A stretch of 64,000 bases of DNA from Desulfobacteraceae bacterium (lineage in GTDB: Bacteria > Desulfobacterota > Desulfobacteria > Desulfobacterales > Desulfosarcinaceae), in NCBI GenBank assembly GCA_003599575.1, contig QZKV01000119.1, forward strand, positions 1 to 64,000, read 5' to 3'. The translations under genes and the position numbers were made by a program. Below, in pieces: positions 1 through 64,000 of this stretch. The number at the start of each line of letters is the position of its first letter. The stretch's first letter is position 1. Under the pieces are notes generated by a model. The model made no database searches. It was not told the origin of the DNA and saw only the letters and a program-made list of their open reading frames with translations.

Positions 1-632
1 GCAAACCCTTCAAGGCCGTGCAGACCGGCGGGCCCTCGGGCGGATGCATTCCCTACAAGCTCAAGGACACCCCCGTGGACTTCGACTCGCTGACCGCGGC
101 CGGCTCAATGATGGGTTCGGGCGCCATGATCGTCATGGACGACAGCGACTGCGTGGTGGACGTGGGGCGTTATTTTCTGCATTTTCTGGAAGAAGAGTCG
201 TGCGGCAAATGCCTGCCCTGCCGTTTGGGCCTGACGCGATTGCGCGAAATTCTGGACAACTTCTCTAAAGGCATTGGATCCGAGCAAGACATCGCCGACC
301 TGACCAGTCTCTCGCAGGCCATCCAGGACGGCGCACTCTGCGCCCTGGGCGCCAGCGCTCCCAATCCCGTGCTGACCACCATACGCTATTTCAAAGAGGA
401 GTATTTGGCGCATGTCCGGGACCATAAATGCCCGGCCGGTGTGTGCAAAGATCTGATCACCTATACTATTGATGCGGAGCTTTGTACCGGCTGTATGAGT
501 TGCGCCCGGCAATGCCCGGCCCAGTGCATCACCGGCAAGAAGAAAGCGACGCACACCATCGACGCCGCAAAATGCCTGCGTTGCGGCATTTGCAAGGAAA
601 CCTGCAAGTTCGACGCCGTAAAGATTTCTTAA
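1..632 (+). CDS. NuoF/HndC-like flavin iron-sulfur subunit, C-terminal part (5' truncated by window)
   Basis: The open frame enters from the left edge (first full codon at base 3), so only about the last 209 residues are visible. It starts inside the motif FKAVQTGGPSGG typical of the NADH/FMN-binding 51 kDa subunit of complex I, HoxF and HndC. The SLBB-like stretch is followed by the 4Fe-4S motif ESCGKCLPCRLG and a C-terminal two-cluster ferredoxin (CTGCMSCARQCP and CLRCGICKETC). That extra ferredoxin tail is characteristic of HndC and of bifurcating hydrogenase or NAD-linked Hdr subunits rather than respiratory NuoF. It probably oxidises or reduces NAD(P) in the cytoplasm and passes electrons to the next two gene products. 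The downstream gene starts 18 bases after the stop. Confidence 0.9.
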   Translation, partial: KPFKAVQTGGPSGGCIPYKLKDTPVDFDSLTAAGSMMGSGAMIVMDDSDCVVDVGRYFLHFLEEESCGKCLPCRLGLTRLREILDNFSKGIGSEQDIADLTSLSQAIQDGALCALGASAPNPVLTTIRYFKEEYLAHVRDHKCPAGVCKDLITYTIDAELCTGCMSCARQCPAQCITGKKKATHTIDAAKCLRCGICKETCKFDAVKIS

Positions 633-650
633 TCATAGGAGATGCGATCG

Positions 651-1253
651 ATGATCACATTCAACATAAACGACCAGGAAGTAAACGCGCGGCCGGGATG
701 GACGGTGCTTGAGACCGCCCGCGAATACGGCATCGACATACCCACTTTATGCTTTCACCCTGCCGTGAGCGCCAGCGGCGCCTGCCGGCTGTGCATGGTT
801 GAGCTGCGCGACGGCACGCGGTCCAAACTGGTGGCCTCGTGCATCTACCCGGTAGCCGAGGGATTACAGATCTATACGCAAACCGGGCGCGTCCGGAATG
901 TCCGGCGTTGGGTGTTCGAAATGCTCTTGGCCGCCTGCCCGGCCAGCCCTGAAATTGCAGGAATGGCCGCCCGGTACGGCGTTGAACGCACGCGCTTCAA
1001 AATCCACGATCCCCAGCAGACCTGCATGGTTTGCGGCCTTTGCGCCCGGGTATGCGAGGAGGTGGTGGGGCTTTCGGCCATCGCCATAATGGATCGCGGC
1101 GTACACAAGCGTGTGGGGGCGCCTTTTGCCAAACCCACGGATGTCTGCGTGGCCTGCGGCAGCTGCGTGACCATCTGCCCCACCGGGGCCATGCAGAAAC
1201 TCTTCGATTCGGTGCGGGGCGAACCTGTGACGGCATTGACACAGCTGGTCTAG
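651..1253 (+). CDS. HoxU/NuoG-like 2Fe-2S and 4Fe-4S electron-transfer subunit
   Basis: About 200 residues. The N-terminal 2Fe-2S ferredoxin fold has cysteines at about 34, 45, 48 and 64. The C-terminal half has two 4Fe-4S motifs (CMVCGLCARVC and CVACGSCVTIC). It matches the short NuoG-like subunit (HoxU, HndD N-terminus) and lacks the hydrogenase or large NuoG domain. The usual His/Cys-ligated cluster motif is not evident between the two regions. Two in-frame ATGs exist (642 and 651). The ribosome-binding sequence AGGAG at 637-641 abuts the first, so 651 with 9-base spacing is preferred. It likely bridges the upstream NuoF-like subunit and the downstream HdrA-like protein. Confidence 0.87.
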   Translation: MITFNINDQEVNARPGWTVLETAREYGIDIPTLCFHPAVSASGACRLCMVELRDGTRSKLVASCIYPVAEGLQIYTQTGRVRNVRRWVFEMLLAACPASPEIAGMAARYGVERTRFKIHDPQQTCMVCGLCARVCEEVVGLSAIAIMDRGVHKRVGAPFAKPTDVCVACGSCVTICPTGAMQKLFDSVRGEPVTALTQLV

Positions 1254-1257
1254 TTTC

Positions 1258-1365
1258 GTTGATTCGTCAAATTCATCATTCGTTAACTTGAAACGACCAC
1301 GACCTTGGCCCATCGAATCGACGCATCCGATGAACCAACAATGGACGAATCAACCAGTTAACGAA
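1258..1365. repeat. Intergenic cluster of inverted ATTCGTyAA-type words
   Basis: Two pairs of inverted words lie in this 126-base gap. GTTGATTCGTC at 1258-1268 is complementary to 1344-1354, and TTCGTTAACT at 1279-1288 is complementary to 1356-1365. The pairs cross rather than nest, so they cannot form one simple hairpin. A related GTTAACGAAT word overlaps the end of the gene at 57474. Function unknown: an operator cluster, an mRNA structure or a dispersed intergenic word are all possible. Confidence 0.4.
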
Positions 1366-1379
1366 GCAGGGAGGGAACC

Positions 1380-3809
1380 ATGAGCGCATATGCAAAAACC
1401 GGCGTTTTTCTCTGCCAGTGCGGAGACAAAATCGCTTCATTGGTCGATTTAGAAAAACTACAGGCCGCAATAGGCCATGAACCGGACGTGGCGCATTGCG
1501 AAACGCTGGCTTACCCATGCCTCAAACCGGGCATCGAGCACATCACACAATTAACGGCGAATAAGGGACTGAACCGCATCATCGTGGCCGGCTGCGAAGA
1601 GCGCCTGATGGCGGCCAAACTGGAGGATCAGCTGCGCTCGATGGAATTGCTCAAAGGGCAAATCCAAATGGTCAACCTGCGCGGCCATGTGGCCACCGTT
1701 TCGGACCTGCCCCCCGAGCAAAAGGCCGACAAAGCCGCCAAACTGATCAGCGCGGCGGTCGCCGAGATGGCCGCCCTTAAGCCTACCCATCTGACACGGG
1801 CCATGCTCAAAGGGCCGGTCATGATCGTGGGCAACGGGATCGCCTCTTATTCCGCCGCGGCCGAACTGGCCCGCCAGAAGGTGGATTACTTGCTGGCCGT
1901 ACCATGCGCCAATGCGGATACAGTCATCGCCCAACTTCACCAGACCTACCCGGGGGAGCACGAATACCACGCCCGGCTGAAAAAAACGGTTGCAGAAGCA
2001 TTGCAAAGCCCTCATGCAACTTTGCTGATCGGGCACACACTCAGCATGCTGTCCGGTGTAACCGGCAGCTACAATCTGACCTTCAGCAATGCTCGCGGAG
2101 AACAGGTCAAATTCACCGCCGGAGCCATCATCGCCTGCCTGGATGCTCATTTCGCCGAGCCCCGGCCGGAATTCGGCCATGACGGGAAAACGGTGCTGAT
2201 GCCCTCCGAAATGGAAGCGCATTTCCTGCAGTCCGGCGTTCCCAAAGGCACGGTGGTGTTCTGGATCAGGGACTATGAAATCGGCCAGTCGGAATTTGCC
2301 CCCCTGTCGGCCAAAAGTGCCTGGCAAATGGCCGCACATATCCGCCAATGCGCCCCCTCCTCCACCGCCATTATTCTGTACAACCAGCAGATGGAGGTGC
2401 CCCTGACCGCGGCCGAACGCGCCCTGAACCGCAAACTGAACATCTTATGGATCCCGTATGACAAGGCGCTGCGTCCCGCCGTACAGGACGGTTTTCTGAC
2501 CTTCTGCAATCTGGCCGATCATGTCGAACACGAACTGAAGTGGGACTATCTGGTACTTTCCCCCGAGCGGACCGTAGCGGGTGAAACATTGCAGGTCGCC
2601 CGCATTCTGGGTCTCGTGCACAAAGAAGGCCGTTTTCTGACCGGCCATCACGCGCGTGTGCGCCCCGAGATGGTCGGCCGGGAGGAGACGTATCTCGCCG
2701 GCAGCGCGCGTTTCCCGTGCAGCCTGCACGACGCCCTGGCGCAAGGAAAGCGGGCAGCCGCAAAAACGACCGAGATGTTCCGCAAATCAGCCGGGGGAGA
2801 CCTGTTCGTACCCCGCGTGGTGTGCGTGGTGGACCCGCAAAAATGCATCGGCTGCGGCCAGTGCCAGGAGCTGTGTGACTGCGGTGGCATTGGCGTCGAA
2901 GAAGGCCCCGGCGGCGGTTTGCCGCGCGTGGTCGATCCCATGGTATGCACCGGCGGCGGCACCTGCGCGGCGGCCTGCCCCTACCATGCCCTGGTACTGC
3001 AGAACAACAGCAACGACCAGCGCGAAGCCCGCGTGGCCGCTCTGGCCCGCCTCCTGGGTCCGGACGAGTGCATGGCTTTTGTATGCAGCTGGGGCGGACT
3101 GCCGGCGGCCGACATCGCCGGCAAGCAAGGCCTGCAATACGATCCGCGCATCTACCTGCTGGGCGTGCCTTGTGTGGGGCAGATCGATGCCTGCGCCATG
3201 GCACGTGCCTTGAAAGAGGGGGCTCCCGGTTTGCTGCTGGTCGGATGCCTGCCCGAAACGTGTCATCACTCCTACGGCCTGGACCATGCCTGGAGCCGCG
3301 TCAATGCCATTAAAAAACTGCTCTCCTTGAGCGGTTTCGATCGGCAGCGCATCGCGCTCGCGCATGCCGATCTGAACCACCCACAGGATTTCGTGCGCAC
3401 GGTGGAGAGCTTTACGCGCATGATCGCCGCCATGGGCCCCATGATCAGGAGTCAAGCGGATAAAAGCAAGCTGGATGCCATGTATCATCTGATCAGAGAC
3501 AACACGCGGGTACGCCATCTACTGTCGGCCGGCCTGCGCCGTCCGGGAGAAAAAACCTACCGCGGCGACCAGCGCCACGCCCTGGAATATGACCGGGATT
3601 TCTCAGCGGTGCTGGCCGAAGAATTTCTGCAGCAACGGCTTTTGCTTCTGATGAGATCGGCCCGGGGGCCTTTCAATTTGAATCAACTGACCGGCCGGTT
3701 GAACGAAGACCCCCACCAGGTGGCGACTTGCCTGTGGGACATGGTCCAAAGCGGACTGGTCGATTTCGCGCATATAAATAGAGAAGCGGTTTATTCATTG
3801 AGCAGCTGA
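1380..3809 (+). CDS. HdrA-like protein with degenerate FAD domain, ferredoxin and MvhD domain
   Basis: 809 residues, preceded by the ribosome-binding sequence GGGAGG. The N-terminus has the HdrA-type segment (LCQCGDK near 12, then a VAGCEE stretch). The central Rossmann-like region around 147-175 reads VGNGIAS where HdrA normally has GGGIAG, and flavin-binding features downstream are poorly kept. Residues about 490-545 hold a ferredoxin-like Cys pattern (CIGCGQCQELCDC, then CTGGGTCAAACP). After it comes an MvhD-like domain (CSWGG, GVPCVGQID, LVGCLPETCHH), and the C-terminus resembles a winged-helix segment. Such HdrA-MvhD fusions link NAD- or H2-linked modules to Hdr complexes in the cytoplasm. 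Placement after NuoF/HoxU-like genes suggests a NAD(P)-linked complex. The loss of the flavin motif makes its bifurcating role uncertain. Confidence 0.82.
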   Translation: MSAYAKTGVFLCQCGDKIASLVDLEKLQAAIGHEPDVAHCETLAYPCLKPGIEHITQLTANKGLNRIIVAGCEERLMAAKLEDQLRSMELLKGQIQMVNLRGHVATVSDLPPEQKADKAAKLISAAVAEMAALKPTHLTRAMLKGPVMIVGNGIASYSAAAELARQKVDYLLAVPCANADTVIAQLHQTYPGEHEYHARLKKTVAEALQSPHATLLIGHTLSMLSGVTGSYNLTFSNARGEQVKFTAGAIIACLDAHFAEPRPEFGHDGKTVLMPSEMEAHFLQSGVPKGTVVFWIRDYEIGQSEFAPLSAKSAWQMAAHIRQCAPSSTAIILYNQQMEVPLTAAERALNRKLNILWIPYDKALRPAVQDGFLTFCNLADHVEHELKWDYLVLSPERTVAGETLQVARILGLVHKEGRFLTGHHARVRPEMVGREETYLAGSARFPCSLHDALAQGKRAAAKTTEMFRKSAGGDLFVPRVVCVVDPQKCIGCGQCQELCDCGGIGVEEGPGGGLPRVVDPMVCTGGGTCAAACPYHALVLQNNSNDQREARVAALARLLGPDECMAFVCSWGGLPAADIAGKQGLQYDPRIYLLGVPCVGQIDACAMARALKEGAPGLLLVGCLPETCHHSYGLDHAWSRVNAIKKLLSLSGFDRQRIALAHADLNHPQDFVRTVESFTRMIAAMGPMIRSQADKSKLDAMYHLIRDNTRVRHLLSAGLRRPGEKTYRGDQRHALEYDRDFSAVLAEEFLQQRLLLLMRSARGPFNLNQLTGRLNEDPHQVATCLWDMVQSGLVDFAHINREAVYSLSS

Positions 3810-3852
3810 TCTGCCTCGGTATGCAAGTGAAACAGCCGTGGTCGACACGAGC

Positions 3853-3868
3853 CGGCATCAGCTTTGCG
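3853..3868 (+). promoter_or_regulatory. Sigma-54 (-24/-12) promoter for the universal stress protein gene
   Basis: CGGCAT-N5-TTGCG, with GG at 3854-3855 and GC at 3866-3867, exactly ten bases between them. The -12 element is 68 bases upstream of the TTG start at 3935. It excludes an upstream start for that gene. Confidence 0.65.
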
Positions 3869-3934
3869 TCCATAGTGGACAACGCGAGAAAATATCCCGG
3901 CTGGACTTTTCGCCTCAGGGCAAGGAGCGCAACC

Positions 3935-4897
3935 TTGTTTAACAAAATACTCTTCGCAACGACGGCTTCTCCGACCTGTGACGACGCCGCCAAAGTGGCT
4001 TTCGATCTGGCCAAACAGTATGACACTGTTTTTTTTATCTTCCATGTATTCGGAATCCCGACAAGAGGGGCCAGCCCTTTTGTTACCGATGTGCGCACAG
4101 GCCGAGAAGAAGCCCTGGATGAGGATTACGCCGCCTGGGTCAAAGAGGAGATGAAAAACACTTACGCCGCCCGCCTCAAAGGCATGCCCAGGGCCGTCAT
4201 CGATTGCTCTGCCGGAGCGCCGGCCACTGAAATTTTGCGCAAAGCATGGAAAGAGAATGCAGACCTGATCGTTATGGGTGCACCTACCTGCCGGCAAGAC
4301 GTGGGCGCCTACCGCAATCGGCAAATTGTGGGCAGCACCATGCAGCGTGTGGCCCGCGGGGCGTTCTGTCCCGTGTTGATCGTGAGCCGGGCGTGCGACA
4401 CATGCTTTGGGGACTTCCAAAAGATTGTGTTGGCAACCGATTTTTCACGCGCTTCGATGGCTGCCTTCAAGTTCGCCTGCCGCACGGCAAAGCATATCGG
4501 CTGCAGGCTTTCTTTGTTCCATGCCATTGATCTTTCCCCAACGCGCATTGGACAAACCCTCAGCCGGGAGCAAATCGAGCAGCGCATCGCCGGGGCCCGT
4601 TTTCGCATGCAGGCAGCGTATGTAGCGCACATGAATGGATTTGATAACTTCGAAATTGAAGTGCGCGAAGGAATCCCCTATGTGGAAATCTTGAAATTCG
4701 CACGCGAAAAGAGCGCTGCCTTGATCGTCATGGCCCACCACACCCAAGCGGTCGATCCGGAGAAAGCGCTCGCGGGCAGCACGCTCGAGCAGGTGGCGCT
4801 GCGCTCGGCCTGTCCGGTGGTCAGTGTCAATCGGGCGGCCAAAATTCAACCTCCCGACGCAAGCCAGGCAAGGATCGCTGCGGAGGCTGTGCGGTGA
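3935..4897 (+). CDS. Tandem-domain universal stress protein (UspA family)
   Basis: About 320 residues with two Usp folds in tandem. The first begins FNKILFATTASPTC and has VMGAPTCRQDVG then the nucleotide-site-like GSTMQRVARGAFCPVLIV. The second begins KIVLATDFSRASMAAF and ends with VMAHHTQ and GSTLEQVALRSACPVVSV. The TTG at 3935 is chosen as start because AAGGAG lies 7 bases upstream, a sigma-54 promoter sits at 3853-3868, and the close paralogue at 39115-40086 begins at the same residue. Cytoplasmic stress or energy-state protein, probably nucleotide-binding. The paralogue lies immediately upstream of the tmc genes, which suggests a link with electron-transfer complexes. Confidence 0.88.
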   Translation: MFNKILFATTASPTCDDAAKVAFDLAKQYDTVFFIFHVFGIPTRGASPFVTDVRTGREEALDEDYAAWVKEEMKNTYAARLKGMPRAVIDCSAGAPATEILRKAWKENADLIVMGAPTCRQDVGAYRNRQIVGSTMQRVARGAFCPVLIVSRACDTCFGDFQKIVLATDFSRASMAAFKFACRTAKHIGCRLSLFHAIDLSPTRIGQTLSREQIEQRIAGARFRMQAAYVAHMNGFDNFEIEVREGIPYVEILKFAREKSAALIVMAHHTQAVDPEKALAGSTLEQVALRSACPVVSVNRAAKIQPPDASQARIAAEAVR

Positions 4898-5273
4898 ACG
4901 GTCGGGATTGGCGTAGATCCGCAAAATGCCGTCTTTGCCCTGCTGACGCGGACGGGTGGGTTGGGCCGGTCATCCGTGCATCGGTCCAATGGTAGACAAA
5001 AGAGGCCCCATCTGCGCCGGCGTCCATTTGCTGATGGCGGTTTTGGCTCGCAGGTCAACGATCCGAGGCTCGCCTTTTTTACATCTCCGGTCGACCTCTT
5101 CCCCGGTTTAAAAAAGTCAAACAAACCCTATGGGAAATAGTATACAAAAATGGTATGGTATCGACGCCATCGGCGCACTGGCTCAATTTTGTTGTTGCAA
5201 CCCCTTGGTTCTTCTTGGTAAGAGCGCCCGGTTTAACCATTGATTTCATTCAAATTGATAAGGATCTGCCGAT
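4898..5273. other. Intergenic region upstream of hmcA
   Basis: About 376 bases with no convincing open frame. A T-run near 5076 is not preceded by a strong stem, and no GG-N10-GC sigma-54 element was found. Promoters for the hmc operon are expected here but none can be named with confidence. Confidence 0.5.
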
Positions 5274-6854
5274 ATGAAAAGGGGGAAAAGTCTGCTGCTC
5301 GGGGTCTGTATATTAGCGTTTCCCATGGTTATCGCATACAGTTCCAGTCTTAATGGGTCAGGGCAGACCTTGGGGGTTTCATCCGGGGCAAGGGCGGACG
5401 TCATTATCATCGATGCAATGAGCGCTTTCGGCAGGCTTGAAAAACCACCCGTTGAATTCCTGCACGATGCCCACACCAGGGCTCTGGCCAAAACAAACCA
5501 GGACTGCACCGCCTGCCATGTCACCGACAATGATCGTATTTCTCTGAAATTCAAACGTATCAAGGATACGGACCGCACGGCGGTCATGAACATCTATCAT
5601 AAGGAATGCATCTCCTGTCATGGAGAGATGAGGCTTGCGCGTCAAAAAACCGGTCCGGTCGAATGCGTTGGATGCCATACCGAAAAGGCTCGCTTCCTTT
5701 CCGCGCGACAGCCCATGGGGTTCGATAAATCCCTGCACTTTCGGCATTCAGAGGCACAGGACAAAAAATGTGCACAATGCCACCATGCATATGACGAACG
5801 GACAAAAAAGCTGTTTTACGCCAAAGACAAAGAGGAAACCTGCCGCTATTGCCATAAGTCCGAAACAAAGGAGAACCTGATCTCGATGCGATTGGCGTCC
5901 CATTTGGCCTGCATCGATTGTCACCGCAAGACACAGGCGCAAAATCCAAACACCGGCCCCCTTGAATGTACAGGGTGCCACGATTTGACCGCTCAGCGGA
6001 AGATCAAAAAAATCGCTTCCGTTCCGAGACTGCAGGGCCGACAGCCCGACAGTGTTCTGCTCAAAAGGGCTCAAAAAAACAGTCCGGCCGATAACGAGAG
6101 CTTAAACAGGATGCATTTTGTTCCTTTCGATCACAAGGCGCACGAGACCTATACCGATACCTGCCGCGGCTGCCACCATGAAACCCTCAAAGCCTGCAAC
6201 GAGTGTCATACCCTTGCCGGAACAAAGCAGGGCAAGGGAGTCAATCTTGAAAAAGCCATGCACCAGGTGGACACGGGAAGGAGCTGCCGGGGCTGCCATC
6301 TTTTGCAGCAGAATGAGAAAAACTGTGCCGGCTGCCATGTTTTCATGAGCGCAGGCCTGGAAAATAAAGAAAGTTCATGCAGCCCATGCCACATGCAGCC
6401 GGTTCTCGAAAACGGGCCGGCATCGGCTCCGGAGCAAGAAAAAGCTCTGGCGGCGCAAATGCTGCACTCAAGAACGCCGGTCACCGGCACGTATGACCAG
6501 GAGGATATTCCTGACGCGATCGTCCTAAAAAGTCTATCCAATCAGTATGAGGGGGTCGATTTCCCGCATCGCCGGATTGTCAACGCGCTTGCCGGCAGCA
6601 TCAAGGAGAGCAAACTTGCGGCCTATTTCCACACCCGGCAAGGCACAATGTGCCAGGGATGTCATCATAACAGCCCTGTTTCCAAAAAGCCGCCGGGTTG
6701 CGCAAGTTGTCACGCCAAACCGTTTGATGCGGAAAACCCTCTGAAGCCTGGATTGGTGGGGGCCTATCATCTGCAATGCATGGGCTGCCATAAAGAGATG
6801 GGTATCGAAAAGCCCGCAGGATGCACCGATTGTCATAAAGAGAAATCAAGATAA
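5274..6854 (+). CDS. hmcA: HmcA-type 16-haem cytochrome c
   Basis: 526 residues with an N-terminal signal peptide (basic MKRGK then a hydrophobic stretch to about residue 25). Exactly 16 CXXCH haem-binding motifs can be counted, from CTACH to the final CTDCH, with many additional histidines for bis-His ligation. That number matches high-molecular-weight cytochrome HmcA of sulfate reducers. It is exported and exchanges electrons with periplasmic cytochrome c3 and hydrogenases or formate dehydrogenases, passing them to the membrane HmcB-E subunits encoded next. AAGGA lies about 10 bases upstream of the ATG. hmcB starts 26 bases after the stop. Confidence 0.95.
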   Translation: MKRGKSLLLGVCILAFPMVIAYSSSLNGSGQTLGVSSGARADVIIIDAMSAFGRLEKPPVEFLHDAHTRALAKTNQDCTACHVTDNDRISLKFKRIKDTDRTAVMNIYHKECISCHGEMRLARQKTGPVECVGCHTEKARFLSARQPMGFDKSLHFRHSEAQDKKCAQCHHAYDERTKKLFYAKDKEETCRYCHKSETKENLISMRLASHLACIDCHRKTQAQNPNTGPLECTGCHDLTAQRKIKKIASVPRLQGRQPDSVLLKRAQKNSPADNESLNRMHFVPFDHKAHETYTDTCRGCHHETLKACNECHTLAGTKQGKGVNLEKAMHQVDTGRSCRGCHLLQQNEKNCAGCHVFMSAGLENKESSCSPCHMQPVLENGPASAPEQEKALAAQMLHSRTPVTGTYDQEDIPDAIVLKSLSNQYEGVDFPHRRIVNALAGSIKESKLAAYFHTRQGTMCQGCHHNSPVSKKPPGCASCHAKPFDAENPLKPGLVGAYHLQCMGCHKEMGIEKPAGCTDCHKEKSR

Positions 6855-6880
6855 GTCGGATGTAAGTTGAGGTGTTTGAT

Positions 6881-7828
6881 ATGTCCTTGTCACGAAGAAG
6901 ATTTTTGGGGTGGATCGGCGCGGCAGGCGCAGCAGCAGGGTCCACCGCGGGCAAATCGGCCTATGCCGGCGGCAATAAGCATTTTGAAGGCTATCCGGAG
7001 AGTTTTGGTGTTTTGCATGACATTTCCCGGTGCGTGGGATGCCGGAACTGCGAGGCCGCCTGCAGACAGGTCAATGATCTTCCTGTGCCGGACCGGCCTT
7101 TTACGGATCTTGCCGTATTGGATCAGGAACGCCGAACAACGGAAAAGGCTTATACGGTCGTCAATAAATATGCCTTTTCCGGCAGGGCGGCCCCGACATT
7201 CAGAAAAATCCAGTGCAATCACTGCCTTGAACCGGCCTGCGCATCGGCATGCTTCGTGAAGGCTCTCCAAAAAACGCCCACCGGCGCCGTCACCTATGAT
7301 CCCAGTGTTTGCGTGGGATGCCGCTATTGCATGATCGCCTGCCCCTTTGGGATCCCGGCGTATGAATACCATGAAGTGCTGACGCCGCGCATCATGAAAT
7401 GCACCATGTGCTATCCCCGGATATCCCAGGGACAACTCCCCGGATGTGTCGAGGCCTGTCCGATGGAGGCCCTGACTTGGGGGAAACGCGAGGATTTGAT
7501 CAAACTGGCTCGTGAACGGATTCGCCAGCATCCGGGAAGATATGTGGATCACATCTACGGCGAGACCGAAATGGGCGGCACCAGCTGGCTGTATATCTCG
7601 AGCATTCCTTTTTCAGAGATCGGAATGCGCGAAGACCTCGGCGTGACGCCGGCTCCCGAGTTGACCTCCGGAGCTCTTGCTGCGGTTCCGATCGTTGCAG
7701 GTTTGTGGCCTGTCCTTTTGGTGGGCATATACGCCATATCCAAACGCAAGGAGATCATTTTCCAGCAGGAGCTTGAGGCCGTCAAAGAAGCCGCCCACTC
7801 CCGGCCCAAGGAGGTGTCTGATGTCTGA
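6881..7828 (+). CDS. hmcB: HmcB-type periplasmic iron-sulfur subunit with Tat signal
   Basis: About 315 residues. The N-terminus has a twin-arginine motif (SRRRFLGW) followed by an Ala/Gly-rich hydrophobic stretch. Four ferredoxin-type cysteine groups follow: [35 protein letters not shown] and [20 protein letters not shown], the DmsB/NrfC pattern for four 4Fe-4S clusters. A C-terminal hydrophobic segment (about 270-290) anchors it. In Hmc it relays electrons from HmcA to the NrfD-like HmcC. The ATG at 6881 is preferred over GTG at 6872 because GAGGTG lies just upstream. It overlaps hmcC by 8 bases, indicating translational coupling. Confidence 0.93.
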
Positions 7829-8996
7829 AACGGCTTACCGGGTCGCCAAACCATGGGTCACCCCTTTTAACGTCGTTGCCGGAACCATTATCATCATCGG
7901 CATCGTTATCTCCATCCTGAGGTTTACGGGCGGGTTGGGAGCCGTCACCAATCTCTCCCACGACAACCCGTGGGGGTTGTGGATCGGCTTTGATCTGCTC
8001 GTAGGCGTCGCCCTTGCGGCAGGAGGGTATGTTACATCGGCGGCCGTCTATCTTTTCGGGATGAAAAAGTACCACGCCGCCGTCCGGCCGGCGGTGTTGA
8101 CGGGGTTTCTCGGTTACGCCCTGGTTGTTTTCGCCCTGAATTATGATGTGGGCAGGCCCTGGCGCCTTCCCTATCCCTTTGTCGTGCGGCAGGGAACGAC
8201 CTCCCTTCTTTTTGAAGTGGGCGCATGCGTTGCGCTCTACCTGACGGTTTTATTTCTGGAATTTGTACCGGCTGCGCTGGAGTGGCTGGGCTTGAAAAGA
8301 TTGCGCGAACTCATTGTCAAATTGACGCTGGCATTGACCATACTGGGCGTTGTGCTTTCGACACTGCACCAGTCCTCTCTGGGGGCCCTTTTCCTGATCG
8401 CGCCCTCAAAACTTCACCCCCTGTGGTATTCTCCCTATTTGCCGGTCTACTTTTTTGTATCGAGCATTGCTGCGGGCTTATCCATGGTCATTTTCGAAAG
8501 CGCTCTTTCCCATCGTTATTTAACCATGATCAAAATGGACCAGGCGCATCTCAGTGAAAAGGAAGATGTGGCGCTGGGCTTCGGCAAGGCCGCATCCCTG
8601 GTTCTGGCGGGCTATTTCATCATCAAGATAATGGGGGTCGCCGCAGGAAACCACTGGCACCTGCTGGGAACCTCATATGGATACTGGTTTCTTGCTGAAG
8701 TCATCGGCTTTATTGCGTTACCCTCGTTTTTATATGCCACCGGGGTTCGGAACAAGGATTTGGCGCTGATCAAATGGACTTCCGCATGGACCGTCATCGG
8801 CATTGTGGTCAATCGCCTGAACGTAAGTCTGATCGCATTCAACTGGCAGCTTCCGGCCGCCAAAAAGTATTTTCCGCACTGGATGGAAATAGCACTTTCG
8901 ATTTTTATCGTAACCCTGGGCATCGTTGTTTTCAGGTTTATCGTCACCCGCATGCCCATTTTTTATGAACATCCGGAGTATAAGGATGCCCACTGA
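7821..8996 (+). CDS. hmcC: HmcC, NrfD-family integral membrane subunit
   Basis: About 391 residues, almost entirely hydrophobic with some ten predicted membrane helices; typical NrfD-like features include the glycine-rich [13 protein letters not shown] segment after the first helix. AAGGAGGTG lies just upstream of the ATG at 7821. NrfD proteins bind no haem and interact with menaquinone or move protons next to an iron-sulfur partner, here HmcB. Position between hmcB and the small hmcD-like gene matches hmc operons of Desulfovibrio. Confidence 0.93.
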
Positions 8997-9031
8997 CGCT
9001 GCTGATAAAAAACCGAAGGAGTGACTTTTTA

Positions 9032-9202
9032 ATGGAAACCATTTTTTATACCTATCAGGATTTTTATACCCATACCAAGGCCATTTCCTATCTCCTGATG
9101 ATTGCTGCTCTGATTGGTATTGCTTTCTTCTGGAAATTTCTTTCCGCAAAGGATGATAAAAAAGAGACGGTGCATTATAACAGGCTGACTAAGGAAAGCT
9201 GA
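9032..9202 (+). CDS. hmcD: HmcD-like small membrane protein
   Basis: A 56-residue frame between hmcC and the HmcE-like gene, with AAGGAG about 10 bases upstream of the ATG. It has one membrane helix (about residues 18-36, rich in Leu, Ile, Ala and Phe) and a charged C-terminal tail. Size, topology and position match HmcD, a single-span subunit of unknown detailed role. The next gene starts 3 bases after the stop. Confidence 0.8.
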   Translation: METIFYTYQDFYTHTKAISYLLMIAALIGIAFFWKFLSAKDDKKETVHYNRLTKES

Positions 9203-9205
9203 CAC

Positions 9206-10717
9206 ATGTTTCACACTATCTTGCTGTATATCGCCTTGGCGCTCTTTGGAATCGGGCTCATTTACAAGGTCGCCGGCTGGTTTCGTTTCAGCATCGGTAT
9301 CCACGACCCGAGCATAACGACATCGGTAAGGATTCTGGACGCCTTACAGGGGTGGATAGCGGTTCTGTCCGGTCCAAAGCTCTTGACGCTTATCAGGGTG
9401 TTTATCACCGATGTGCTCTTTCAGAATCACATCCGCAAGCAGGACGTGTCGCGCTGGGCCATGCATATGCTGATCAATGCAGGTTTTGCGTTCCTGCTGT
9501 TCATGCACGCCCTTGATAAAATCATAACGACTTCGCTCTTCGAGAAGTACTACCTGGCGGTCAATCCATACCTGCTTGTCTCCGGAAGTATGGTGATTGC
9601 CGGCATCGCCATAGCCGTCTATCGCCGTCTGGTCGCGAAAGCGCCGCACCTTAAAACCAATTCCATGGATGCCTATCTCCTCATCCTGCTGGCCGTCATC
9701 TTGCTCTCAGGCTTTGTCTTGGAATCCACCAAACTCACCTCTTACACCCACTATCAGAAGATCTGGGATATTCATTTCCTGGCCTGTCTGGTGGGTCTGG
9801 CCTATTTGCCGTTCAGCAAGATGTTCCATATACTGGCCACCCCGGTAAGTCTGCTGACCAATGCCGTCATGGATAAAGACTCCGGCCCGGCCAATATCAA
9901 GACCCGCCAGGTGATGGAACTGGATGCCTGCATGCATTGCGGGAACTGCAGCAAGCGATGCTCTGTCGCGGTTGCTTCCGACATCATCGGAAACGTCAAT
10001 ATCCTGCCGTCGGAAAGAATGGCATTTCTCAAGGAGTATATTAAACGCAATGAGATCGACGCGCAGGGGCTTGCGGCGATCCAGCAGGGGATCTACCTGT
10101 GCACCAACTGTGACCGATGCACGGTGATATGCCCCGCGGGTATCAATCTGCGGGAGCTGTGGTTTAATGTCCGTGAAGAAGTGATTCAAAGGGGGCATCC
10201 TGTTTCCCTGATGCTGACGCCTTTTTCTTTCTTCCGGGGGCTTAATCGGCAGAACCTGGATCACGAGCAGTATGACCAGCCATTGCGTAAAGCTCAAAAA
10301 GCCGTAAGCGCACCGTTCGAACTCCTGGGCAAACCGGATGCCACGGTCCGGCTTACCCGGGCCAACAGCGAGTTTAAAAAAACAGCCGGTCTTTCCGGCC
10401 GGACCGGCACCTATTCTTTTTGCTTCAGCTGTGAAAATTGTTCGACCGTGTGTCCTGTGGTCGGTGCCCATGAAGACCCGCAACAAGCGCTCGACCTGCT
10501 GCCGCATCAGATCGTGCGCTCCATGGGCCTGGGTCTCAAAGACCTGGCCATGGGGTCTCGGATGCTGTGGTATTGTTTGACCTGCTATCAATGCCAGGAG
10601 CACTGTCCCCAGGGTGTAAAGGTGACCGATATTTTCTATGAGCTCAAAAACCTTGCCGCAACGGAGGCAAGCTGTTCTTCAGCCCGAAACGGTTCTGCTG
10701 CACGCGCGGATGGATAG
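9206..10717 (+). CDS. HmcE/HdrC-like fusion: membrane cytochrome b-like domain plus four 4Fe-4S motifs
   Basis: 503 residues. The first 215 residues are a NarI/HdrE-like membrane domain with five or six helices. The cytoplasmic rest has two successive HdrC-like pairs of 4Fe-4S motifs: CMHCGNCSKRC with CTNCDRCTVIC, and CFSCENCSTVC with CLTCYQCQEHC. In the classical Hmc complex the membrane part (HmcE) and the HdrD-like part (HmcF) are separate. Here the membrane part is fused to HdrC-like domains, and HdrB and HdrA follow as separate genes. It would carry electrons across the membrane to the cytoplasmic Hdr module. Start codon is 3 bases after hmcD. Confidence 0.88.
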   Translation: MFHTILLYIALALFGIGLIYKVAGWFRFSIGIHDPSITTSVRILDALQGWIAVLSGPKLLTLIRVFITDVLFQNHIRKQDVSRWAMHMLINAGFAFLLFMHALDKIITTSLFEKYYLAVNPYLLVSGSMVIAGIAIAVYRRLVAKAPHLKTNSMDAYLLILLAVILLSGFVLESTKLTSYTHYQKIWDIHFLACLVGLAYLPFSKMFHILATPVSLLTNAVMDKDSGPANIKTRQVMELDACMHCGNCSKRCSVAVASDIIGNVNILPSERMAFLKEYIKRNEIDAQGLAAIQQGIYLCTNCDRCTVICPAGINLRELWFNVREEVIQRGHPVSLMLTPFSFFRGLNRQNLDHEQYDQPLRKAQKAVSAPFELLGKPDATVRLTRANSEFKKTAGLSGRTGTYSFCFSCENCSTVCPVVGAHEDPQQALDLLPHQIVRSMGLGLKDLAMGSRMLWYCLTCYQCQEHCPQGVKVTDIFYELKNLAATEASCSSARNGSAARADG

Positions 10718-10723
10718 GATGCG

Positions 10724-11611
10724 ATGATGAAATTTGCTTTGTTTCTTGGATGTAACATTCCGGTCAGAGTGCCGCAATATGAGCTTTCCGCCAGAGCCGT
10801 ACTCGATAAGCTCGGCGTGAAGATCGCGGATAATCCTGAATTTAAATGCTGCGGCTATCCAATTCGGAATATCGACCAAAAGACTTTTCTGGTGATGGCC
10901 GCCCGCAACCTTGCACTGGCGGAAAAACAGGGTTCAGACCTGCTGGTGCTTTGCATGTGCTGCTTCGGAAGCCTGAAAAAAGCGGTCCATGTGATGAAGC
11001 AAAGCCACTTGATTCACGAAGAGGTAAATGGGCTGCTGGCCAAAGAAGGATTGCGCTATTCCGGAAAGTCCGGGGTCAAGCATTTTCTTTCGGTCCTTTA
11101 TCATGACATCGGCACGGATGTTTTGAAGGAGAAAACCACAAAACCCCTCAAAGGCCTTGATATCGCAACCCATTATGGATGCCATGCCTTGCGGCCCAGC
11201 GATATCACCGAGTTCGATGACCCGGTCGCGCCGGTAGTATTCGATGCACTGGTCTCCGCGACCGGGGCCCGGAGCCTTGACTGGCCGTTGAAGCTGGAGT
11301 GCTGCGGCGCTCCGCTGCTGGGCGTCAATGACAGTCTTGCCATGGGATTGACCCAGAAAAAATTCGCCGACGGCAGGCGCGCCGGTGCCGATTATCTCTG
11401 CGTCGCCTGCCCCTACTGTCAGATGCAATTCGACAGGGTCCAGAAGATGATGGCATCCCGGCATGACGCGAACCCTTATCTTTCCAGTTTTGTATTTCCC
11501 CAGCTTCTCGGACTTGCCATGGGCATCGATGGCCATGCCCTGGGAATGAACAGGCTGGAACTCAGCACTATTGAATCCTTTTGCGGAGTTGAAAAAAATG
11601 GCTCAAAGTAA
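10724..11611 (+). CDS. hdrB: HdrB-like subunit with two CCG domains
   Basis: 295 residues. Two cysteine-rich CCG domains are visible: first C10, CCG at 42-44 and CMCC at 77-80; second [17 protein letters not shown] and CVACPYC. These bind the non-cubane 4Fe-4S clusters that cleave disulfides in heterodisulfide reductase HdrB. No membrane helix, so cytoplasmic. It follows the HdrC-containing membrane subunit by 6 bases and overlaps the hdrA start by 14 bases, giving a full HdrABC set attached to Hmc. The natural disulfide substrate in sulfate reducers is not settled; DsrC-type trisulfide chemistry is possible. Confidence 0.9.
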
Positions 11612-14600
11612 AATTGGCGCTGTGATGGTGGTCGGCGGCGGCATTGCAGGTATGCAGGCGGCGCTGGATGCGGCGGATTCCGGCTATTACGTCTATCTGG
11701 TCGAGAGATCTTCTTCCATTGGCGGGCTGATGTCGCAACTGGACAAGACCTTCCCCACCAATGATTGTGCCATGTGAGTCATCTCACCCAAACTGGTCGA
11801 GGTCGGCCGGCACATCAATATTGAGTTGCTCACCCTGGCGGAAGTCAAAAGCATTTCGGGTGAAGAGGGCAACCTTGAGGTAGCCCTGACGCAGTACCCC
11901 CGTTATGTGGATACGGACAAATGTATCGCCTGCGGGCTGTGTGCTGAAAAATGCCCCAAGAAAGTGATCAATGAGTACGATGGCGGGTTGGGCGAGCGCA
12001 AGGCCATTTATGTCAAGTATGCTCAGGCCGTACCGCTGAAATACGCCATCGATGCGACCAAGTGCATCTACCTGACCAAGGGCAAATGCCGGGCTTGCGA
12101 AAAATTTTGCCCCGCGGGCGCCATTGATTTTAAAGATCAACCCAAAGAGTTGACGCTGCAGGTGGGCGCCGTCATCCTGGCCAGCGGTTGCGACGCGTAT
12201 GACCCAAATTCCCACGATGTTTACGGCTACGGCAAATCGGCCAACATTGTCACCAGTCTGGAATTTGAACGCATCCTTTCGGCATCCGGCCCTTATGGCG
12301 GGCACCTGGTGAGGCCCTCGGATCACAAAGAACCGAAGAAAATCGCCTGGCTTCAGTGTATCGGATCCAGGGATGTCCATATCGGCGCCAAGGGCTATTG
12401 CTCGTCGGTCTGCTGTACGTATGCCATAAAAGAAGCCGTGCTGGCCAAAGAACACAGCCAAGAGCCTCTGGATACGGCGATCTTTTACATGGATATCCGC
12501 ACCCATGGCAAAGATTTTGAAAAGTACTACAACAATGCGCGCCAGAAATCGCAGGTTCGCTTCATAAAATCCAGGATCACCCATATTGTGCCGACCGAAA
12601 ACGGCGATCAGCTGATCCGCTATATGGATGAATCCGGCCGGCGGGTTGAAGAACAGTTCGATATGGTGGTGCTCTCCGTGGGCCTGGGAGTAACCAAAAC
12701 CACGGCCGGGCTGGCCAAGGTCATTGGCGTTCAAACCGATCCGTACGGCTTTGCCGCGACCGGCAGCTTTGAACCGGTCAAGACCTCGCGGCCGGGTGTT
12801 TTTGTGTGCGGGTCCTTTCAGGCGCCCAAGGACATTCCCTCTTCGGTGATTGAAGCGAGCGCCTCGGCCGGCAGTGCCGGAAGCCGCCTGGCCGACGCGC
12901 GCTGGACCCAGACCCGCAAAAAGCAGATCGCCCAAGAGGCGGATACCCGGGGCGAACCGCCCCGGATCGGAGTTTTTGTCTGCTGCTGCGGAACCAATAT
13001 CGCCGGCGTCGTCGATGTTCCGGCGGTGGTTGAATACGCCAAGACCTTGGACTATGTGGTCTACGCCGAAAAGAACATGTTCAGTTGTTCGCAAGACACG
13101 CAGAACAATATGGCCGCCATCATCAAGGAAAAAGGATTGAATCGCGTGGTGGTGGCCGCCTGCACCCCCAAAACGCATGAACCGCTTTTCCAGGAAACCC
13201 TCACCAATGCCGGCTTGAACAAGTATGTTTTTGAAATGGCCAACATCAGGAACCATTGTTCCTGGGTCAACAAAAGCAACCCTGAGACGGCCACGGCAAA
13301 GTCCAAGGATCTTGTCCGCATGGCGGTTGCCAAGGCTAAACTCATGGAGCCGCTCAAAGAGGCTGAACTTACGGTCAATCAGGCGGCGCTGGTCATCGGT
13401 GGGGGTATTGCCGGCCTGACGGCTGCCAAAACCCTTTCCGATCAGGGATACCACGCTTATGTGATCGAAAAAAGCGACCGCCTGGGCGGTCAGGCCTTAC
13501 ATATTCATGAAACCTGGCAGTCAGAGGATGTCCAGCAAAATTTAAGCCGCCTGATCGCCGCGGTTCAGGCGGATTCAAATATTGATATTTTCACAAGCGC
13601 CGAAATCACCAAGGCCGATGGTTTTGTGGGGAATTTCAAAACCACCATCAAGACCGGCGAAAAGGCAGAAGAACTGGTGCACGGCGTTACCATTATTGCG
13701 TCAGGCGCACTCGAATTGAAGCCGGACCAGTATCTTTACGGCCGGGATGAACGGGTGCTGACCGGTCTTGAATTGGACCGCAAACTCATTGTCAATGATC
13801 CGCAGATAGCCGGGACGAAATCGGCTCTTTTTGTGCAGTGTGTCGGTTCCAGGATTCCGGAGCGGCCGTATTGCTCAAAGGTGTGTTGTACCCATTCGAT
13901 CAAAAACGCCCTGCAGCTGAAAAAACTCAACCCGGAAATGGATGTCTACATCCTTTACCGGGATATGCGCGCCTATGGGTTGCGCGAAAGTCTGTATCGT
14001 GAAGCCCGCGAAAAGGGGGTCATTTTCCTGCGCTATAACGCGGATCAAGGTCTGGACGTCTACCTTGAGGACAATGATCTGAAAGTTTGTTTCAGCGACA
14101 CCGGTATCCGCCGCAAAATGGAGATCACACCGGATCTGCTGATATTGGCTGCAGCCATCACGCCGCCCAAGGAAAATGCGCTGGCGCAGCAGTACAAGGT
14201 CACTTTGAACGACGACGGCTTTTTCATGGAAGCCCACGCCAAGCTCAGGCCCGTGGATTGCGCAACCGACGGTGTTTTCATTTGCGGCCTGGCGCATGCG
14301 CCCAAGCCGATTGATGAATCCATCGCCCAGGCAGTGGCGGCCGCCACCCGGGCGGTCACCTTGCTGGCCCGTAAAACCATCTATACCAGCGGCACTATCG
14401 CAGAAGCCATTCCCTCAATGTGCAGCGGCTGCGGCGTTTGCGTGTCGATTTGCCCGTACTCGGCGCCTTCATTTATTGATCAAAAAGACCGGTTTTTCCC
14501 CGGCCGCGCCACGATCAACCCGGCGCTGTGCAAGGGGTGCGGATTGTGCGTATGTTCGTGCAGATCAGGCGCCCTTCGCCTGAAGGGTTTCGATAATGAT

Positions 14601-14636
14601 CAGGTATTCGCACAGATACGCGCCTTAATGGATTGA
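11598..14636 (+). CDS. hdrA: HdrA-like flavoprotein, selenoprotein (UGA = Sec60)
   Basis: One reading frame of 1012 residues if the in-frame TGA at 11775-11777 is read as selenocysteine; the frame on both sides is identical and homologous to HdrA throughout. The TGA falls in NDCAM-U-VISPKL, where HdrA of methanogens has the conserved Cys of NDCALC. A SECIS-like hairpin starts 15 bases after the TGA. Features in order: GGGIAG FAD motif (13-18), two 4Fe-4S motifs ([11 protein letters not shown] and a second Cys group ending KFCPAG), a second HdrA unit with CCCGTNIAG and FSCSQDT, a second GGGIAG FAD motif near 600, and a C-terminal two-cluster ferredoxin ([22 protein letters not shown]). GGAG lies 9 bases before the ATG. 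Cytoplasmic flavin and Fe-S hub of the Hmc-Hdr module. Confidence 0.9.
11793..11810 (+). promoter_or_regulatory. Candidate bacterial SECIS element for hdrA
   Basis: CTGGTC at 11793-11798 pairs with GGCCGG at 11805-11810 (six pairs including two G-U), leaving the loop GAGGTC. The apical loop begins 21 bases after the TGA, inside the usual range for bacterial SECIS, and contains the G/U residues seen in the fdhF loop. Identified by eye; no folding calculation was run. Confidence 0.6.
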
Positions 14637-14822
14637 TGCAGCGAAAACAGTCAAAAGCCATGGGCCAAGTTTTACAGGAGTCATCGGCCCGGCCTTGGTT
14701 AACGGCCCGGCAGGCATGATGACCGCCCCATGCAAAGGCATTTATCCGCACCGCCGCCCTGTTTGTGGACAGGAAATCTGGACGTCGTGATTCCCTGCGC
14801 CATTCCTTACCATTGCGTAGTC

Positions 14823-14841
14823 ATTGCTCACGTTGAGCAAT
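14823..14841. terminator. Short palindromic stem-loop between convergent genes
   Basis: ATTGCTCA, a CGT spacer, then TGAGCAAT form an 8-bp stem between the end of hdrA and the end of the DsrE-like gene. No U-run follows on either strand, so termination is only a guess. Confidence 0.3.
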
Positions 14842-14875
14842 CTCTGCAGGTCACGCCTCCTAGTGCGATCCCGGA

Positions 14876-15235
14876 TTATAAGCTGATGACAGTGCTTTCG
14901 CACGCCAGATGAATCATCTCCGAGGCCGGCGCCAGGCGGGCGCCTTCGATCAGATCGCCCGTCTCGATTTTTCGGGCCTTGGCGCACGGCGTGCAAACCA
15001 GAATGGGGACCTCGTTGGCCTGCAGGTAGGTCAGCAGGTCGTCGGCGACATCTCCGGTGGCGGCCCGCACATGTTGAATAATACCTTCCTTGGCCAGGTA
15101 TACGGCCTCATCCAGTAAAAACAGGGTGACCTGCTTGCCTTCCTGGTGGGCCACTGTTGCCAGGTGAAAAGCGCGCGTCGAACGATTGGTGTTGTTGGTG
15201 CCGCACGACAAGAGCATCAGTACTTTGTTGTTCAT
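14876..15235 (-). CDS. DsrE/DsrF-like small protein
   Basis: 119 residues. The fold features of DsrE-like sulfur-relay proteins are present: N-terminal beta strand KVLMLLSCGTNNTNR, the segment VTLFLLDEAVYLAKEG, and a late Cys-bearing VCTPCAKARKI where sulfur-carrier members have their active cysteine. Cytoplasmic. It is co-transcribed with the upstream TusA-like gene (13-base gap), a pairing common for sulfur-transfer proteins. A sigma-54 promoter precedes the pair. The exact acceptor is unknown. Confidence 0.82.
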   Translation of the reverse strand: MNNKVLMLLSCGTNNTNRSTRAFHLATVAHQEGKQVTLFLLDEAVYLAKEGIIQHVRAATGDVADDLLTYLQANEVPILVCTPCAKARKIETGDLIEGARLAPASEMIHLACESTVISL

Positions 15236-15248
15236 AATTTCTCCTTAT

Positions 15249-15506
15249 TTATTGAAATTTGCCAGGCAAGGGTTTTCTGATGAGGATGTGTAAAGCATTG
15301 TCACAGTGCTGCGGGTCCTCGGAAGGGATGCATTCGCACTCCGAAGCGGACAGAATCCTTTTGAGATCGTCCATGATGCTCGGGTCATTGCCTATGATCT
15401 CGATCGTTTCGCCGGCTGGCATGCGATGAAAGCAGTTGGTGATTTGAAGCAGAGAAAAAGGGATGATGGCATCGCGTAAATCAAAGCTTTCTGTGGGCCG
15501 TTTCAC
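15249..15506 (-). CDS. TusA/SirA-like sulfur carrier family protein
   Basis: 85 residues starting at GTG 15506, with GGAGAAG about 6 bases upstream. The pattern FDLRDAIIPFSLLQI resembles the TusA opening CPxP-helix, but the usual CPxP is replaced by DAIIPF, so the canonical sulfur-binding cysteine is missing; cysteines occur later (ECECIP). MPAGETIEIIGNDPSIMDDLKRIL matches the family's second half. It may be a non-catalytic partner of the DsrE-like protein. Transcription likely starts from the sigma-54 promoter at 15539-15555, leaving a leader of about 20 bases. Confidence 0.75.
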   Translation of the reverse strand: MKRPTESFDLRDAIIPFSLLQITNCFHRMPAGETIEIIGNDPSIMDDLKRILSASECECIPSEDPQHCDNALHILIRKPLPGKFQ

Positions 15507-15538
15507 AAATCTTCTCCGATGTTGGCAATGAATTGGAC

Positions 15539-15555
15539 AGCAAAGGCCATGCCAG
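15539..15555 (-). promoter_or_regulatory. Sigma-54 promoter for the TusA/DsrE-like pair
   Basis: On the minus strand the sequence is CTGGCAT-N5-TTGCT, GG and GC separated by ten bases, a near-consensus -24/-12 element 34 bases upstream of the GTG start. Confidence 0.8.
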
Positions 15556-15660
15556 GATCAAGGATAGCGTTTTTAGTGCCGTCGTTGCGGCGGGGTGAAG
15601 GGGTATTGAAACGGGCCAGTCCTGATGCACGGCAACGCCGTTGCGTAAGGTGTGTTCATG

Positions 15661-15690
15661 TGTTAATAAATTTAACACTAAATTTGTTAA
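15661..15690. promoter_or_regulatory. Triple TGTTAA half-site array, candidate activator binding site
   Basis: TGTTAA (15661-15666), TTAACA (15672-15677) and TGTTAA (15685-15690) form overlapping dyads with start-to-start spacings of 11 and 13 bases. It lies about 110-150 bases upstream of the divergent sigma-54 promoter and just before the activator gene, where an enhancer (UAS) for a sigma-54 activator is expected. Confidence 0.55.
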
Positions 15691-15711
15691 CATTGTGAAC
15701 GAGAAGAATAA

Positions 15712-17103
<1,392 letters not shown>

Positions 17104-17158
17104 CTGGCACGGATTCTGCTTGACTACAAGCAACTTGGCTCCACTCACCTCCATTTGG

Positions 17159-17199
17159 CAGCGCCTGAAGGAAATGGTTTCCTCAGGCGCTGTTCTTTT
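17159..17199 (+). terminator. Rho-independent terminator after the sigma-54 activator gene
   Basis: CAGCGCCTGA (17159-17168) pairs with TCAGGCGCTG (17183-17192), continued inward by GGAAA/TTTCC with one bulged base, and is followed by TTCTTTT. Located 56 bases after the stop at 17103. Confidence 0.85.
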
Positions 17200-17312
17200 G
17201 TGGCGGGAAAAATGAGAAAATCAGCAGCGAAGGTCGTGATCCGCTTCCAAGGCAGGGCGTTCCAGGCAACAACACGGGCCACCAAAGGAATGCGCTTTGT
17301 TTATATGCGATA

Positions 17313-17328
17313 TGGCATAACTCCTGCT
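17313..17328 (+). promoter_or_regulatory. Sigma-54 promoter of the fmdB-flavodoxin-RACo operon
   Basis: TGGCAT-N5-CTGCT, GG at 17314-17315 and GC at 17326-17327 with ten bases between. The -12 element is 103 bases upstream of the FmdB-like start. The first base of the -12 box deviates from consensus. This gap (17104-17429) otherwise holds only the terminator. Confidence 0.6.
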
Positions 17329-17429
17329 TTAAGGTGGGTTGAATGGATGAACAATCGTAAAAATTCACTAAGGGGCGGTACGAGATCGAACTTGCACCAA
17401 AATCAGCTTTCAACAAAGGAGTACTTGGA

Positions 17430-17627
17430 ATGCCTATTTACGAATATCAATGCGCAGGTTGCGGACACTGCTTCGAAACATTGGTTTTGCACCACGCGGA
17501 GGTGCCCAAAATCGCCTGTCCCAAGTGCGGCGCCGGCAAGGTCAAAAAACTGATGAGTTGCCTCAGCGCCTTTGAAGGTGCAAAAAACCCACTGTGCGGG
17601 TTCAGGGCATCCTCGAAATTTTCCTGA
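17430..17627 (+). CDS. FmdB-family zinc-ribbon protein
   Basis: 65 residues beginning [16 protein letters not shown], the hallmark of FmdB-type putative regulatory proteins. A second pair, CPKCGAG, completes one zinc ribbon. AAGGAG precedes the ATG. Role unknown; members accompany metal- and sulfur-enzyme operons. First gene after the sigma-54 promoter at 17313; the flavodoxin frame follows 67 bases later. Confidence 0.85.
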
Positions 17628-17694
17628 GCCGGATAGCCTCTCGGCGGTCGGCCGATGATTGCAGCTTCGCCAGCAAAACAAAAGGAGGTAAAAT

Positions 17695-18178
17695 TTGAAA
17701 GCACTGATTGTCTACTCAAGCCAAAGCGGCAATACCCGGAAATTGGCCGAGGCCATTCATCATCAACTGAGTTGCGAGAAAAGGATCCTGCCGGTGGCGG
17801 AAGCACCGGCGCCGGCGCCGGGCGAGACGGTTTTTCTGGGGTTCTGGCTCAGGGGCGGCAAACCGGACCCCCATGCCTCGGAATACCTGGCCAAAATTGG
17901 AAAAACCAGAGTTTTCCTTTTTGCCACCCACGGCGCCGCATCCAAATTCGGAGCACGCCCGAAACGCCCTTTCTTGTGCAAAAACACTTGCCCCGACTGC
18001 TGACTTCATTGGGTCCTTCAACTGCCAGGGTGAAGTCAATCTCAAGGTGCTGGAAACCGCGTCTGCGAAGAACCCCAGACCGGCCTGGATCGATGATGCC
18101 GCAATGGCCGCAGGACATCCCGATGACAGCGATCTTGAAAGGTTGCAAACCGACATTGCGGCCCTGCCGCAGGTTTGA
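17695..18178 (+). pseudogene. Flavodoxin-like protein, disrupted by a +1 frameshift
   Basis: The first frame (17695 onward) gives MKALIVYSSQSGNTRKLAEAI, the FMN phosphate loop of flavodoxins, then FLGFWLRGGKPD and FLFATHGA. From about base 17941 the homology jumps by one base to the frame giving NSEHARNALSCAKTL, FNCQGEVN and WIDDAAMAAGHPDDSDLERLQ, ending at 18178. One extra base in GCATCCAAA explains it. Unshifted, the protein ends prematurely after about 102 residues. This may be a real mutation, a programmed shift or a sequencing error; no slippery site is obvious. Intact it would be an electron carrier of about 160 residues. Confidence 0.75.
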
Positions 18179-18216
18179 CGAACGAAAGTTCCTTAATAAT
18201 AAAAAGGCGGATACCG

Positions 18217-20322
18217 ATGGGCCAATGTACCTGCCATCCGGAAATCGATTCCATCTTCATCTGCATGAAGTACAACGAGTATTTGTGCCAGGAGTGTTTG
18301 ACATGCCGCGATCCGGAACTGTATTGCAAATACCGCTCCTCGTGTCCCATCTGGTTCATGACCAAACGCAAAGAGGGCTGGGATCAGGAAGAACAGGCCG
18401 CCGCCGCGTCGCCGCAGATCCGCGTGGCGTTTCAACCCGGCGACAAGACAGTGGTAGTGGCGCCCGGAAGCACTTTGCTTGCGGCCGCCAATGCGGCCGG
18501 AGTACACATCAACGCCTCTTGCAACGGCAAGGGCTCTTGCGGCAAGTGCAAACTGGTGGTCGCAGCGGGCCGGGTGGATGCGGCGCCGACCCCTCTGCTC
18601 ACGCAAACAGAGAAAGACAAAGGCTATGTGCTGGCCTGCCAAAGCAAGCTGTTAGAGGATGTGACCGTCCGCATTCCCGAAGAAACCCTGGAGCGGCGGC
18701 TGAAGATCGCCGGTATGGGCCAGGCGGCCACCGAAAGACTCAAAGGACTGGTCACCACGATCGATCCCATGCTTCAGGAGATCTGCCTTACGCTTTCTCC
18801 GCCGACGCTGTCCGATGCCGTCAGTGATCTGGATCGCCTGAACCGTGCTCTGAAGAAGCAGGATCATGATGTGGCCTGCCTCAATGTGGGTCTTCAGGTG
18901 ATCCGGCAACTGACCGCAGCGGTCCGCCAGGACAGCTGGAAGGTTACGGCCGCCGTCATCCAACACAAATGCGGAAGCGAGATCCTGGAGGTGCGGCCGG
19001 GCGGCGCGGCCGCGTCTTCGCTGGGGTTGGCCATCGATGTGGGCACCACCAGCATTGTCGTATACCTGGTGGATATGGCCGATGGTACCGTATTGGCCGC
19101 AGCTTCCGGCCACAACCGGCAGGCGGCCTGCGGTGATGATGTTATCAATCGCATCGTTTGTGCGGAAAAGGACGGCGTAAAGAAATTGAGCCGGATGGCC
19201 CTGGCGACCATCAACGGCCTTATCGGCGAGACTTTGGAGAGCGCCGGCGCCGAGTCATGCCACATCAGGAATGTGGTCGTGGCGGGCAATACGGTCATGG
19301 CCCATTTGCTGCTGCAGATCGAACCGCGTTATATCCGGCGTGAACCTTATATCCCGACCGTGTCCGAATTTCCCATTCTTAAAGCCGGCGATATCGGCCT
19401 GGAAGCCAATCCGATAGCGGCCGTGTTCGTCATGCCGGGGCCCGCCAGCTACGTGGGCGGCGATATCGTATCCGGTTTGTTGTACGCGGGTTTTCACCGC
19501 CGGGAAACCGTCACCCTCTTTATCGATGTGGGCACCAACGGCGAAATCGTGGTGGGCAACAACGAATGGCTGATGACGGCTGCGTGCAGCGCCGGCCCGG
19601 CCTTCGAAGGCGGCGGCATCCGTTGGGGCATGCGCGCCGAGGAAGGGGCCGTCGAGCAGGTGTGCATCGATCCGGATACGCTGGACCCGGATCTTGTCAC
19701 AGTTGGCGGTATGGCGCCGCGCGGCATCTGCGGATCGGGGATGATCGACCTGATCAGCGAGCTGCTCAAGGCGGGCATCGTCGATCGCGGCGGCCGCTTC
19801 TTTTCGGGGAAAAGCCACCCGCGCCTGCAACGCATCAACGGCGAATGGGCTTATGTCCTGGCCTTTGCCGACCAGACCGCCATGCAGGAGGATCTGATCT
19901 TCACCGAATCGGACCTGAAGAACCTGCTCTACAGCAAAGGGGCGGTGTATGCGGGTTTCACAACCCTGCTCAAGGAGGCCGGACTGGATTTCTCCATGAT
20001 TGCGCAGGTGATCATTGCCGGAGGGTTCGGTCAATACATCGATATCGAAAAGGCCGTGGCCATCGGACTGCTGCCGGATATCGCACGCGACAAGTTCATC
20101 TACCTGGGCAACAGTTCCATTGTCGGGGCTTACATGGCGCTTTTGTCTGAATCATTTCGCCGCGAAGCCGGGGATATCTGCAGTAGAATGACCTATATTG
20201 ATTTTTCAAGCAACCCCCACTACATGGACGAATTCACATCGGCCCTTTTCCTGCCGCATACCAACCTTGCGATGTTTCCCAGCCAGGCGGCCGGTCGCTT
20301 TTCATCTGATATGAAAAATTGA
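18217..20322 (+). CDS. RACo-like ASKHA protein with N-terminal Cys cluster and 2Fe-2S domain (DUF4445)
   Basis: About 701 residues from ATG 18217, preceded by AAAAGGCGG; an in-frame TTG at 18175 overlapping the previous stop is less likely. The first 45 residues hold nine cysteines (CTCH, CQECLTC, YCKYRSSC), a probable metal-binding extension. A plant-type 2Fe-2S domain follows (CNGKGSCGKC, later ACQS), then a linker and the ATP-binding ASKHA domain (IDVGTTSIVVYLVD, FIDVGTNGEIVVG, GGFGQYID). Known members (RACo) use ATP to drive reductive activation of corrinoid iron-sulfur proteins. No corrinoid protein or methyltransferase is encoded nearby, so its target is unknown. Downstream lies an electron-transfer pair that could feed it. 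Confidence 0.88.
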   Translation: MGQCTCHPEIDSIFICMKYNEYLCQECLTCRDPELYCKYRSSCPIWFMTKRKEGWDQEEQAAAASPQIRVAFQPGDKTVVVAPGSTLLAAANAAGVHINASCNGKGSCGKCKLVVAAGRVDAAPTPLLTQTEKDKGYVLACQSKLLEDVTVRIPEETLERRLKIAGMGQAATERLKGLVTTIDPMLQEICLTLSPPTLSDAVSDLDRLNRALKKQDHDVACLNVGLQVIRQLTAAVRQDSWKVTAAVIQHKCGSEILEVRPGGAAASSLGLAIDVGTTSIVVYLVDMADGTVLAAASGHNRQAACGDDVINRIVCAEKDGVKKLSRMALATINGLIGETLESAGAESCHIRNVVVAGNTVMAHLLLQIEPRYIRREPYIPTVSEFPILKAGDIGLEANPIAAVFVMPGPASYVGGDIVSGLLYAGFHRRETVTLFIDVGTNGEIVVGNNEWLMTAACSAGPAFEGGGIRWGMRAEEGAVEQVCIDPDTLDPDLVTVGGMAPRGICGSGMIDLISELLKAGIVDRGGRFFSGKSHPRLQRINGEWAYVLAFADQTAMQEDLIFTESDLKNLLYSKGAVYAGFTTLLKEAGLDFSMIAQVIIAGGFGQYIDIEKAVAIGLLPDIARDKFIYLGNSSIVGAYMALLSESFRREAGDICSRMTYIDFSSNPHYMDEFTSALFLPHTNLAMFPSQAAGRFSSDMKN

Positions 20323-20388
20323 AGATGAAAGGTGCAAGCTCAGGTTTATTGAAAATAGTCTGATCAACCATTTCGAGAGAGAACAATT

Positions 20389-21369
20389 ATGTCCTTGTCC
20401 CGCAGAACATTTTTAAAAAGCAGCGTTGCGGCCGCGTGCGCGGCCTGCGCCGCGCAGGTGCCGCTGCCCGTCTCGGCGCAGCCGAAGAACAACCAGGAAC
20501 TGGCCACCTTGATCGATATCCGTAAATGCATCGGGTGCGAGGCGTGCGTCGATGCCTGCCGCGAAGCCAATGCCGCCAAATACCCGGTTCCTCAAAAACC
20601 TTTTCCCAAAATGATTCCGGCCAGGGTCAAGGCCGAGGACTGGTCGGAACCGGATAAAAAGGAAGTGCGCGACCGCCTTACACCCTACAATTGGCTTCTC
20701 ATCCAGGAGGCCACGGTCCGGATCGATGGTGAAGAGACCACCCTGACGATCCCGCGGCGCTGCATGCACTGCCAGAATCCTCCGTGCGCGGATCTGTGCC
20801 CCTGGGGCGCGGCGCGCAAGCTCAAGAACGGTATTACGCGCATCGATGCGGATGTCTGCCTGGGCGGCAATAAATGCCAGGATGTCTGCCCCTGGGCCAT
20901 TCCGCAGCGCCAGACCGGCGTGGGTCCCTATCTGGACCTGATGCCCGCTTACGCCGGCAATGGGGTGATGTACAAATGCGACCGCTGCTATGACCGCATC
21001 GCCCAGGGTGAGCTGCCGGCCTGTATCGAAGCGTGCCCCGAAAACGTCCAGACCATCGGTCCCCGCGAAGAGATCGTGCGCGAAGCCCATCGCCTGGCGG
21101 CCGAAGAACATCTGTTCATTTACGGGGAAAATGAAAACGGCGGCACCAACACCCTTTACTTGTCACCCGTGTCTTTTGACGAATTGAACCAAGCCATCGC
21201 CGCAGGCAAAGGAAAACCCCATTTGGCCGGCGTTCTAGACCAGATGGCCCACGCCGACCGCCTGGCCAAAGCCATGTTGATTGCACCGATCGCCGGCCTG
21301 GCCGCGGCCTTCGCGCGAATCTACAAGGTGGTTAAAAACACCGATCAAAAGCTGGAGGGACGATCATGA
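20389..21369 (+). CDS. FdnH/HybA-like periplasmic four-cluster ferredoxin subunit with Tat signal
   Basis: 326 residues. Twin-arginine signal SRRTFLK followed by an Ala-rich hydrophobic segment. Ferredoxin groups CIGCEACVDAC, CMHCQNPPCADLC, CLGGNKCQDVC and CDRCYDRIAQGELPACIEAC fit the four-cluster beta subunit of formate dehydrogenase-N-like enzymes. A membrane segment near 285-305 (AMLIAPIAGLAAAFA) anchors the C-terminus. It overlaps the cytochrome b gene by 4 bases (ATGA). No molybdopterin or hydrogenase catalytic subunit lies in the window, so its electron donor is unknown. Confidence 0.88.
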   Translation: MSLSRRTFLKSSVAAACAACAAQVPLPVSAQPKNNQELATLIDIRKCIGCEACVDACREANAAKYPVPQKPFPKMIPARVKAEDWSEPDKKEVRDRLTPYNWLLIQEATVRIDGEETTLTIPRRCMHCQNPPCADLCPWGAARKLKNGITRIDADVCLGGNKCQDVCPWAIPQRQTGVGPYLDLMPAYAGNGVMYKCDRCYDRIAQGELPACIEACPENVQTIGPREEIVREAHRLAAEEHLFIYGENENGGTNTLYLSPVSFDELNQAIAAGKGKPHLAGVLDQMAHADRLAKAMLIAPIAGLAAAFARIYKVVKNTDQKLEGRS

Positions 21370-21842
21370 ACCGCGATGCCGCGATCACACAAGCTTTTGA
21401 GCAGCGCTTCATCAAGCCGCTTTATCTGTTCTTGCTTTTCACGCTGGGGCTGACCGGTTTTTCCCAGATGCCGATTTTTAAGCGCTACTACATCGCCGAT
21501 ATACCAGGGTTGGGATGGCTGGCCGAATTCTATGTCACCCATGTCATCCACTATCTGGGTGCTATAGCGCTCCTGTTCCTGATGGTCTATTGCGGCGCCG
21601 TTTACGTGGCGCTGCTGCGTCGTAAATTTCGATTGACCACCTGGGCGTATGTGCGTATCGCCCTGCTGGCCGGCATCACGGCCACCGGCGTGCTGCGGGT
21701 GCTGAAAAATCTTCCGGAGATCTTTTTCTCGCCCGGATTCACCATGTTCATCGATCTGTCCCATCTGGCCTCTATGATGCTGTTCATTGTGGCTGCCGTA
21801 GTGGCCGCCATCTTGCATCGCAGGTGGTTGAAAGAAGCTTGA
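21366..21842 (+). CDS. Cytochrome b-like membrane subunit (FdnI-like)
   Basis: 158 residues with four hydrophobic helices (about 17-33, 55-80, 93-112 and 123-148) and histidines suitable for haem b (VTHVIHYL, SHLASMML). It matches the short gamma subunit of formate dehydrogenase-like complexes. Coupled to the upstream iron-sulfur gene by an ATGA overlap, so the two probably form a membrane quinone-linked unit. The end faces the convergent mrp gene 130 bases away. Confidence 0.82.
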   Translation: MNRDAAITQAFEQRFIKPLYLFLLFTLGLTGFSQMPIFKRYYIADIPGLGWLAEFYVTHVIHYLGAIALLFLMVYCGAVYVALLRRKFRLTTWAYVRIALLAGITATGVLRVLKNLPEIFFSPGFTMFIDLSHLASMMLFIVAAVVAAILHRRWLKEA

Positions 21843-21972
21843 CGCCATTCCGGATATCATCCCGGTTCAATCGGCGGCCTGCTTCAAATATGGGGCTTTG
21901 TGAAATAAGCAAGGCACACCGATGGCGGAGTTGGGCAGGTGCCATGACGATTCGATCAAAAAGTGGGGAATA

Positions 21973-22905
21973 CTATCCGGGCGGAGACATGCTCGCCCTC
22001 AGCGCGTCGAAAGGTTTATCCAGCGCCATGATCGGCTCCACGATGGCGTGCATCAGTTCGGCCGTCGGCGATGCGGCGCAATAGCGGACATAGGCCAGGC
22101 CGATGTCGCCGGATTCAGCGATGCCGGGGTCGATCGGGATGGCGCCCAGGAAAGGCACATGCATGTCATCGGCCATGCGCCTGCCGCCGCCGGAACGCAG
22201 AATCTGCGTCACTTCGCCGCACTTGGGACAGACGAATCCGCTCATGTTCTCCACCACGCCGAGCACCGGCACCTTCAACTGGCGGCAGAAATTGATCGAC
22301 TTGCGCACATCCACCGCGGCCACCTTCTGCGGAGTGGTGACCACCACGGCGCCGTCCAGAGAACCGATCAGCTGGCAAACCGAAAGCGGTTCGTCGCCGG
22401 TGCCCGGAGGGGAATCGATGATCAGGTAGTCCAGATCGCCCCAGACCACATCCTTGAGGAACTGCTTGATCACGCCCATTTTCATCGGCCCGCGCCAGAT
22501 CACGGCATCGTCCGGATTGGGTAGCAGAAATCCCAGCGACATCACCTTGAGGCCGTGCAGGTCGATGGGCAGCAGGCCCTCCTCGCAGGCACCCACCCGT
22601 ATGCCCTCCAACCCCAGCATCGTGGGAATGCTCGGACCATGGATATCCACATCCAGAAGTCCCACGCGCTTGCCCGCCGCAGAAAGGGCGCTGGCCAGAT
22701 TCACAGCCACCGTGCTTTTGCCCACTCCGCCCTTGCCGGACAGGACGACCACTTTATGGCGGATGCGGCACAGGCGTGATTGGAGTTTGCGGCGCTCGGC
22801 GAATTCTTCCGCGCTTTCGTCTTTCCTGTGTTCGGCGGCCGAGCAGTCGGAACGCCCGCATGAGTCGCAGCTCGTCTTGTCGCTTTGGGATGGATTCTTT
22901 TGCAT
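21973..22905 (-). CDS. mrp: Mrp/NBP35-type iron-sulfur carrier ATPase
   Basis: 310 residues. N-terminal cysteines CDSCGRSDC (13-21), then the deviant Walker A KGGVGKS (about 57-63), LDVDIHGPSIPTMLG and DSPPGTGDE, and a C-terminal CPKCG where NBP35/ApbC proteins bind a transient 4Fe-4S cluster at the dimer interface. Cytoplasmic Fe-S cluster delivery. Transcribed away from the neighbouring sigma-54 activator gene and preceded by a sigma-54 element at 22951-22966. In Desulfovibrio, Mrp-like proteins occur with orange-protein genes. Confidence 0.93.
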   Translation of the reverse strand: MQKNPSQSDKTSCDSCGRSDCSAAEHRKDESAEEFAERRKLQSRLCRIRHKVVVLSGKGGVGKSTVAVNLASALSAAGKRVGLLDVDIHGPSIPTMLGLEGIRVGACEEGLLPIDLHGLKVMSLGFLLPNPDDAVIWRGPMKMGVIKQFLKDVVWGDLDYLIIDSPPGTGDEPLSVCQLIGSLDGAVVVTTPQKVAAVDVRKSINFCRQLKVPVLGVVENMSGFVCPKCGEVTQILRSGGGRRMADDMHVPFLGAIPIDPGIAESGDIGLAYVRYCAASPTAELMHAIVEPIMALDKPFDALRASMSPPG

Positions 22906-22950
22906 GACTTTTCTTTCCTCCGATGACGGTCAATTGGAGGAAACCTCAAA

Positions 22951-22966
22951 AGCACAGGTCATGCCA
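22951..22966 (-). promoter_or_regulatory. Sigma-54 promoter of mrp
   Basis: Minus-strand TGGCAT-N5-GTGCT with ten bases between GG and GC; the -12 element is 47 bases from the mrp ATG. The -12 box deviates in its first base. Confidence 0.6.
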
Positions 22967-23174
22967 GTTTCGAAAGAGGGTCCTGGTTGGCAAAAGCAAG
23001 ATAGATCGTTCAGGTGATGGATTGCGGAAAAGGTATAGTAGCGTAGATGCAAATACGGTTGCTCATGCAGGCGCATTTTTGCGACCAAATCCTGTTCGGA
23101 TCCCACTGGCCCCTTTGTGTTCTTTTTCTAATCGTGGTACCTGATAACGGAAGTCCCTGTCATAGGTGTGCGTT

Positions 23175-24560
23175 ATGAAAAAAGATCAATTGCCCCGGAT
23201 ACCCGCCCATGTCACCGAAATCATCCTCGAGAGCATCTCGGATGGCGTTTTTACGGTGGATCATGAATGGCGGATTACCTCGTTCAACCGCGCCGCCGAA
23301 AAGATCACGGGCATTCCACGTGAGAAGGCGCTGGGCAAGCACTGCTGGGAAGTCTTTCGTTCCAACATGTGCGAAACCGATTGCGCCCTGCGCCGCACCA
23401 TGAAACGAGGCAAGCCCTTCGTAGACAGCTCCGCCTATATCGTGAACATTCAAAAGAGACGCATACCGGTGGTGGTGTCCACTTCCCTTCTCAAGGATGA
23501 GAACGGCACGATTCTGGGCGGCGTTGAGATCTTTCGGGACGTCAGCCAGATAGAAGAGTTGCGCAAGGAGCTGGAGGGGCGCTACCAAGTTGGCGATATT
23601 GTCAGCCGCAGTCCATCCATGCAAGCCATTTTTAGAATCCTCCCCCAGGTCGCCGATAGCGACAGCACCGTTCTGATTCAGGGCGAAACCGGGACAGGCA
23701 AGGAGCTTTTGGCGCGGGCCATTCATAACCTGAGTTATCGCAAGGCCAAGCCCTTTATCGCCATCAATTGCGGGGCCCTCCCGGACACGCTTCTGGAATC
23801 CGAGCTTTTCGGATACAAAGCCGGGGCGTTTACCAACGCCACCAAGGACAAGCCGGGCCATTTTGCTCTGGCCGAGGGAGGGACCCTGCTGCTGGATGAG
23901 ATCGGCGACCTGAGCCCGGCGTTCCAGGTGCGCTTGTTGCGCGTACTTCAGGAAAAGACCTTTCAGCCCCTAGGCGCGGTCAAGCCGGTGCGGGCAGACG
24001 TGCGCGTGATTGCCGCCACGAACCAGAACCTTTCCGATTTGGTGCAAAAGGGCCTTTTTCGACAGGATCTTTTTTACCGTGTGAACGTCGTATGCCTGGA
24101 GTTGCCGCCGCTTCGCGATCGCAAAGAGGATATCCCCATGCTGGTCGATCATTTCATCGAACGCATGAAGCGCCTGCGCGGCAAACCCGTGACCGGCATC
24201 AGCCAGGAGGCCTTGTCCCTGCTCATGTTCCACGATTATCCCGGCAACATCAGGGAATTGGAGAATATCATCGAACGCATTTTCGTGCTTTGCCCCGAGG
24301 GCGAGATCGCAGTGCCCTGTCTGCCTGAGAATCTGAAAGCCCGGGCGGTTCCACCCGTCGGCCCGGCAGGCATGAGTGCCGCCTTGCGCACCGCAGAGTG
24401 CCAGGTCATCCTTGCGGCGCTCGAGCATAACCATTTCAACCGCCATGCCACGGCACGCATGCTCAACATGCACAAGAGCACCTTATATCGAAAAATCAAG
24501 CGCAACGGCATCCAGCTGCCGAAAGAAGATGGCCGCCGACGTCCTATCGGAACAGAGTGA
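23175..24560 (+). CDS. PAS-domain sigma-54-dependent activator with GAFTNA loop
   Basis: About 461 residues. The ATG at 23175 is favoured because AGGTG lies 6 bases upstream; an in-frame GTG at 23166 is also possible. The PAS domain (about 12-125) has cysteines at 57, 66 and 70 in CWEVFRSNMCETDC, shared with the activator at 52038-53399. The AAA+ core has Walker A GETGTGKE (170-177), a GAFTNA loop (217-222) instead of GAFTGA, Walker B GTLLLDEIGD and a C-terminal Fis-type helix-turn-helix (ATARMLNMHKSTLYRKIKR). Divergent from mrp, which carries a sigma-54 promoter and is a likely target. Confidence 0.92.
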   Translation: MKKDQLPRIPAHVTEIILESISDGVFTVDHEWRITSFNRAAEKITGIPREKALGKHCWEVFRSNMCETDCALRRTMKRGKPFVDSSAYIVNIQKRRIPVVVSTSLLKDENGTILGGVEIFRDVSQIEELRKELEGRYQVGDIVSRSPSMQAIFRILPQVADSDSTVLIQGETGTGKELLARAIHNLSYRKAKPFIAINCGALPDTLLESELFGYKAGAFTNATKDKPGHFALAEGGTLLLDEIGDLSPAFQVRLLRVLQEKTFQPLGAVKPVRADVRVIAATNQNLSDLVQKGLFRQDLFYRVNVVCLELPPLRDRKEDIPMLVDHFIERMKRLRGKPVTGISQEALSLLMFHDYPGNIRELENIIERIFVLCPEGEIAVPCLPENLKARAVPPVGPAGMSAALRTAECQVILAALEHNHFNRHATARMLNMHKSTLYRKIKRNGIQLPKEDGRRRPIGTE

Positions 24561-24719
24561 ATCGAACAGGATGCTTTGCATCGAAGAAGTGCGCTGGCCG
24601 TGTCCCTGCAGAATTGGCTGTAAAAGTCTGATGGAGATCTTCGCTCATCAGCACAGAATGATCGAAAGCCCCATCGGCAGCATTCAGGCTGCACTTCTCG
24701 CAATGTCGCAGCGACTTAC

Positions 24720-27700
24720 CTATACACTCGCATAAAAAGGCGAAGGCACCGTAGGATATGCCCTGTAAATGTGACGATACACATCTTCTGCCTTTGCTGC
24801 CACCTCAGCTTCGGAATAGTTCTTTTCCGGCAGCCCTGTCTTGTCACTCCATAAAAAGTCCCTGATTGTTATCCGCACATCATCCCGGGTAGCCTCCCTG
24901 GACCGCCAGTTGTCTATTCTGAGTTTCTGCGACTTCAAAGTTTGCAGCAACTCCACCGCCACCTGTTTGATGCGCTTTATCTCTTTTGGCTTTAGATCGG
25001 GTTTCTTCAGCAGATCGAAGAGCACCAGCGTCTCCTCATCCAAACCTTCCCGCATGGCCCGCAGCGCTTCAGTATCCAACGCCTCCACCATTTTCAGCAG
25101 CGCTTCGAAAGTGGCTTCAATGGTGGGCCGGTCTTTCTCTTTATTGTAGGCCGATACGATTTGATCATAATGGTGTTGAAAATCGGTTCGCAACGGATTT
25201 TGCGCCAGCAGCCGGCTCAGCCGGTTTTCCACCACCTGACGCAAATTCTGCACCATGGTCTTTTTGGTCTTTTGGCGGGCAAATTCCCGACGCAGAAGAT
25301 CAAAATCGATGCGGCTGATATCGTAGGGGTCGCCTTTTTCATAGCTGCAGTCCGCTTCCGGAACGATGGCATCATCGACGACCGTATGCAGCGCGCGGAT
25401 AATATCGGTGATATCGGCCAACTCGCGGTCCCTTTGCAGGCTTTTATAAACGATGTTGACCGCGTTATAATCCCGGCGATAATCATTCACGCCTTTAGTG
25501 TTGATGCACGCCTTGAATTTTTTAAGGACCTGACGGCACATCAGTTCGAACCGTTTGCGGGTTTCATCGTTCTCATTGGCCGCCTCCTTGGCGGCCTCGA
25601 TGGCCGCATTGCGGGCGAATCCTTCCTGCTCGATCACCGCAGACAGGCTCGCCCCCTTTGCTTCCAAAAAGGCACGCACCAGGCCGACGGCTTCAGCCAA
25701 TGTTTCCAGCAGATCATTATCCGGGCCGGCCGGATCGGTTGTTTTGCTTCCATCTTCACCCCCGTGCCCCTCATCGGCTCGCCCGGCAAAGGTGGCCATG
25801 GCTTTGCGCAAATTCTTCAACACGCCGCAGTAATCCACCACCAAGCCGTTATTCTTGCCCTCATCCACGCGGTTGGCCCTCGCAATGGCCTGCATCAGGG
25901 TGTGGGCCTTCAATGGTTTGTCCAGGTAAAGGGTCGAAAGACTGGGCACATCAAATCCGGTCAGCCACATAGCGCATACAATGGCGATACGGAAGGGATG
26001 CTCTCTGGCCTTGAAGGCGTCGTCTAAATCCATGCGTTGCATATTTTGATACTCGGGCTTGCAACGCATGGATGCCGGGATGGTCATGCCCTCTTTGGCC
26101 AGTCGCCGGACCGGAAGGATATCCAGATCCCACTTGCGGAATTTATCCACCTCGCCCTGCTCTTCACTGACCACCACCGCCATGCGTGTCTCACGCATCC
26201 AGGCGGCCTGACGCTGCAGATGGGCCGCCTCCTGGGCATCGGCCGCCCTTTGGGCGCTTGCCTCCACCTGGCGCAAACGCATGGCCCAATGCCAGTCGAT
26301 CAGCTCACACATGCGCACACAGGTCACCTTGTCGATGCACACCAGCATGGCCTTACCGCTCTCCCAGGCCGTGGAATAGTGCCTGACGAAATCCTGGGCC
26401 ACCTGATCCAAACGCTTATCGGCCGTAATGATGTGGTAATCGCGCTTCAAATCCCGCTCCAGGCGCTGCTGGACATCCACATCGTCGATTTCAAGGGTCT
26501 CTATCTTTTGGGCGATCTTGTCGTTCAACCACTTCGGGGCGGACACAGTGTGCGTTTTACCGTCATCGCCCACAAAGCGCAGCTTTTCGCCCCTGGCATC
26601 GTAATAGAGCGGCACCGTGGCGTTGTCCTCCACGGCCCGCTGGAAATCGTAGGTGGAGACATAATCGCCGAACACCCGCCGAGTGATTTCATCGTCCTTG
26701 AACAGCGGCGTTCCGGTGAAGCCGATGTACGACGCATTGTGCAAAGCATCGCGCATGTTCAACGACAAGGTGCCGTATTGGGTGCGGTGGGCCTCGTCGG
26801 TGATGACGATGATATCATCCCGTGGCGAGTAGTTCTGCCCCTTGCCGATCTCTTTATTGAACTTCTGGATCAGCGTGAATACGTAGGCCTTATGCTGATG
26901 GAGCAGCTGCACCAGATGGTCGCCGCTATGGGCCCGGCAGGGATCCCTGTCATTGTCGGCCAGACCGCAACCGGCAAAGGTCTTATAGATCTGGGTGTCC
27001 AGATCGTCGCGGTCGGTGCAGATCAGGAAGGTGAAATTGCCGCCCAGCTTGCGGCGCACCTTGCGGGTGAAAAAGACCATGGAGTAACTCTTGCCCGACC
27101 CCTGGGTGTGCCAGAACACCCCCAGCTTTCCCTGGCGCTGCTCGCGTTCGCGCACCGCCTCGATCGCCCGGTTGACCCCCAGAAACTGATGGTTGCGCGC
27201 CACGATCTTGGCCGCCGGGTTCACCGAATGGTCGAACACAATGAAATTTTCAAAGATATCCATGAAGTTGGATTTGCTGCACACCCCCTTGAGCAGCGTC
27301 TCCATCTGAACCGCGCCTGGCTCCTCTTCGGAAAGGCGCTTCCACTCATTGTAGTGATCGAACCGGCTGGTCAGCGACCCCATGACGGCCGTCACCCCAT
27401 TGCCCAGCACGATCAGGGCATTGTGATGGAACAGGTGCGGCACCGTATCCCGGTAGTCGTCCAGGTTTTTTTCAAAAGCCGAACGAAGATCTTTGTGAAT
27501 ATTTTTCAATTCCATGAACAGCAGCGGCACACCGTTGACAAAACCCACGATATCCGCCCGGCGGCGGTAAAGATCGCCCCGGACCCACAGCTCACGCACG
27601 ATCAGAAAGTGGTTGTTCTCCGGCTGCCCAAAATTGAACACCCGCAATCGCTCCCGCTGCAGCACCCCGTCGGCATCGCGAAAGGAGACCGGCACGCCCT

Positions 27701-28004
27701 CTTTGAACAACGCATACTTGTCGGCATTGATGGCGGTCGAAGATTGAGTAACACTATACTCCGTGATTTGTCGTACCGCCTCCCGATACGCCTCCGGGGG
27801 CAATCCGGGATTCAATTCGATTAACTTTTCGTAAAGGTAGCGCGCCAGCACCACCTCGCGGTCCGAAGCCCGGCCCAGGGTGCCTTCGGGACCGAAGGTT
27901 TCGGTGTTGTAGGCATAGACCGTCTCCCAGCCCAGCTCGTTTTGCATATATTGGGCGGTGGTTTGTTGAACGAGTGTCTCTTCAGTATAGCCGGCCGGAG
28001 TCAC
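24720..28004 (-). CDS. hsdR: Type I restriction enzyme, R subunit (HsdR)
   Basis: 1094 residues. N-terminal nuclease domain of PD-(D/E)xK type: RRADIVGFVNG followed by LLFMELK. The translocase follows: Walker A TQGSGKS, DEAH box ITDEAHRTQYG, motif III FTGTPLF, and later AIARANRVDEGK (motif VI-like). The C-terminal helical region mediates assembly. It cuts DNA after ATP-driven translocation when bound to HsdM2S at unmodified sites. Same strand as hsdM and hsdS but separated from hsdS by the ATPase and protease genes, with a 213-base gap before this gene that has no evident coding content. Confidence 0.96.
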   Translation of the reverse strand: MTPAGYTEETLVQQTTAQYMQNELGWETVYAYNTETFGPEGTLGRASDREVVLARYLYEKLIELNPGLPPEAYREAVRQITEYSVTQSSTAINADKYALFKEGVPVSFRDADGVLQRERLRVFNFGQPENNHFLIVRELWVRGDLYRRRADIVGFVNGVPLLFMELKNIHKDLRSAFEKNLDDYRDTVPHLFHHNALIVLGNGVTAVMGSLTSRFDHYNEWKRLSEEEPGAVQMETLLKGVCSKSNFMDIFENFIVFDHSVNPAAKIVARNHQFLGVNRAIEAVREREQRQGKLGVFWHTQGSGKSYSMVFFTRKVRRKLGGNFTFLICTDRDDLDTQIYKTFAGCGLADNDRDPCRAHSGDHLVQLLHQHKAYVFTLIQKFNKEIGKGQNYSPRDDIIVITDEAHRTQYGTLSLNMRDALHNASYIGFTGTPLFKDDEITRRVFGDYVSTYDFQRAVEDNATVPLYYDARGEKLRFVGDDGKTHTVSAPKWLNDKIAQKIETLEIDDVDVQQRLERDLKRDYHIITADKRLDQVAQDFVRHYSTAWESGKAMLVCIDKVTCVRMCELIDWHWAMRLRQVEASAQRAADAQEAAHLQRQAAWMRETRMAVVVSEEQGEVDKFRKWDLDILPVRRLAKEGMTIPASMRCKPEYQNMQRMDLDDAFKAREHPFRIAIVCAMWLTGFDVPSLSTLYLDKPLKAHTLMQAIARANRVDEGKNNGLVVDYCGVLKNLRKAMATFAGRADEGHGGEDGSKTTDPAGPDNDLLETLAEAVGLVRAFLEAKGASLSAVIEQEGFARNAAIEAAKEAANENDETRKRFELMCRQVLKKFKACINTKGVNDYRRDYNAVNIVYKSLQRDRELADITDIIRALHTVVDDAIVPEADCSYEKGDPYDISRIDFDLLRREFARQKTKKTMVQNLRQVVENRLSRLLAQNPLRTDFQHHYDQIVSAYNKEKDRPTIEATFEALLKMVEALDTEALRAMREGLDEETLVLFDLLKKPDLKPKEIKRIKQVAVELLQTLKSQKLRIDNWRSREATRDDVRITIRDFLWSDKTGLPEKNYSEAEVAAKAEDVYRHIYRAYPTVPSPFYASV

Positions 28005-28217
28005 TGACGACCTCCCAGGCGAATCATCACCTTTACTTGTTGATCTATATGAGGGGTGATGTGCGGGGTATCATGAGGAGTCACTCGCGGGGCATCCATC
28101 ACAGCGACGATAGCAGAATATGGATATTTCATATTGAGCCGAGCCCTCGAAAAGCTTAAATGACCTTGAATTCTGCGCAATTCATCTCAGAGTAAATCCT
28201 AAACAAATAAACGGTCC

Positions 28218-30767
28218 TTATGTCACCACAGCAACGGGAATGGTAATCCCCACCTGATTCGCAACAGGTGTATAAATATCAACCTGTTCTTCCGGCGTGG
28301 AAATCGACACCACAAAAGAATATCTCGTCCGGTTGTGCCAACGGCCCAGATAGGAACGCTCGCGCCACCACCCGACAATAGGATATACCGCCATGAAATG
28401 AGATTCGGATAGCTGTGCAGCCGACCCTTGCCAGATATCGGAATGAATCGATCCCTTATTTCTGGCATTGGTGCCGAAAAACCAGTGATCCGAAGCACTG
28501 GGCGTGCCCGGGTGCCCCTCACCCTCTTCGCGGGCTGCCTTATTGATCCGTCTCAGGAAATCGTATTTGCCCTCACCGGGGGAATTCACGTCGAATCGCA
28601 GCGCATGGGATGCATAGCGATATCGATCTTTCCACCCGATTTCACCGGGACCGGGCTCGATGAAATAGGATAGCGTCACACGCATCTGCACCGGCGTTTC
28701 CAGAGGCAAGTTCAACAATACTTCCCTGGGCCAGGGCAGATCATAAAAATGCATCTCTTTGGTTTTAAAGCCGCCGCCCTCTTTTTTATCATAGGGCTGC
28801 AGCTCCGCCTGGGCGATGAGGGTCAGTGAGTTGGCCGCACTGTAAAGCGCCCGCTCCAGATCCGGAACACCGTAACCACAGATTCTCAGCAAACGTTCCC
28901 GGTCGGTTTTTGTATGCTGAGGCGGCAAGAACTGTGCTTTCAATGCATCGGTCCACTCAGCCGAATGCACCATCAAGGCGCGCACGGTCTCAGGCCAGGT
29001 ATCCGGATAGACGTTTTGAATGCGCGCCGCAAGCCATGCTGCCTGGGCAGTGGCGGCGCTGGTCATGTTGAAGGGATAAAAATGGCGCTCCGCGGGTTTC
29101 CAAAAGGTGGTCAACAGCGACAGGTCTTCACACTCGGTGACAAAACCATTGCCGTCGTGGGCCAGGTTCCCCCCCTCCATGACGATTTCAGGTTTGAGGG
29201 GCCACGTGTATTCCCAGTTCAGTGAAGTTGTGCTGAAAGGCGAAAGCGCGCCCTTAGCCGCGATGGGCTCGTAACCGGCATATGTTTCGTTATCAATGCG
29301 GTCTAAGGCTGTATAGGCGCCCACCGTCAAAACGTTCCACGCATGGGCCGGATCGTGGACCGAGTCATTGCATTGACTCGCCGGGTAGTCGGCTGCGCGT
29401 GTCAAGTCTGTAAGGTTGCCGGCACATAGAACAGCCAGGCGTCGATGCGGATCAGCATCCACGCTATCGACACCGGCCGTTAACTGATCCATTGCGCCGG
29501 ACCAGGAGCTGGGACGGCCATGATCTCGGGTGTCGCTGGCGGTGACCGCCATGCAAATAATCCGTTTTCGCTGCGGTGCCTGTATTTCGGCCCTGCTTAC
29601 CCCCTGGGCAGTGAGAAAACCCCAAAGATCTGGCTGATTCGTATCCGGTGGCGGCGGCAGAATTTTGACCGACTCCAGGCGGTGCCGCAAAAAGATGCCC
29701 TCGCTGCACGCCAAGCAAGCTCTCAAATCACCGTATGCGGCTGTACCGGCCATGCGGGTGCCGTGACCTTGATTGGCACTATCATGATCGTGACTTCCCC
29801 ATTCCGGATTCACCGACAGGCAATCCTCATCGCGCAACACCGGGGCCAGCAATGGGTGGCCATTATTAACGCCCGTATCGAGAATACATACCGCCACATC
29901 GGTATCGTTATCCACCTGGCAGCGTTGCAGCAGATCCTCGACCCACTCCGCCTGCTCCCGATTCTCCATCTCCGTCCAAAAGGCCGTTGTATCCTTGGCC
30001 CGTCGATATTCAGCGATATCATCGGAAAGGGTCGTCAAGCGTCCAAGTTGCGCCAAGGAGGCATGCACGACCTTTACTGCACGCTCCGGAAAACGGACGA
30101 CGCCGGGCCTGGCTTCGATCCGCTCCCGGGCCAGCAAGGCCTCGAAGCGATCGATGACCGCCTGTCGATGACTACTCAGCCACACCTCACACCACTCCGG
30201 ATCGGCACCCGGTTTCAGGGAAGGCCAGTCTTGCCAGAAAGAGTCTACCAGAAGTGCTTTTCGAATATCCCCCATGCTGTTTATCAGATTGGAATTTGCC
30301 GGCTTGCCTTTAGGGGTGTCCTTGTTTAAATAATCCTCAATTTTCTGGAGAAAATGATTTTTCTTCTCGTGCGGAATATAGACCGTCGCAAAAAACGTCT
30401 CGACCGGCTCCATTATGCCGGTTTTCTCATTTTTGACCTCATTCACTTCCACCCGGATATTCAGCAGGCGAACTTGTTTTTCCGGTGAAGGAGAACGCCT
30501 GTCTTCAAGGCTTTTGGTCACCAAATCAAATCCCGGATCACTCTTGAACTCAAGATAAACGCCTTGGCGGGTGCCGTGGGCCACGGCCTGCTCGGTTTCA
30601 GCCGTTGCCCACGCACGCTGTAATTTGCGGGAAAGAAAATCACTATGGCCCTGTCGATCCTTCCAGTCTGGGATGCGCGATTTAGGGCCTCTCGAACCCA
30701 CACTTGTGAACGCTTCTTCAACCGGTGGATGAATCAGAAAGATGTGGCGGTACCGCTCCTGTGCCAT
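28218..30767 (-). CDS. Cytoplasmic subtilisin-like (S8) serine protease paired with AAA ATPase
   Basis: 849 residues, no signal peptide, so intracellular. The S8 catalytic residues are visible in order: Asp297 (CILDTGVNN), His335 (GHGTRMAGT), oxyanion Asn451 (LCAGN) and Ser570 (NMTSAATAQ). About 280 residues precede the protease domain and 230 follow it, longer than a plain subtilase. It starts 6 bases after the AAA ATPase gene and is therefore co-translated with it. Both lie within a type I restriction operon, pointing to a role in phage defence, for instance protein cleavage after activation. AAA plus S8 pairs recur among candidate defence modules; the trigger and target here are unknown. 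Confidence 0.9.
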   Translation of the reverse strand: MAQERYRHIFLIHPPVEEAFTSVGSRGPKSRIPDWKDRQGHSDFLSRKLQRAWATAETEQAVAHGTRQGVYLEFKSDPGFDLVTKSLEDRRSPSPEKQVRLLNIRVEVNEVKNEKTGIMEPVETFFATVYIPHEKKNHFLQKIEDYLNKDTPKGKPANSNLINSMGDIRKALLVDSFWQDWPSLKPGADPEWCEVWLSSHRQAVIDRFEALLARERIEARPGVVRFPERAVKVVHASLAQLGRLTTLSDDIAEYRRAKDTTAFWTEMENREQAEWVEDLLQRCQVDNDTDVAVCILDTGVNNGHPLLAPVLRDEDCLSVNPEWGSHDHDSANQGHGTRMAGTAAYGDLRACLACSEGIFLRHRLESVKILPPPPDTNQPDLWGFLTAQGVSRAEIQAPQRKRIICMAVTASDTRDHGRPSSWSGAMDQLTAGVDSVDADPHRRLAVLCAGNLTDLTRAADYPASQCNDSVHDPAHAWNVLTVGAYTALDRIDNETYAGYEPIAAKGALSPFSTTSLNWEYTWPLKPEIVMEGGNLAHDGNGFVTECEDLSLLTTFWKPAERHFYPFNMTSAATAQAAWLAARIQNVYPDTWPETVRALMVHSAEWTDALKAQFLPPQHTKTDRERLLRICGYGVPDLERALYSAANSLTLIAQAELQPYDKKEGGGFKTKEMHFYDLPWPREVLLNLPLETPVQMRVTLSYFIEPGPGEIGWKDRYRYASHALRFDVNSPGEGKYDFLRRINKAAREEGEGHPGTPSASDHWFFGTNARNKGSIHSDIWQGSAAQLSESHFMAVYPIVGWWRERSYLGRWHNRTRYSFVVSISTPEEQVDIYTPVANQVGITIPVAVVT

Positions 30768-30773
30768 AGAGCG

Positions 30774-31745
30774 TTATCTCTCCTTTCCCTCATAGGCTGC
30801 ATGCCGCTCCTTGAGCAACGCTTTGAACAACGCAAAGGTGACTCGGCTTTTATTCTCCAGAATGGCCAGTTTAATGGCGTCCCGGCAGGCACGATCGATT
30901 TCGGAGTGGCTGAGCCCTTGACCGGCGTTGGCGGCTTTCTCTATCGGAAATTGAGGGCCTTTGAAGGTTCCCAGCAGATTGGCGATGAGCCGCTGGCGGC
31001 TCTCGCCGTCCGGCAGGGTGTAGTGCAGCACGTCGTCAAAGCGCCGGAACAAGGCGCGATCCAGCAAGCGGGGGTTGTTGGTGGCGGCAATGATCAGGTT
31101 GTCCGACGCATCGTTTTCGATGAACTGTAAAAAGGCGTTAAGCACCCGGCGCATCTCGCCCACATCGTTGCCCAGGCCCCGTTCGCCGCCGATGGCGTCG
31201 AACTCGTCGAACAGGTAGACCCCCGGCATGGCCCGCATGCGTTCGAAAATCTGACGCAGCTTGGCCCCGGTTTCACCCATGAATTTGGTCACCAAACGGT
31301 CCATCTGGATGATGTGCAGGGGATGCTTGAGTTCGGTGGCTAGCACCTGGGCCGTCATGGTCTTGCCCGTGCCCGGCTCGCCCGAGAGCAGCAGCTTGCG
31401 GCGGTGGGCCAGACCGTGCTTTTTGAGTTTGGCTTGCTGCCGGAACTCCAGGATGACCCGCTCGATGCGCGCTTTCAGGGCGTCATCCACCACCAGGGAG
31501 ACCAGGGGCCGGGCCGGCTGCTCGGTGAGGATAAGGCCGGACAACTCCTGGGGAAAGGCGATCACATTGGTGGGCGCCGGTCGGCTCTTGGCGTGGTCCA
31601 CCATGGTCTTGATCTCATGGGCCAGGGCATCATGCCCCTGACGCGCCTCATGGGCCGCGATCTGCAGGGCCGACGCATAAAACTGCTCGGCATTCATGCT
31701 CAAGTGGGAGCGGATCAGAGCCTTGATCTGCTCGGCGGTGGCCAT
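30774..31745 (-). CDS. AAA+ ATPase partner of the S8 protease
   Basis: About 323 residues. N-terminal helical region (1-110) then one AAA+ module: Walker A GEPGTGKT (122-129), Walker B VYLFDEFD (176-183), sensor AATNN and arginine finger near 234 (ALFRRFDD). It resembles FtsH/Cdc48-like ATPases but has no protease or membrane domain of its own. The ATG at 31745 is chosen because GAGG lies 5 bases upstream; a GTG at 31751 is in frame. It starts 45 bases after hsdS and ends 6 bases before the S8 gene, so it probably supplies unfolding, regulation or signalling to that protease. Confidence 0.9.
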   Translation of the reverse strand: MATAEQIKALIRSHLSMNAEQFYASALQIAAHEARQGHDALAHEIKTMVDHAKSRPAPTNVIAFPQELSGLILTEQPARPLVSLVVDDALKARIERVILEFRQQAKLKKHGLAHRRKLLLSGEPGTGKTMTAQVLATELKHPLHIIQMDRLVTKFMGETGAKLRQIFERMRAMPGVYLFDEFDAIGGERGLGNDVGEMRRVLNAFLQFIENDASDNLIIAATNNPRLLDRALFRRFDDVLHYTLPDGESRQRLIANLLGTFKGPQFPIEKAANAGQGLSHSEIDRACRDAIKLAILENKSRVTFALFKALLKERHAAYEGKER

Positions 31746-31790
31746 GGTCACCTCGTTTGGTTTTTTGTTTGTTTTTAGGTGCCTGCTTCC

Positions 31791-32939
31791 TTATACCACA
31801 ATTTCGCCGTTCATGAGACGGGGGAGTAGGAGGTCGCGGGCTTTTGCCAGTTTGATATTTTGCATTTTCAGATTTTCAATTTGAAGATACACAGAATCTA
31901 CATGCTCGTCAAAACTGTCCATTAACGTATTTGGTGGACTCAAAATATCGATCCTATGAACATCATTTCTGTTAAGCGTTGGAACTGCTGCACCTCCATT
32001 GTACTGCTCAAGCTGTAGCTCGGATAAAAGATGGACAGCATAAATCGGTCCGACTCTTTTAAACTCCTTAACCCAAAGCGTAGTATTAAGCGGCCAAAAG
32101 TCGCACGGTACATACAGTACCGTTCCAAGGGATCCCGATCGTCCTGTAACGACTCCTGGCCCATTGACTTTTGCCACATTGTGATATCCATTGATACCTG
32201 TTGATGCATATATCGGAACATTTCCTTCCTTACGAAATTTCAAAGGCAGATCAAACCCTCTCTGCAGTGTCAGGACATCACCGACACAAGCCTTTTTCCA
32301 CCCCTCCGGCACGCCGTCTTTGATCTTGACGTGTTCGTGGCCGGGGAAGCGCAGGTGGACGAACCACTCCTTGTAAAGCAGTCGCGCCGCCTGCTCCAGC
32401 AAGGCAATCCGGCGGCGGTTGTTTTCGATGAGGTCGTCGTAGGCAGAAAGGATTCCAGCAATTTCCTTTTGAATTTCCTTCCGAGGGAAAGCGACTCCAA
32501 AGTCAGGGAATTTTTTAATGGGAATACGATCGACAGTGGCGCCATTTATTATGTTGGCCTCAACTACTGCAAACCATTTTTGCGACATAAAATAGTAGTG
32601 AAGGAAGCGGGGATGGACTTTTTGCTTGTCCGCCCTGACAAGTGCCATACGCCTACCAAGGCAGCCGTGAAAATCTTCAGGAATAATTGCATACCTATGC
32701 AGAGTGGCTTCATAAGAAAAAACAATATCATCCTTTTGAGGCTTTACGCGTCGAATCCATTTTGGGAATTCTTCCTCGGAAACATGCCTGATGTCTGAGA
32801 AGTCAAGCCGCCCATCCGCAGTCACGTTCTTGATCCCGAGAAAGATTGGTCCTGAATCGGATTCTTTCGGAGTTGCATGAGGCCCGTCATAAATTCCTAT
32901 GCAGAATATTTTAATTGGCCCGGACATCATTTTTATCAT
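31791..32939 (-). CDS. hsdS: Type I restriction-modification specificity subunit (HsdS)
   Basis: 382 residues with two target-recognition halves separated by a conserved helical spacer (EIAGILSAYDDLIENNRRRIALLEQAARLLYKEW) and a second spacer at the end (RDLLLPRLMNGEI). Visible AT-rich stretches in the recognition domains are typical of exchanged HsdS modules. It determines the bipartite DNA target for methylation and cutting. Its ATG overlaps the hsdM stop by 4 bases, so translation is coupled. Confidence 0.94.
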   Translation of the reverse strand: MIKMMSGPIKIFCIGIYDGPHATPKESDSGPIFLGIKNVTADGRLDFSDIRHVSEEEFPKWIRRVKPQKDDIVFSYEATLHRYAIIPEDFHGCLGRRMALVRADKQKVHPRFLHYYFMSQKWFAVVEANIINGATVDRIPIKKFPDFGVAFPRKEIQKEIAGILSAYDDLIENNRRRIALLEQAARLLYKEWFVHLRFPGHEHVKIKDGVPEGWKKACVGDVLTLQRGFDLPLKFRKEGNVPIYASTGINGYHNVAKVNGPGVVTGRSGSLGTVLYVPCDFWPLNTTLWVKEFKRVGPIYAVHLLSELQLEQYNGGAAVPTLNRNDVHRIDILSPPNTLMDSFDEHVDSVYLQIENLKMQNIKLAKARDLLLPRLMNGEIVV

Positions 32940-35050
32940 ATACCCAACTCTCCAAAGTTCTTCCGAATCATCTCCGCCAGCTTTACCGCCTCGGCATTAA
33001 GATCCTCCAACTCCACATGAATTTCCCGCATGGCCTCTTCAAAATCGAAGTTTTCATCCTCTTCTTCGGGGGCCACGCCCACATAGCGGCCGGGGGTGAG
33101 GCTCCAGTCGTTTTTGGCAATCTCGGCGCGGTCCACCACCTTGGCCAGACCTTCCACGTCGCGCAGCTTGGCTTCGGGGAAGCGCTCGGTGAGCCAGCGG
33201 GCCTGGCGGTGGAAGTAGCGCACCTGTTTGAGCTGTTCGACGGCCGCCTGGCGGGCCATGTCGGCGGTTTTGCGAGCGCGGGTGATGTCGCGGTGATTCC
33301 AGGTGTCGCTCTCCCGGGCCTGGCACTCGGTGTCGCAGGTGTCGATGAGACGGCCAGCGATCTTAAAGAGCAGGTCGGTCTGCTTGACCAGGTCCCGGCT
33401 TAATTCGGCCAGGGGCGCCATGCGCTTCACGGCCTTTTTCAGGACAACGTTGGTGGTCTTCTGGGCCTTCCAAGCGGCCTGCTCCTTGTCCAGGGCCTTT
33501 TTAAAGGCGGCCACATCGGCTTGAAATGCAGGCAGGGCTTGTTCCAGCTCCTGGAGCGGTTCTCTGTTGGCTGCGTCTTTTTTCAAGGTCTTTATAAACG
33601 GCTGGATGGCTGATTGCAAGGCATCCACACTGCGGACAAATTCTGGCAGGGGCTCTTTAATGCAGCCTTCATCGTCCGTGCCGTTAAAACAGGCCCGGCC
33701 TTCGGCGATCATGCGGGTGCAATATCTGGACACCAGATTAAGGAAACGCTGGGTTTGGCCCCGGTAGAGCCACACCATGGCCAGGATGTTCTGCTCCTGT
33801 TCGGGCGAAAAGTCGAAGATTTTGCGGGTCACCTTGCGGAAGATGTTGCGGGCGTCGATCATCAACACCTTGTCGCGCAATGCTTCGGGCTTGCCCCGGT
33901 TGAGAAACCACAGTTCGCACGGCACGGTGCGGGTGTAGAAGAAGTTGGAGCGGATGGCGATCATCACCTCAACGGCGCAGCTTTCTACCAGCTTTTGGCG
34001 CACCTTGGCCTCGTCGCGGCCGGCGCTTGAGGATTGGGAGGACATCACGAAGCCGGCCCGGCCCTTGGCGTTGAGATAGCTGTAGAAATAGCTGATCCAG
34101 ACGTAGTTGCCGTTGGAGACCTTGCCGCCTTTATTGACGCCGGGCAGACCGAAGGGCAGGCGCGGGTCGCGCTTGATCTTGTCGGCGTCGATCTCGTCCA
34201 CGTTGAAGGGTGGATTGGCCATGACAAAATCGGCCTTGCCGGCAAGTTCGTGGGGGTCGTCGTAGTAGGTGATGGCCTTGCGGATATCGCCCTCCAGCCC
34301 GTGCACGGCCAGGTTCATCTTGGCCAGGCGGATGGTGGTGGGGTTTTTCTCCAGGCCGCAGAAGGTGAGCCGCTCGGTGGGATTCTGGCGCCGGCGCTCC
34401 ACCACCCGGGCGCTTTGCACGAACATGCCGCCCGAACCGCAGGCCGGGTCCAGCACCGTGCCCTGGTCCGGTTCGATCACATTGGCGATCAGGGAGACCA
34501 GGGAGATGGGGGTGAAAAACTCGCCGTTGTCATGGGCTTTGAGATCGGCAAAACGGGTCAGAAAGTATTCATAGATGCGGCCGAACACATCTCCCGATGC
34601 GCGCTTGAGCTCTTCGGGATTCAAGGTGCGCAGCAGTTGGCCCAGCACCTCGTCGTCCAGCTCCTGGTACTCCGCCTTGGGCAGCAGCCCCTGCAGTCCC
34701 TGGTAATCGGCCTCGATGGACTGCATGGCCGCCATGACCGCCTTAATCCTATTGCCGCCGTCCTTCAAGGCCACCAGATAATCGAATTGGGCCTCGGGGC
34801 GCAAAAAAATGGCCCCTCTGCGGGAAAAATCCTCCTTGGCCGACGGCCTCTTTTTACCACCCCGCGAGGGCAAACCTGCCTCGATGCCGTCCTTGACCGC
34901 CAGATAGCGGCTGTAGGCATGCCGCAGAAAGATCAAACCCATCACGGGCATGAAGTATTCATTGCTGGCATAGTTGGAATTTGATCGTAAAGTGTCGGCC
35001 GCTTTCCACAGACGCTTCTCTATGGATTCAATGTGTTCGAGCTGAGCCAT
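32936..35050 (-). CDS. hsdM: Type I N6-adenine DNA methyltransferase (HsdM)
   Basis: About 704 residues. N-terminal helical domain, SAM motif I VLDPACGSGGMF, catalytic motif IV NPPFNV, and a long C-terminal region for HsdS contact with an acidic stretch (EEEDENFDFEE). The ATG at 35050 is preferred to the in-frame TTG at 35065 because of AAAGG 8 bases upstream. First gene of a minus-strand operon hsdM-hsdS-AAA-S8-hsdR. Confidence 0.95.
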   Translation of the reverse strand: MAQLEHIESIEKRLWKAADTLRSNSNYASNEYFMPVMGLIFLRHAYSRYLAVKDGIEAGLPSRGGKKRPSAKEDFSRRGAIFLRPEAQFDYLVALKDGGNRIKAVMAAMQSIEADYQGLQGLLPKAEYQELDDEVLGQLLRTLNPEELKRASGDVFGRIYEYFLTRFADLKAHDNGEFFTPISLVSLIANVIEPDQGTVLDPACGSGGMFVQSARVVERRRQNPTERLTFCGLEKNPTTIRLAKMNLAVHGLEGDIRKAITYYDDPHELAGKADFVMANPPFNVDEIDADKIKRDPRLPFGLPGVNKGGKVSNGNYVWISYFYSYLNAKGRAGFVMSSQSSSAGRDEAKVRQKLVESCAVEVMIAIRSNFFYTRTVPCELWFLNRGKPEALRDKVLMIDARNIFRKVTRKIFDFSPEQEQNILAMVWLYRGQTQRFLNLVSRYCTRMIAEGRACFNGTDDEGCIKEPLPEFVRSVDALQSAIQPFIKTLKKDAANREPLQELEQALPAFQADVAAFKKALDKEQAAWKAQKTTNVVLKKAVKRMAPLAELSRDLVKQTDLLFKIAGRLIDTCDTECQARESDTWNHRDITRARKTADMARQAAVEQLKQVRYFHRQARWLTERFPEAKLRDVEGLAKVVDRAEIAKNDWSLTPGRYVGVAPEEEDENFDFEEAMREIHVELEDLNAEAVKLAEMIRKNFGELGI

Positions 35051-35353
35051 GCGGAACCTTTTCAATTGGTCGCACTATCAGAAATAGGGGAGCAAGTGTG
35101 CCTTTTCAGTACCATATCCAATGCACTACATGCAATGGAAAGGCTAAAACGAAAAATCCATCAAAAAGCTGCAAAAATTGGAGCTGGTGAAACACAAAAG
35201 CAGCTTATGAAAGCTTGAAGGCTACTGATGAACACCAAGGCGGAATAGAGCGCTGGCTCCGGCAGTTTGAGCGGTTACTTCTTCAGGCCGGAAGTCTTTG
35301 CCGGAGATAAAGTCAGGATTGAAGGAGGATCTTTGCAAAGACAGAATAGCTTC
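35051..35353. other. AT-richer gap between the restriction operon and tmcA
   Basis: About 300 bases with lower GC than the surroundings. The hsdM promoter must lie here, but no clear -35/-10 or -24/-12 element was recognised. A 61-codon plus-strand frame (35033-35218) shows no family motif and overlaps hsdM. No tRNA or att-like repeat was seen at this edge of the restriction island. Confidence 0.4.
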
Positions 35354-35749
35354 TCACTTCTGCCCGCTGCGCGGATGACACTCGGCGCACATGACCGGTC
35401 CGGCATTGCTCGCAAGGTGGCACCCTTTGCACCTGAGATGATACGCCCGCCGCAAAGGGATGGGATGGGTCCCGGAGACGAGCGGGGCATGGCATTCGGA
35501 ACAGGGAGAGTCCTCGGATGTTTCAGTCTCGGATCGTCTTCCGTTTTCAATGACATGATGGCAGATGCCGCAATCCTCGATGGCGGCACTCTCATTATGG
35601 GAATCGTGCGCAAAAAGAGCTGCCGACCGTGCCGGCCTGGAAAACACGCTGTTGCTCACCGTCTGCATATCTTCCTGAGCGAAACCCAAGGCCATGCAGA
35701 AAGCTGATCCCGCAAGGGCCATTGCCAGAATGGCGGTTCGCTGCATCAT
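35354..35749 (-). CDS. tmcA: TmcA, tetrahaem type II cytochrome c3
   Basis: 131 residues with a signal peptide (hydrophobic to about residue 24) and four CXXCH motifs (CGICH 60, CSECH 83, CKGCH 107, CAECH 121) plus additional histidines. Size and location match TmcA, the acidic cytochrome c3 that takes electrons from periplasmic c3 and hydrogenase and hands them to the Tmc membrane complex. It overlaps tmcB by 4 bases and is the last gene of the operon, unlike the tmcABCD order of Desulfovibrio. Confidence 0.92.
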   Translation of the reverse strand: MMQRTAILAMALAGSAFCMALGFAQEDMQTVSNSVFSRPARSAALFAHDSHNESAAIEDCGICHHVIENGRRSETETSEDSPCSECHAPLVSGTHPIPLRRAYHLRCKGCHLASNAGPVMCAECHPRSGQK

Positions 35750-37128
35750 GCGTTTCTTACTCCTCTGTTGTTCCCAGGCTTTTCCATCGTTTCATAAATG
35801 ATATCGGCAAGGTATTTGACCTGCATGCCGAGCCGGTAGTAATGGTTGATCTCTTCCAGGCCGCTATGGCAGTTGTGGCAGGGGGCAATGATGATTTGAG
35901 CGGAGGTGGCTTCCAGCTGAAAGGCCTTGATACGGGCACCGAGCATGCGGGTCTGTTTATAGGGCGGCCCGCAATTGATCACGCCGCCGCCGGCCACGCA
36001 GCAGTAGTTGTGCTCCCGGTTTGGTGTCATTTCAACGAAATTCGCGCACAAAGCCTTGACCACTGAGCGGGCTTTTTCATGTAATCCAAAGCCACGCACC
36101 ATGTTGCAGGGATCATGCAAGGTGACGAGCGGCTGATATTTCTTTTCTACCCGGATAAGGCCCTTTTCCAGCAGCTCGTGGTAGAAATCTATGGCATGCT
36201 GCGTCTCGATAGGCGGCATGCGCCAGCCAAGCCAGCGGTTGCCGGTATCATAAACGCTGCGGAAAGCATGCCCGCACTCGCACATGACGATTTTCTTGAC
36301 GCGCAGGCGAACAGCGGTCTCGAAGTGAAACCGTTTCAGGCGTCCCATGATTTCATAATCGCCGCTATACATGGCCATGTCGCTGTTGTCCCATCCCGGC
36401 CGGGCAGGCATGGTCCAGTCCAGGCCGGCCGTGTGCATGATCACGGCGGCCTTGTAAAGAAGCCCCGCCTGGAACTTGGGCTCGGGCGCAATCACCGAAT
36501 ACATGATGTCGGCGCCCTCTTTTTCCAGGGGGATGCGCAGGTCAGGGATTTCGTCACGGGCATCGTCCTCCTGCCATTGAAGCGTATCGACCCATTCATC
36601 CGCCTTGACCCACATCTGATTGTAAGTGGCCGAGTGGCTGTTGACAGTATCCTGCAGATAAAGCGGGGTGACCCCCAGGGAGCGGCAGATACGGCGCACC
36701 ACGGAAATCAGGTAGGCGATATCGATGCCCAGCGGGCAGTAAAGGGCGCAGCGGCGGCAAAGGTTGCATTCGGTATAGGCGATCCGCGCGGCGCCCTGGA
36801 TAAATTCAGGGCTTACGCGGCCCTTTTTTTTCAACATCTCCCCGAGGGTTTGTTTGACTTTGCCAACGGGTGACCAGGAAGGGTCGTGCTCCCTGGAAAG
36901 GTAGAAATGGCAGCCTTCGGCGCAGAGCCCGCAATGCGTGCAGGCGGAGAGATAGGCCTTCAGGCGGGCACCGGTTTCGGCCGACAAAACCCGCCGGATG
37001 CCTTCGGCAATTTTTTCGGAACTCAGCCCGTTCAAGCCGGCTTCAATTCCGGCATCCCTGGCCTGAAGCCCCGCTGCAGCTCCGGCGGATGGTAGTCTTG
37101 GGTGCGTGATTCCGTCAGATTCAGGCAT
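35746..37128 (-). CDS. tmcB: TmcB, HdrD-like iron-sulfur subunit
   Basis: About 460 residues. Two 4Fe-4S motifs (CTHCGLCAEGC 63-73, CNLCRRCALYC 121-131) and a C-terminal CCG-type domain (CECGHAF, HDPCNMV, YCCVAGGG, CHNCHSG). It is the cytoplasmic Fe-S subunit of Tmc, resembling HdrD. The open frame extends much farther upstream but that part is only antisense noise over tmcC; ATG 37128 with GGGAGGA close upstream is chosen. An ATG at 37170 touching the tmcC stop is an alternative. Its CECGH shows that the corresponding position in the UGA-containing homologue at 50419-51738 is a cysteine. Confidence 0.92.
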   Translation of the reverse strand: MPESDGITHPRLPSAGAAAGLQARDAGIEAGLNGLSSEKIAEGIRRVLSAETGARLKAYLSACTHCGLCAEGCHFYLSREHDPSWSPVGKVKQTLGEMLKKKGRVSPEFIQGAARIAYTECNLCRRCALYCPLGIDIAYLISVVRRICRSLGVTPLYLQDTVNSHSATYNQMWVKADEWVDTLQWQEDDARDEIPDLRIPLEKEGADIMYSVIAPEPKFQAGLLYKAAVIMHTAGLDWTMPARPGWDNSDMAMYSGDYEIMGRLKRFHFETAVRLRVKKIVMCECGHAFRSVYDTGNRWLGWRMPPIETQHAIDFYHELLEKGLIRVEKKYQPLVTLHDPCNMVRGFGLHEKARSVVKALCANFVEMTPNREHNYCCVAGGGVINCGPPYKQTRMLGARIKAFQLEATSAQIIIAPCHNCHSGLEEINHYYRLGMQVKYLADIIYETMEKPGNNRGVRNA

Positions 37129-37169
37129 GCATCCTCCCTCCAGTCGATACGATGCGGAGAACATCTTCA

Positions 37170-37832
37170 TTAATAATCCCTGGCATGCCGCACCGCGCCA
37201 AACTCCGAGCCCATGTAACTGCGGGTGAACCAGACCAGAAACATGTGGGCCAGCCGGGTGAAAGGGAGGATGGCCAGCATCACCTGGCCGGAGAGCATGT
37301 GGACGAACATCATCACCCCATAGCCCGGCCATTGCCGGCCGCAGTAGAATCCACTGAGAAACGGCAGGGCGACCAGTCCTATAAAAAGATAATCGGCCGC
37401 ATCCGATATAAAACGCACCTCGGGCCGGAATACGCGGCGCGCGGCGAAAAAGATGCAGGCCGCCGGGACGATGAGGGTCATGACATCCGCCACGGGATCC
37501 GGCAGATTCCACCAGCGGAGGCCCCATGCCTCTTCCCACAAGACAATGTGGGCCAGCAAAAAAAACGGGACGAGCAGAAGACAAATGTGAAAAGAAAAAG
37601 AAACCACGGTCATGAATGGATGCATGCGCATGTTCAGAGCGCCGAAGGGCGTCATCCAGTGCACGAAGGATCTCAGGCTGTACCGCAGACTCATATAGCT
37701 CAGCAAGGATTTTTCTTTTCGCAGCAGCAGTCGCAACAGTTCCCATAAGCGGTAAAGCGTGCCGCCGATGAACACGAAAAAAGCCGCCCACATCAAAGGG
37801 CCGCTGACGATTTTATAAGCGGAATGCATCAT
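37170..37832 (-). CDS. tmcC: TmcC, membrane cytochrome b-like subunit
   Basis: About 220 residues with five or six hydrophobic helices and several helix-borne histidines (MHPFMTVVSFSFHICLL, FVHMLSGQVM) as in NarI/DsrM-like di-haem proteins. Two adjacent ATGs (37832, 37829) follow GGGGAAG; the first is used. It links TmcB to the quinone pool or to the periplasmic TmcA. Gap to tmcD is 26 bases. Confidence 0.9.
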   Translation of the reverse strand: MMHSAYKIVSGPLMWAAFFVFIGGTLYRLWELLRLLLRKEKSLLSYMSLRYSLRSFVHWMTPFGALNMRMHPFMTVVSFSFHICLLLVPFFLLAHIVLWEEAWGLRWWNLPDPVADVMTLIVPAACIFFAARRVFRPEVRFISDAADYLFIGLVALPFLSGFYCGRQWPGYGVMMFVHMLSGQVMLAILPFTRLAHMFLVWFTRSYMGSEFGAVRHARDY

Positions 37833-37858
37833 TGCTTCCCCGTCTTGGTCTTGGCCTT

Positions 37859-39118
37859 TTATCCCAGTATTGCGGAGAGGGGTATGACCCGGCGCACATA
37901 CCGCCCGCCCTCGATCACCGGCACCAACACTTTGTCCGACCGGGGACTGAACACCGGCGGCCACATGGCATCTGCTATCACCTGGCTGACCACGTCATCC
38001 AGGACCAGCATGTATTCACCGTCCCGTTCCGCCTTGATTGCGACGTGTCGGCTGTCGGGACTGAACACCGGCGGCCAGACCCGTTCGAAAAGGTGCCGCC
38101 AGCACCGATCGTCCACCGCGATGGTCCAGGCCCCCTTGTTCTTGACGGCCACGGCCACCTTTCGGCCGTCCGGGCTGAAGGTCAGGTCCGTGACCAATTC
38201 GTCGGCCCGCATGCTCCAGGCCATGCCGTCCAGCGCCACGGTCCATTGCCCGAATTCAGGGCAGACGATCGCGGCAATACGGCCGCCGTCCGGACTGTAT
38301 TGATGCTGCCAGCATTGGACAAAACCGCGCCGCCAAAGAACACGGCTGTCCTGCGCCAAGGTCCAGCCGTCTTTGAGACGCACCGGCGCGGTGACGGTGC
38401 CATTGCAAGGATGAAACTGCGGCTCCCATAGAGCGCTGAAGGTCAGCGGCCATAATTGGCCATCCACGGCGATCGTGTACTCCTCGGGAGTCAATCGGAC
38501 CTCGGCCGCCAGGTGCGCGCCATCGGGACTGAAGCAGCTGCGCCAGACATTCATGAACTTGCGTGACCAGGCGGCGCCGTCCACGGCCGCTGAAAAGGCG
38601 CCTTCGGCAAACCCGAAAATATCCCCTTCTCCCAAGGCCTTGACTTGCACCGAAGCCGCCGTCCGCAGGCCGTCCGGGCTCAGGTTCATGGCCGAGATAT
38701 GGGCGAATAGATGCTCCCAGGGGACATCTTCCAGGGACATGCCGTAATGCATGTCCTGCTGGAAGGCGACGGACATGCGGCCCTGTTTGCTGAACATGGG
38801 ACGCCAGACATAATCGAAGCGGTGTTCCCACAGGCGATCATCCACGGCCACTGTCCACGTCTGCGAATCGGATACCAGCGCGGCCAAACGGCCGTCGGGA
38901 GCAAAACGCAGGTGCCATGCCTTGTCAAAGGCGTGCTCCCAGGTTTGATCATTGACCCGGATGCCGAACCCGGTCTCGCCCAGATGGACGATGGCGGCGA
39001 TCCGCTCACCGTCTGGACTCACGCACGGTGCTTCGACGCAGCGGTATTGGCGGCGCCATTCACCGAAGGGAATACTCTTTTCGTATGTATCCCAGTCCCA
39101 TCGGTCCGGGCTGTTCAT
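37859..39118 (-). CDS. tmcD: TmcD, tryptophan-rich repeat protein
   Basis: 419 residues without signal peptide. It consists of repeated units of about 45 residues with the pattern SPDG-R-A, VAVD and W-H-F, rich in tryptophan, likely folding as a beta-propeller. This matches TmcD, a cytoplasmic subunit of the Tmc complex of unknown function. Start overlaps the upstream universal stress gene by 4 bases. Order here is usp-tmcD-tmcC-tmcB-tmcA. Confidence 0.85.
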   Translation of the reverse strand: MNSPDRWDWDTYEKSIPFGEWRRQYRCVEAPCVSPDGERIAAIVHLGETGFGIRVNDQTWEHAFDKAWHLRFAPDGRLAALVSDSQTWTVAVDDRLWEHRFDYVWRPMFSKQGRMSVAFQQDMHYGMSLEDVPWEHLFAHISAMNLSPDGLRTAASVQVKALGEGDIFGFAEGAFSAAVDGAAWSRKFMNVWRSCFSPDGAHLAAEVRLTPEEYTIAVDGQLWPLTFSALWEPQFHPCNGTVTAPVRLKDGWTLAQDSRVLWRRGFVQCWQHQYSPDGGRIAAIVCPEFGQWTVALDGMAWSMRADELVTDLTFSPDGRKVAVAVKNKGAWTIAVDDRCWRHLFERVWPPVFSPDSRHVAIKAERDGEYMLVLDDVVSQVIADAMWPPVFSPRSDKVLVPVIEGGRYVRRVIPLSAILG

Positions 39119-40086
39119 TGAACGGTCTCCTTCTTTTTGCGCGTCTCCGGACGGCTCTGTTTACTGCCCGGCTGAACTTTGTCGAGACGGTTGATGCTGA
39201 TCACCGGGCAGGCCGAGCGCAGCACCACATGTCCCACAGTACTGCCCAAAAGTGCTTGTTCCGGATCGACTTCGCGGCTGTGGTGGGCCATGACGATCAG
39301 GTCGGCATTCTTTTCCCGGGAGAATTTCAAAATCTCCACGTGCGGTATTCCTTCCCTTACTTCGATGGCGTAGTTTTCAAATCCTTTCATTTGGGGAATG
39401 CAAGTCTCCTCGATGTATTTACGCGCCCCTGAGATGCGCTGCTCGATATTTTCGTAACCCCTGGTCTGACCCAAACGTAATCCGGAAATGTCGACGGCAT
39501 GAAACAGATAAAGCCTGCTGCCGATATGCTTGGCGGTTTGCCAGGCGAATTTGAACGCGGCATTGGAGGCTTTGGAAAAATCGGTACCCAGGACGATGCT
39601 GCGAAGGTCCCAAAAGCAGGCATCGCATGGCCGGCTCACAATCAGGACAGGGCAATGAGCGCCCCTGGCCACCCGCTGCATGGTACTGCCCAGTATATGT
39701 CGGAAGCGATAAGAACCCACGTCTTCACGACGTGCATGGGCGCCCATGACAATCAGGTCCACATCCTCCCTGCGGGCTTTGCGCAAAATCTCGTTGGCCG
39801 GTGGACCCACCGTGCAATCGACGGCGACATGACGCACGCCCATGAGGCGTTCGGCATAGGTGATTCTCACATCTTCTTTGACCCAGGCGATGTAATCATC
39901 GGCGATCGTCTCTTCCTTGCCGGTGCGCACATCGGTGATAAAGTAGCCGGCGCCCCTGCTCGGTATTCCGAAGACATGAAAGACAAACAACCGGGCATTG
40001 TATTTTCTGGCCAGATCGAAAGCCACCGTGGCTGCAGGGTCGCAGGTTGGAGAAGCCGTCGTTGCGAAAAGAATTTTTTTAAACAT
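39115..40086 (-). CDS. Tandem-domain universal stress protein at the head of the tmc operon
   Basis: About 323 residues; close paralogue of the protein at 3935-4897 with the same opening FKKILFATTASPTC and the same two Usp domains (VMGAHARREDVG, GSTMQRVARGAHCPVLIV; VMAHHSREVD, GSTVGHVVLRSACPVISI). ATG 40086 with GGGAGGG upstream is used. It is coupled to tmcD by an ATGA overlap and is preceded by a consensus sigma-54 promoter. Being first in the tmc operon suggests it adjusts or senses energy status of the Tmc complex. Confidence 0.88.
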   Translation of the reverse strand: MFKKILFATTASPTCDPAATVAFDLARKYNARLFVFHVFGIPSRGAGYFITDVRTGKEETIADDYIAWVKEDVRITYAERLMGVRHVAVDCTVGPPANEILRKARREDVDLIVMGAHARREDVGSYRFRHILGSTMQRVARGAHCPVLIVSRPCDACFWDLRSIVLGTDFSKASNAAFKFAWQTAKHIGSRLYLFHAVDISGLRLGQTRGYENIEQRISGARKYIEETCIPQMKGFENYAIEVREGIPHVEILKFSREKNADLIVMAHHSREVDPEQALLGSTVGHVVLRSACPVISINRLDKVQPGSKQSRPETRKKKETVQ

Positions 40087-40145
40087 CCTGGCGCCCTCCC
40101 CGGCTTGGTAATTCAGTCTCAATTCAAATATTTGCTTCATTAGTG

Positions 40146-40162
40146 AGCAAATACGGTGCCAA
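40146..40162 (-). promoter_or_regulatory. Consensus sigma-54 promoter of the usp-tmcDCBA operon
   Basis: Minus-strand TTGGCAC-N5-TTGCT with ten bases between GG and GC, essentially perfect, 61 bases upstream of the usp ATG. Divergent from the promoter at 40513 in the 606-base gap between usp and the NifX-like gene. Confidence 0.88.
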
Positions 40163-40466
40163 GCCGGGAGTAGTTGGTCTTACCCGCCAACAATCCCCGT
40201 GCCAGTTCCGAGCTGCGCACCGAACGGCCTGAGGTTAGCCGGGCGGAGGTCCTGCGCCGCGGCGGCCCGGCAGGGAATCGGGGCAACCCCCAAGGATTCC
40301 GTCGGTGCATCCACGGCAGGAGGCCATGCAAAGGGATGGCCAGCCGCCGGCAGCAGGCTAACGGATAGTACGACAGTTGAAAGCGTCTTGGTTATGCGAC
40401 AGTAGTCGATACCTGCGTCGCCAGAATGCAACGCCTTTTGTTTCTGCCTTTTTGCTTCCTGATGGA

Positions 40467-40495
40467 GCAAGCGGACCCCTTGGGATTACGCTTGC
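40467..40495. promoter_or_regulatory. Inverted repeat in the divergent sigma-54 promoter region
   Basis: GCAAGCG (40467-40473) and CGCTTGC (40489-40495), centre to centre 22 bases, lie between the two divergent sigma-54 promoters and could be an activator or IHF-region site. Only seven bases per arm, so weak evidence. Confidence 0.35.
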
Positions 40496-40512
40496 CGCTT
40501 CGCAGGCGAATC

Positions 40513-40528
40513 CGGCACATGTTTTGCT
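40513..40528 (+). promoter_or_regulatory. Sigma-54 promoter of the NifX-like gene at 40693
   Basis: CGGCAC-N5-TTGCT, GG at 40514-40515 and GC at 40526-40527. Predicted transcription start about 40539 gives a leader of about 150 bases that contains a stem-loop (40622-40673). Confidence 0.8.
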
Positions 40529-40621
40529 TCTCATTTTACATCTGCAACGCAGGAGGCTGCCGCAGTGCGGTGACTCTGGCATAAAACAAGGAGCTGCGCG
40601 CCCGATGCACGATTTGCTCCA

Positions 40622-40673
40622 ATCCTGTTGGCCCGGAAGCAATTGGTTGCTCCCCGCTCTTTTCCAACAGGAT
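40622..40673 (+). promoter_or_regulatory. Structured 5' leader upstream of the NifX-like gene
   Basis: ATCCTGTTGG (40622-40631) is perfectly complementary to CCAACAGGAT (40664-40673), closing a 32-base interior with its own small hairpin (AGCAA/TTGCT). The ribosome-binding AAGGGGGG starts 8 bases after the helix. Could be a translational control element; no known riboswitch is recognised. Confidence 0.5.
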
Positions 40674-40692
40674 GTTCGATAAGGGGGGAAAC

Positions 40693-41139
40693 ATGAAAAT
40701 AGCAGTTTCATCCAATGGCACCACTCTTGATGCGATGGTGGAGGCCCGTTTTGGCCGCTGCCCCTATTTTCTGTGCATCGACTTGGACACCCAGGCGCTG
40801 GAAGCAATCCCCAACCCCAATATTGCCTTAGGCGGCGGAGCCGGGCCGCAATCGGCACAGTTGATGGCCGATAGAGGGGTGTCGGTCGTGCTGACCGGCA
40901 ACTGCGGTCCCAATGCGTTTCAAACCTTCGGGGCTGCCGGGATTCAGGTGATTACCGGCGTCAGCGGCCTTGTGCGAGAGGCGCTCGAACAATTCAGGGC
41001 AGGACGGTTGAAGCCAACCGGCGCGCCTTCGGTGCAGAGTCATTTTGGCACAGGCGGCATGGGCGGAGGCAGGTGTATGGGCGGTCGCGGAAGGGGCGGA
41101 GGCAGGGGAATGGGCGGCGGCACAGGCCGGCCGCGATGA
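40693..41139 (+). CDS. NifX/MTH1175-family (dinitrogenase FeMo-cofactor / orange-protein-like) with Gly/Arg/Met tail
   Basis: 148 residues. The conserved domain (1-110) opens MKIAVSSNGTTLDAMVEARFGRCPYF and contains LTGNCGPNAFQTFGAAGI, typical of proteins that bind Mo-containing clusters (NifX, NafY, orange protein ORP). The tail (115-148) is a low-complexity Gly-Met-Arg run. ATG 40693 follows AAGGGGGG. Probably a metal-cluster carrier in the cytoplasm. One of six family members in the 40.7-55.5 kb region. Confidence 0.88.
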   Translation: MKIAVSSNGTTLDAMVEARFGRCPYFLCIDLDTQALEAIPNPNIALGGGAGPQSAQLMADRGVSVVLTGNCGPNAFQTFGAAGIQVITGVSGLVREALEQFRAGRLKPTGAPSVQSHFGTGGMGGGRCMGGRGRGGGRGMGGGTGRPR

Positions 41140-41349
41140 ATGGCGAGGATGGATTTCGCAGGGCAGCCCACCTGCCCAAACCCCTCGATCTGTGCCGACC
41201 GGCCTGAGAAAGATTGGCAGCTGCGGCGGCTGATGCGGTTTTCAAGCAAGCGGGCTGCGCCGGAAGTGCACGCAAAACGGCACGTAGCTCCATTCAGCTC
41301 GGGTGCACAGGCCGGCCGATATATTGCCACACATATAAGGGGGTGCCGT

Positions 41350-41613
41350 ATGTTCGCCTTGATTTATGACACTTACGATTTGGAGCAGCCTGAAAAAAGA
41401 GTCATCTCCGTTCATAAAATCCGGGCGACCGCTGAAAAGGCCCTGGAAAAAAGAAAAAGGAAATTGGGGAAGACAACCCCTGAGTGCTATACGCGCATCG
41501 TCTGGGTCGATCGGAAGATAAAGCGCGGCGACATGGTCGCCGGCAAGGACTTCGATACCTGGAAACCCGGAGAAACGATTCCCTGGGGAGAGACGCATTC
41601 GGATACGGATTGA
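41350..41613 (+). CDS. Small hypothetical protein
   Basis: 87 residues from ATG 41350, preceded by AAGGGGGT. The product is highly charged: KALEKRKRKLGK in the middle, then RIVWVDRKIKRGDMVAGKDFDTWKPGE. No family recognised. The open frame reaches farther upstream, but the composition there is unlike a protein and no ribosome-binding site supports it. It follows the NifX-like gene in the same direction. Confidence 0.5.
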   Translation: MFALIYDTYDLEQPEKRVISVHKIRATAEKALEKRKRKLGKTTPECYTRIVWVDRKIKRGDMVAGKDFDTWKPGETIPWGETHSDTD

Positions 41614-41908
41614 TCCCTGTTTGCCGGCCAGTGTTCGCGGCGCCTGTGCTCATGGGCACAGAAGATCGAATCCGGAAAAGATCTTTTCAGCCGCACGCAT
41701 TTCTTGGTTCCTTCCGTTCGTATTGCATCCAGGAATCAGAAAGCACCCGGAGGGTTGCTTCTCCCACCGGTCTGAGGGGCTTAACCACAGCGGAATATGA
41801 GGTCAGCCATCTTCCATTGCAGCTGAAGGAGTTATTTATCTTCTTCTCTCACCTGCCTTCCTTCTGCACTATACCTCCTCGCCCCAGGAAACCGATCATG
41901 ACGTATCA

Positions 41909-41953
41909 CATGCTCGGGGGGTCGCACATCTGGGTCTGTACCCCCCGAGCATG
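41909..41953. terminator. Perfect 14-bp hairpin in a 503-base convergent gap
   Basis: Arms 41909-41922 (CATGCTCGGGGGGT) and 41940-41953 are fully complementary around a 17-base loop. It lies between convergent genes ending at 41613 and 42117 and may act as a bidirectional terminator, although no U-run follows. The rest of the gap (41614-42116) shows no convincing gene. Confidence 0.45.
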
Positions 41954-42116
41954 AGTTGCAATCCTGCAACCATCTCTCCGCCTTCTCAGCATGCCCCACT
42001 TTGCTGCTGATGTCGGCAGGTCCGTTATTCAGGCATATGAAATTCTCCCACTTGCCCACCCCGGGGCCGCGCCAATCATTTAGATCGACGCGGCCGACTG
42101 GGGATTGCGGGCAGCA

Positions 42117-42509
42117 TCAGCCCGTGGTGCCGACGGTTTCGATGTCACTCAGGCGCTTTTTGATCGCCTCCAGTTCCGACTGCAAAGCATCGGCGTGGTT
42201 TTTCAAGGCCTGCTTTTCCATTGCCGGATCGGACTGCGCAACGTAGGGTGGCGGAAATCCGTAGGGTGCGGCATATCCGCCGAAGCGTTGCCAGCCCGGC
42301 ACACCGGTGGCATAGAACATATTCCGCCATCCGCGGCCGCCGCCGTATCCTCGATTCCAGGCCCCCCGGCCTCTTCCCAAGCCTGTCCCCAAACCGCGGC
42401 CGGGAGCAAAATGAGCATACCCCGGCATTCCATTCCCAGCGCAGTATCCTGCCGCTCGTCCAGTCATCGAACCCATTCCCATGGGTCCTGTGCGATCTCC
42501 TCTTGGCAT
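42117..42509 (-). CDS. DUF5320-like Gly/Met-rich small protein
   Basis: 130 residues opening MPRGDRTGPMGMGSMTGRAAGYC, the signature of DUF5320 proteins found beside NifX-like and MinD-ferredoxin genes in anaerobes. A Gly/Arg-rich middle (GRGLGTGLGRGRGAWNRGYG) and a C-terminal coiled coil (ALKNHADALQSELEAIKKRLSDIE). Function unknown; probably an accessory of metal-cluster proteins. 14 bases after the NifX/zinc-ribbon gene. Confidence 0.8.
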   Translation of the reverse strand: MPRGDRTGPMGMGSMTGRAAGYCAGNGMPGYAHFAPGRGLGTGLGRGRGAWNRGYGGGRGWRNMFYATGVPGWQRFGGYAAPYGFPPPYVAQSDPAMEKQALKNHADALQSELEAIKKRLSDIETVGTTG

Positions 42510-42523
42510 GGTCGTATCCTCCT

Positions 42524-43120
42524 TTACTTAGATTGTCTGGTCATCATGGCTCCGCACTGCGGGCATTGGCGCTCGACGCAAGGCATGCCGCGTTCATGCG
42601 GTGCCGTATGTCCGCACTGCAGACATACGCAGGCCCCGACCGGCCCGGCCGCCAGCGAACCACGAATTCTTCCAGGCCTTTGGCCGCCCTGCCCCGGTCC
42701 TTTGCCGCCCCCCGCCCCCCTGCCACGTCCTTTTTGGTTCATCATACTCACCTCCTGATGATGCATTCCCCTGAAACGGCCCCTGGGCCGACAGCCGGGC
42801 ATGCAGAATTTTTCGCGTTCCAATTGCCCGCTCTGCCAGGCCTCGATCACATGGCGCAGATCGCCGGCCACAAACGGAATCACCTGGATCCCATAGGCAG
42901 TCAGCAGGACATGCATCGGTCTGGAAATGGCTCCGCAAACCAATGTGCCGACCCCCAGGCTCAATAACCGCAAGGCCTTTTGGACCGGCAGCTCGTGGGC
43001 CGGAAAAGAGAGCGTCCGGCCGGCCAGGCGGCCGGTCTCGGATGCGACGAGCTGTATCTGCCGCGCCGTATCGAAAACCGGCGCAATCCGGTCGCCCCAA
43101 TAGGAAAATGCCGTTTTCAT
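42524..43120 (-). CDS. NifX-family domain fused in frame to a cysteine-rich zinc-ribbon-like protein
   Basis: 198 residues from ATG 43120. Residues 1-115 form a NifX-like domain ([42 protein letters not shown]) like the gene at 49232. Without any stop the frame continues into a Gly-rich linker and a CxxC-pair segment ([25 protein letters not shown]). A perfect AGGAGGTGA sits just before an internal ATG at 42745, where stand-alone relatives would start, so a separate 73-residue product is likely made as well or instead. A remnant of a sigma-54 activator lies immediately upstream in the same frame. Its own ribosome-binding site is weak. Confidence 0.72.
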
Positions 43121-43210
43121 GGTTGCATCCCGAACATGTTCGCATCTTTGAACGAGCAAAAGCGGTGCCAAATAGGGCTTTGGGCTGTATGGGCGGGCAA
43201 GTAATTGAAA

Positions 43211-43498
43211 TAAGATGTCTTCCTTCCTGCGCCGCAGCGGAGGGAGTTCGACCCGCACCACGTTCACGCGATAGTAAAGATCCTCCCGGAAGCGCCCCTG
43301 GCGGACCTGTTCGGCCAGGTCTGTGTTGGTGGCCACGACCACGCGGACATCCGCGGCTTCGGAGCGCGTCACACCCAGCGGCTCGTACGTCCGGTCCTGC
43401 AGCACCCGCAACAGCTTCACCTGAAGTGCCGGACTGATCTCGCCGATTTCGTCGAGGAAAAGCGTCCCGCCTTTGGTCAACGCAAAAGCGCCCGGGTT
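43211..43498 (-). pseudogene. Fragment of a sigma-54 activator AAA+ domain
   Basis: About 96 codons match the core from just before Walker B ([26 protein letters not shown]) through ATNTDL and [25 protein letters not shown]. Walker A, the GAFTGA loop, sensor domain and helix-turn-helix are absent, and the sequence on both sides does not resemble the family. The frame stays open from 43618 into the following NifX-like gene. A relic of a fourth activator, consistent with orange-protein loci that include such a regulator. Confidence 0.75.
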
Positions 43499-43755
43499 TA
43501 TCTTTGTTTGCGCCGGTAAAACCTCGACCACCCGCTGCATCAGCGGGCTTTCGTCATCATGCGTTGCACTTGTGCGACGCCTTCCCCGCTCGTTTTGCAG
43601 AAGTGGAACGGTCATCATTTACGATTCAGCAGTTATGATGGGGTTTCTGCGCCGGCGCCGGAGGTCTGACAGCGGAAGAAATCGACCGATGGGACATCCA
43701 AGCGCTGGCTGAAGATCGACTCTGAACGGGGTCGCTACCCATGCCTGGGTCTGTC

Positions 43756-43771
43756 CGGCATACTCTTTGCT
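43756..43771 (+). promoter_or_regulatory. Sigma-54 promoter of cooS
   Basis: CGGCAT-N5-TTGCT, GG at 43757-43758 and GC at 43769-43770; -12 element 54 bases upstream of the cooS ATG. Confidence 0.78.
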
Positions 43772-43823
43772 GTTTGAATCATCCAAATCGCATTTCGAAA
43801 TTATTCCTGCAAGGAGCCAAATA

Positions 43824-45851
43824 ATGGACAAGGAAGAAAAAGCGAGTGTGAAGGAAAGAAAATTGGCCGACCCCATCCAGGCATCCATCGATGCAGCCAC
43901 CCAGGAAATGATCCGGCATGCCCAGAATCTAGGGATCGAAACCATTTTCGACCGCGCCGAAAACATGAAGCCGTGCAATATCGGGGTGCAGGGGACCTGC
44001 TGCAAAAACTGCGGCATGGGTCCTTGCCGGCTCCCTCTCCCGAAGAGCGGCATAGAAGGTCCGGACGAACGCAAAGGTTTATGCGGCGCATCGGCCAACA
44101 CCATCGCGGCGCGCAACTTTATCCGCATGATCGCCGGCGGCGCCGCGGCGCACTCGGACCACGGCAGATGCGTGGCCGAAGTGTTTTTATCAGCGGCGAT
44201 GAAGGAAACGGATGCCTATCGGATCAAAGATGTGCAGAAGCTTCTGACCGTCGCCGCAGCGCTGGAGGTGGCCACCACGGTGGAGGAAAACGGTCGGACG
44301 CTTGATCGTGACGTGGATGAAATCGCACGCGAAGTCGCGCAAAAAGCCATCAACGAGTGGGGCAAATCCAGCGGCGAGCTGCTCTATCTGAAACGGGCGC
44401 CCGAGGCGCTGTACACGAAATGGAAGAATCAGGGCGTGCTGCCCAGGAACATCGATCGGGAAATTGTCGAGATCATGCACCGCACGCATATCGGTGTGGA
44501 CCAGGACTACAAGAATCTGATGAAACAGGGCACCCGCGCCGCGATTGCCGACGGCTGGGGTGGCTCCATGCTGGCAACGGACCTGCAGGATGTTCTTTTC
44601 GGAACCCCCTACCCGGTCCAATCCGAAGCCAATCTCGGCGTCTTGAAAAAGGATTGTGTCAATCTGGTGATTCACGGGCACGAGCCGGTGCTTTCGGAGA
44701 TGATCGTAGCCGTGGCGCAGACCAGGGCGATGGAAGAATACGCGAAATCCAAGGGCGCCCGGGGTATACAGCTTTCCGGGATCTGCTGCACGGCCAACGA
44801 AATACTCCAGCGCCACGGGGTGCCGCTGTGCGGCACCTTCTTACAGCAGGAACTGGCCATCATCACCGGTGCCTGTGATGCCATGGTGGTGGATATCCAG
44901 TGCATCATGCAGAACATCGCCAATGTGGCCAAATGCTTCCACACCAAGCTGATCACCACCCATCCGATCGCCAAAATGGAGCAGGACAATGTCATCCACA
45001 TTGAATTCGACGAACACCACGCCATGGAAGATGCCGAACGGATCGTGCGGCTGGCCATCGACAATTTTACGAACCGCAAGGCGGAAGTGATGATTCCGCG
45101 CCACAAGAATGTGCAGATTGCGGGCTTCGGCGTGGAATCGATTCAGTACCATCTGGGCGGGACCTTTCGCGGGTCCTATTACACGCTCAATGACAACATC
45201 ATCAACGGCCGCATCCGCGGTATCGCGGGGGTCGTGGGGTGCAACAATGCCCGCACGCGGCACAACGAAGGACACCTTGAGGTGGTCAAGGAACTCATCA
45301 AAAACGATGTGCTCGTGCTCACCACCGGGTGCAACGGCATCGCCTGCGCCATGGCAGGGCTTTTGACGCCGGAATCGGCTGCCGTGATGTGCGGTCCAGG
45401 CCTGGCGGAAGTGTGCGAGACGGTCGGCATCCCGCCGGTGCTGCACATGGGTTCCTGTGTGGACAACAGCCGCATCCTTCTGGCGGCGACCGAGGTGGTC
45501 AAGGCCGGCGGTCTGGGCAAGGACATCAGCGACCTGCCGGTGGCCGGCAGCGCGCCGGAATGGATGAGCGAAAAAGCCATCAGCATCGGCCACTATTTCG
45601 TCGCCTCGGGGGTCTATACGGTTTTCGGCGTGACCCTGCCCGTTTCGGGCGCACCGGCGTTCCGGCAGTATTTATTTAAGGATCTTGAAAAGCTGTACGG
45701 CGGCATGTGGGATCTGGAGGCGGACCCCGTTCTGCACGCCCGCAAGATGATCGCGCAAATTGACCGCAAACGCAAAGAGCTGGGCATCGATCGATCCAGA
45801 GAAAGGGTGTTGACCGACATGGCGGATCGCCGGGAGCTGCAGGCCGGATAG
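43824..45851 (+). CDS. cooS: Ni-dependent carbon monoxide dehydrogenase catalytic subunit (CooS)
   Basis: 675 residues from ATG 43824 with AAGGAG 7 bases upstream. N-terminal cysteines PCNIGVQGTCCKNCGMGPCR serve the D and B clusters; C-cluster ligands are visible in HGHEP, GICCTANEI, DIQCIMQN, GCNNARTRHNEGHLE, TTGCNGIACAMAG and GSCVDNSR. It oxidises CO to CO2 or the reverse in the cytoplasm. No acetyl-CoA synthase, CooF or classical CooC is encoded beside it, so it is a stand-alone CooS; the nearby MinD-ferredoxin ATPases could assist cofactor assembly, but this is inference. Preceded by a sigma-54 promoter. Confidence 0.96.
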   Translation: MDKEEKASVKERKLADPIQASIDAATQEMIRHAQNLGIETIFDRAENMKPCNIGVQGTCCKNCGMGPCRLPLPKSGIEGPDERKGLCGASANTIAARNFIRMIAGGAAAHSDHGRCVAEVFLSAAMKETDAYRIKDVQKLLTVAAALEVATTVEENGRTLDRDVDEIAREVAQKAINEWGKSSGELLYLKRAPEALYTKWKNQGVLPRNIDREIVEIMHRTHIGVDQDYKNLMKQGTRAAIADGWGGSMLATDLQDVLFGTPYPVQSEANLGVLKKDCVNLVIHGHEPVLSEMIVAVAQTRAMEEYAKSKGARGIQLSGICCTANEILQRHGVPLCGTFLQQELAIITGACDAMVVDIQCIMQNIANVAKCFHTKLITTHPIAKMEQDNVIHIEFDEHHAMEDAERIVRLAIDNFTNRKAEVMIPRHKNVQIAGFGVESIQYHLGGTFRGSYYTLNDNIINGRIRGIAGVVGCNNARTRHNEGHLEVVKELIKNDVLVLTTGCNGIACAMAGLLTPESAAVMCGPGLAEVCETVGIPPVLHMGSCVDNSRILLAATEVVKAGGLGKDISDLPVAGSAPEWMSEKAISIGHYFVASGVYTVFGVTLPVSGAPAFRQYLFKDLEKLYGGMWDLEADPVLHARKMIAQIDRKRKELGIDRSRERVLTDMADRRELQAG

Positions 45852-46009
45852 GCGCTCTGACCCGCGCCGGATGCATTGGCGAGGAGTGAAGAATTGAGCA
45901 TTGGGATGGCGAAAGATCCGTCATTGTTGTTCAGACCACACTGAAGGAAAGAATGGACAGTGAAAGCGGCATAGGCTTTTGCGCTGATGAAAGAAAGAGA
46001 GTTGCTGCC

Positions 46010-46336
46010 ATGCAGGTGGCATTGACCGTTTGGGAAGGGCGTATTTCTCCTCTTTTCGACTCTACGCGCATGCTGCTCGTGGCGGAGGTAAAAGGGCGCA
46101 GGATAACCGCACGGCATTATGAACCCCTTGACTGCGATTCGGCTTTTTCGCGGGCCGACAGGCTCAATGCCCTGGGGGTGGATGTGCTGATTTGCGGCGC
46201 AATATCCGACGCATTCGCCGACTCGATCGAAGCACGGGGTATAAAGCTGGTTCCTTTTTCATCAGGAGAGGTCGAAGAAGTCCTGAAAGCATACCTGACG
46301 GACGACATAGCTTCGGGCCGCTACCACATGCCTTAA
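46010..46336 (+). CDS. NifX/MTH1175-family protein
   Basis: 108 residues opening MQVALTVWEGRISPLFDSTR with GVDVLICGAISDAFADSIEARGI, the family core. An in-frame ATG at 45953 with AAGGA close upstream could add 19 residues, but paralogues begin at the residue encoded at 46010. Lies 158 bases after cooS, so it may be co-transcribed. Likely metal-cluster carrier. Confidence 0.82.
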   Translation: MQVALTVWEGRISPLFDSTRMLLVAEVKGRRITARHYEPLDCDSAFSRADRLNALGVDVLICGAISDAFADSIEARGIKLVPFSSGEVEEVLKAYLTDDIASGRYHMP

Positions 46337-46378
46337 AGTGGAGAAGCGCTTATGCAGATAACGAAAGGGGGAGCGTTT

Positions 46379-46714
46379 ATGGGACCCAAATATTTGAAAA
46401 CGGCCGTTGAGCAGAGAAGTGCGGTGCGTTCGAGCGTCGACCTTCCCATTGCCCTGTCCTGCTTTCAGGCCAGAAACGATTTTATTCTGTTTGAGGCCAG
46501 GGCCTGCAATCAGAGCGCTTCGGGGCTATGTTTGCAGACTTCTCAGAAGTTGTGCAAGGATATGGTTGTCTTTATCCGCGCGCTGAATTGCGATCGGGAC
46601 TCAGACAGTACGGCGGCATTGCTCAAGAGCGCAGCTGTGGGAGAAGTGCGATGGTGTCACCCCATCAAGAGCCGGCAAGGGGAGCACTATGCGACCGGTA
46701 TACGATACTTTTAA
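46379..46714 (+). CDS. PilZ-like c-di-GMP-binding domain protein
   Basis: 111 residues. The c-di-GMP signature is present as RSAVR (RxxxR) near 16-20 and NQSASG (N/DxSxxG) near 48-53, followed by a beta-rich region ending RQGEHYATGIRYF. Stand-alone PilZ, cytoplasmic. ATG 46379 follows AAAGGGGGAG; another in-frame ATG lies at 46352. It sits between NifX-like and MinD-like genes, which hints at second-messenger control of that cluster. Confidence 0.7.
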   Translation: MGPKYLKTAVEQRSAVRSSVDLPIALSCFQARNDFILFEARACNQSASGLCLQTSQKLCKDMVVFIRALNCDRDSDSTAALLKSAAVGEVRWCHPIKSRQGEHYATGIRYF

Positions 46715-46811
46715 GCCTGGCTCTTTGCGGAAGTTTGATTGTTCTCATAGAAAATTGCTTCGCAAGTACATAGGGTAGTCAACTCCCGCGAAGCCGGTCC
46801 AGGAGCATCCC

Positions 46812-47663
46812 ATGATCATCAGTGTCGCCAGCGGCAAGGGCGGAACCGGCAAAACCACGATCGCCACCAACCTGGCCGTCAGCTTGGGGGCCGATGTGCA
46901 GTTGCTGGATTGCGATGTGGAAGAGCCCAACGCGCACCTTTTCATCAGGCCTGATATCCGGCAGGTCGAGACCGTCACCACCCCGGTCCCCGAAGTGGAC
47001 ATGCAAAAGTGCACCCTTTGCGGAAAATGCGCGCAGATATGCCAGTACAAGGCGATCGTGGTCCTCGGCAGCACGGTGCTTCCCTTTGTCGAGCTGTGCC
47101 ACAGCTGCGGCGGCTGCATGTGGGCATGTCCAGAAAAGGCCATCCGCGAAACCGGCCGCGAGTTGGGCGTGATCGAACGGGGGAACAAAAACGGGCTTGA
47201 ATTCGTGCAGGGCAAATCACGCGTCGGGGAGGCCATGTCGCCGCCTTTGATTCGCAAGGTGCGTGAATACACGCGGCCGGGCGGTTTGACCATCATCGAT
47301 GCGCCTCCCGGGACCTCATGCCCGGTGATCACCTCGATGAGGGGCGCCCATTTCGTTGTCCTGGTGACCGAACCCACGCCTTTCGGCCTGCATGATCTCA
47401 AGCTGGCGGTCGGGGCGGTGCGGATCCTTAAGATTCCCTGCGGTCTGGTCATCAACCGCGCGGATATGGGCGATGATCGCGTCAAGGCCTATGCCGAAGT
47501 GGAAGGATTGCCCATCCTGATGGAGATTCCTTTTGATAGGCGGATAGCGGCAGCCTACTCGAGGGGCGAGATGCTCGTGGATGTACTTCCCGAATGGAAA
47601 GAGCGGTTCATAGATCTCTACCGGCAGATTGAAGCCAGAGCGGCCATAGCTGCAGAAATGTAA
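46812..47663 (+). CDS. MinD/NBP35-like ATPase with inserted 2x4Fe-4S ferredoxin
   Basis: 283 residues. Deviant Walker A GKGGTGKTT (9-17), then a ferredoxin insertion with C67, C70, C73, C77 and C96, C99, C102, C106, and IDAPPGTSCP as the switch region. Such ferredoxin-MinD proteins come in pairs next to NifX-like genes; in Desulfovibrio vulgaris they belong to the orange-protein (orp) operons. Probably loads or moves a metal cluster with ATP in the cytoplasm. Paralogue starts 68 bases downstream. Confidence 0.92.
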   Translation: MIISVASGKGGTGKTTIATNLAVSLGADVQLLDCDVEEPNAHLFIRPDIRQVETVTTPVPEVDMQKCTLCGKCAQICQYKAIVVLGSTVLPFVELCHSCGGCMWACPEKAIRETGRELGVIERGNKNGLEFVQGKSRVGEAMSPPLIRKVREYTRPGGLTIIDAPPGTSCPVITSMRGAHFVVLVTEPTPFGLHDLKLAVGAVRILKIPCGLVINRADMGDDRVKAYAEVEGLPILMEIPFDRRIAAAYSRGEMLVDVLPEWKERFIDLYRQIEARAAIAAEM

Positions 47664-47731
47664 GGCGAAAGCCCTGGGGTTGTCTCGGCGGCGAAGTGTT
47701 TGGCGTGTAGAGAGGTTCTGAAAGGGATAGT

Positions 47732-48607
47732 ATGAAAGAACTGGTCGTGATCAGCGGCAAGGGCGGAACCGGCAAAACGAGTCTGCTGGCGGCTTTTGCC
47801 TCCCTCGCCGAAAAGAAGGTTTTATGCGATGCCGACGTGGACGCGGCGGACCTGCATTTGATCTTGAATCCAATGATTCGCGAACGCCATGATTTTGTTT
47901 CCGGCCACACCGCGGGGATCGATGCGGAAAGATGCACCCGGTGCGGCCTGTGCCGCGAGCTGTGCCGCTGGAACGCTATCGACGAAGATTTCGTGGTGGA
48001 TGCCATTGCCTGCGAGGGCTGCGGCGTTTGCTATTACTTCTGCCCCGAAAAGGCGATCGCTTTCCCCTCCAGCACCTGCGGCGAATGGTTTCTTTCCGAT
48101 ACGCGTTTCGGCCCCATGGCCCATGCACGGCTGGGAATCGCCGAGGAGAACTCGGGCAAGCTGGTCACCCTGATCCGGCAGGAAGGCAAGAAGCTGGCCG
48201 CGGAGAAAAATCTCGATCTGCTTCTCACCGACGGTCCCCCGGGGATCGGCTGCCCGGTCATCGCCTCCCTGGGCGGAGCCACGGCTGTGCTGATTGTGGC
48301 CGAACCTACGGTATCGGGCCGCCACGACATGGAGCGGGTAGTTCAATTAAGCGATTTTTTCAAAATTCCCGCCATGGTCTGCATCAACAAGTTCGATCTT
48401 AATCCCGGACAGGCGGAGGCGATCGAGCATTTCGCCCGCGAAAACAATGTCGAAGTCGTGGGGCGCATTCCTTTCGATCCCGTGTTCACGAAGGCGATGG
48501 TGCAGGGGCAAACGATTTGTGAGTATGACGGCAGCAGCCAGGGTGCGGCGGCGGTCCGCAAAATATGGGAGCGCGTGGCTCAACGGTTGACGCCTAAGCG
48601 GACTTGA
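47732..48607 (+). CDS. Second MinD/NBP35-like ATPase with inserted ferredoxin
   Basis: 291 residues, same architecture as the preceding gene: GKGGTGKTS (9-17), ferredoxin cysteines 68, 71, 74, 78 and 94, 97, 100, 104, then TDGPPGIGCP. The sequence differs enough from its neighbour to suggest a heterodimer. Ends 35 bases from the convergent arginine decarboxylase gene. Confidence 0.92.
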   Translation: MKELVVISGKGGTGKTSLLAAFASLAEKKVLCDADVDAADLHLILNPMIRERHDFVSGHTAGIDAERCTRCGLCRELCRWNAIDEDFVVDAIACEGCGVCYYFCPEKAIAFPSSTCGEWFLSDTRFGPMAHARLGIAEENSGKLVTLIRQEGKKLAAEKNLDLLLTDGPPGIGCPVIASLGGATAVLIVAEPTVSGRHDMERVVQLSDFFKIPAMVCINKFDLNPGQAEAIEHFARENNVEVVGRIPFDPVFTKAMVQGQTICEYDGSSQGAAAVRKIWERVAQRLTPKRT

Positions 48608-48642
48608 TTACCCAGGTAAACCGCTTTTTCACATACGGGAGG

Positions 48643-49212
48643 TCACTCCATCAGCATCACGGCGCAGGCAAGCACGGTGGTCCACAATCCGCTTTTATGC
48701 CCATGGGTCGCCTTGGCGATGCTGCGGCTGACGAACAGACGGTCTTTGCCGGCCACGTAGTGTTGCTTGCGCTCGTCCCAGGCCTTGTCCGCATCCAATT
48801 CGATGCCCAGCGTGGAAGCAAGCATGGTGGCCGCCAGATCTTCGGCAAAATCGCCCGACTGCCTGGCATTCTGCCCGAACCCATGATGTTCTGAAATATA
48901 ACCGTACTGCCTTTTATCCTTGGGCTGGGCCAGACCTATGGCCGCGGTCACCAATCGGCTGGGCTCATTGGTCTCTTCCCTGGCCAGGACAACGAACGTT
49001 ATTTTCCCGGGCGCCAGGCGGGTTAACCCTTGTTCTTTGGAAATGATTTTGCAGTCCGGCGGAAAGATGCTCGAAATGGTCACCAAATTGCATTTTTCGA
49101 TTCCTGCGTCGCGAAGCGCCAGCTCGAAACTCTGCAGTTTGTTGCGGTGGTACCCCACGCCCTTGGTAAAAAACATGCTCTTGGGCACAATTTTCTGCGC
49201 TGCTGATTTCAT
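48643..49212 (-). CDS. Pyruvoyl-dependent arginine decarboxylase
   Basis: 189 residues. The self-cleavage site is visible as TISSIFPP (Ser47-Ser48), which generates the pyruvoyl cofactor. Other family features: [17 protein letters not shown] at the start and ISEHHGFGQ near 105. It decarboxylates arginine to agmatine, used for polyamines or acid resistance. Last gene of a small minus-strand set behind a NifX-like gene (19-base gap), an unusual setting for the enzyme. Confidence 0.92.
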
Positions 49213-49231
49213 TCCGTATCTTCATCCCCTT

Positions 49232-49603
49232 TCAATCTCCGCTCACCGGCATCTGAGGGCGCCGGCGTCCTGACCGGCCCGGCATCGCAAAGATATCATC
49301 ATCGATGCCGCCGCGCAACCAGGCCTCAATGATTTCGTTCACATCGCCTGCCACGTAGTCGATGACCTGGAAGCCATAAGCCGCCAGAATGGATGCCAAG
49401 GGCTGGGAAATGGCACCGCAGACCAGGATGTTGACGCCCCATTCGACCAAGCATAGCACTTTTCGTACAGGCGCCTCTTCATTGAATGCGACCAATCGCC
49501 GGACCAGCCGGTCATCGGCATCCTTCTCCACGATAAGGGCCTGCCGGGCTGTATCGAAGAGCGGTGCGATACGGTTGTTCCAGGTCGCGAAAGCCGCTTT
49601 CAT
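49232..49603 (-). CDS. NifX/MTH1175-family protein
   Basis: 123 residues: MKAAFATWNNRIAPLFDTARQ, GVNILVCGAISQPLASILAAYGF, then DVNEIIEAWLRGG and a basic tail. Closest in-window relative is the NifX part of the fusion at 42524-43120. ATG overlaps the stop of the upstream gene (ATGA), so the two are translationally coupled. Confidence 0.85.
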   Translation of the reverse strand: MKAAFATWNNRIAPLFDTARQALIVEKDADDRLVRRLVAFNEEAPVRKVLCLVEWGVNILVCGAISQPLASILAAYGFQVIDYVAGDVNEIIEAWLRGGIDDDIFAMPGRSGRRRPQMPVSGD

Positions 49604-49962
49604 TTAACTCTTTTCAGTTGACGGCGGGCGGCGCGGCATTGTTCGAGTTCCTTGATCTGTTGCTCCAAATCCCGGCATTCGAGACGAAAGCAGCGCACAT
49701 CCCCGCGTTTGCCGGGATCGATGTATTCGGCGAAGTAGTGAAAAATCGTTTGATCGGTCACGGATGCCAGCTCGAAAAGCAAGCCGCCCAAACGGGTGGC
49801 GGTACGATAGTAGTCAGCCACATCGAGTGGACGGGCATTGATATCCTGCACCATGCGTTTGAGCGCCTGGTAGGTATCGGCCTGCCGGAGGATGGCCAGC
49901 TCGGATCCCAGAAGGTTTTCCAGCCTTCTTTGCTTCAACTCTTCAAGCGTGAACCGATCCAT
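49600..49962 (-). CDS. Hypothetical helical protein coupled to a NifX-like gene
   Basis: 120 residues, mostly predicted helix with a C-terminal coiled coil (CRDLEQQIKELEQCRAARRQL). Three cysteines only, no recognised family. Starts the set hypothetical-nifX-arginine decarboxylase; coupling through the 4-base overlap suggests it works with the NifX-like protein. Confidence 0.65.
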   Translation of the reverse strand: MDRFTLEELKQRRLENLLGSELAILRQADTYQALKRMVQDINARPLDVADYYRTATRLGGLLFELASVTDQTIFHYFAEYIDPGKRGDVRCFRLECRDLEQQIKELEQCRAARRQLKRVK

Positions 49963-50175
49963 ACGTCGATCCTCGAAGGGTCAAAAGCGCCGGGGGCGCA
50001 ATCGAATTCGATACCGATTCCGATTCCGAGACTGGCCGATTAATCAAGCAAAACAGATCCTGAAAGCGGTACTTTAGAAGACAAGATTATACGTTACTGA
50101 ATTTATACCTTCGAGCCCTTAATACTTGGTTTCATAAATCCGGTGACGTATAATCCGATCGGGCCGCTAACGATG

Positions 50176-50272
50176 AAGTCCCCTTTGAAAAAGGGCGGGC
50201 CATCAAGTCCCCCTTTGAAAAAGGGGGGAGCTGCTGCCCGTGACGTTCAAGGGGGGAGCTGCTGCCCGTGAC
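50176..50272. repeat. Short repeat element with CCCCTTTgaaAAAGGGG hairpins and a 24-bp direct repeat
   Basis: Two copies of an AAGTCCCC(C)TTTGAAAAAGGG unit start at 50176 and 50205, each able to fold as a hairpin. A perfect 24-base repeat follows at 50221-50244 and 50249-50272. The arrangement resembles a small dispersed REP/MITE-like element. The rest of the 49963-50418 gap shows no gene or clear promoter. Confidence 0.6.
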
Positions 50273-50418
50273 TTTCCGGGGCGAGCCGCTGCACTCTACT
50301 TTTCAATCGCCACCGAGCAAAGTGCTTAAACCGTCTTCCTAACATTTCCCTATTCGTCATCTGTATCCTCCGGGTGAAATATACGTCACCCCTGTGTGTA
50401 CTTAGGCCCGGAGTTTGG

Positions 50419-51738
50419 CTACATTTCCGTCTCCGGGTGAAAGACATTCACCTCTTTGAGGTCGTCTCGCAAATATTCACGCTCTTTGGGCCCTAGTATG
50501 CCCAGGGAAAGACAAATCAACGTCCACAGGTGCACCACGCCATAGCCCCCGCCGTAATGCTCGTTCAACTCATGAATCTGCGCATGGCAGTTGTGACAGC
50601 CCGCAATACAATAATCAGCCCGGGTGGCCTGGATCTGTTGATCCTTCAAGCGGCCGTATTCAAGCCGGGCTTCTTTGTATCCCGACTGCAGAAACCCCCC
50701 GCCGCCGCCGCAGCAGAAGTTATTGGAGCGGTTGGGGTGCATGTCGATGAAGTTTTCTTCTCCCACCACCGATTTGACCACGAAGCGCAGGTCCTCGGCA
50801 ATGGGATCGCCGTAGCTTTTGCGCACGATCTGACATGGGTCCTGGACCGTGAACTTGATTTTAAGGTCCTTGTTCCATTCCGCATTGACCTTGAGTTTGC
50901 CTTCCCTGATCCAGCGGGCGTAATATTCGTATATATTCTTCACCTGGAAGCTGTGCGGGATGTTGAACTTTTTCAGTCCTGCCAGGACTGAGAAGGTCAC
51001 GTGCCCTCACTCGGTGTTGAGAAAGATCTTGCAGCCCAGGTCCTCCGCCTGTTTGGCCGCGGTGCTGGTGATCTGCTTCCAGGCTTCGTCGTCGGCCAGA
51101 AACATGCAGTAGTTCTCTCCGCCCCAGCCCTTGGAGCCATAGGTCCAGTCGGCGCCCGCCAGATGCAGTATCTTCCACAGCGGCACCATTTCATCGGGTT
51201 CGGTGACCGGCTCGCGCGAGTTCTGGTTCAGGAAGAACTCCGCAGCCTGCTTGTCGATGGGGGCTTGCATCTCGGCGAACTCGGGCTGGGCTTCCTGGTA
51301 TTCGGAAAGGACATCTTCCACCACGAATTTGAAATCCTCGGGATCGGTGCCCATGGCGCTGCAGCTTTCGTTGCGCAGGGCCATGTCGCAGGAACCCAGA
51401 ATGCCCTTGGGCCTTTCCTGGCGGGGCCACAAAGCGCGGGCATTGTAGACCAGCTGCGGGATGTTGATCTGCATGGGACAGACGTAAACGCAACGCTGGC
51501 ACATGGAACACATCCATACCCAGTTGGACTTTCTGATCTCTTCATCCATGCCCAGGGCGGCCATACGCAGAAATTTGCGCGGGTCCATATTTTCCAGCCC
51601 TGTGGCCGGACACCCGGACGAACAGGCGCCGCAGGTCAGGCACAGGTTCAGGTTGCCGCCCTCGGGCAGCAAGGACTTGACCTTGTCAAGGAACGTCTGC
51701 CGCTTCAATCCGCCTAACCTGATGGGTTGATCGGTCAT
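50419..51738 (-). CDS. HdrD-like iron-sulfur oxidoreductase, selenoprotein (UGA = Sec244)
   Basis: One frame of 439 residues if the TGA at 51007-51009 is selenocysteine; both halves are in the same frame and together form a standard HdrC+CCG protein. Two 4Fe-4S motifs (C33, C36, C39, C43; C77, C80, C83, C87) are followed by the CCG-type domain: FLNTE-U-GH, DPCQIV, FCCGGGGGF and CIAGCHNCHAQ. TmcB in this window has CECGH at the position of E-U-GH, so the stop replaces a cluster-ligand cysteine. A SECIS-like hairpin starts 9 bases after the TGA. Cytoplasmic disulfide or thiol redox enzyme. Preceded by a sigma-54 promoter; no partner gene follows. Confidence 0.88.
50967..50997 (-). promoter_or_regulatory. 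Candidate bacterial SECIS element of the HdrD-like gene
   Basis: On the minus strand an 8-bp perfect stem (TCAGTCCT / AGGACTGA) with loop GGC is extended by further pairs interrupted by two mismatches. The apical loop lies 24-26 bases after the TGA, within the bacterial SECIS range. Found by eye. Confidence 0.6.
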
Positions 51739-51816
51739 GGTTGTTTTCTCCTCTTGTAAGTATCCCGATTATGGACGCCCCAAAGCCAACGACACACACC
51801 ACCGCATCATGAGCAA

Positions 51817-51833
51817 AGCATTCAGCATGCCAA
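51817..51833 (-). promoter_or_regulatory. Sigma-54 promoter of the HdrD-like selenoprotein gene
   Basis: Minus-strand TTGGCAT-N5-ATGCT with ten bases between GG and GC; the -12 element is 80 bases from the ATG at 51738. Nothing else is recognised in the 299-base gap to the activator gene end. Confidence 0.62.
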
Positions 51834-52037
51834 AATTGTCTGCAACCAGCGGCCCGGCCGCAAAAAGCAGGGCCCGGAAATGGACCTGCGGGGTAAGTCC
51901 GCGCCAGCCTTGTGTATTCACGCAGGCTATTAACTAGGACACTAACTAAGCGCAGCAGTCAATGAGATGGTGACAAGCGGAGGCCCCCAAACTCCAGGCG
52001 GGGATGGGGAAAGGCGGGATCGTTGCAGAATGCATGG

Positions 52038-53399
52038 TTATCGTCGTCTGCCGCGGCCGTCGGTATCGGGTACTTCGATCCCATGGGCGTTGATCTTGCG
52101 ATACAGGGTGGCGACGTCGATGCCGAGATCTCTGGCGGCCATCTTGCGGTTGCCCCTGTGATGGTGCAGGGTTTGGGTGATCACCTGCTTTTCAAGGTTG
52201 CGCAGGCTCATCGGCCCGAGGTTTTCTCCGGCCGCTGCAATTTGCGGGCGAAACTCGGGCGGCAGATGAGCGAGGGTGATCACACTGTTCCGGCACAGCA
52301 CAAAAGCCTGCTCGATGATATTCTCCAGTTCGCGGACATTGCCCGGAAAATCGTAAAACATCAGGCGCGCGACCACGTCGTCGGAGACACCGGCGATATC
52401 CTTGCCTTGCAGGCGGTTGAATTTGCGGACCAGGTGGTCGATCAGCAAGGGGATATCTTCGCGCCGTTCCTTCAGACTGGGTAAAACCATATGGATCACG
52501 CGAATACGATAGTAAAGATCCTGGCGGAACTGTCCGCCGCGCACCAGATCGGCCAGATTCCGGTTGGTGGCGGCCACCACGCGGATATCCACCGGCCTTG
52601 AACGCACCGCGCCCAACGGCTCGATGGTGTGATCCTGAAGCACGCGCAGCAATCGCGTCTGCATCAGCGGCGATATATCGCCGATCTCATCCAGGAAGAT
52701 GGTGCCGCCGTCGGCCAGTTCGAAACGGCCGGGCTTGTCCCGTTTGGCATCGGTGAATGCCCCGGCCTTGTGTCCGAACAGTTCGCTTTCCAGAAGGGTA
52801 TCCGGCAAGGCCGCGCAATTGACCGCCACAAAGCGTTTGTCGCGGCGCGGCGATAAATTGTGAATGGCCCGCGCGAACAATTCCTTGCCCGTTCCGCTGG
52901 CGCCTTCGATCAGCACCGTGCTGCTGCTTTCGGCAATTTGCGGCACTATTTTGAAGACCTGCATCATGGCGCTGCTGCGTCCGACAATATCCTCAAAGGT
53001 ATAGCGGCTCTCCAGTTCCTTCTGCAGTTGCTCGATCCGGCTGAGATCCTGAAACGTCTCGACCCCGCCGATGATCGTGCCTTGTTTATTTTTCAGGATC
53101 GCTGTCGAGATGCGGATCGGCACCCGAAGGCCCTGGTTGTTGACGATGTGCGCCATGGCGTTGACCACCGGCCGGCCTGTTTCGAAGGTCTGTCTCAGGG
53201 CGCAACCCTTTTCGCAGATGCTTGCGTGAAACACATCGCAGCAGGCATTGCCGAGGGCCTCGCGGCGGGAAATGCCGGTGATGCGTTCGGCCGCCCGATT
53301 GAAGGCCGTGATGCGCCAATCCGGCCCCACGGTAAAAACACCCTCGTTGATGGAGTCGAGAATGACATCGCGCTCCTGTTCTTCTTTCAATGTGCTCAT
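52038..53399 (-). CDS. PAS-domain sigma-54-dependent activator with GAFTDA loop
   Basis: 453 residues. PAS domain with cysteines 53, 54, 62 and 66 ([14 protein letters not shown]), the same spacing as in the activator at 23175. AAA+ core with Walker A GASGTGKE (166-173), GAFTDA (213-218), Walker [11 protein letters not shown] and a Fis-type C-terminus ([21 protein letters not shown]). Divergent from the mbl operon, with a long inverted repeat and a sigma-54 promoter in between, so it most likely activates that operon. Confidence 0.93.
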
Positions 53400-53410
53400 G
53401 GGTCATCCCC

Positions 53411-53465
53411 TATTCGTGCAAATGACATTGTCTATAGCTCGTATTCTTTGCATGTTGCACGAATA
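53411..53465. promoter_or_regulatory. 11-bp inverted repeat, candidate upstream activating site
   Basis: TATTCGTGCAA (53411-53421) and TTGCACGAATA (53455-53465) are perfectly complementary, separated by 33 bases that include a partial third copy (GTATTCTTTGCA). The nearer arm ends 75 bases before the -24 box at 53541, standard for a sigma-54 enhancer. Confidence 0.65.
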
Positions 53466-53539
53466 CGGTCAACTCAATTCCACCCCCTGCGGTCCATTCA
53501 TTCTATGGGTTGGAGGAATTTCGAATATCAAAAAAATCC

Positions 53540-53555
53540 TGGCATGTGGGTTGCT
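53540..53555 (+). promoter_or_regulatory. Sigma-54 promoter of the mbl operon
   Basis: TGGCAT-N5-TTGCT, GG at 53541-53542 and GC at 53553-53554, ten bases apart; 101 bases from the MBL-fold start and 51 bases from the small upstream frame. Confidence 0.85.
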
Positions 53556-53604
53556 ATGTGTTTTGCGCATTCACTTTTTCGGTTTGGCGCCAAGGAGGAT
53601 GTCA

Positions 53605-53658
53605 GTGGAGAAGATATTGATCGTGGGATGCAAAAAAGCCATGGACGACCTACCATGA
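53605..53658 (+). pseudogene. 17-codon leader frame resembling the N-terminus of a CGGC-type metal-binding protein
   Basis: GTG 53605 follows AAGGAGG by 6 bases and reads EKILIVGCKKAMDD before a stop that overlaps the next ATG (ATGA). From memory, the words are like the start of a small cysteine-rich family. It looks like a truncated gene whose ribosome-binding site and start survive and now couple translation into the MBL-fold gene. Not verified by search. Confidence 0.35.
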
Positions 53659-54620
53659 CAACGATCGCATTGCCCGAAGTCACCCGGGCCGAGGTAACCA
53701 TCCTGATCGACAACTATACCGACCTTTTGCTGGGAGACACCGCAAAGGTTCAGCGCCTGCGGCTTGCGCCGCCGGCTGCGCCCCTGGCGGAGCACGGCCT
53801 GGCCTACCTGGTCAGCGTGCATGCCGATGGACGCAGATATACGCTCCTCATGGATGCGGGCATTTCGGGCAGCTGCCTGGTCCATAATGCGGCCCTGCTT
53901 TCGTCCAGCCGGGCGGCGCGAACCGGTGTGGTCACCCACAAGCTGGAGGATGCGCGGTGCGTCGTGCTAAGCCATGGGCATTTCGATCATTTCGGCGGTT
54001 TGATGCATGTATCCGGTGCGATCGGCAGGAAAATTCCGCTTCTCTTGCATCCCGGCGCCTTTGCCGTGCGCAGGGTCAAAACAGGCGCGGAATCGTTTGC
54101 GACCATGCCCGTTCTGGAGGAAGAAATTCTCGCGGCGAATTTTGCCGTCGTGGATAAACGCGAGGCCGCTTCCACAACGGCCGAAGGCCACATCCTGCTG
54201 ACCGGCACGGTGGCGCGCAGCACTTCTTTTGAGAAAGAAACGCCCTACCTGCAGTCCAAGCAAAAGGAAGAGTGGCGCCCGGATCGCTTCGAAGACGATC
54301 AGGCCATTGCCTTTCGCCTGAAAGATCGTGGATTGGTTGTTCTCGGCGGTTGTTCGCATGCCGGCATCATCAATACGGTCGAACACATCCGCAGGGTCAG
54401 CGGAGAAGAAAAGGTGCACGCCGTATTGGGCGGCTTTCACCTGAGCGGCGCAGATGACCGTTTGATCGAACAGACGGTGGCGGCCATGCAACAGATCGGC
54501 CCGAGCCTGCTCGTGCCAACCCATTGCACCGGCTGGAAAGCCATTAACGCCTTTGCCGCCGCCATGCCGGACCAATTTGTCCTCAATACAGTGGGGACGA
54601 CCTACCTTTTCACGGGTTAA
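53655..54620 (+). CDS. Metallo-beta-lactamase-fold hydrolase (dihydropteridine/MJ0301-like family)
   Basis: 321 residues from ATG 53655. The metal motif SHGHFDHFGG is present, with later GGCSHAGIINT and PTHCTG supplying further ligands. This is the pattern of the MBL family annotated as methanopterin-precursor-type synthase or related hydrolases in anaerobes. The open frame extends far upstream antisense to the activator gene; that extension is not real. First sizeable gene after a sigma-54 promoter, followed 31 bases later by a NifX-like gene. Confidence 0.85.
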   Translation: MTTIALPEVTRAEVTILIDNYTDLLLGDTAKVQRLRLAPPAAPLAEHGLAYLVSVHADGRRYTLLMDAGISGSCLVHNAALLSSSRAARTGVVTHKLEDARCVVLSHGHFDHFGGLMHVSGAIGRKIPLLLHPGAFAVRRVKTGAESFATMPVLEEEILAANFAVVDKREAASTTAEGHILLTGTVARSTSFEKETPYLQSKQKEEWRPDRFEDDQAIAFRLKDRGLVVLGGCSHAGIINTVEHIRRVSGEEKVHAVLGGFHLSGADDRLIEQTVAAMQQIGPSLLVPTHCTGWKAINAFAAAMPDQFVLNTVGTTYLFTG

Positions 54621-54651
54621 CAGCACCGAGGCGTCGGAGAGGGAGACCGAT

Positions 54652-55020
54652 ATGCAAAAAATAGCGATCACCAGCGAGGGTCCAACTTTGGATGATGCCC
54701 TGGACCCCCGCTTCGGACGGGCGGCCGGATTTATTATCGCAGATCCCCGGACCCTCGAGTTCGAATATGTGGACAACGGCGCCGGTCAGGCCCTGGCCCA
54801 GGGGGCCGGCATTCAGGCGGCCGAAAATATTGTCCGGGCGGGGGCGCAGATCCTTTTGACCGGATACGTGGGGCCCAAAGCTTTCAAGGCGTTGCAGGCC
54901 GCTGGTATCAAAGTGGCGCACAACCTGGACAATATGACCGTCCGCCAGGCTGTGGAAAGATACAATCGCGGTCAGGTGGAGTGGGCCGGCGCCCCCAATC
55001 GCATGGGCCACGGCCGGTAA
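54652..55020 (+). CDS. NifX/MTH1175-family protein
   Basis: 122 residues: MQKIAITSEGPTLDDALDPRFGRAAGF, then LLTGYVGPKAFKALQAAGIKV and VRQAVERYNRGQ. GGAGAGGGAGA lies upstream of the ATG. Closest in style to the gene at 40693. Probable member of the mbl operon and metal-cluster carrier. Confidence 0.88.
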   Translation: MQKIAITSEGPTLDDALDPRFGRAAGFIIADPRTLEFEYVDNGAGQALAQGAGIQAAENIVRAGAQILLTGYVGPKAFKALQAAGIKVAHNLDNMTVRQAVERYNRGQVEWAGAPNRMGHGR

Positions 55021-55122
55021 ATGTGGCCGGGCAGCGCAAAGGGCGCACCGGCAAAGCCATCTTTCGACCTCATAGGTTTGACACTTTGAGAATCATAAAC
55101 CGAGTTGAAAGGAGAAAAGCGC

Positions 55123-55503
55123 ATGAACAGAGTTATCGCCATTCCATCTGAAAACCCGGGTGGCCTGGATGCCGGATTAGGAGCCCACTTCGGCCACTGT
55201 GATTTATATACCCTGGTCACCGTGGAAGACGGCAAGGTGGGCAACATCAGGGTAATTCCCAATGTGCCCCACCAACAAGGCGGCTGCATGGCTCCGGTTC
55301 AGCATTTGGCCGGCAACGGCGTCAACCAGTTGATCGCCGGCGGAATGGGATTGAGGCCCTTGATGGGGTTCAAACAAGCGGGTATCGAAGTCTATTTCGG
55401 CGGCGCCGCCCAGACTGTTGGAGAAGCGGTCCAGGCAATGCTGGCCGGACAATTGCCGCAGTTCAAACAAGAGCATACTTGCGGTGGCGGTGGCGGCCAC
55501 TAG
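55123..55503 (+). CDS. NifX/MTH1175-family protein with Gly-His tail
   Basis: 126 residues from ATG 55123 with AAAGGAG upstream. Core: AIPSENPGGLDAGLGAHFGHCDLY and LIAGGMGLRPLMGFKQAGIEV; C-terminus CGGGGGH, a possible metal-binding end. Follows the previous NifX-like gene by 102 bases; probably the same transcript. Confidence 0.88.
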   Translation: MNRVIAIPSENPGGLDAGLGAHFGHCDLYTLVTVEDGKVGNIRVIPNVPHQQGGCMAPVQHLAGNGVNQLIAGGMGLRPLMGFKQAGIEVYFGGAAQTVGEAVQAMLAGQLPQFKQEHTCGGGGGH

Positions 55504-55574
55504 AAGGCAAACCAGCTTGCCCGAGCCTCCAATCCAGGGGCCGGGGCAGGCTGTCCGGTTCATGGGCTTGAATT

Positions 55575-56033
55575 ATGGAGACAAAACATTCACAGCATTT
55601 GGAAGAGGTGATAGCGGTCCTGCCTTCCGGGAGGCGATTCTGCCAGCACGCGGGCCACAATTTGGAAAACTGTCGCAGTGTGACCTCAAGCGCGGATGGT
55701 GTCGGAAGTTGTGGAGACAAAATCCAGGTCGATCTCCGCGTGAGGGGCGGCTTGCTTGAAGAGGTTAAATGCACACCGGAGGGTTGCCTTTACACTGTGG
55801 CGTGTGCCAGCGCCATGAGCATGCTGGCCACAGGCTGCAGTATCGAGCAGGCCTTGAAGCTTCAGCCCGAAGATGTAGCGCGTAAGCTGGGAGAATTGCC
55901 CGAAGATCACCTGCATTGCGCTCGCCTGGCGATAAACACCCTGGGGGATGCCATCGCCGAATATTATCGGAAGACACTCGCTATCGACAGAGCAAAGATC
56001 GGCGGTCGATCGCCTGGTGCTGGAAAGGAATAG
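55575..56033 (+). CDS. NifU/IscU-like iron-sulfur scaffold domain protein
   Basis: 152 residues. Cysteines occur as GSCGDKIQVDLRVRGG, KCTPEGCLYTVACASAMSMLATG and DHLHCARLAINTLGDAI, the three-cysteine pattern of IscU/NifU N-terminal scaffolds, preceded by an extra segment with CQHAGHNLENC. It would assemble clusters for neighbouring proteins. The ribosome-binding site is weak, so the exact start is uncertain. Confidence 0.82.
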   Translation: METKHSQHLEEVIAVLPSGRRFCQHAGHNLENCRSVTSSADGVGSCGDKIQVDLRVRGGLLEEVKCTPEGCLYTVACASAMSMLATGCSIEQALKLQPEDVARKLGELPEDHLHCARLAINTLGDAIAEYYRKTLAIDRAKIGGRSPGAGKE

Positions 56034-56035
56034 CT

Positions 56036-56287
56036 GTGCCCATTTTTGATATGAAATGCCTGGATTGCGGTTATACAGGAGAAGTGCTGCTGATCGACCG
56101 GGCAGCGCCCATGCAATGTCCTTCCTGCGGCAGTCAAGCAACGACCAAACTGATGTCCGCGCCCAGCAGCTTGACCGGTCGCAGCGGTCAACACCTGCCC
56201 GGCCCGCAGGACACGGCCTGCTGCGGCAGTCACCCAGGCCAAGCGGCCGCTTGTGCCGGCCCGGGATCTTGTTGCGGCCGGCGCTGA
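56036..56287 (+). CDS. FmdB-like zinc-ribbon protein
   Basis: 83 residues starting at GTG 56036 with AAGGA upstream: PIFDMKCLDCGYTGEV and CPSCGSQATTKLM, the FmdB pattern, then a Cys-rich tail (ACCGSHP, GSCCGRR). Two bases after the scaffold gene. Second FmdB-like gene of the window; role unknown. Confidence 0.8.
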   Translation: MPIFDMKCLDCGYTGEVLLIDRAAPMQCPSCGSQATTKLMSAPSSLTGRSGQHLPGPQDTACCGSHPGQAAACAGPGSCCGRR

Positions 56288-56290
56288 AGG

Positions 56291-56686
56291 ATGAAACGCA
56301 AGGACCGGCCCATGCGCTCGATCGTATTGGTGTCACCCCTGCTAGATCGGTGGCAGGAATTTGCCCATGCCTTAAAAGCCGGCATCCAGGTTGGTATTAT
56401 CAATGCCCGGTCCGGCAATGAGGCCTTGGAAGCGGCCCGGACCGCCAATCCGGTGGCAATGGCCATTGACGTCCAACTTGGCGACATGTCGGGAGTTGAT
56501 CTGGTCAAGCGCCTGCTTCGCCTCAACGCCATGATCAACATCGCCCTGGCCAGTGATGAGCCGGAAGAACACTTTCATGCAAAGACAGAAGGCCTCGGCA
56601 TCTTGATGAAACTATCGTCCATCCCCAATTCGGCCGAGGCCGCCGGCTTGATCGCGTGCCTGCGGCAGGTGACGGAACTGCCCTGA
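56291..56686 (+). CDS. Stand-alone response-regulator receiver-like protein
   Basis: 131 residues with the CheY-like order of strands and helices: SIVLVSP, MAIDVQLGDMSGVDLV with Asp at the phospho-acceptor position, and IALASDEPEEH. The usual lysine and acidic pair are less clear, so phosphorylation is uncertain. Starts 3 bases after the FmdB-like gene and closes the plus-strand operon. A second ATG at 56312 is possible. Confidence 0.7.
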   Translation: MKRKDRPMRSIVLVSPLLDRWQEFAHALKAGIQVGIINARSGNEALEAARTANPVAMAIDVQLGDMSGVDLVKRLLRLNAMINIALASDEPEEHFHAKTEGLGILMKLSSIPNSAEAAGLIACLRQVTELP

Positions 56687-56741
56687 TGCACCTGCCGGCC
56701 CGCGCCCCTCCGGTGAGGCGGAGCCGCCGATAAGACATCAC

Positions 56742-57353
56742 CTATTCACCGGCAGCCAGTTTCATGCCCAACATTCTTGCCTTTTTCCTGATGCGCGCGG
56801 ACAGTTCGGGTTCCGGGCGGCCGGCCGCCTGGCCGATGAACAACACCCCTACGGTTCTGGCGCCGAGCATTCCGGCGGCGTTCTTGAGCAGTCCGACCAT
56901 GCGGGAGGAATTGCGGCTCACCAGGGCCGGTGCAGCCGATGAGGCCACCACGACGGCCCGCCGCGGCCTGGCCGAATTGCGCACCTTGGGTGCGCGCATG
57001 CCCCAGGGCCAATAGGCAAAGCAGGCCAGCCGCTCGATGAAACGCTTCATCAGGGCGGTGACCGTGCCGAAATTCATGGGGCAGGCCATCACAATGGCGT
57101 CCGATTGCTCCAAGGCATTCAAAATCTCCGCCATCTCGTCGGGCAGCACGCACTCCCCGCGCTGCGGATCTTCATCCTGCATACAGGTCCGGCAGTTGGT
57201 GCAAAAGGAGACCCGCCGATCGATCAGATAGATCTTGGTGACCTTGGCCCCTTTTTCGGCGGCCGCGCCCAAGATCTCATCCACGGCCGTATCATTCACC
57301 CCGCCTTTGCGGTAGCTGCCGATAATTGCGGTTATTCTGGTTGGCTTTGGCAT
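56742..57353 (-). CDS. NADPH-dependent FMN reductase / iron-sulfur flavoprotein-like
   Basis: About 203 residues. Flavodoxin-like opening ITAIIGSYRKGGVNDTAVDE, a Cys pair CTNCRTCM near 50 with a following Cys in GECVLPDE, and CPMNFGTVTALMKRFIERL. This fits the NAD(P)H-dependent FMN reductase family, whose Cys-bearing members bind an Fe-S cluster. ATG 57353 (GAGG just upstream) is preferred over 57362. Stands alone, convergent to the receiver gene. Confidence 0.85.
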   Translation of the reverse strand: MPKPTRITAIIGSYRKGGVNDTAVDEILGAAAEKGAKVTKIYLIDRRVSFCTNCRTCMQDEDPQRGECVLPDEMAEILNALEQSDAIVMACPMNFGTVTALMKRFIERLACFAYWPWGMRAPKVRNSARPRRAVVVASSAAPALVSRNSSRMVGLLKNAAGMLGARTVGVLFIGQAAGRPEPELSARIRKKARMLGMKLAAGE

Positions 57354-57473
57354 GGTCCTCATTTATGTAATCGCTTGATTGTTTAATGATTGAAGGGTTA
57401 AAGGTTCAACAGCCTGCTTGCCCAACCCGCCGAATACCCGGTCAAAGGATCGAAGCACGAACGAATTGAGGCG

Positions 57474-58916
57474 TTAACGAATCCCGAACACGCCGGCCGT
57501 TATCGTCCCGATAAAGCACCAATGGAATTCACCTTCCGGGGTGGTGACGGCGCTGCTGGTCGCATACGCTGAAAAGGAGGTTTCGTTGAGGGTGCGGATC
57601 CGGTATTCATAGGTGGTTTCGCTGGTTACGCTGACGTCGGTATAGCTCGTCGCGTTGGGCGGCGTTTCGACAATCTGGATAAAATCAGCACTCCCCTGGA
57701 CGCGGCGCTCGATGATAAAACCCAGTTCATCGTCGCTGTTGTCGGTCCAGGTCAGATCGATGCGATCGAAGGAACCGGCCGTGCCGCTCAGAGCGGAGGG
57801 CGCAACCGGCGGCGCGCCGCCGATGAACGCACCCAGGGCAAAGGCGGCTTGGATTCCGGCGGGACCCAAATCGACCGTCGTGGCAACGGGGGGATCGGCC
57901 GTAATGTCGATCTCACTGATGGTGCTGACGGGATCGGCTTCGGGCCCCTGATTGATCACGTAGGCAAAGTCGCCATTGATCGGCGCCGCAACACCCAGCG
58001 GCTGCGTACCTACGGTCACCTGGCGCGGCGACGAAAAAGTCACGACTGCGTCATTGTTGATCGGAAACACCGTGACCCTGTTGAACCTGCCCGAGATATC
58101 ATCGTCGCTGTTGGTGACAAATAAAAAGTCGCCCCGCGATCCTACGGCGACACCCCAGGGACCCGGTCCTGCGTTGATTAATGTGAAAACCACTTCATCG
58201 GTGCTGGTGCGGATCACACTGACACTGTCGGAGCCGTTGTTGGCCACAAAGACATGGCGGCCATCGGGTGTTGCCGCCACGCCGATCGGCTCATTGCCGA
58301 CGGCCAGGCCGGCTATTGTTACCTCCGGTGTACCGTCATCGGTAATGACGGACACCGAACGGCGCAGATTATTGGCCACATAGACCTTGACCTGGTCGCC
58401 GCTGGCGACAGCGGCAACCCCCAAGGGGCCGTCCCCAAAAACGCCGCTTGAACTATCCCCTATCGGGATGGTGGCAGTCACTGCGCGCGTGGCGGTATTG
58501 ATCACGGAAACCGATTCGTCTCCCGCTACGGTATCGCTGCCCGAATTGGTCACATAGGCAAAATCTCCGCCCGGCGCAACGGCCACCCCGCGCGGCCGGA
58601 CGCCCACATTCACCGGCGTGGGAGCATCCGGTTCTGCGGAAAAATGACTGTCGTCGAGGAAAAAGATCCGGTTCTGACCTTCGCCCGCACAGGTCACGAT
58701 CACGAAACTGCCGTCGGGCGCCACGGCCGCACCAAAAGGCCGGCATGCCGGATCGGTAAAAGTGAATGTTACCGCATCGGTCGGGTTGTTCGTGTTGACC
58801 CGCACGACCCCGTCGAAACCGGGAATATAGGCGTAGGTGACGGCCCACACGGGCCGGATGGGCAGCAGGAGGATCATCCCCAAGAAAGCAAGCAAGACCG
58901 GGCACACGCGCTTCAT
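57474..58916 (-). CDS. Exported YVTN beta-propeller protein with fibronectin type III domain
   Basis: About 480 residues from ATG 58916 with GAGGAGT upstream; an N-terminal signal peptide ends near WA (residue 25). Repeats of about 45 residues carry YVTN/VAN-GSDSVSVI patterns (FAYVTNSGSDTV, VFVANNGSDSVSVI), forming a beta-propeller. A fibronectin type III-like domain (about 375-465, FDRIDLTWTDNSDDELGF) follows. Extracellular or surface protein of unknown ligand. Confidence 0.88.
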   Translation of the reverse strand: MKRVCPVLLAFLGMILLLPIRPVWAVTYAYIPGFDGVVRVNTNNPTDAVTFTFTDPACRPFGAAVAPDGSFVIVTCAGEGQNRIFFLDDSHFSAEPDAPTPVNVGVRPRGVAVAPGGDFAYVTNSGSDTVAGDESVSVINTATRAVTATIPIGDSSSGVFGDGPLGVAAVASGDQVKVYVANNLRRSVSVITDDGTPEVTIAGLAVGNEPIGVAATPDGRHVFVANNGSDSVSVIRTSTDEVVFTLINAGPGPWGVAVGSRGDFLFVTNSDDDISGRFNRVTVFPINNDAVVTFSSPRQVTVGTQPLGVAAPINGDFAYVINQGPEADPVSTISEIDITADPPVATTVDLGPAGIQAAFALGAFIGGAPPVAPSALSGTAGSFDRIDLTWTDNSDDELGFIIERRVQGSADFIQIVETPPNATSYTDVSVTSETTYEYRIRTLNETSFSAYATSSAVTTPEGEFHWCFIGTITAGVFGIR

Positions 58917-59031
58917 AGGACTCCTCGGCATCTTCAGTTCGTTTCGAATGGAGACAGCCTGGGCGAGTTAACGCATCGGTTCTTTCTTAAACGATGTCAG
59001 TGGCGGAATCAAGCGCGCCACAGGCCAAGGC

Positions 59032-60147
59032 TCAACCCAACCATGTAATCAGCGCCGGAAGCACCTTGTGCACGGCGCCGTGCAAAGGCAGGCGTTCGAT
59101 CCTGTCCGGGCGCACCCATTGGAAATCGGCTGGCCCGTCGAGGCGGATGCGACCGCTTTGCCAGGCATACAGGTAGACATCCAGGCGCAGTTTGAAATGG
59201 GTGTAGGCGTGGCGCACGCCGGCGATCCGCTGCCGCAGGCCCACGCTCAGCCCGAGCGCCGAACGGATGTAGGCCAGGCAGGCTTGGCCGGGATCTTCTG
59301 CGGGCCCCGGCCGGACAGAGGGAAATTCCCACATCCCGGCCAGCAGGCCTGTGGCGGGGCGTTGCGTGAGCAGCAGGCGACCGTTCTTGACGATCACGCC
59401 GGCCGCCCAGTGCTGCTGGCCGACCTTGGGGCGCTCGGCGCGGCGGGGATATTGATCCACGCTGCGGCTTTGCAGCGCTTCACAACACATCCCCAGGGGG
59501 CATTGGGCACACAACGGTTTGTGCGGGCCGCATATCAGTGCGCCCAGTTCCATCACGGCCTGGTTGTGCCGGCCGGGATGGCGCCGATCCAGAAACCGAT
59601 CGGCCGCGGCCTGAAAAAGCCTGTGCCCCTTGGCCTGATTGACCGGCGTATCCAGGCACAACAGCCGCGCCAGCACCCTTTTCACATTGCCGTCCACCAC
59701 GGCGTACGGAAGACCGAAAGCGATGCTCAGCACGGCGGCGGCGATGTAATCGCCGATACCGGGCAACTGCCGCAGCGTTTGCCATTCCGCAGGCACTTGA
59801 CCGCCGCGGGTGTCTAAAATGCGCGCCGCGCGCCACAGATTGCGCGCCCGGCTGTAGTAGCCCAAGCCCTCCCAGGCCTTGAGCACGCTTTGTTCATCGG
59901 CCCGGGCCAGGCGCTGCACATCCGGGAAAAGTTCTAAAAAACGCCGGAAATAAGGGGTGGCGGTGTTGACCTGGGTCTGCTGCAGCATGACCTCGGAAAT
60001 CCAGATGGCATACGGATCACGGGTCCTCCGCCAGGGCAGATCGCGCCGGCATTGCGCATACCATTCCGAAAGAAGGTGTCTGATCGTGGAACGCAGGTCC
60101 GCGGCAATCACGGGGAGCCGGATATCGGAGAGGTCTGGTTTCGACAT
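59032..60147 (-). CDS. mutY: A/G-specific adenine DNA glycosylase (MutY)
   Basis: About 371 residues. Helix-hairpin-helix LPGIGDYIAAAV with following catalytic Asp in VVDGNVKRV, FeS loop C-x6-C-x2-C-x5-C (CGPHKPLCAQCPLGMC), and a C-terminal NUDIX-like domain recognising 8-oxoG. Removes adenine opposite 8-oxoguanine. ATG 60147 follows GGAAGGG. Length typical for the family. Confidence 0.95.
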   Translation of the reverse strand: MSKPDLSDIRLPVIAADLRSTIRHLLSEWYAQCRRDLPWRRTRDPYAIWISEVMLQQTQVNTATPYFRRFLELFPDVQRLARADEQSVLKAWEGLGYYSRARNLWRAARILDTRGGQVPAEWQTLRQLPGIGDYIAAAVLSIAFGLPYAVVDGNVKRVLARLLCLDTPVNQAKGHRLFQAAADRFLDRRHPGRHNQAVMELGALICGPHKPLCAQCPLGMCCEALQSRSVDQYPRRAERPKVGQQHWAAGVIVKNGRLLLTQRPATGLLAGMWEFPSVRPGPAEDPGQACLAYIRSALGLSVGLRQRIAGVRHAYTHFKLRLDVYLYAWQSGRIRLDGPADFQWVRPDRIERLPLHGAVHKVLPALITWLG

Positions 60148-60256
60148 GACCCTTCCGTCTACCACACAATGCACGCGAGCGGAATCGAATCCGAATCAGG
60201 ACCTGAATCAACAAGGGGTGGATGAGTGAGGATGACGTATCCTGGCGCGCAGCCGC

Positions 60257-61078
60257 TTAAAGAAAAAAGTCCGGCAAAAGCCGGGCTCCGGGCTCGACCG
60301 CATAGCTCTCTAAATCGGTTACGCCCGCCTGGGCGAGCACGGTATCGTCGAGGAAGAAGTTGCCGCTGCAGGTCCGGCTGTCCCGCGTCAGGATGATGTG
60401 GGCTGCATCGGCCACGATCTCGGGCTTCCGGCTGCCGCGGATCGCCTCCTCACCGCCCAGCAGGTTGCGCACCGCGGCCGTGGCGATGGGCGTGCGCGGC
60501 CACAGCGCGTTGACCGCGATGCCGTCCGGGCGCAGTTCCGCGCTCATCCCCAGCACGCACATGCTCATCCCGTACTTGGCCATGGTGTAAGCCACGTGCG
60601 GGGCGAACCAGCGCGCGGCCATGTTGAGGGGCGGCGATATGTTCAGGATGTGCGGATTGACCGCTTTTTTGAGAAGCGGGATGCAGGCTTGCGAACACGC
60701 GAAGGTGCCGCGCGTGTTGACCTGGTGCATCAGGTCAAAGCGTTTCAGCGGCGTTGCGACCGTTCCGGCAAGGAAGATGGCGCTGGCGTTGTTGACCAGG
60801 ATGTCGATGCCGCCGAAGGTGGCCGCGGTTTGCGCGACGGCCGCCTGGATCTGGTCTTCGAAGCGGATATCCACCACCAGCGGCAAAGCCCTGCCGCCGG
60901 CCGCTTCGATCTCCTGCGCCGCGCTGTAGATGGTGCCGGGCAGCTTGGGATGGGGCCGGGTGGTCTTGGCGGCGACGGCGACGTTGGCGCCGTCGCGCGC
61001 CGCCCGTAAACCGATGGCGAGGCCGATGCCCCGACTCGCACCGGTGATGAAGATCGTCTTGTCTTTTAGACTTGCCAT
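60257..61078 (-). CDS. Short-chain dehydrogenase/reductase (HSDL2-like subfamily)
   Basis: About 273 residues. Cofactor motif TGASRGIG (12-19), NNAS near 95, and catalytic YTMAK with NISPPLN preceding it, typical of the HSDL2-like branch. ATG 61078 with AAGGAG upstream is chosen; the longer open frame lacks support. Substrate unknown. Confidence 0.9.
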   Translation of the reverse strand: MASLKDKTIFITGASRGIGLAIGLRAARDGANVAVAAKTTRPHPKLPGTIYSAAQEIEAAGGRALPLVVDIRFEDQIQAAVAQTAATFGGIDILVNNASAIFLAGTVATPLKRFDLMHQVNTRGTFACSQACIPLLKKAVNPHILNISPPLNMAARWFAPHVAYTMAKYGMSMCVLGMSAELRPDGIAVNALWPRTPIATAAVRNLLGGEEAIRGSRKPEIVADAAHIILTRDSRTCSGNFFLDDTVLAQAGVTDLESYAVEPGARLLPDFFL

Positions 61079-61302
61079 GGCGCGTTTTCTCCTTCCCCGC
61101 GCAGAGGGGCATATGATGGTTATATTCGGAACACGTCGTTGGGGCCGAACGGGCAACCCGGGGGATTTAATCTGGACCAAGGCACGTTATTTTGAACGTT
61201 GTGCCGTCAATCCAAAGACGAATGATCCGTTCGCGACGCGAGAACAATCAGTATATAAGTCCGCTTTGCGTGTTGGTCCATCATGGAAAGAAAGGAAAAA
61301 GG

Positions 61303-62229
61303 ATGCCGAGGCTTTTGACATCGATCGTCCTGCTCCTCTGGGTCGTGCCCGTCGGGGCCTCGGCCGGTCAGCTGGCGTATTATTCCGATTACTTCTCCTT
61401 TGTCGGTCGTGACGCGCAAGGATTCGTCGCCTTTGCCCTTGACAACAACCGGGGGGTGGACGGCTCCGATTATCAGGCGGAGCATTTCGGAGTCCTTTAT
61501 GAACAACATTCCGGATGGTTCGATTTAGCGGGCACCGGCGAATATGAAAACGCCCAGGGCATGCTCGCCCGAATACCTGACTCGGCCTATTTCAAATTCG
61601 AAGGACACCCCGAAAGCGGTCTGACCATCCGCAGTGTTGCCAACTCACTGGCGCTGTCCATTGCCCCAATGGTCATCCACCTGCATTCAGCCGGGCAAAA
61701 TCGGACCCAGGATTGGGGCGCAGCCCAAGCGATGTTACACTGGCAAGGGCGGCAGATCCCCGGCAGGGTTATCTACGAAGCTCTGATCTATTCCGAATGG
61801 AACCGTCTGACCCGCACCTATCTCGATGCCTGGGACAACTTTCAGGGCTTCTATCTGGCACTTGCCAAGGGTACCCCCGACAAGTGGCAGGACTTCTATC
61901 TGCGCAGCACGGGAGATGGCGGGCATCACCGCGGCAAGGGCTTTACCACCGCGGACGACTGGAGGGGAACCGTCTATTCCACCCGCCTCGAGGCCTCCGA
62001 TATGGCTTTAAATTTCGGATTCTTCCGCTGGCCGCAGCGCTGGACCGTCCAGGCGGTGTTGGAAGGGGCGGAAAACCCTGCTCCAGTTACCCTGCGACTG
62101 CGCCAGATCAGCCGCAGGAACCAGCGCAACTGGATCATCGGCGGTTTTGCCATGACCGTGGTAGAGGGAGAATTGCTTGGCAACGGAGAGGTCATTCCGG
62201 TGCTGGGATTGGTCGAACTGATAAAATAG
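61303..62229 (+). CDS. Exported hypothetical protein, possibly lipocalin-like (CrtC/AttH type)
   Basis: About 308 residues from ATG 61303 with AAAGGA upstream. Signal peptide LLTSIVLLLWVVPVGASAG. The remainder is beta-rich with many aromatic residues (YYSDYFSF, NFGFFRWPQRWTV, NWIIGGFAMTVVEGE). The layout recalls periplasmic AttH/CrtC-type proteins, but no diagnostic motif was verified. No functional neighbour. Confidence 0.65.
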   Translation: MPRLLTSIVLLLWVVPVGASAGQLAYYSDYFSFVGRDAQGFVAFALDNNRGVDGSDYQAEHFGVLYEQHSGWFDLAGTGEYENAQGMLARIPDSAYFKFEGHPESGLTIRSVANSLALSIAPMVIHLHSAGQNRTQDWGAAQAMLHWQGRQIPGRVIYEALIYSEWNRLTRTYLDAWDNFQGFYLALAKGTPDKWQDFYLRSTGDGGHHRGKGFTTADDWRGTVYSTRLEASDMALNFGFFRWPQRWTVQAVLEGAENPAPVTLRLRQISRRNQRNWIIGGFAMTVVEGELLGNGEVIPVLGLVELIK

Positions 62230-62320
62230 AGACGGGCGGCCTGTAATGTGGGTCTTGAGATGTATTTAAATGAAATTCCATTTTTTCCACTGAACGGGCA
62301 TTTTTTCGTGATTTCACCTT

Positions 62321-62349
62321 TTGACAGCAAGACTAGCGGCTCCTATCCT
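62321..62349 (+). promoter_or_regulatory. Sigma-70-type promoter upstream of the TPR gene
   Basis: TTGACA (62321-62326), 17-base spacer, TATCCT (62344-62349). About 370 bases upstream of the TPR start, so it implies a long leader that includes a GGCCCC/GGGGCC hairpin at 62523-62539. Remaining parts of the 62230-62718 gap show no gene. Confidence 0.5.
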
Positions 62350-62718
62350 AACCAATAAACGGATGTGCAGGGATTCAGTTGCCCCGCGGGATAACGACGC
62401 AGACCGATTGTCCGGCACGAACGAGCAACGCTCATCATCCGACTCCGGCTACCCACACAGCTCAGACCGCAATCGCTTACTCCGTATTACGTTTTCTGAT
62501 GCTGCCAGCGCTACAGCGCCGCGGCCCCCGAGCGGGGCCTCCGGTCCCCGAATTCAAAGCAACTTCTCGACTCAACCCGGGTGGATGAACCGGTATGGAC
62601 GCACTGTCAGGCCGACCGGGCCATCGAACGTCCACTCGGTCCGGGAGAACAAATTTCCCGGGTCTTTCTTAAAAGCAGCTTACACCTTGGATATCTTTCC
62701 GAGGGTTGGAGGTATGAT

Positions 62719-64000
62719 ATGACAATCAAGCACAGACCTATACTCTATATCGCCGTATTCATGACGGCGCTTGGCTTGACCGGCTACGCAAATGCCAGCA
62801 AACAGCATATCGGTGGCCATGATCAACTGGCCCTCAATGCGGACCCGCGGCAGGCCGACGGTCCTATCGCACCGGTGCTTGCGGGTCTCGGCGATCACCA
62901 TCACCCGGTCAGCACGCGATCGGAAAAGGCCCAGTACTTTTTCGACCAGGGAATGCGGCTGACCTACGGCTTCAATCACCAGGAGGCCTTGCGCAGCTTC
63001 AAGGAGGCGGCCCGGCTCGACCCCGATTGCGCCATGGCGTACTGGGGATGGGCGCTGGTGCTGGGGCCCAACTTGAACCTGCCGATGTCCGCAGCTGTGG
63101 TTCCCCAGGCGTATGATGCCGTCCAGATGGCCCTGGCCCGCAAAAATAAGGCCACGGCCCGCGAAAAAGCCTATATCGAAGCATTGGCCAAGCGGTACAG
63201 CGCAGACCCCCAGGCCGACCGGGGGCCGCTGGATGCCGCCTATGCCGAGGCCATGAAACAGGTACACGCCCGGTATCCCGACGATCTCGATGCCGCCACG
63301 CTCTATGCCGCGGCCCTGATGAATTTATCCCCCTGGAACTACTGGACCCGCGACGGCCAGCCGCTGCCCAGCACACCGGAGATCCTGAACACGCTCGAGT
63401 CGGTCATGCAGCGCGACTCCTCCCACGTCGGGGCGCTGCATTATTACATTCATGCCGTCGAAGCGGTCGACCCGGACCGCGGCGTGGCCGTGGCCGATCA
63501 ACTGCGCGGCCTGACGCCGGGAGCCGGCCATCTGGTGCATATGCCCACGCACATCTATATGCAGGTGGGCCGCTATGCCGAATCGTTCGAACTCAACGCC
63601 GAAGCAGCCAAAGCCGACGAAAACTATCTGATTCAATGCCGCACGCAGGGGATCTATCCGCTGGGGTATTATCCGCACAACATACACTTTCAGGCCTGGG
63701 CGGCGTTGATGCTGGGCAAACCGGAAGAGGCGCTGGCGACCGCCCGCAAGCTGGCTTCAAAAGTTCAACGCTATGACGCCGGTCATACGTGGGGATTGCA
63801 TCAATCCTTTGCCGGAATGCCGATTTTCACGCTGGTTCGGTATGGCCGATGGGCAGATGTCCTGGAGGAACCGCAGCCGCCGAAAACCTGGCGTTTTCTG
63901 AATGGAATGTGGCATTACGCGCGCGGCCTGGCCTATACGCATACCGATAAACTTCTGCTGGCCAAGGAAGAGCTGAAAACGGTCCGAAACATCGCTGAAG
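62719..64000 (+). CDS. Exported TPR-repeat protein (3' truncated by window)
   Basis: ATG 62719 with GGAGG upstream; at least 427 residues visible, no stop before the right edge. Signal peptide (to about NASA, residue 27). Repeats of helical TPR type: FDQGMRLTYGFNHQEALRSFKEAARLDPDCAMAYWG, later AWAALMLGKPEEALATARKL. Conserved histidine stretches (HYYIHAVE, HMPTHIYMQVG) resemble a family of exported TPR proteins. Function unknown. Confidence 0.85.
   Translation, partial: MTIKHRPILYIAVFMTALGLTGYANASKQHIGGHDQLALNADPRQADGPIAPVLAGLGDHHHPVSTRSEKAQYFFDQGMRLTYGFNHQEALRSFKEAARLDPDCAMAYWGWALVLGPNLNLPMSAAVVPQAYDAVQMALARKNKATAREKAYIEALAKRYSADPQADRGPLDAAYAEAMKQVHARYPDDLDAATLYAAALMNLSPWNYWTRDGQPLPSTPEILNTLESVMQRDSSHVGALHYYIHAVEAVDPDRGVAVADQLRGLTPGAGHLVHMPTHIYMQVGRYAESFELNAEAAKADENYLIQCRTQGIYPLGYYPHNIHFQAWAALMLGKPEEALATARKLASKVQRYDAGHTWGLHQSFAGMPIFTLVRYGRWADVLEEPQPPKTWRFLNGMWHYARGLAYTHTDKLLLAKEELKTVRNIAE

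Follow-up and report, generated by a model that had tools for sequence, protein, structure and literature searches.

A UGA codon very probably read as selenocysteine in an HdrD-like iron-sulfur protein of a Desulfobacteraceae bacterium

Locus and reading frame

The window analysed here, a stretch of 64,000 nucleotides of contig QZKV01000119.1 from a Desulfobacteraceae bacterium, carries on its minus strand a gene for a fusion of an HdrC-like and an HdrB-like part (Table 1). The frame from 51738 down to 50419 contains a single TGA (51009–51007) and is otherwise open. Standard ORF calling splits the gene in two, as a previous reading made from the sequence only (hereafter the sequence-only reading) had anticipated, and a GTG at 51000, three codons past the UGA, is a possible start of the second open reading frame. 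Taken on its own, continuity of the frame is weak evidence for readthrough here, because the window has 35 TGAs that lie between open stretches of at least 80 codons each. The case for a putative selenocysteine (Sec) at this codon draws on homology, not on the open frame.

Table 1 Features of the locus, in window positions
Feature	Position	Strand	Remark
Gene for an HdrC-HdrB fusion of 439 aa with a putative Sec at the UGA	50419..51738	-	
UGA codon, probable Sec244	51007..51009	-	Basis: TGA in 149/174 homologues, Cys codon in 25/174
SECIS-like hairpin, 8-bp stem	50973..50991	-	First stem base after 15 nt from UGA
HdrC-like 2x[4Fe-4S] domain, residues 30-92	51463..51651	-	Pfam Fer4_8; eight Cys in 115/115 rows
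Degenerate first CCG domain, about residues 165-260	50959..51246	-	Sole ligand-position Cys/Sec is 244
Intact CCG domain, residues 297-388	50575..50850	-	Pfam CCG; C302, C342, C343, C381, C384
His246 of UGH motif	51001..51003	-	Aligned with EtfD His583, a noncubane cluster ligand
Sigma-54 -24/-12-like site TGGCATGCTGAATGCT	51817..51832	-	94 nt 5' of ATG
Sigma-54-dependent activator (PAS, AAA, HTH_8)	52038..53399	-	Directly upstream of Sec gene

Homologues and the Sec/Cys distribution

The own genome (6.45 Mb) contains five more genes of the family, which are 75, 67, 66, 58 and 36% identical to the window copy and have one in-frame TGA each; the aligned codon is TGA in all six copies. TGA was likewise found in 80 of 80 close relatives, the best 80 of 510 coding stretches from a search of genome contigs. 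The cultured species Desulfatitalea alkaliphila, Desulfobacter vibrioformis and Desulfonema magnum are among the carriers of the gene. Among 247 sampled genomes of the phylum, 62 feature a match at E ≤ 1e-60; per-genome copy numbers in this sample are lower bounds, with at most seven candidates scored per genome.

A joint set of 174 genes, one per locus, comprises the six own copies, the 80 close loci (best 80 of 510) and 88 genes from the sampled genomes; it omits duplicate loci of the own genome (L095, L103–L107) and five distant Cys relatives scoring below 195 bits (L007, L008, L011 and the second genes of L037 and L064). The site is TGA in 149 of these genes and TGC or TGT in 25. Homologues with neither Sec nor Cys at the site, named in the sequence-only reading as evidence against Sec, amount to 0 of 174.

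The motif UGH is present in all 149 Sec forms. Not every Cys form has the His: CGG replaces (U/C)GH in 12 of the 25. These PD-C-GG forms (L180, L187, L188, L191, L194, L195 and L197–L202) are without the presumed cluster-ligating His. An extra stop occurs in the aligned stretch of three genes, namely L065 (TAG), L137 and the Cys form L195, the last two at the very end. The TAG of L065 (L065:6685-6687, CP070697.1) is in frame, 15 codons 5' of the UGA, at a place where the window copy has Lys; pyrrolysine, a mutation or an error are possible explanations.

On a tree of 115 rows (six own copies, 16 of the 80 close loci, the 88 sampled genes and the five distant Cys relatives), the Sec/Cys label requires 11 changes, and the starred branches by themselves force 11; the tree was built with a quick method, and long branches were flagged at DsrK, TmcB and L037c. 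Sec and Cys appear to substitute for each other in the evolution of the family. In five sampled genomes (G036, G070, G080, G132 and G172), a Sec copy coexists with a close Cys copy, which provides natural Cys forms as ready-made controls.

Decoding of the UGA codon

Genes for tRNA-Sec (selC, 73.4 bits), SelA, SelB and SelD are present in the own genome, each above its cut-off. SelD of this genome has an in-frame TGA itself (G000:C20:25980-26906). SelB exceeds the cut-off in 61 of the 62 family-bearing genomes, Cys-only ones included, so that its presence does not distinguish Sec genomes from Cys genomes. No SelB above the cut-off was found in G033, a Sec-bearing genome that is 94% complete. 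The family NF045663 of NCBIfam ('diclust_near_Sec') was considered as a partner and ruled out in the own genome, where no match exceeded the cut-off.

A long hairpin had been claimed 9 bases after the UGA. The hairpin is present, with the stem UCAGUCCU/AGGACUGA, but its 8 bp start after 15 nt and not after 9. The spacing from the UGA to the loop is 23 nt and the loop begins with G, both of which match the bacterial SECIS pattern. By itself the single sequence does not fold convincingly (z −1.10, with 29 of 200 shuffles doing equally well), and the case for the hairpin is for this reason based on comparison.

Across 86 genes, mean folding energy was compared at 201 gene positions and is lowest for the 39-nt stretch that begins with the UGA (−13.7, with a mean over all positions of −7.1 and a standard deviation of 2.4); the runner-up (−12.8) is located 288 nt further downstream. 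In 69 distinct rows of 85 genes, counted with L006 set aside due to its differently arranged stem, 96.0% of the stem cells pair. Pairing was 59.1 ± 2.0% (maximum 65.6%) when codons were redrawn for the same protein and 91.0 ± 0.7% (maximum 93.3%) when synonymous codons were permuted within columns. The hairpin is kept beyond the constraint of the protein sequence.

For one stem pair, 26 rows have T-A and 38 have G-C, other pairs switch between T-A and G-C or between G-C and A-T, and the two outer pairs are broken in 10 and 7 rows; the changes are partly due to Leu/Arg changes in the protein, and the rows are related, so that the counts are not independent events. The folding energy downstream of the codon is −10.9 ± 1.8 kcal/mol for Sec forms and −5.2 ± 2.6 kcal/mol for Cys forms, with an overlap between some Cys forms (−8.5 to −9.2) and some Sec forms (just −5.9 to −7.7). 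A second subfamily, LLPE-U-GH (31 distinct sequences), features a different stem; of its 155 cells (five pairs), 134 form in the fixed register and 20 to 86 when one side is slid by 1–2 places. SECIS prediction, which had been suggested as a check, found support in the comparative conservation of the hairpin but not in Rfam, which yielded no match at the gathering threshold anywhere in the window.

Judged from these comparisons, the UGA carries all marks of ordinary bacterial Sec decoding. We conclude that the UGA at 51007–51009 is very probably read as selenocysteine in an HdrD-like Fe-S protein, in agreement with the sequence-only reading, which had placed a Sec between two same-frame halves of one protein. 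Two separate genes or a sequencing error, with the UGA as a true stop and a second open reading frame starting from the GTG at 51000, would be in line with the position of this GTG three codons 3' of the UGA and with the split made by the ORF caller. This explanation is extremely improbable, however, as the UGA is shared by 149 of 174 genes, 25 Cys forms are unsplit and conservation of the hairpin goes with the UGA. For annotation, this concerns six copies in the own genome which standard ORF calling splits.

Domain architecture and position of the selenocysteine

Pfam detected one two-[4Fe-4S] domain (Fer4_8) and one CCG domain, which bears out the HdrC+CCG architecture postulated before. In an alignment with two-CCG proteins from the own genome (HdrB, GlcF-like and EtfD-like, labels assigned in this analysis), Sec244 corresponds to the first Cys of CxxC in a first CCG domain. 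In the TmcB of the window, which scores above its own NCBIfam cut-off, Sec244 is matched by the second Cys of CECGH, the motif to which the sequence-only reading had assigned it.

The other four ligand positions of the first CCG domain are Cys in 0 of 85 Sec rows and 0 of 30 Cys rows, where the positions near 174 and 206–208 depend on the alignment of distant sequences and the position of HdrB Cys10 was read from the GlcF-like protein, HdrB Cys10 itself being aligned onto Cys87. By this alignment, Sec would hold the sole remaining of five ligand positions in a degenerate domain. With the other four ligand Cys lost in all 115 rows, Sec is not a ligand of a canonical noncubane cluster with five Cys in its own domain. 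The second CCG domain has C302, C342 and C343 in all 115 rows, C381 in 114 of them (one gap) and C384 in 113 (one gap, one Asp).

HdrD proteins have two complete five-Cys CCG motifs. In the window protein the second motif is complete and the first has Cys or Sec at one of five ligand positions. The designation as an HdrD-like enzyme holds in the sense of an HdrC-HdrB fusion; strictly speaking, the protein is no HdrD, because just one CCG motif is complete. Two further Cys residues sit at non-ligand places relative to HdrB: Cys211 (window 51106–51108) is found in 56 of 115 rows and Cys236 (window 51031–51033) in 80 of 115. They could be partners of Sec or incidental.

A profile search of solved structures aligned U244-G-H246 with C581-P582-H583 of EtfD from Mycobacterium smegmatis (PDB 9ojn; residue numbers counted along the printed chain). 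According to the accessible text on this structure (PMC13083937), the noncubane cluster of EtfD is held by the five Cys of the second CCG domain and by His583 and is hence non-catalytic, a linear [3Fe-4S] cluster is held by Cys503, 538, 581 and 584, and in Hdr the heterodisulfide is cleaved by two noncubane clusters. As the EtfD residue aligned with His246 ligates the noncubane cluster, Sec244 would be next to this cluster and not among its five Cys. Judging by the alignment, Sec244 should be situated between two sites, that of the missing first cluster and that of the noncubane cluster preserved in the second CCG domain. The predicted structure is of moderate quality (pLDDT 72.9, pTM 0.78), and Foldseek with this model gave EtfD and six HdrB chains as top matches. 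The earlier proposal of a Sec at a noncubane cluster is retained as a possibility for the cluster of the second domain, beside which EtfD homology places the residue, and dropped for a five-Cys cluster of its own domain, where four Cys are lost. A role of selenium at the cluster is what we infer from this.

Sec244 could also act as a direct Fe ligand, with His246 completing the noncubane cluster of the second domain or holding a remnant cluster; selenium would then tune the potential and perform no substrate chemistry. The available EtfD description is compatible with such a role, as His583 is the sixth ligand of the cluster called non-catalytic and Cys581 is itself a cluster ligand (PMC13083937). 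U and H are invariant in 85 of 85 Sec rows, and Cys211 (48/85 Sec rows) and Cys236 (68/85) could be unorthodox ligands or partners. We nevertheless consider this ligand role unlikely. The remaining three positions corresponding to ligands of the linear EtfD cluster are not Cys, so that Sec alone cannot hold a linear cluster, Cys211 and Cys236 are absent from many rows, and the repeated exchange of Sec and Cys fits a redox-active residue at least equally well.

Gene neighbourhood

The −24/−12-like site upstream of the gene is also present in the seven nearest relatives (L013–L019). At least 9 of 11 positions match in 22 of 76 close loci, for which mononucleotide shuffles expect 1.3 and give at most 4. 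A sigma-54 activator with at least 65% identity was found near the gene in 9 of the 80 close loci.

Within the best 80 of 510 loci, 25 encode MetV or MetF on the same strand and no more than 6 kb away, an HdrA/HdrL-like gene is present in 33, among them all 25 with MetV or MetF, the gene order HdrL, Sec gene, MetV occurs in 13, and none of the seven counted neighbours is found in 19; these counts are lower bounds, just 34 of the 80 loci being longer than 13 kb, and were obtained with loose identity limits (from 25% for HdrA/HdrL). Beside the window copy there is neither hdrA nor metF, just the sigma-54 activator, and the HdrL-MetV-MetF cluster of the own genome (L205, G000:C3:46000-60000) contains no copy of the Sec gene. 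The paralogues on contigs C106, C85, C5 and C70 of the own genome are located at most 4 kb from HdrA/HdrL-like genes, while the paralogue on C17 adjoins a gene for a 949-aa protein (L103:4764-7613). This protein has an iron alcohol dehydrogenase domain at its C-terminus and an N-terminal part that weakly resembles aldehyde ferredoxin oxidoreductase.

A small protein encoded after the Sec gene (window 49600–49962; L064:7451-7990) gave no hit in Pfam or NCBIfam under the thresholds applied; relatives with at least 30% identity are found near the Sec gene in 18 of the 80 close loci. The catalytic subunit of a carbon monoxide dehydrogenase is encoded at window positions 43767–45851, and its relatives occur near the Sec gene on the same strand in L033, L036 and L058.

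Possible function

The HdrA/HdrL and MetV-MetF neighbours in the relatives suggest that the protein is an HdrBC-like module of an Hdr-type methylene-tetrahydrofolate reductase and of similar complexes. Such a module is plausible in view of pull-downs from Sporomusa, which, in the part of the study available, link HdrB, HdrA, MvhD and MetF (PMC9430772), with HdrB and HdrC as separate proteins.

In the reading that we prefer, and to which we give about an even chance, the protein replaces HdrBC in HdrA/HdrL bifurcating complexes, above all those with MetV-MetF, and Sec244 is redox-active beside one noncubane cluster. The protein would stand in for HdrBC in flavin-based bifurcation, with the methylene-tetrahydrofolate reductase MetV-MetF of sulfate reducers using the Wood-Ljungdahl pathway as its main partner. 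Electrons would pass from HdrA/HdrL via the two cubane clusters to the one noncubane cluster of the second CCG domain, which His246 may cap or border. At the site of the absent first cluster, Sec244 would act as the redox-active residue, turned towards the partner or towards a disulfide substrate. Ferredoxin:thioredoxin reductase, where a pair of cysteines acts next to one cluster, serves as an analogy for Sec244. Counting against this reading are the lack of hdrA and metF beside the window copy, the lack of the Sec gene in the HdrL-MetV-MetF cluster of the own genome and the 19 of 80 close loci without any of the counted neighbours.

The EtfD cluster being described as non-catalytic, a similar cap by His246 would make substrate chemistry less likely at the cluster of the window protein. 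In view of this interpretation by the EtfD authors, we weighted the role of Sec as an Fe ligand up and the preferred reading down. Rather doubtful is a scheme in which Sec works directly at the noncubane [4Fe-4S] cluster, either as an Fe ligand or as a substrate-bridging selenol, in a widespread replacement of HdrBC in bifurcating methylene-tetrahydrofolate reductase complexes of sulfate reducers, a replacement whose degenerate CCG domain has become a site of one cluster plus selenol. If true, a second catalytic cluster would have been reduced to a single Sec or Cys, leaving a heterodisulfide-reductase-type site with one cluster and a selenol.

A thiol-disulfide oxidoreductase of the sulfate pathway, acting like TmcB or DsrK on the DsrC trisulfide with Sec as the attacking selenol, appears improbable to us. 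The nearest named relatives, HmcF, TmcB and DsrK, all have ECGH and would suit this function, as would two statements in the accessible literature: an interaction with DsrC is predicted for a CCG domain resembling those of HdrB and TmcB (PMC10553843), and in Desulfobacterium autotrophicum the genes dsrABC come after hdrL1, which is related to the usual partner HdrL (PMC2702500). However, dsr genes account for 0 of 6 annotated neighbour clusters (of 22 listed), and the protein scores far under the cut-offs for HmcF, TmcB and DsrK. The placement of Sec beside a noncubane cluster and the link to HdrL and MetVF offer concrete tests of the role of selenium.

Comparison with known systems

TmcB, HmcF and DsrK are subunits of membrane complexes. 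They share the architecture of the window protein, have ECGH in a degenerate first CCG domain and keep the CCG Cys of the second domain, except for DsrK, which is without the last one; in place of the Sec they have Cys. The window protein reaches 155.5 bits against TmcB (NF045724, cut-off 735), 161.5 against HmcF (NF045711, cut-off 750) and 119.2 against DsrK (NF045796, cut-off 400).

EtfD of M. smegmatis resembles the window protein in having two [4Fe-4S] clusters followed by two CCG domains and a C-x-H at the same place. In contrast, it is described as a membrane protein whose first CCG domain still holds the linear [3Fe-4S] cluster, with Cys instead of Sec (PMC13083937). No paper on the noncubane cluster of DsrK by cryo-EM or on the noncubane cluster of HdrB with a CCG motif was found in the literature search. 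The HdrCBA-MvhD-MetVF complexes of Moorella and Sporomusa are comparable in that MetV and MetF are neighbours or partners of HdrA, whereas HdrB and HdrC are separate proteins and the word "selenocysteine" is absent from the main text (PMC9430772).

The gene is not new as a selenoprotein: family and UGH motif are already in print. An Fe-S oxidoreductase-like (GlpC) family with the motif UGH is listed in a review of 2026 (PMC13188914), where it stands among prokaryotic selenoproteins of largely uncharacterised function, and the same family had been described by 2006. As judged by its motif and domain type, the window gene, in which GH follows the probable Sec in an Fe-S oxidoreductase of the CCG type, is a new member of this known family, for which WP_174406253.1 is the listed example. 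The placement of Sec at the cluster, the number of Sec/Cys changes and the MetVF-HdrL link were not found in the published family descriptions searched. The known family has one Sec, the UGH motif, an occurrence in Deltaproteobacteria and hdrA and hydrogenase-subunit genes as neighbours, all in common with the present gene and its relatives. HdrD4 of D. autotrophicum HRM2, encoded by hdrD4 and listed as a selenoprotein in 2009, is likewise an HdrC-HdrB fusion that contains Sec and is without a transmembrane part, a likeness based on its description in the available text (PMC2702500).
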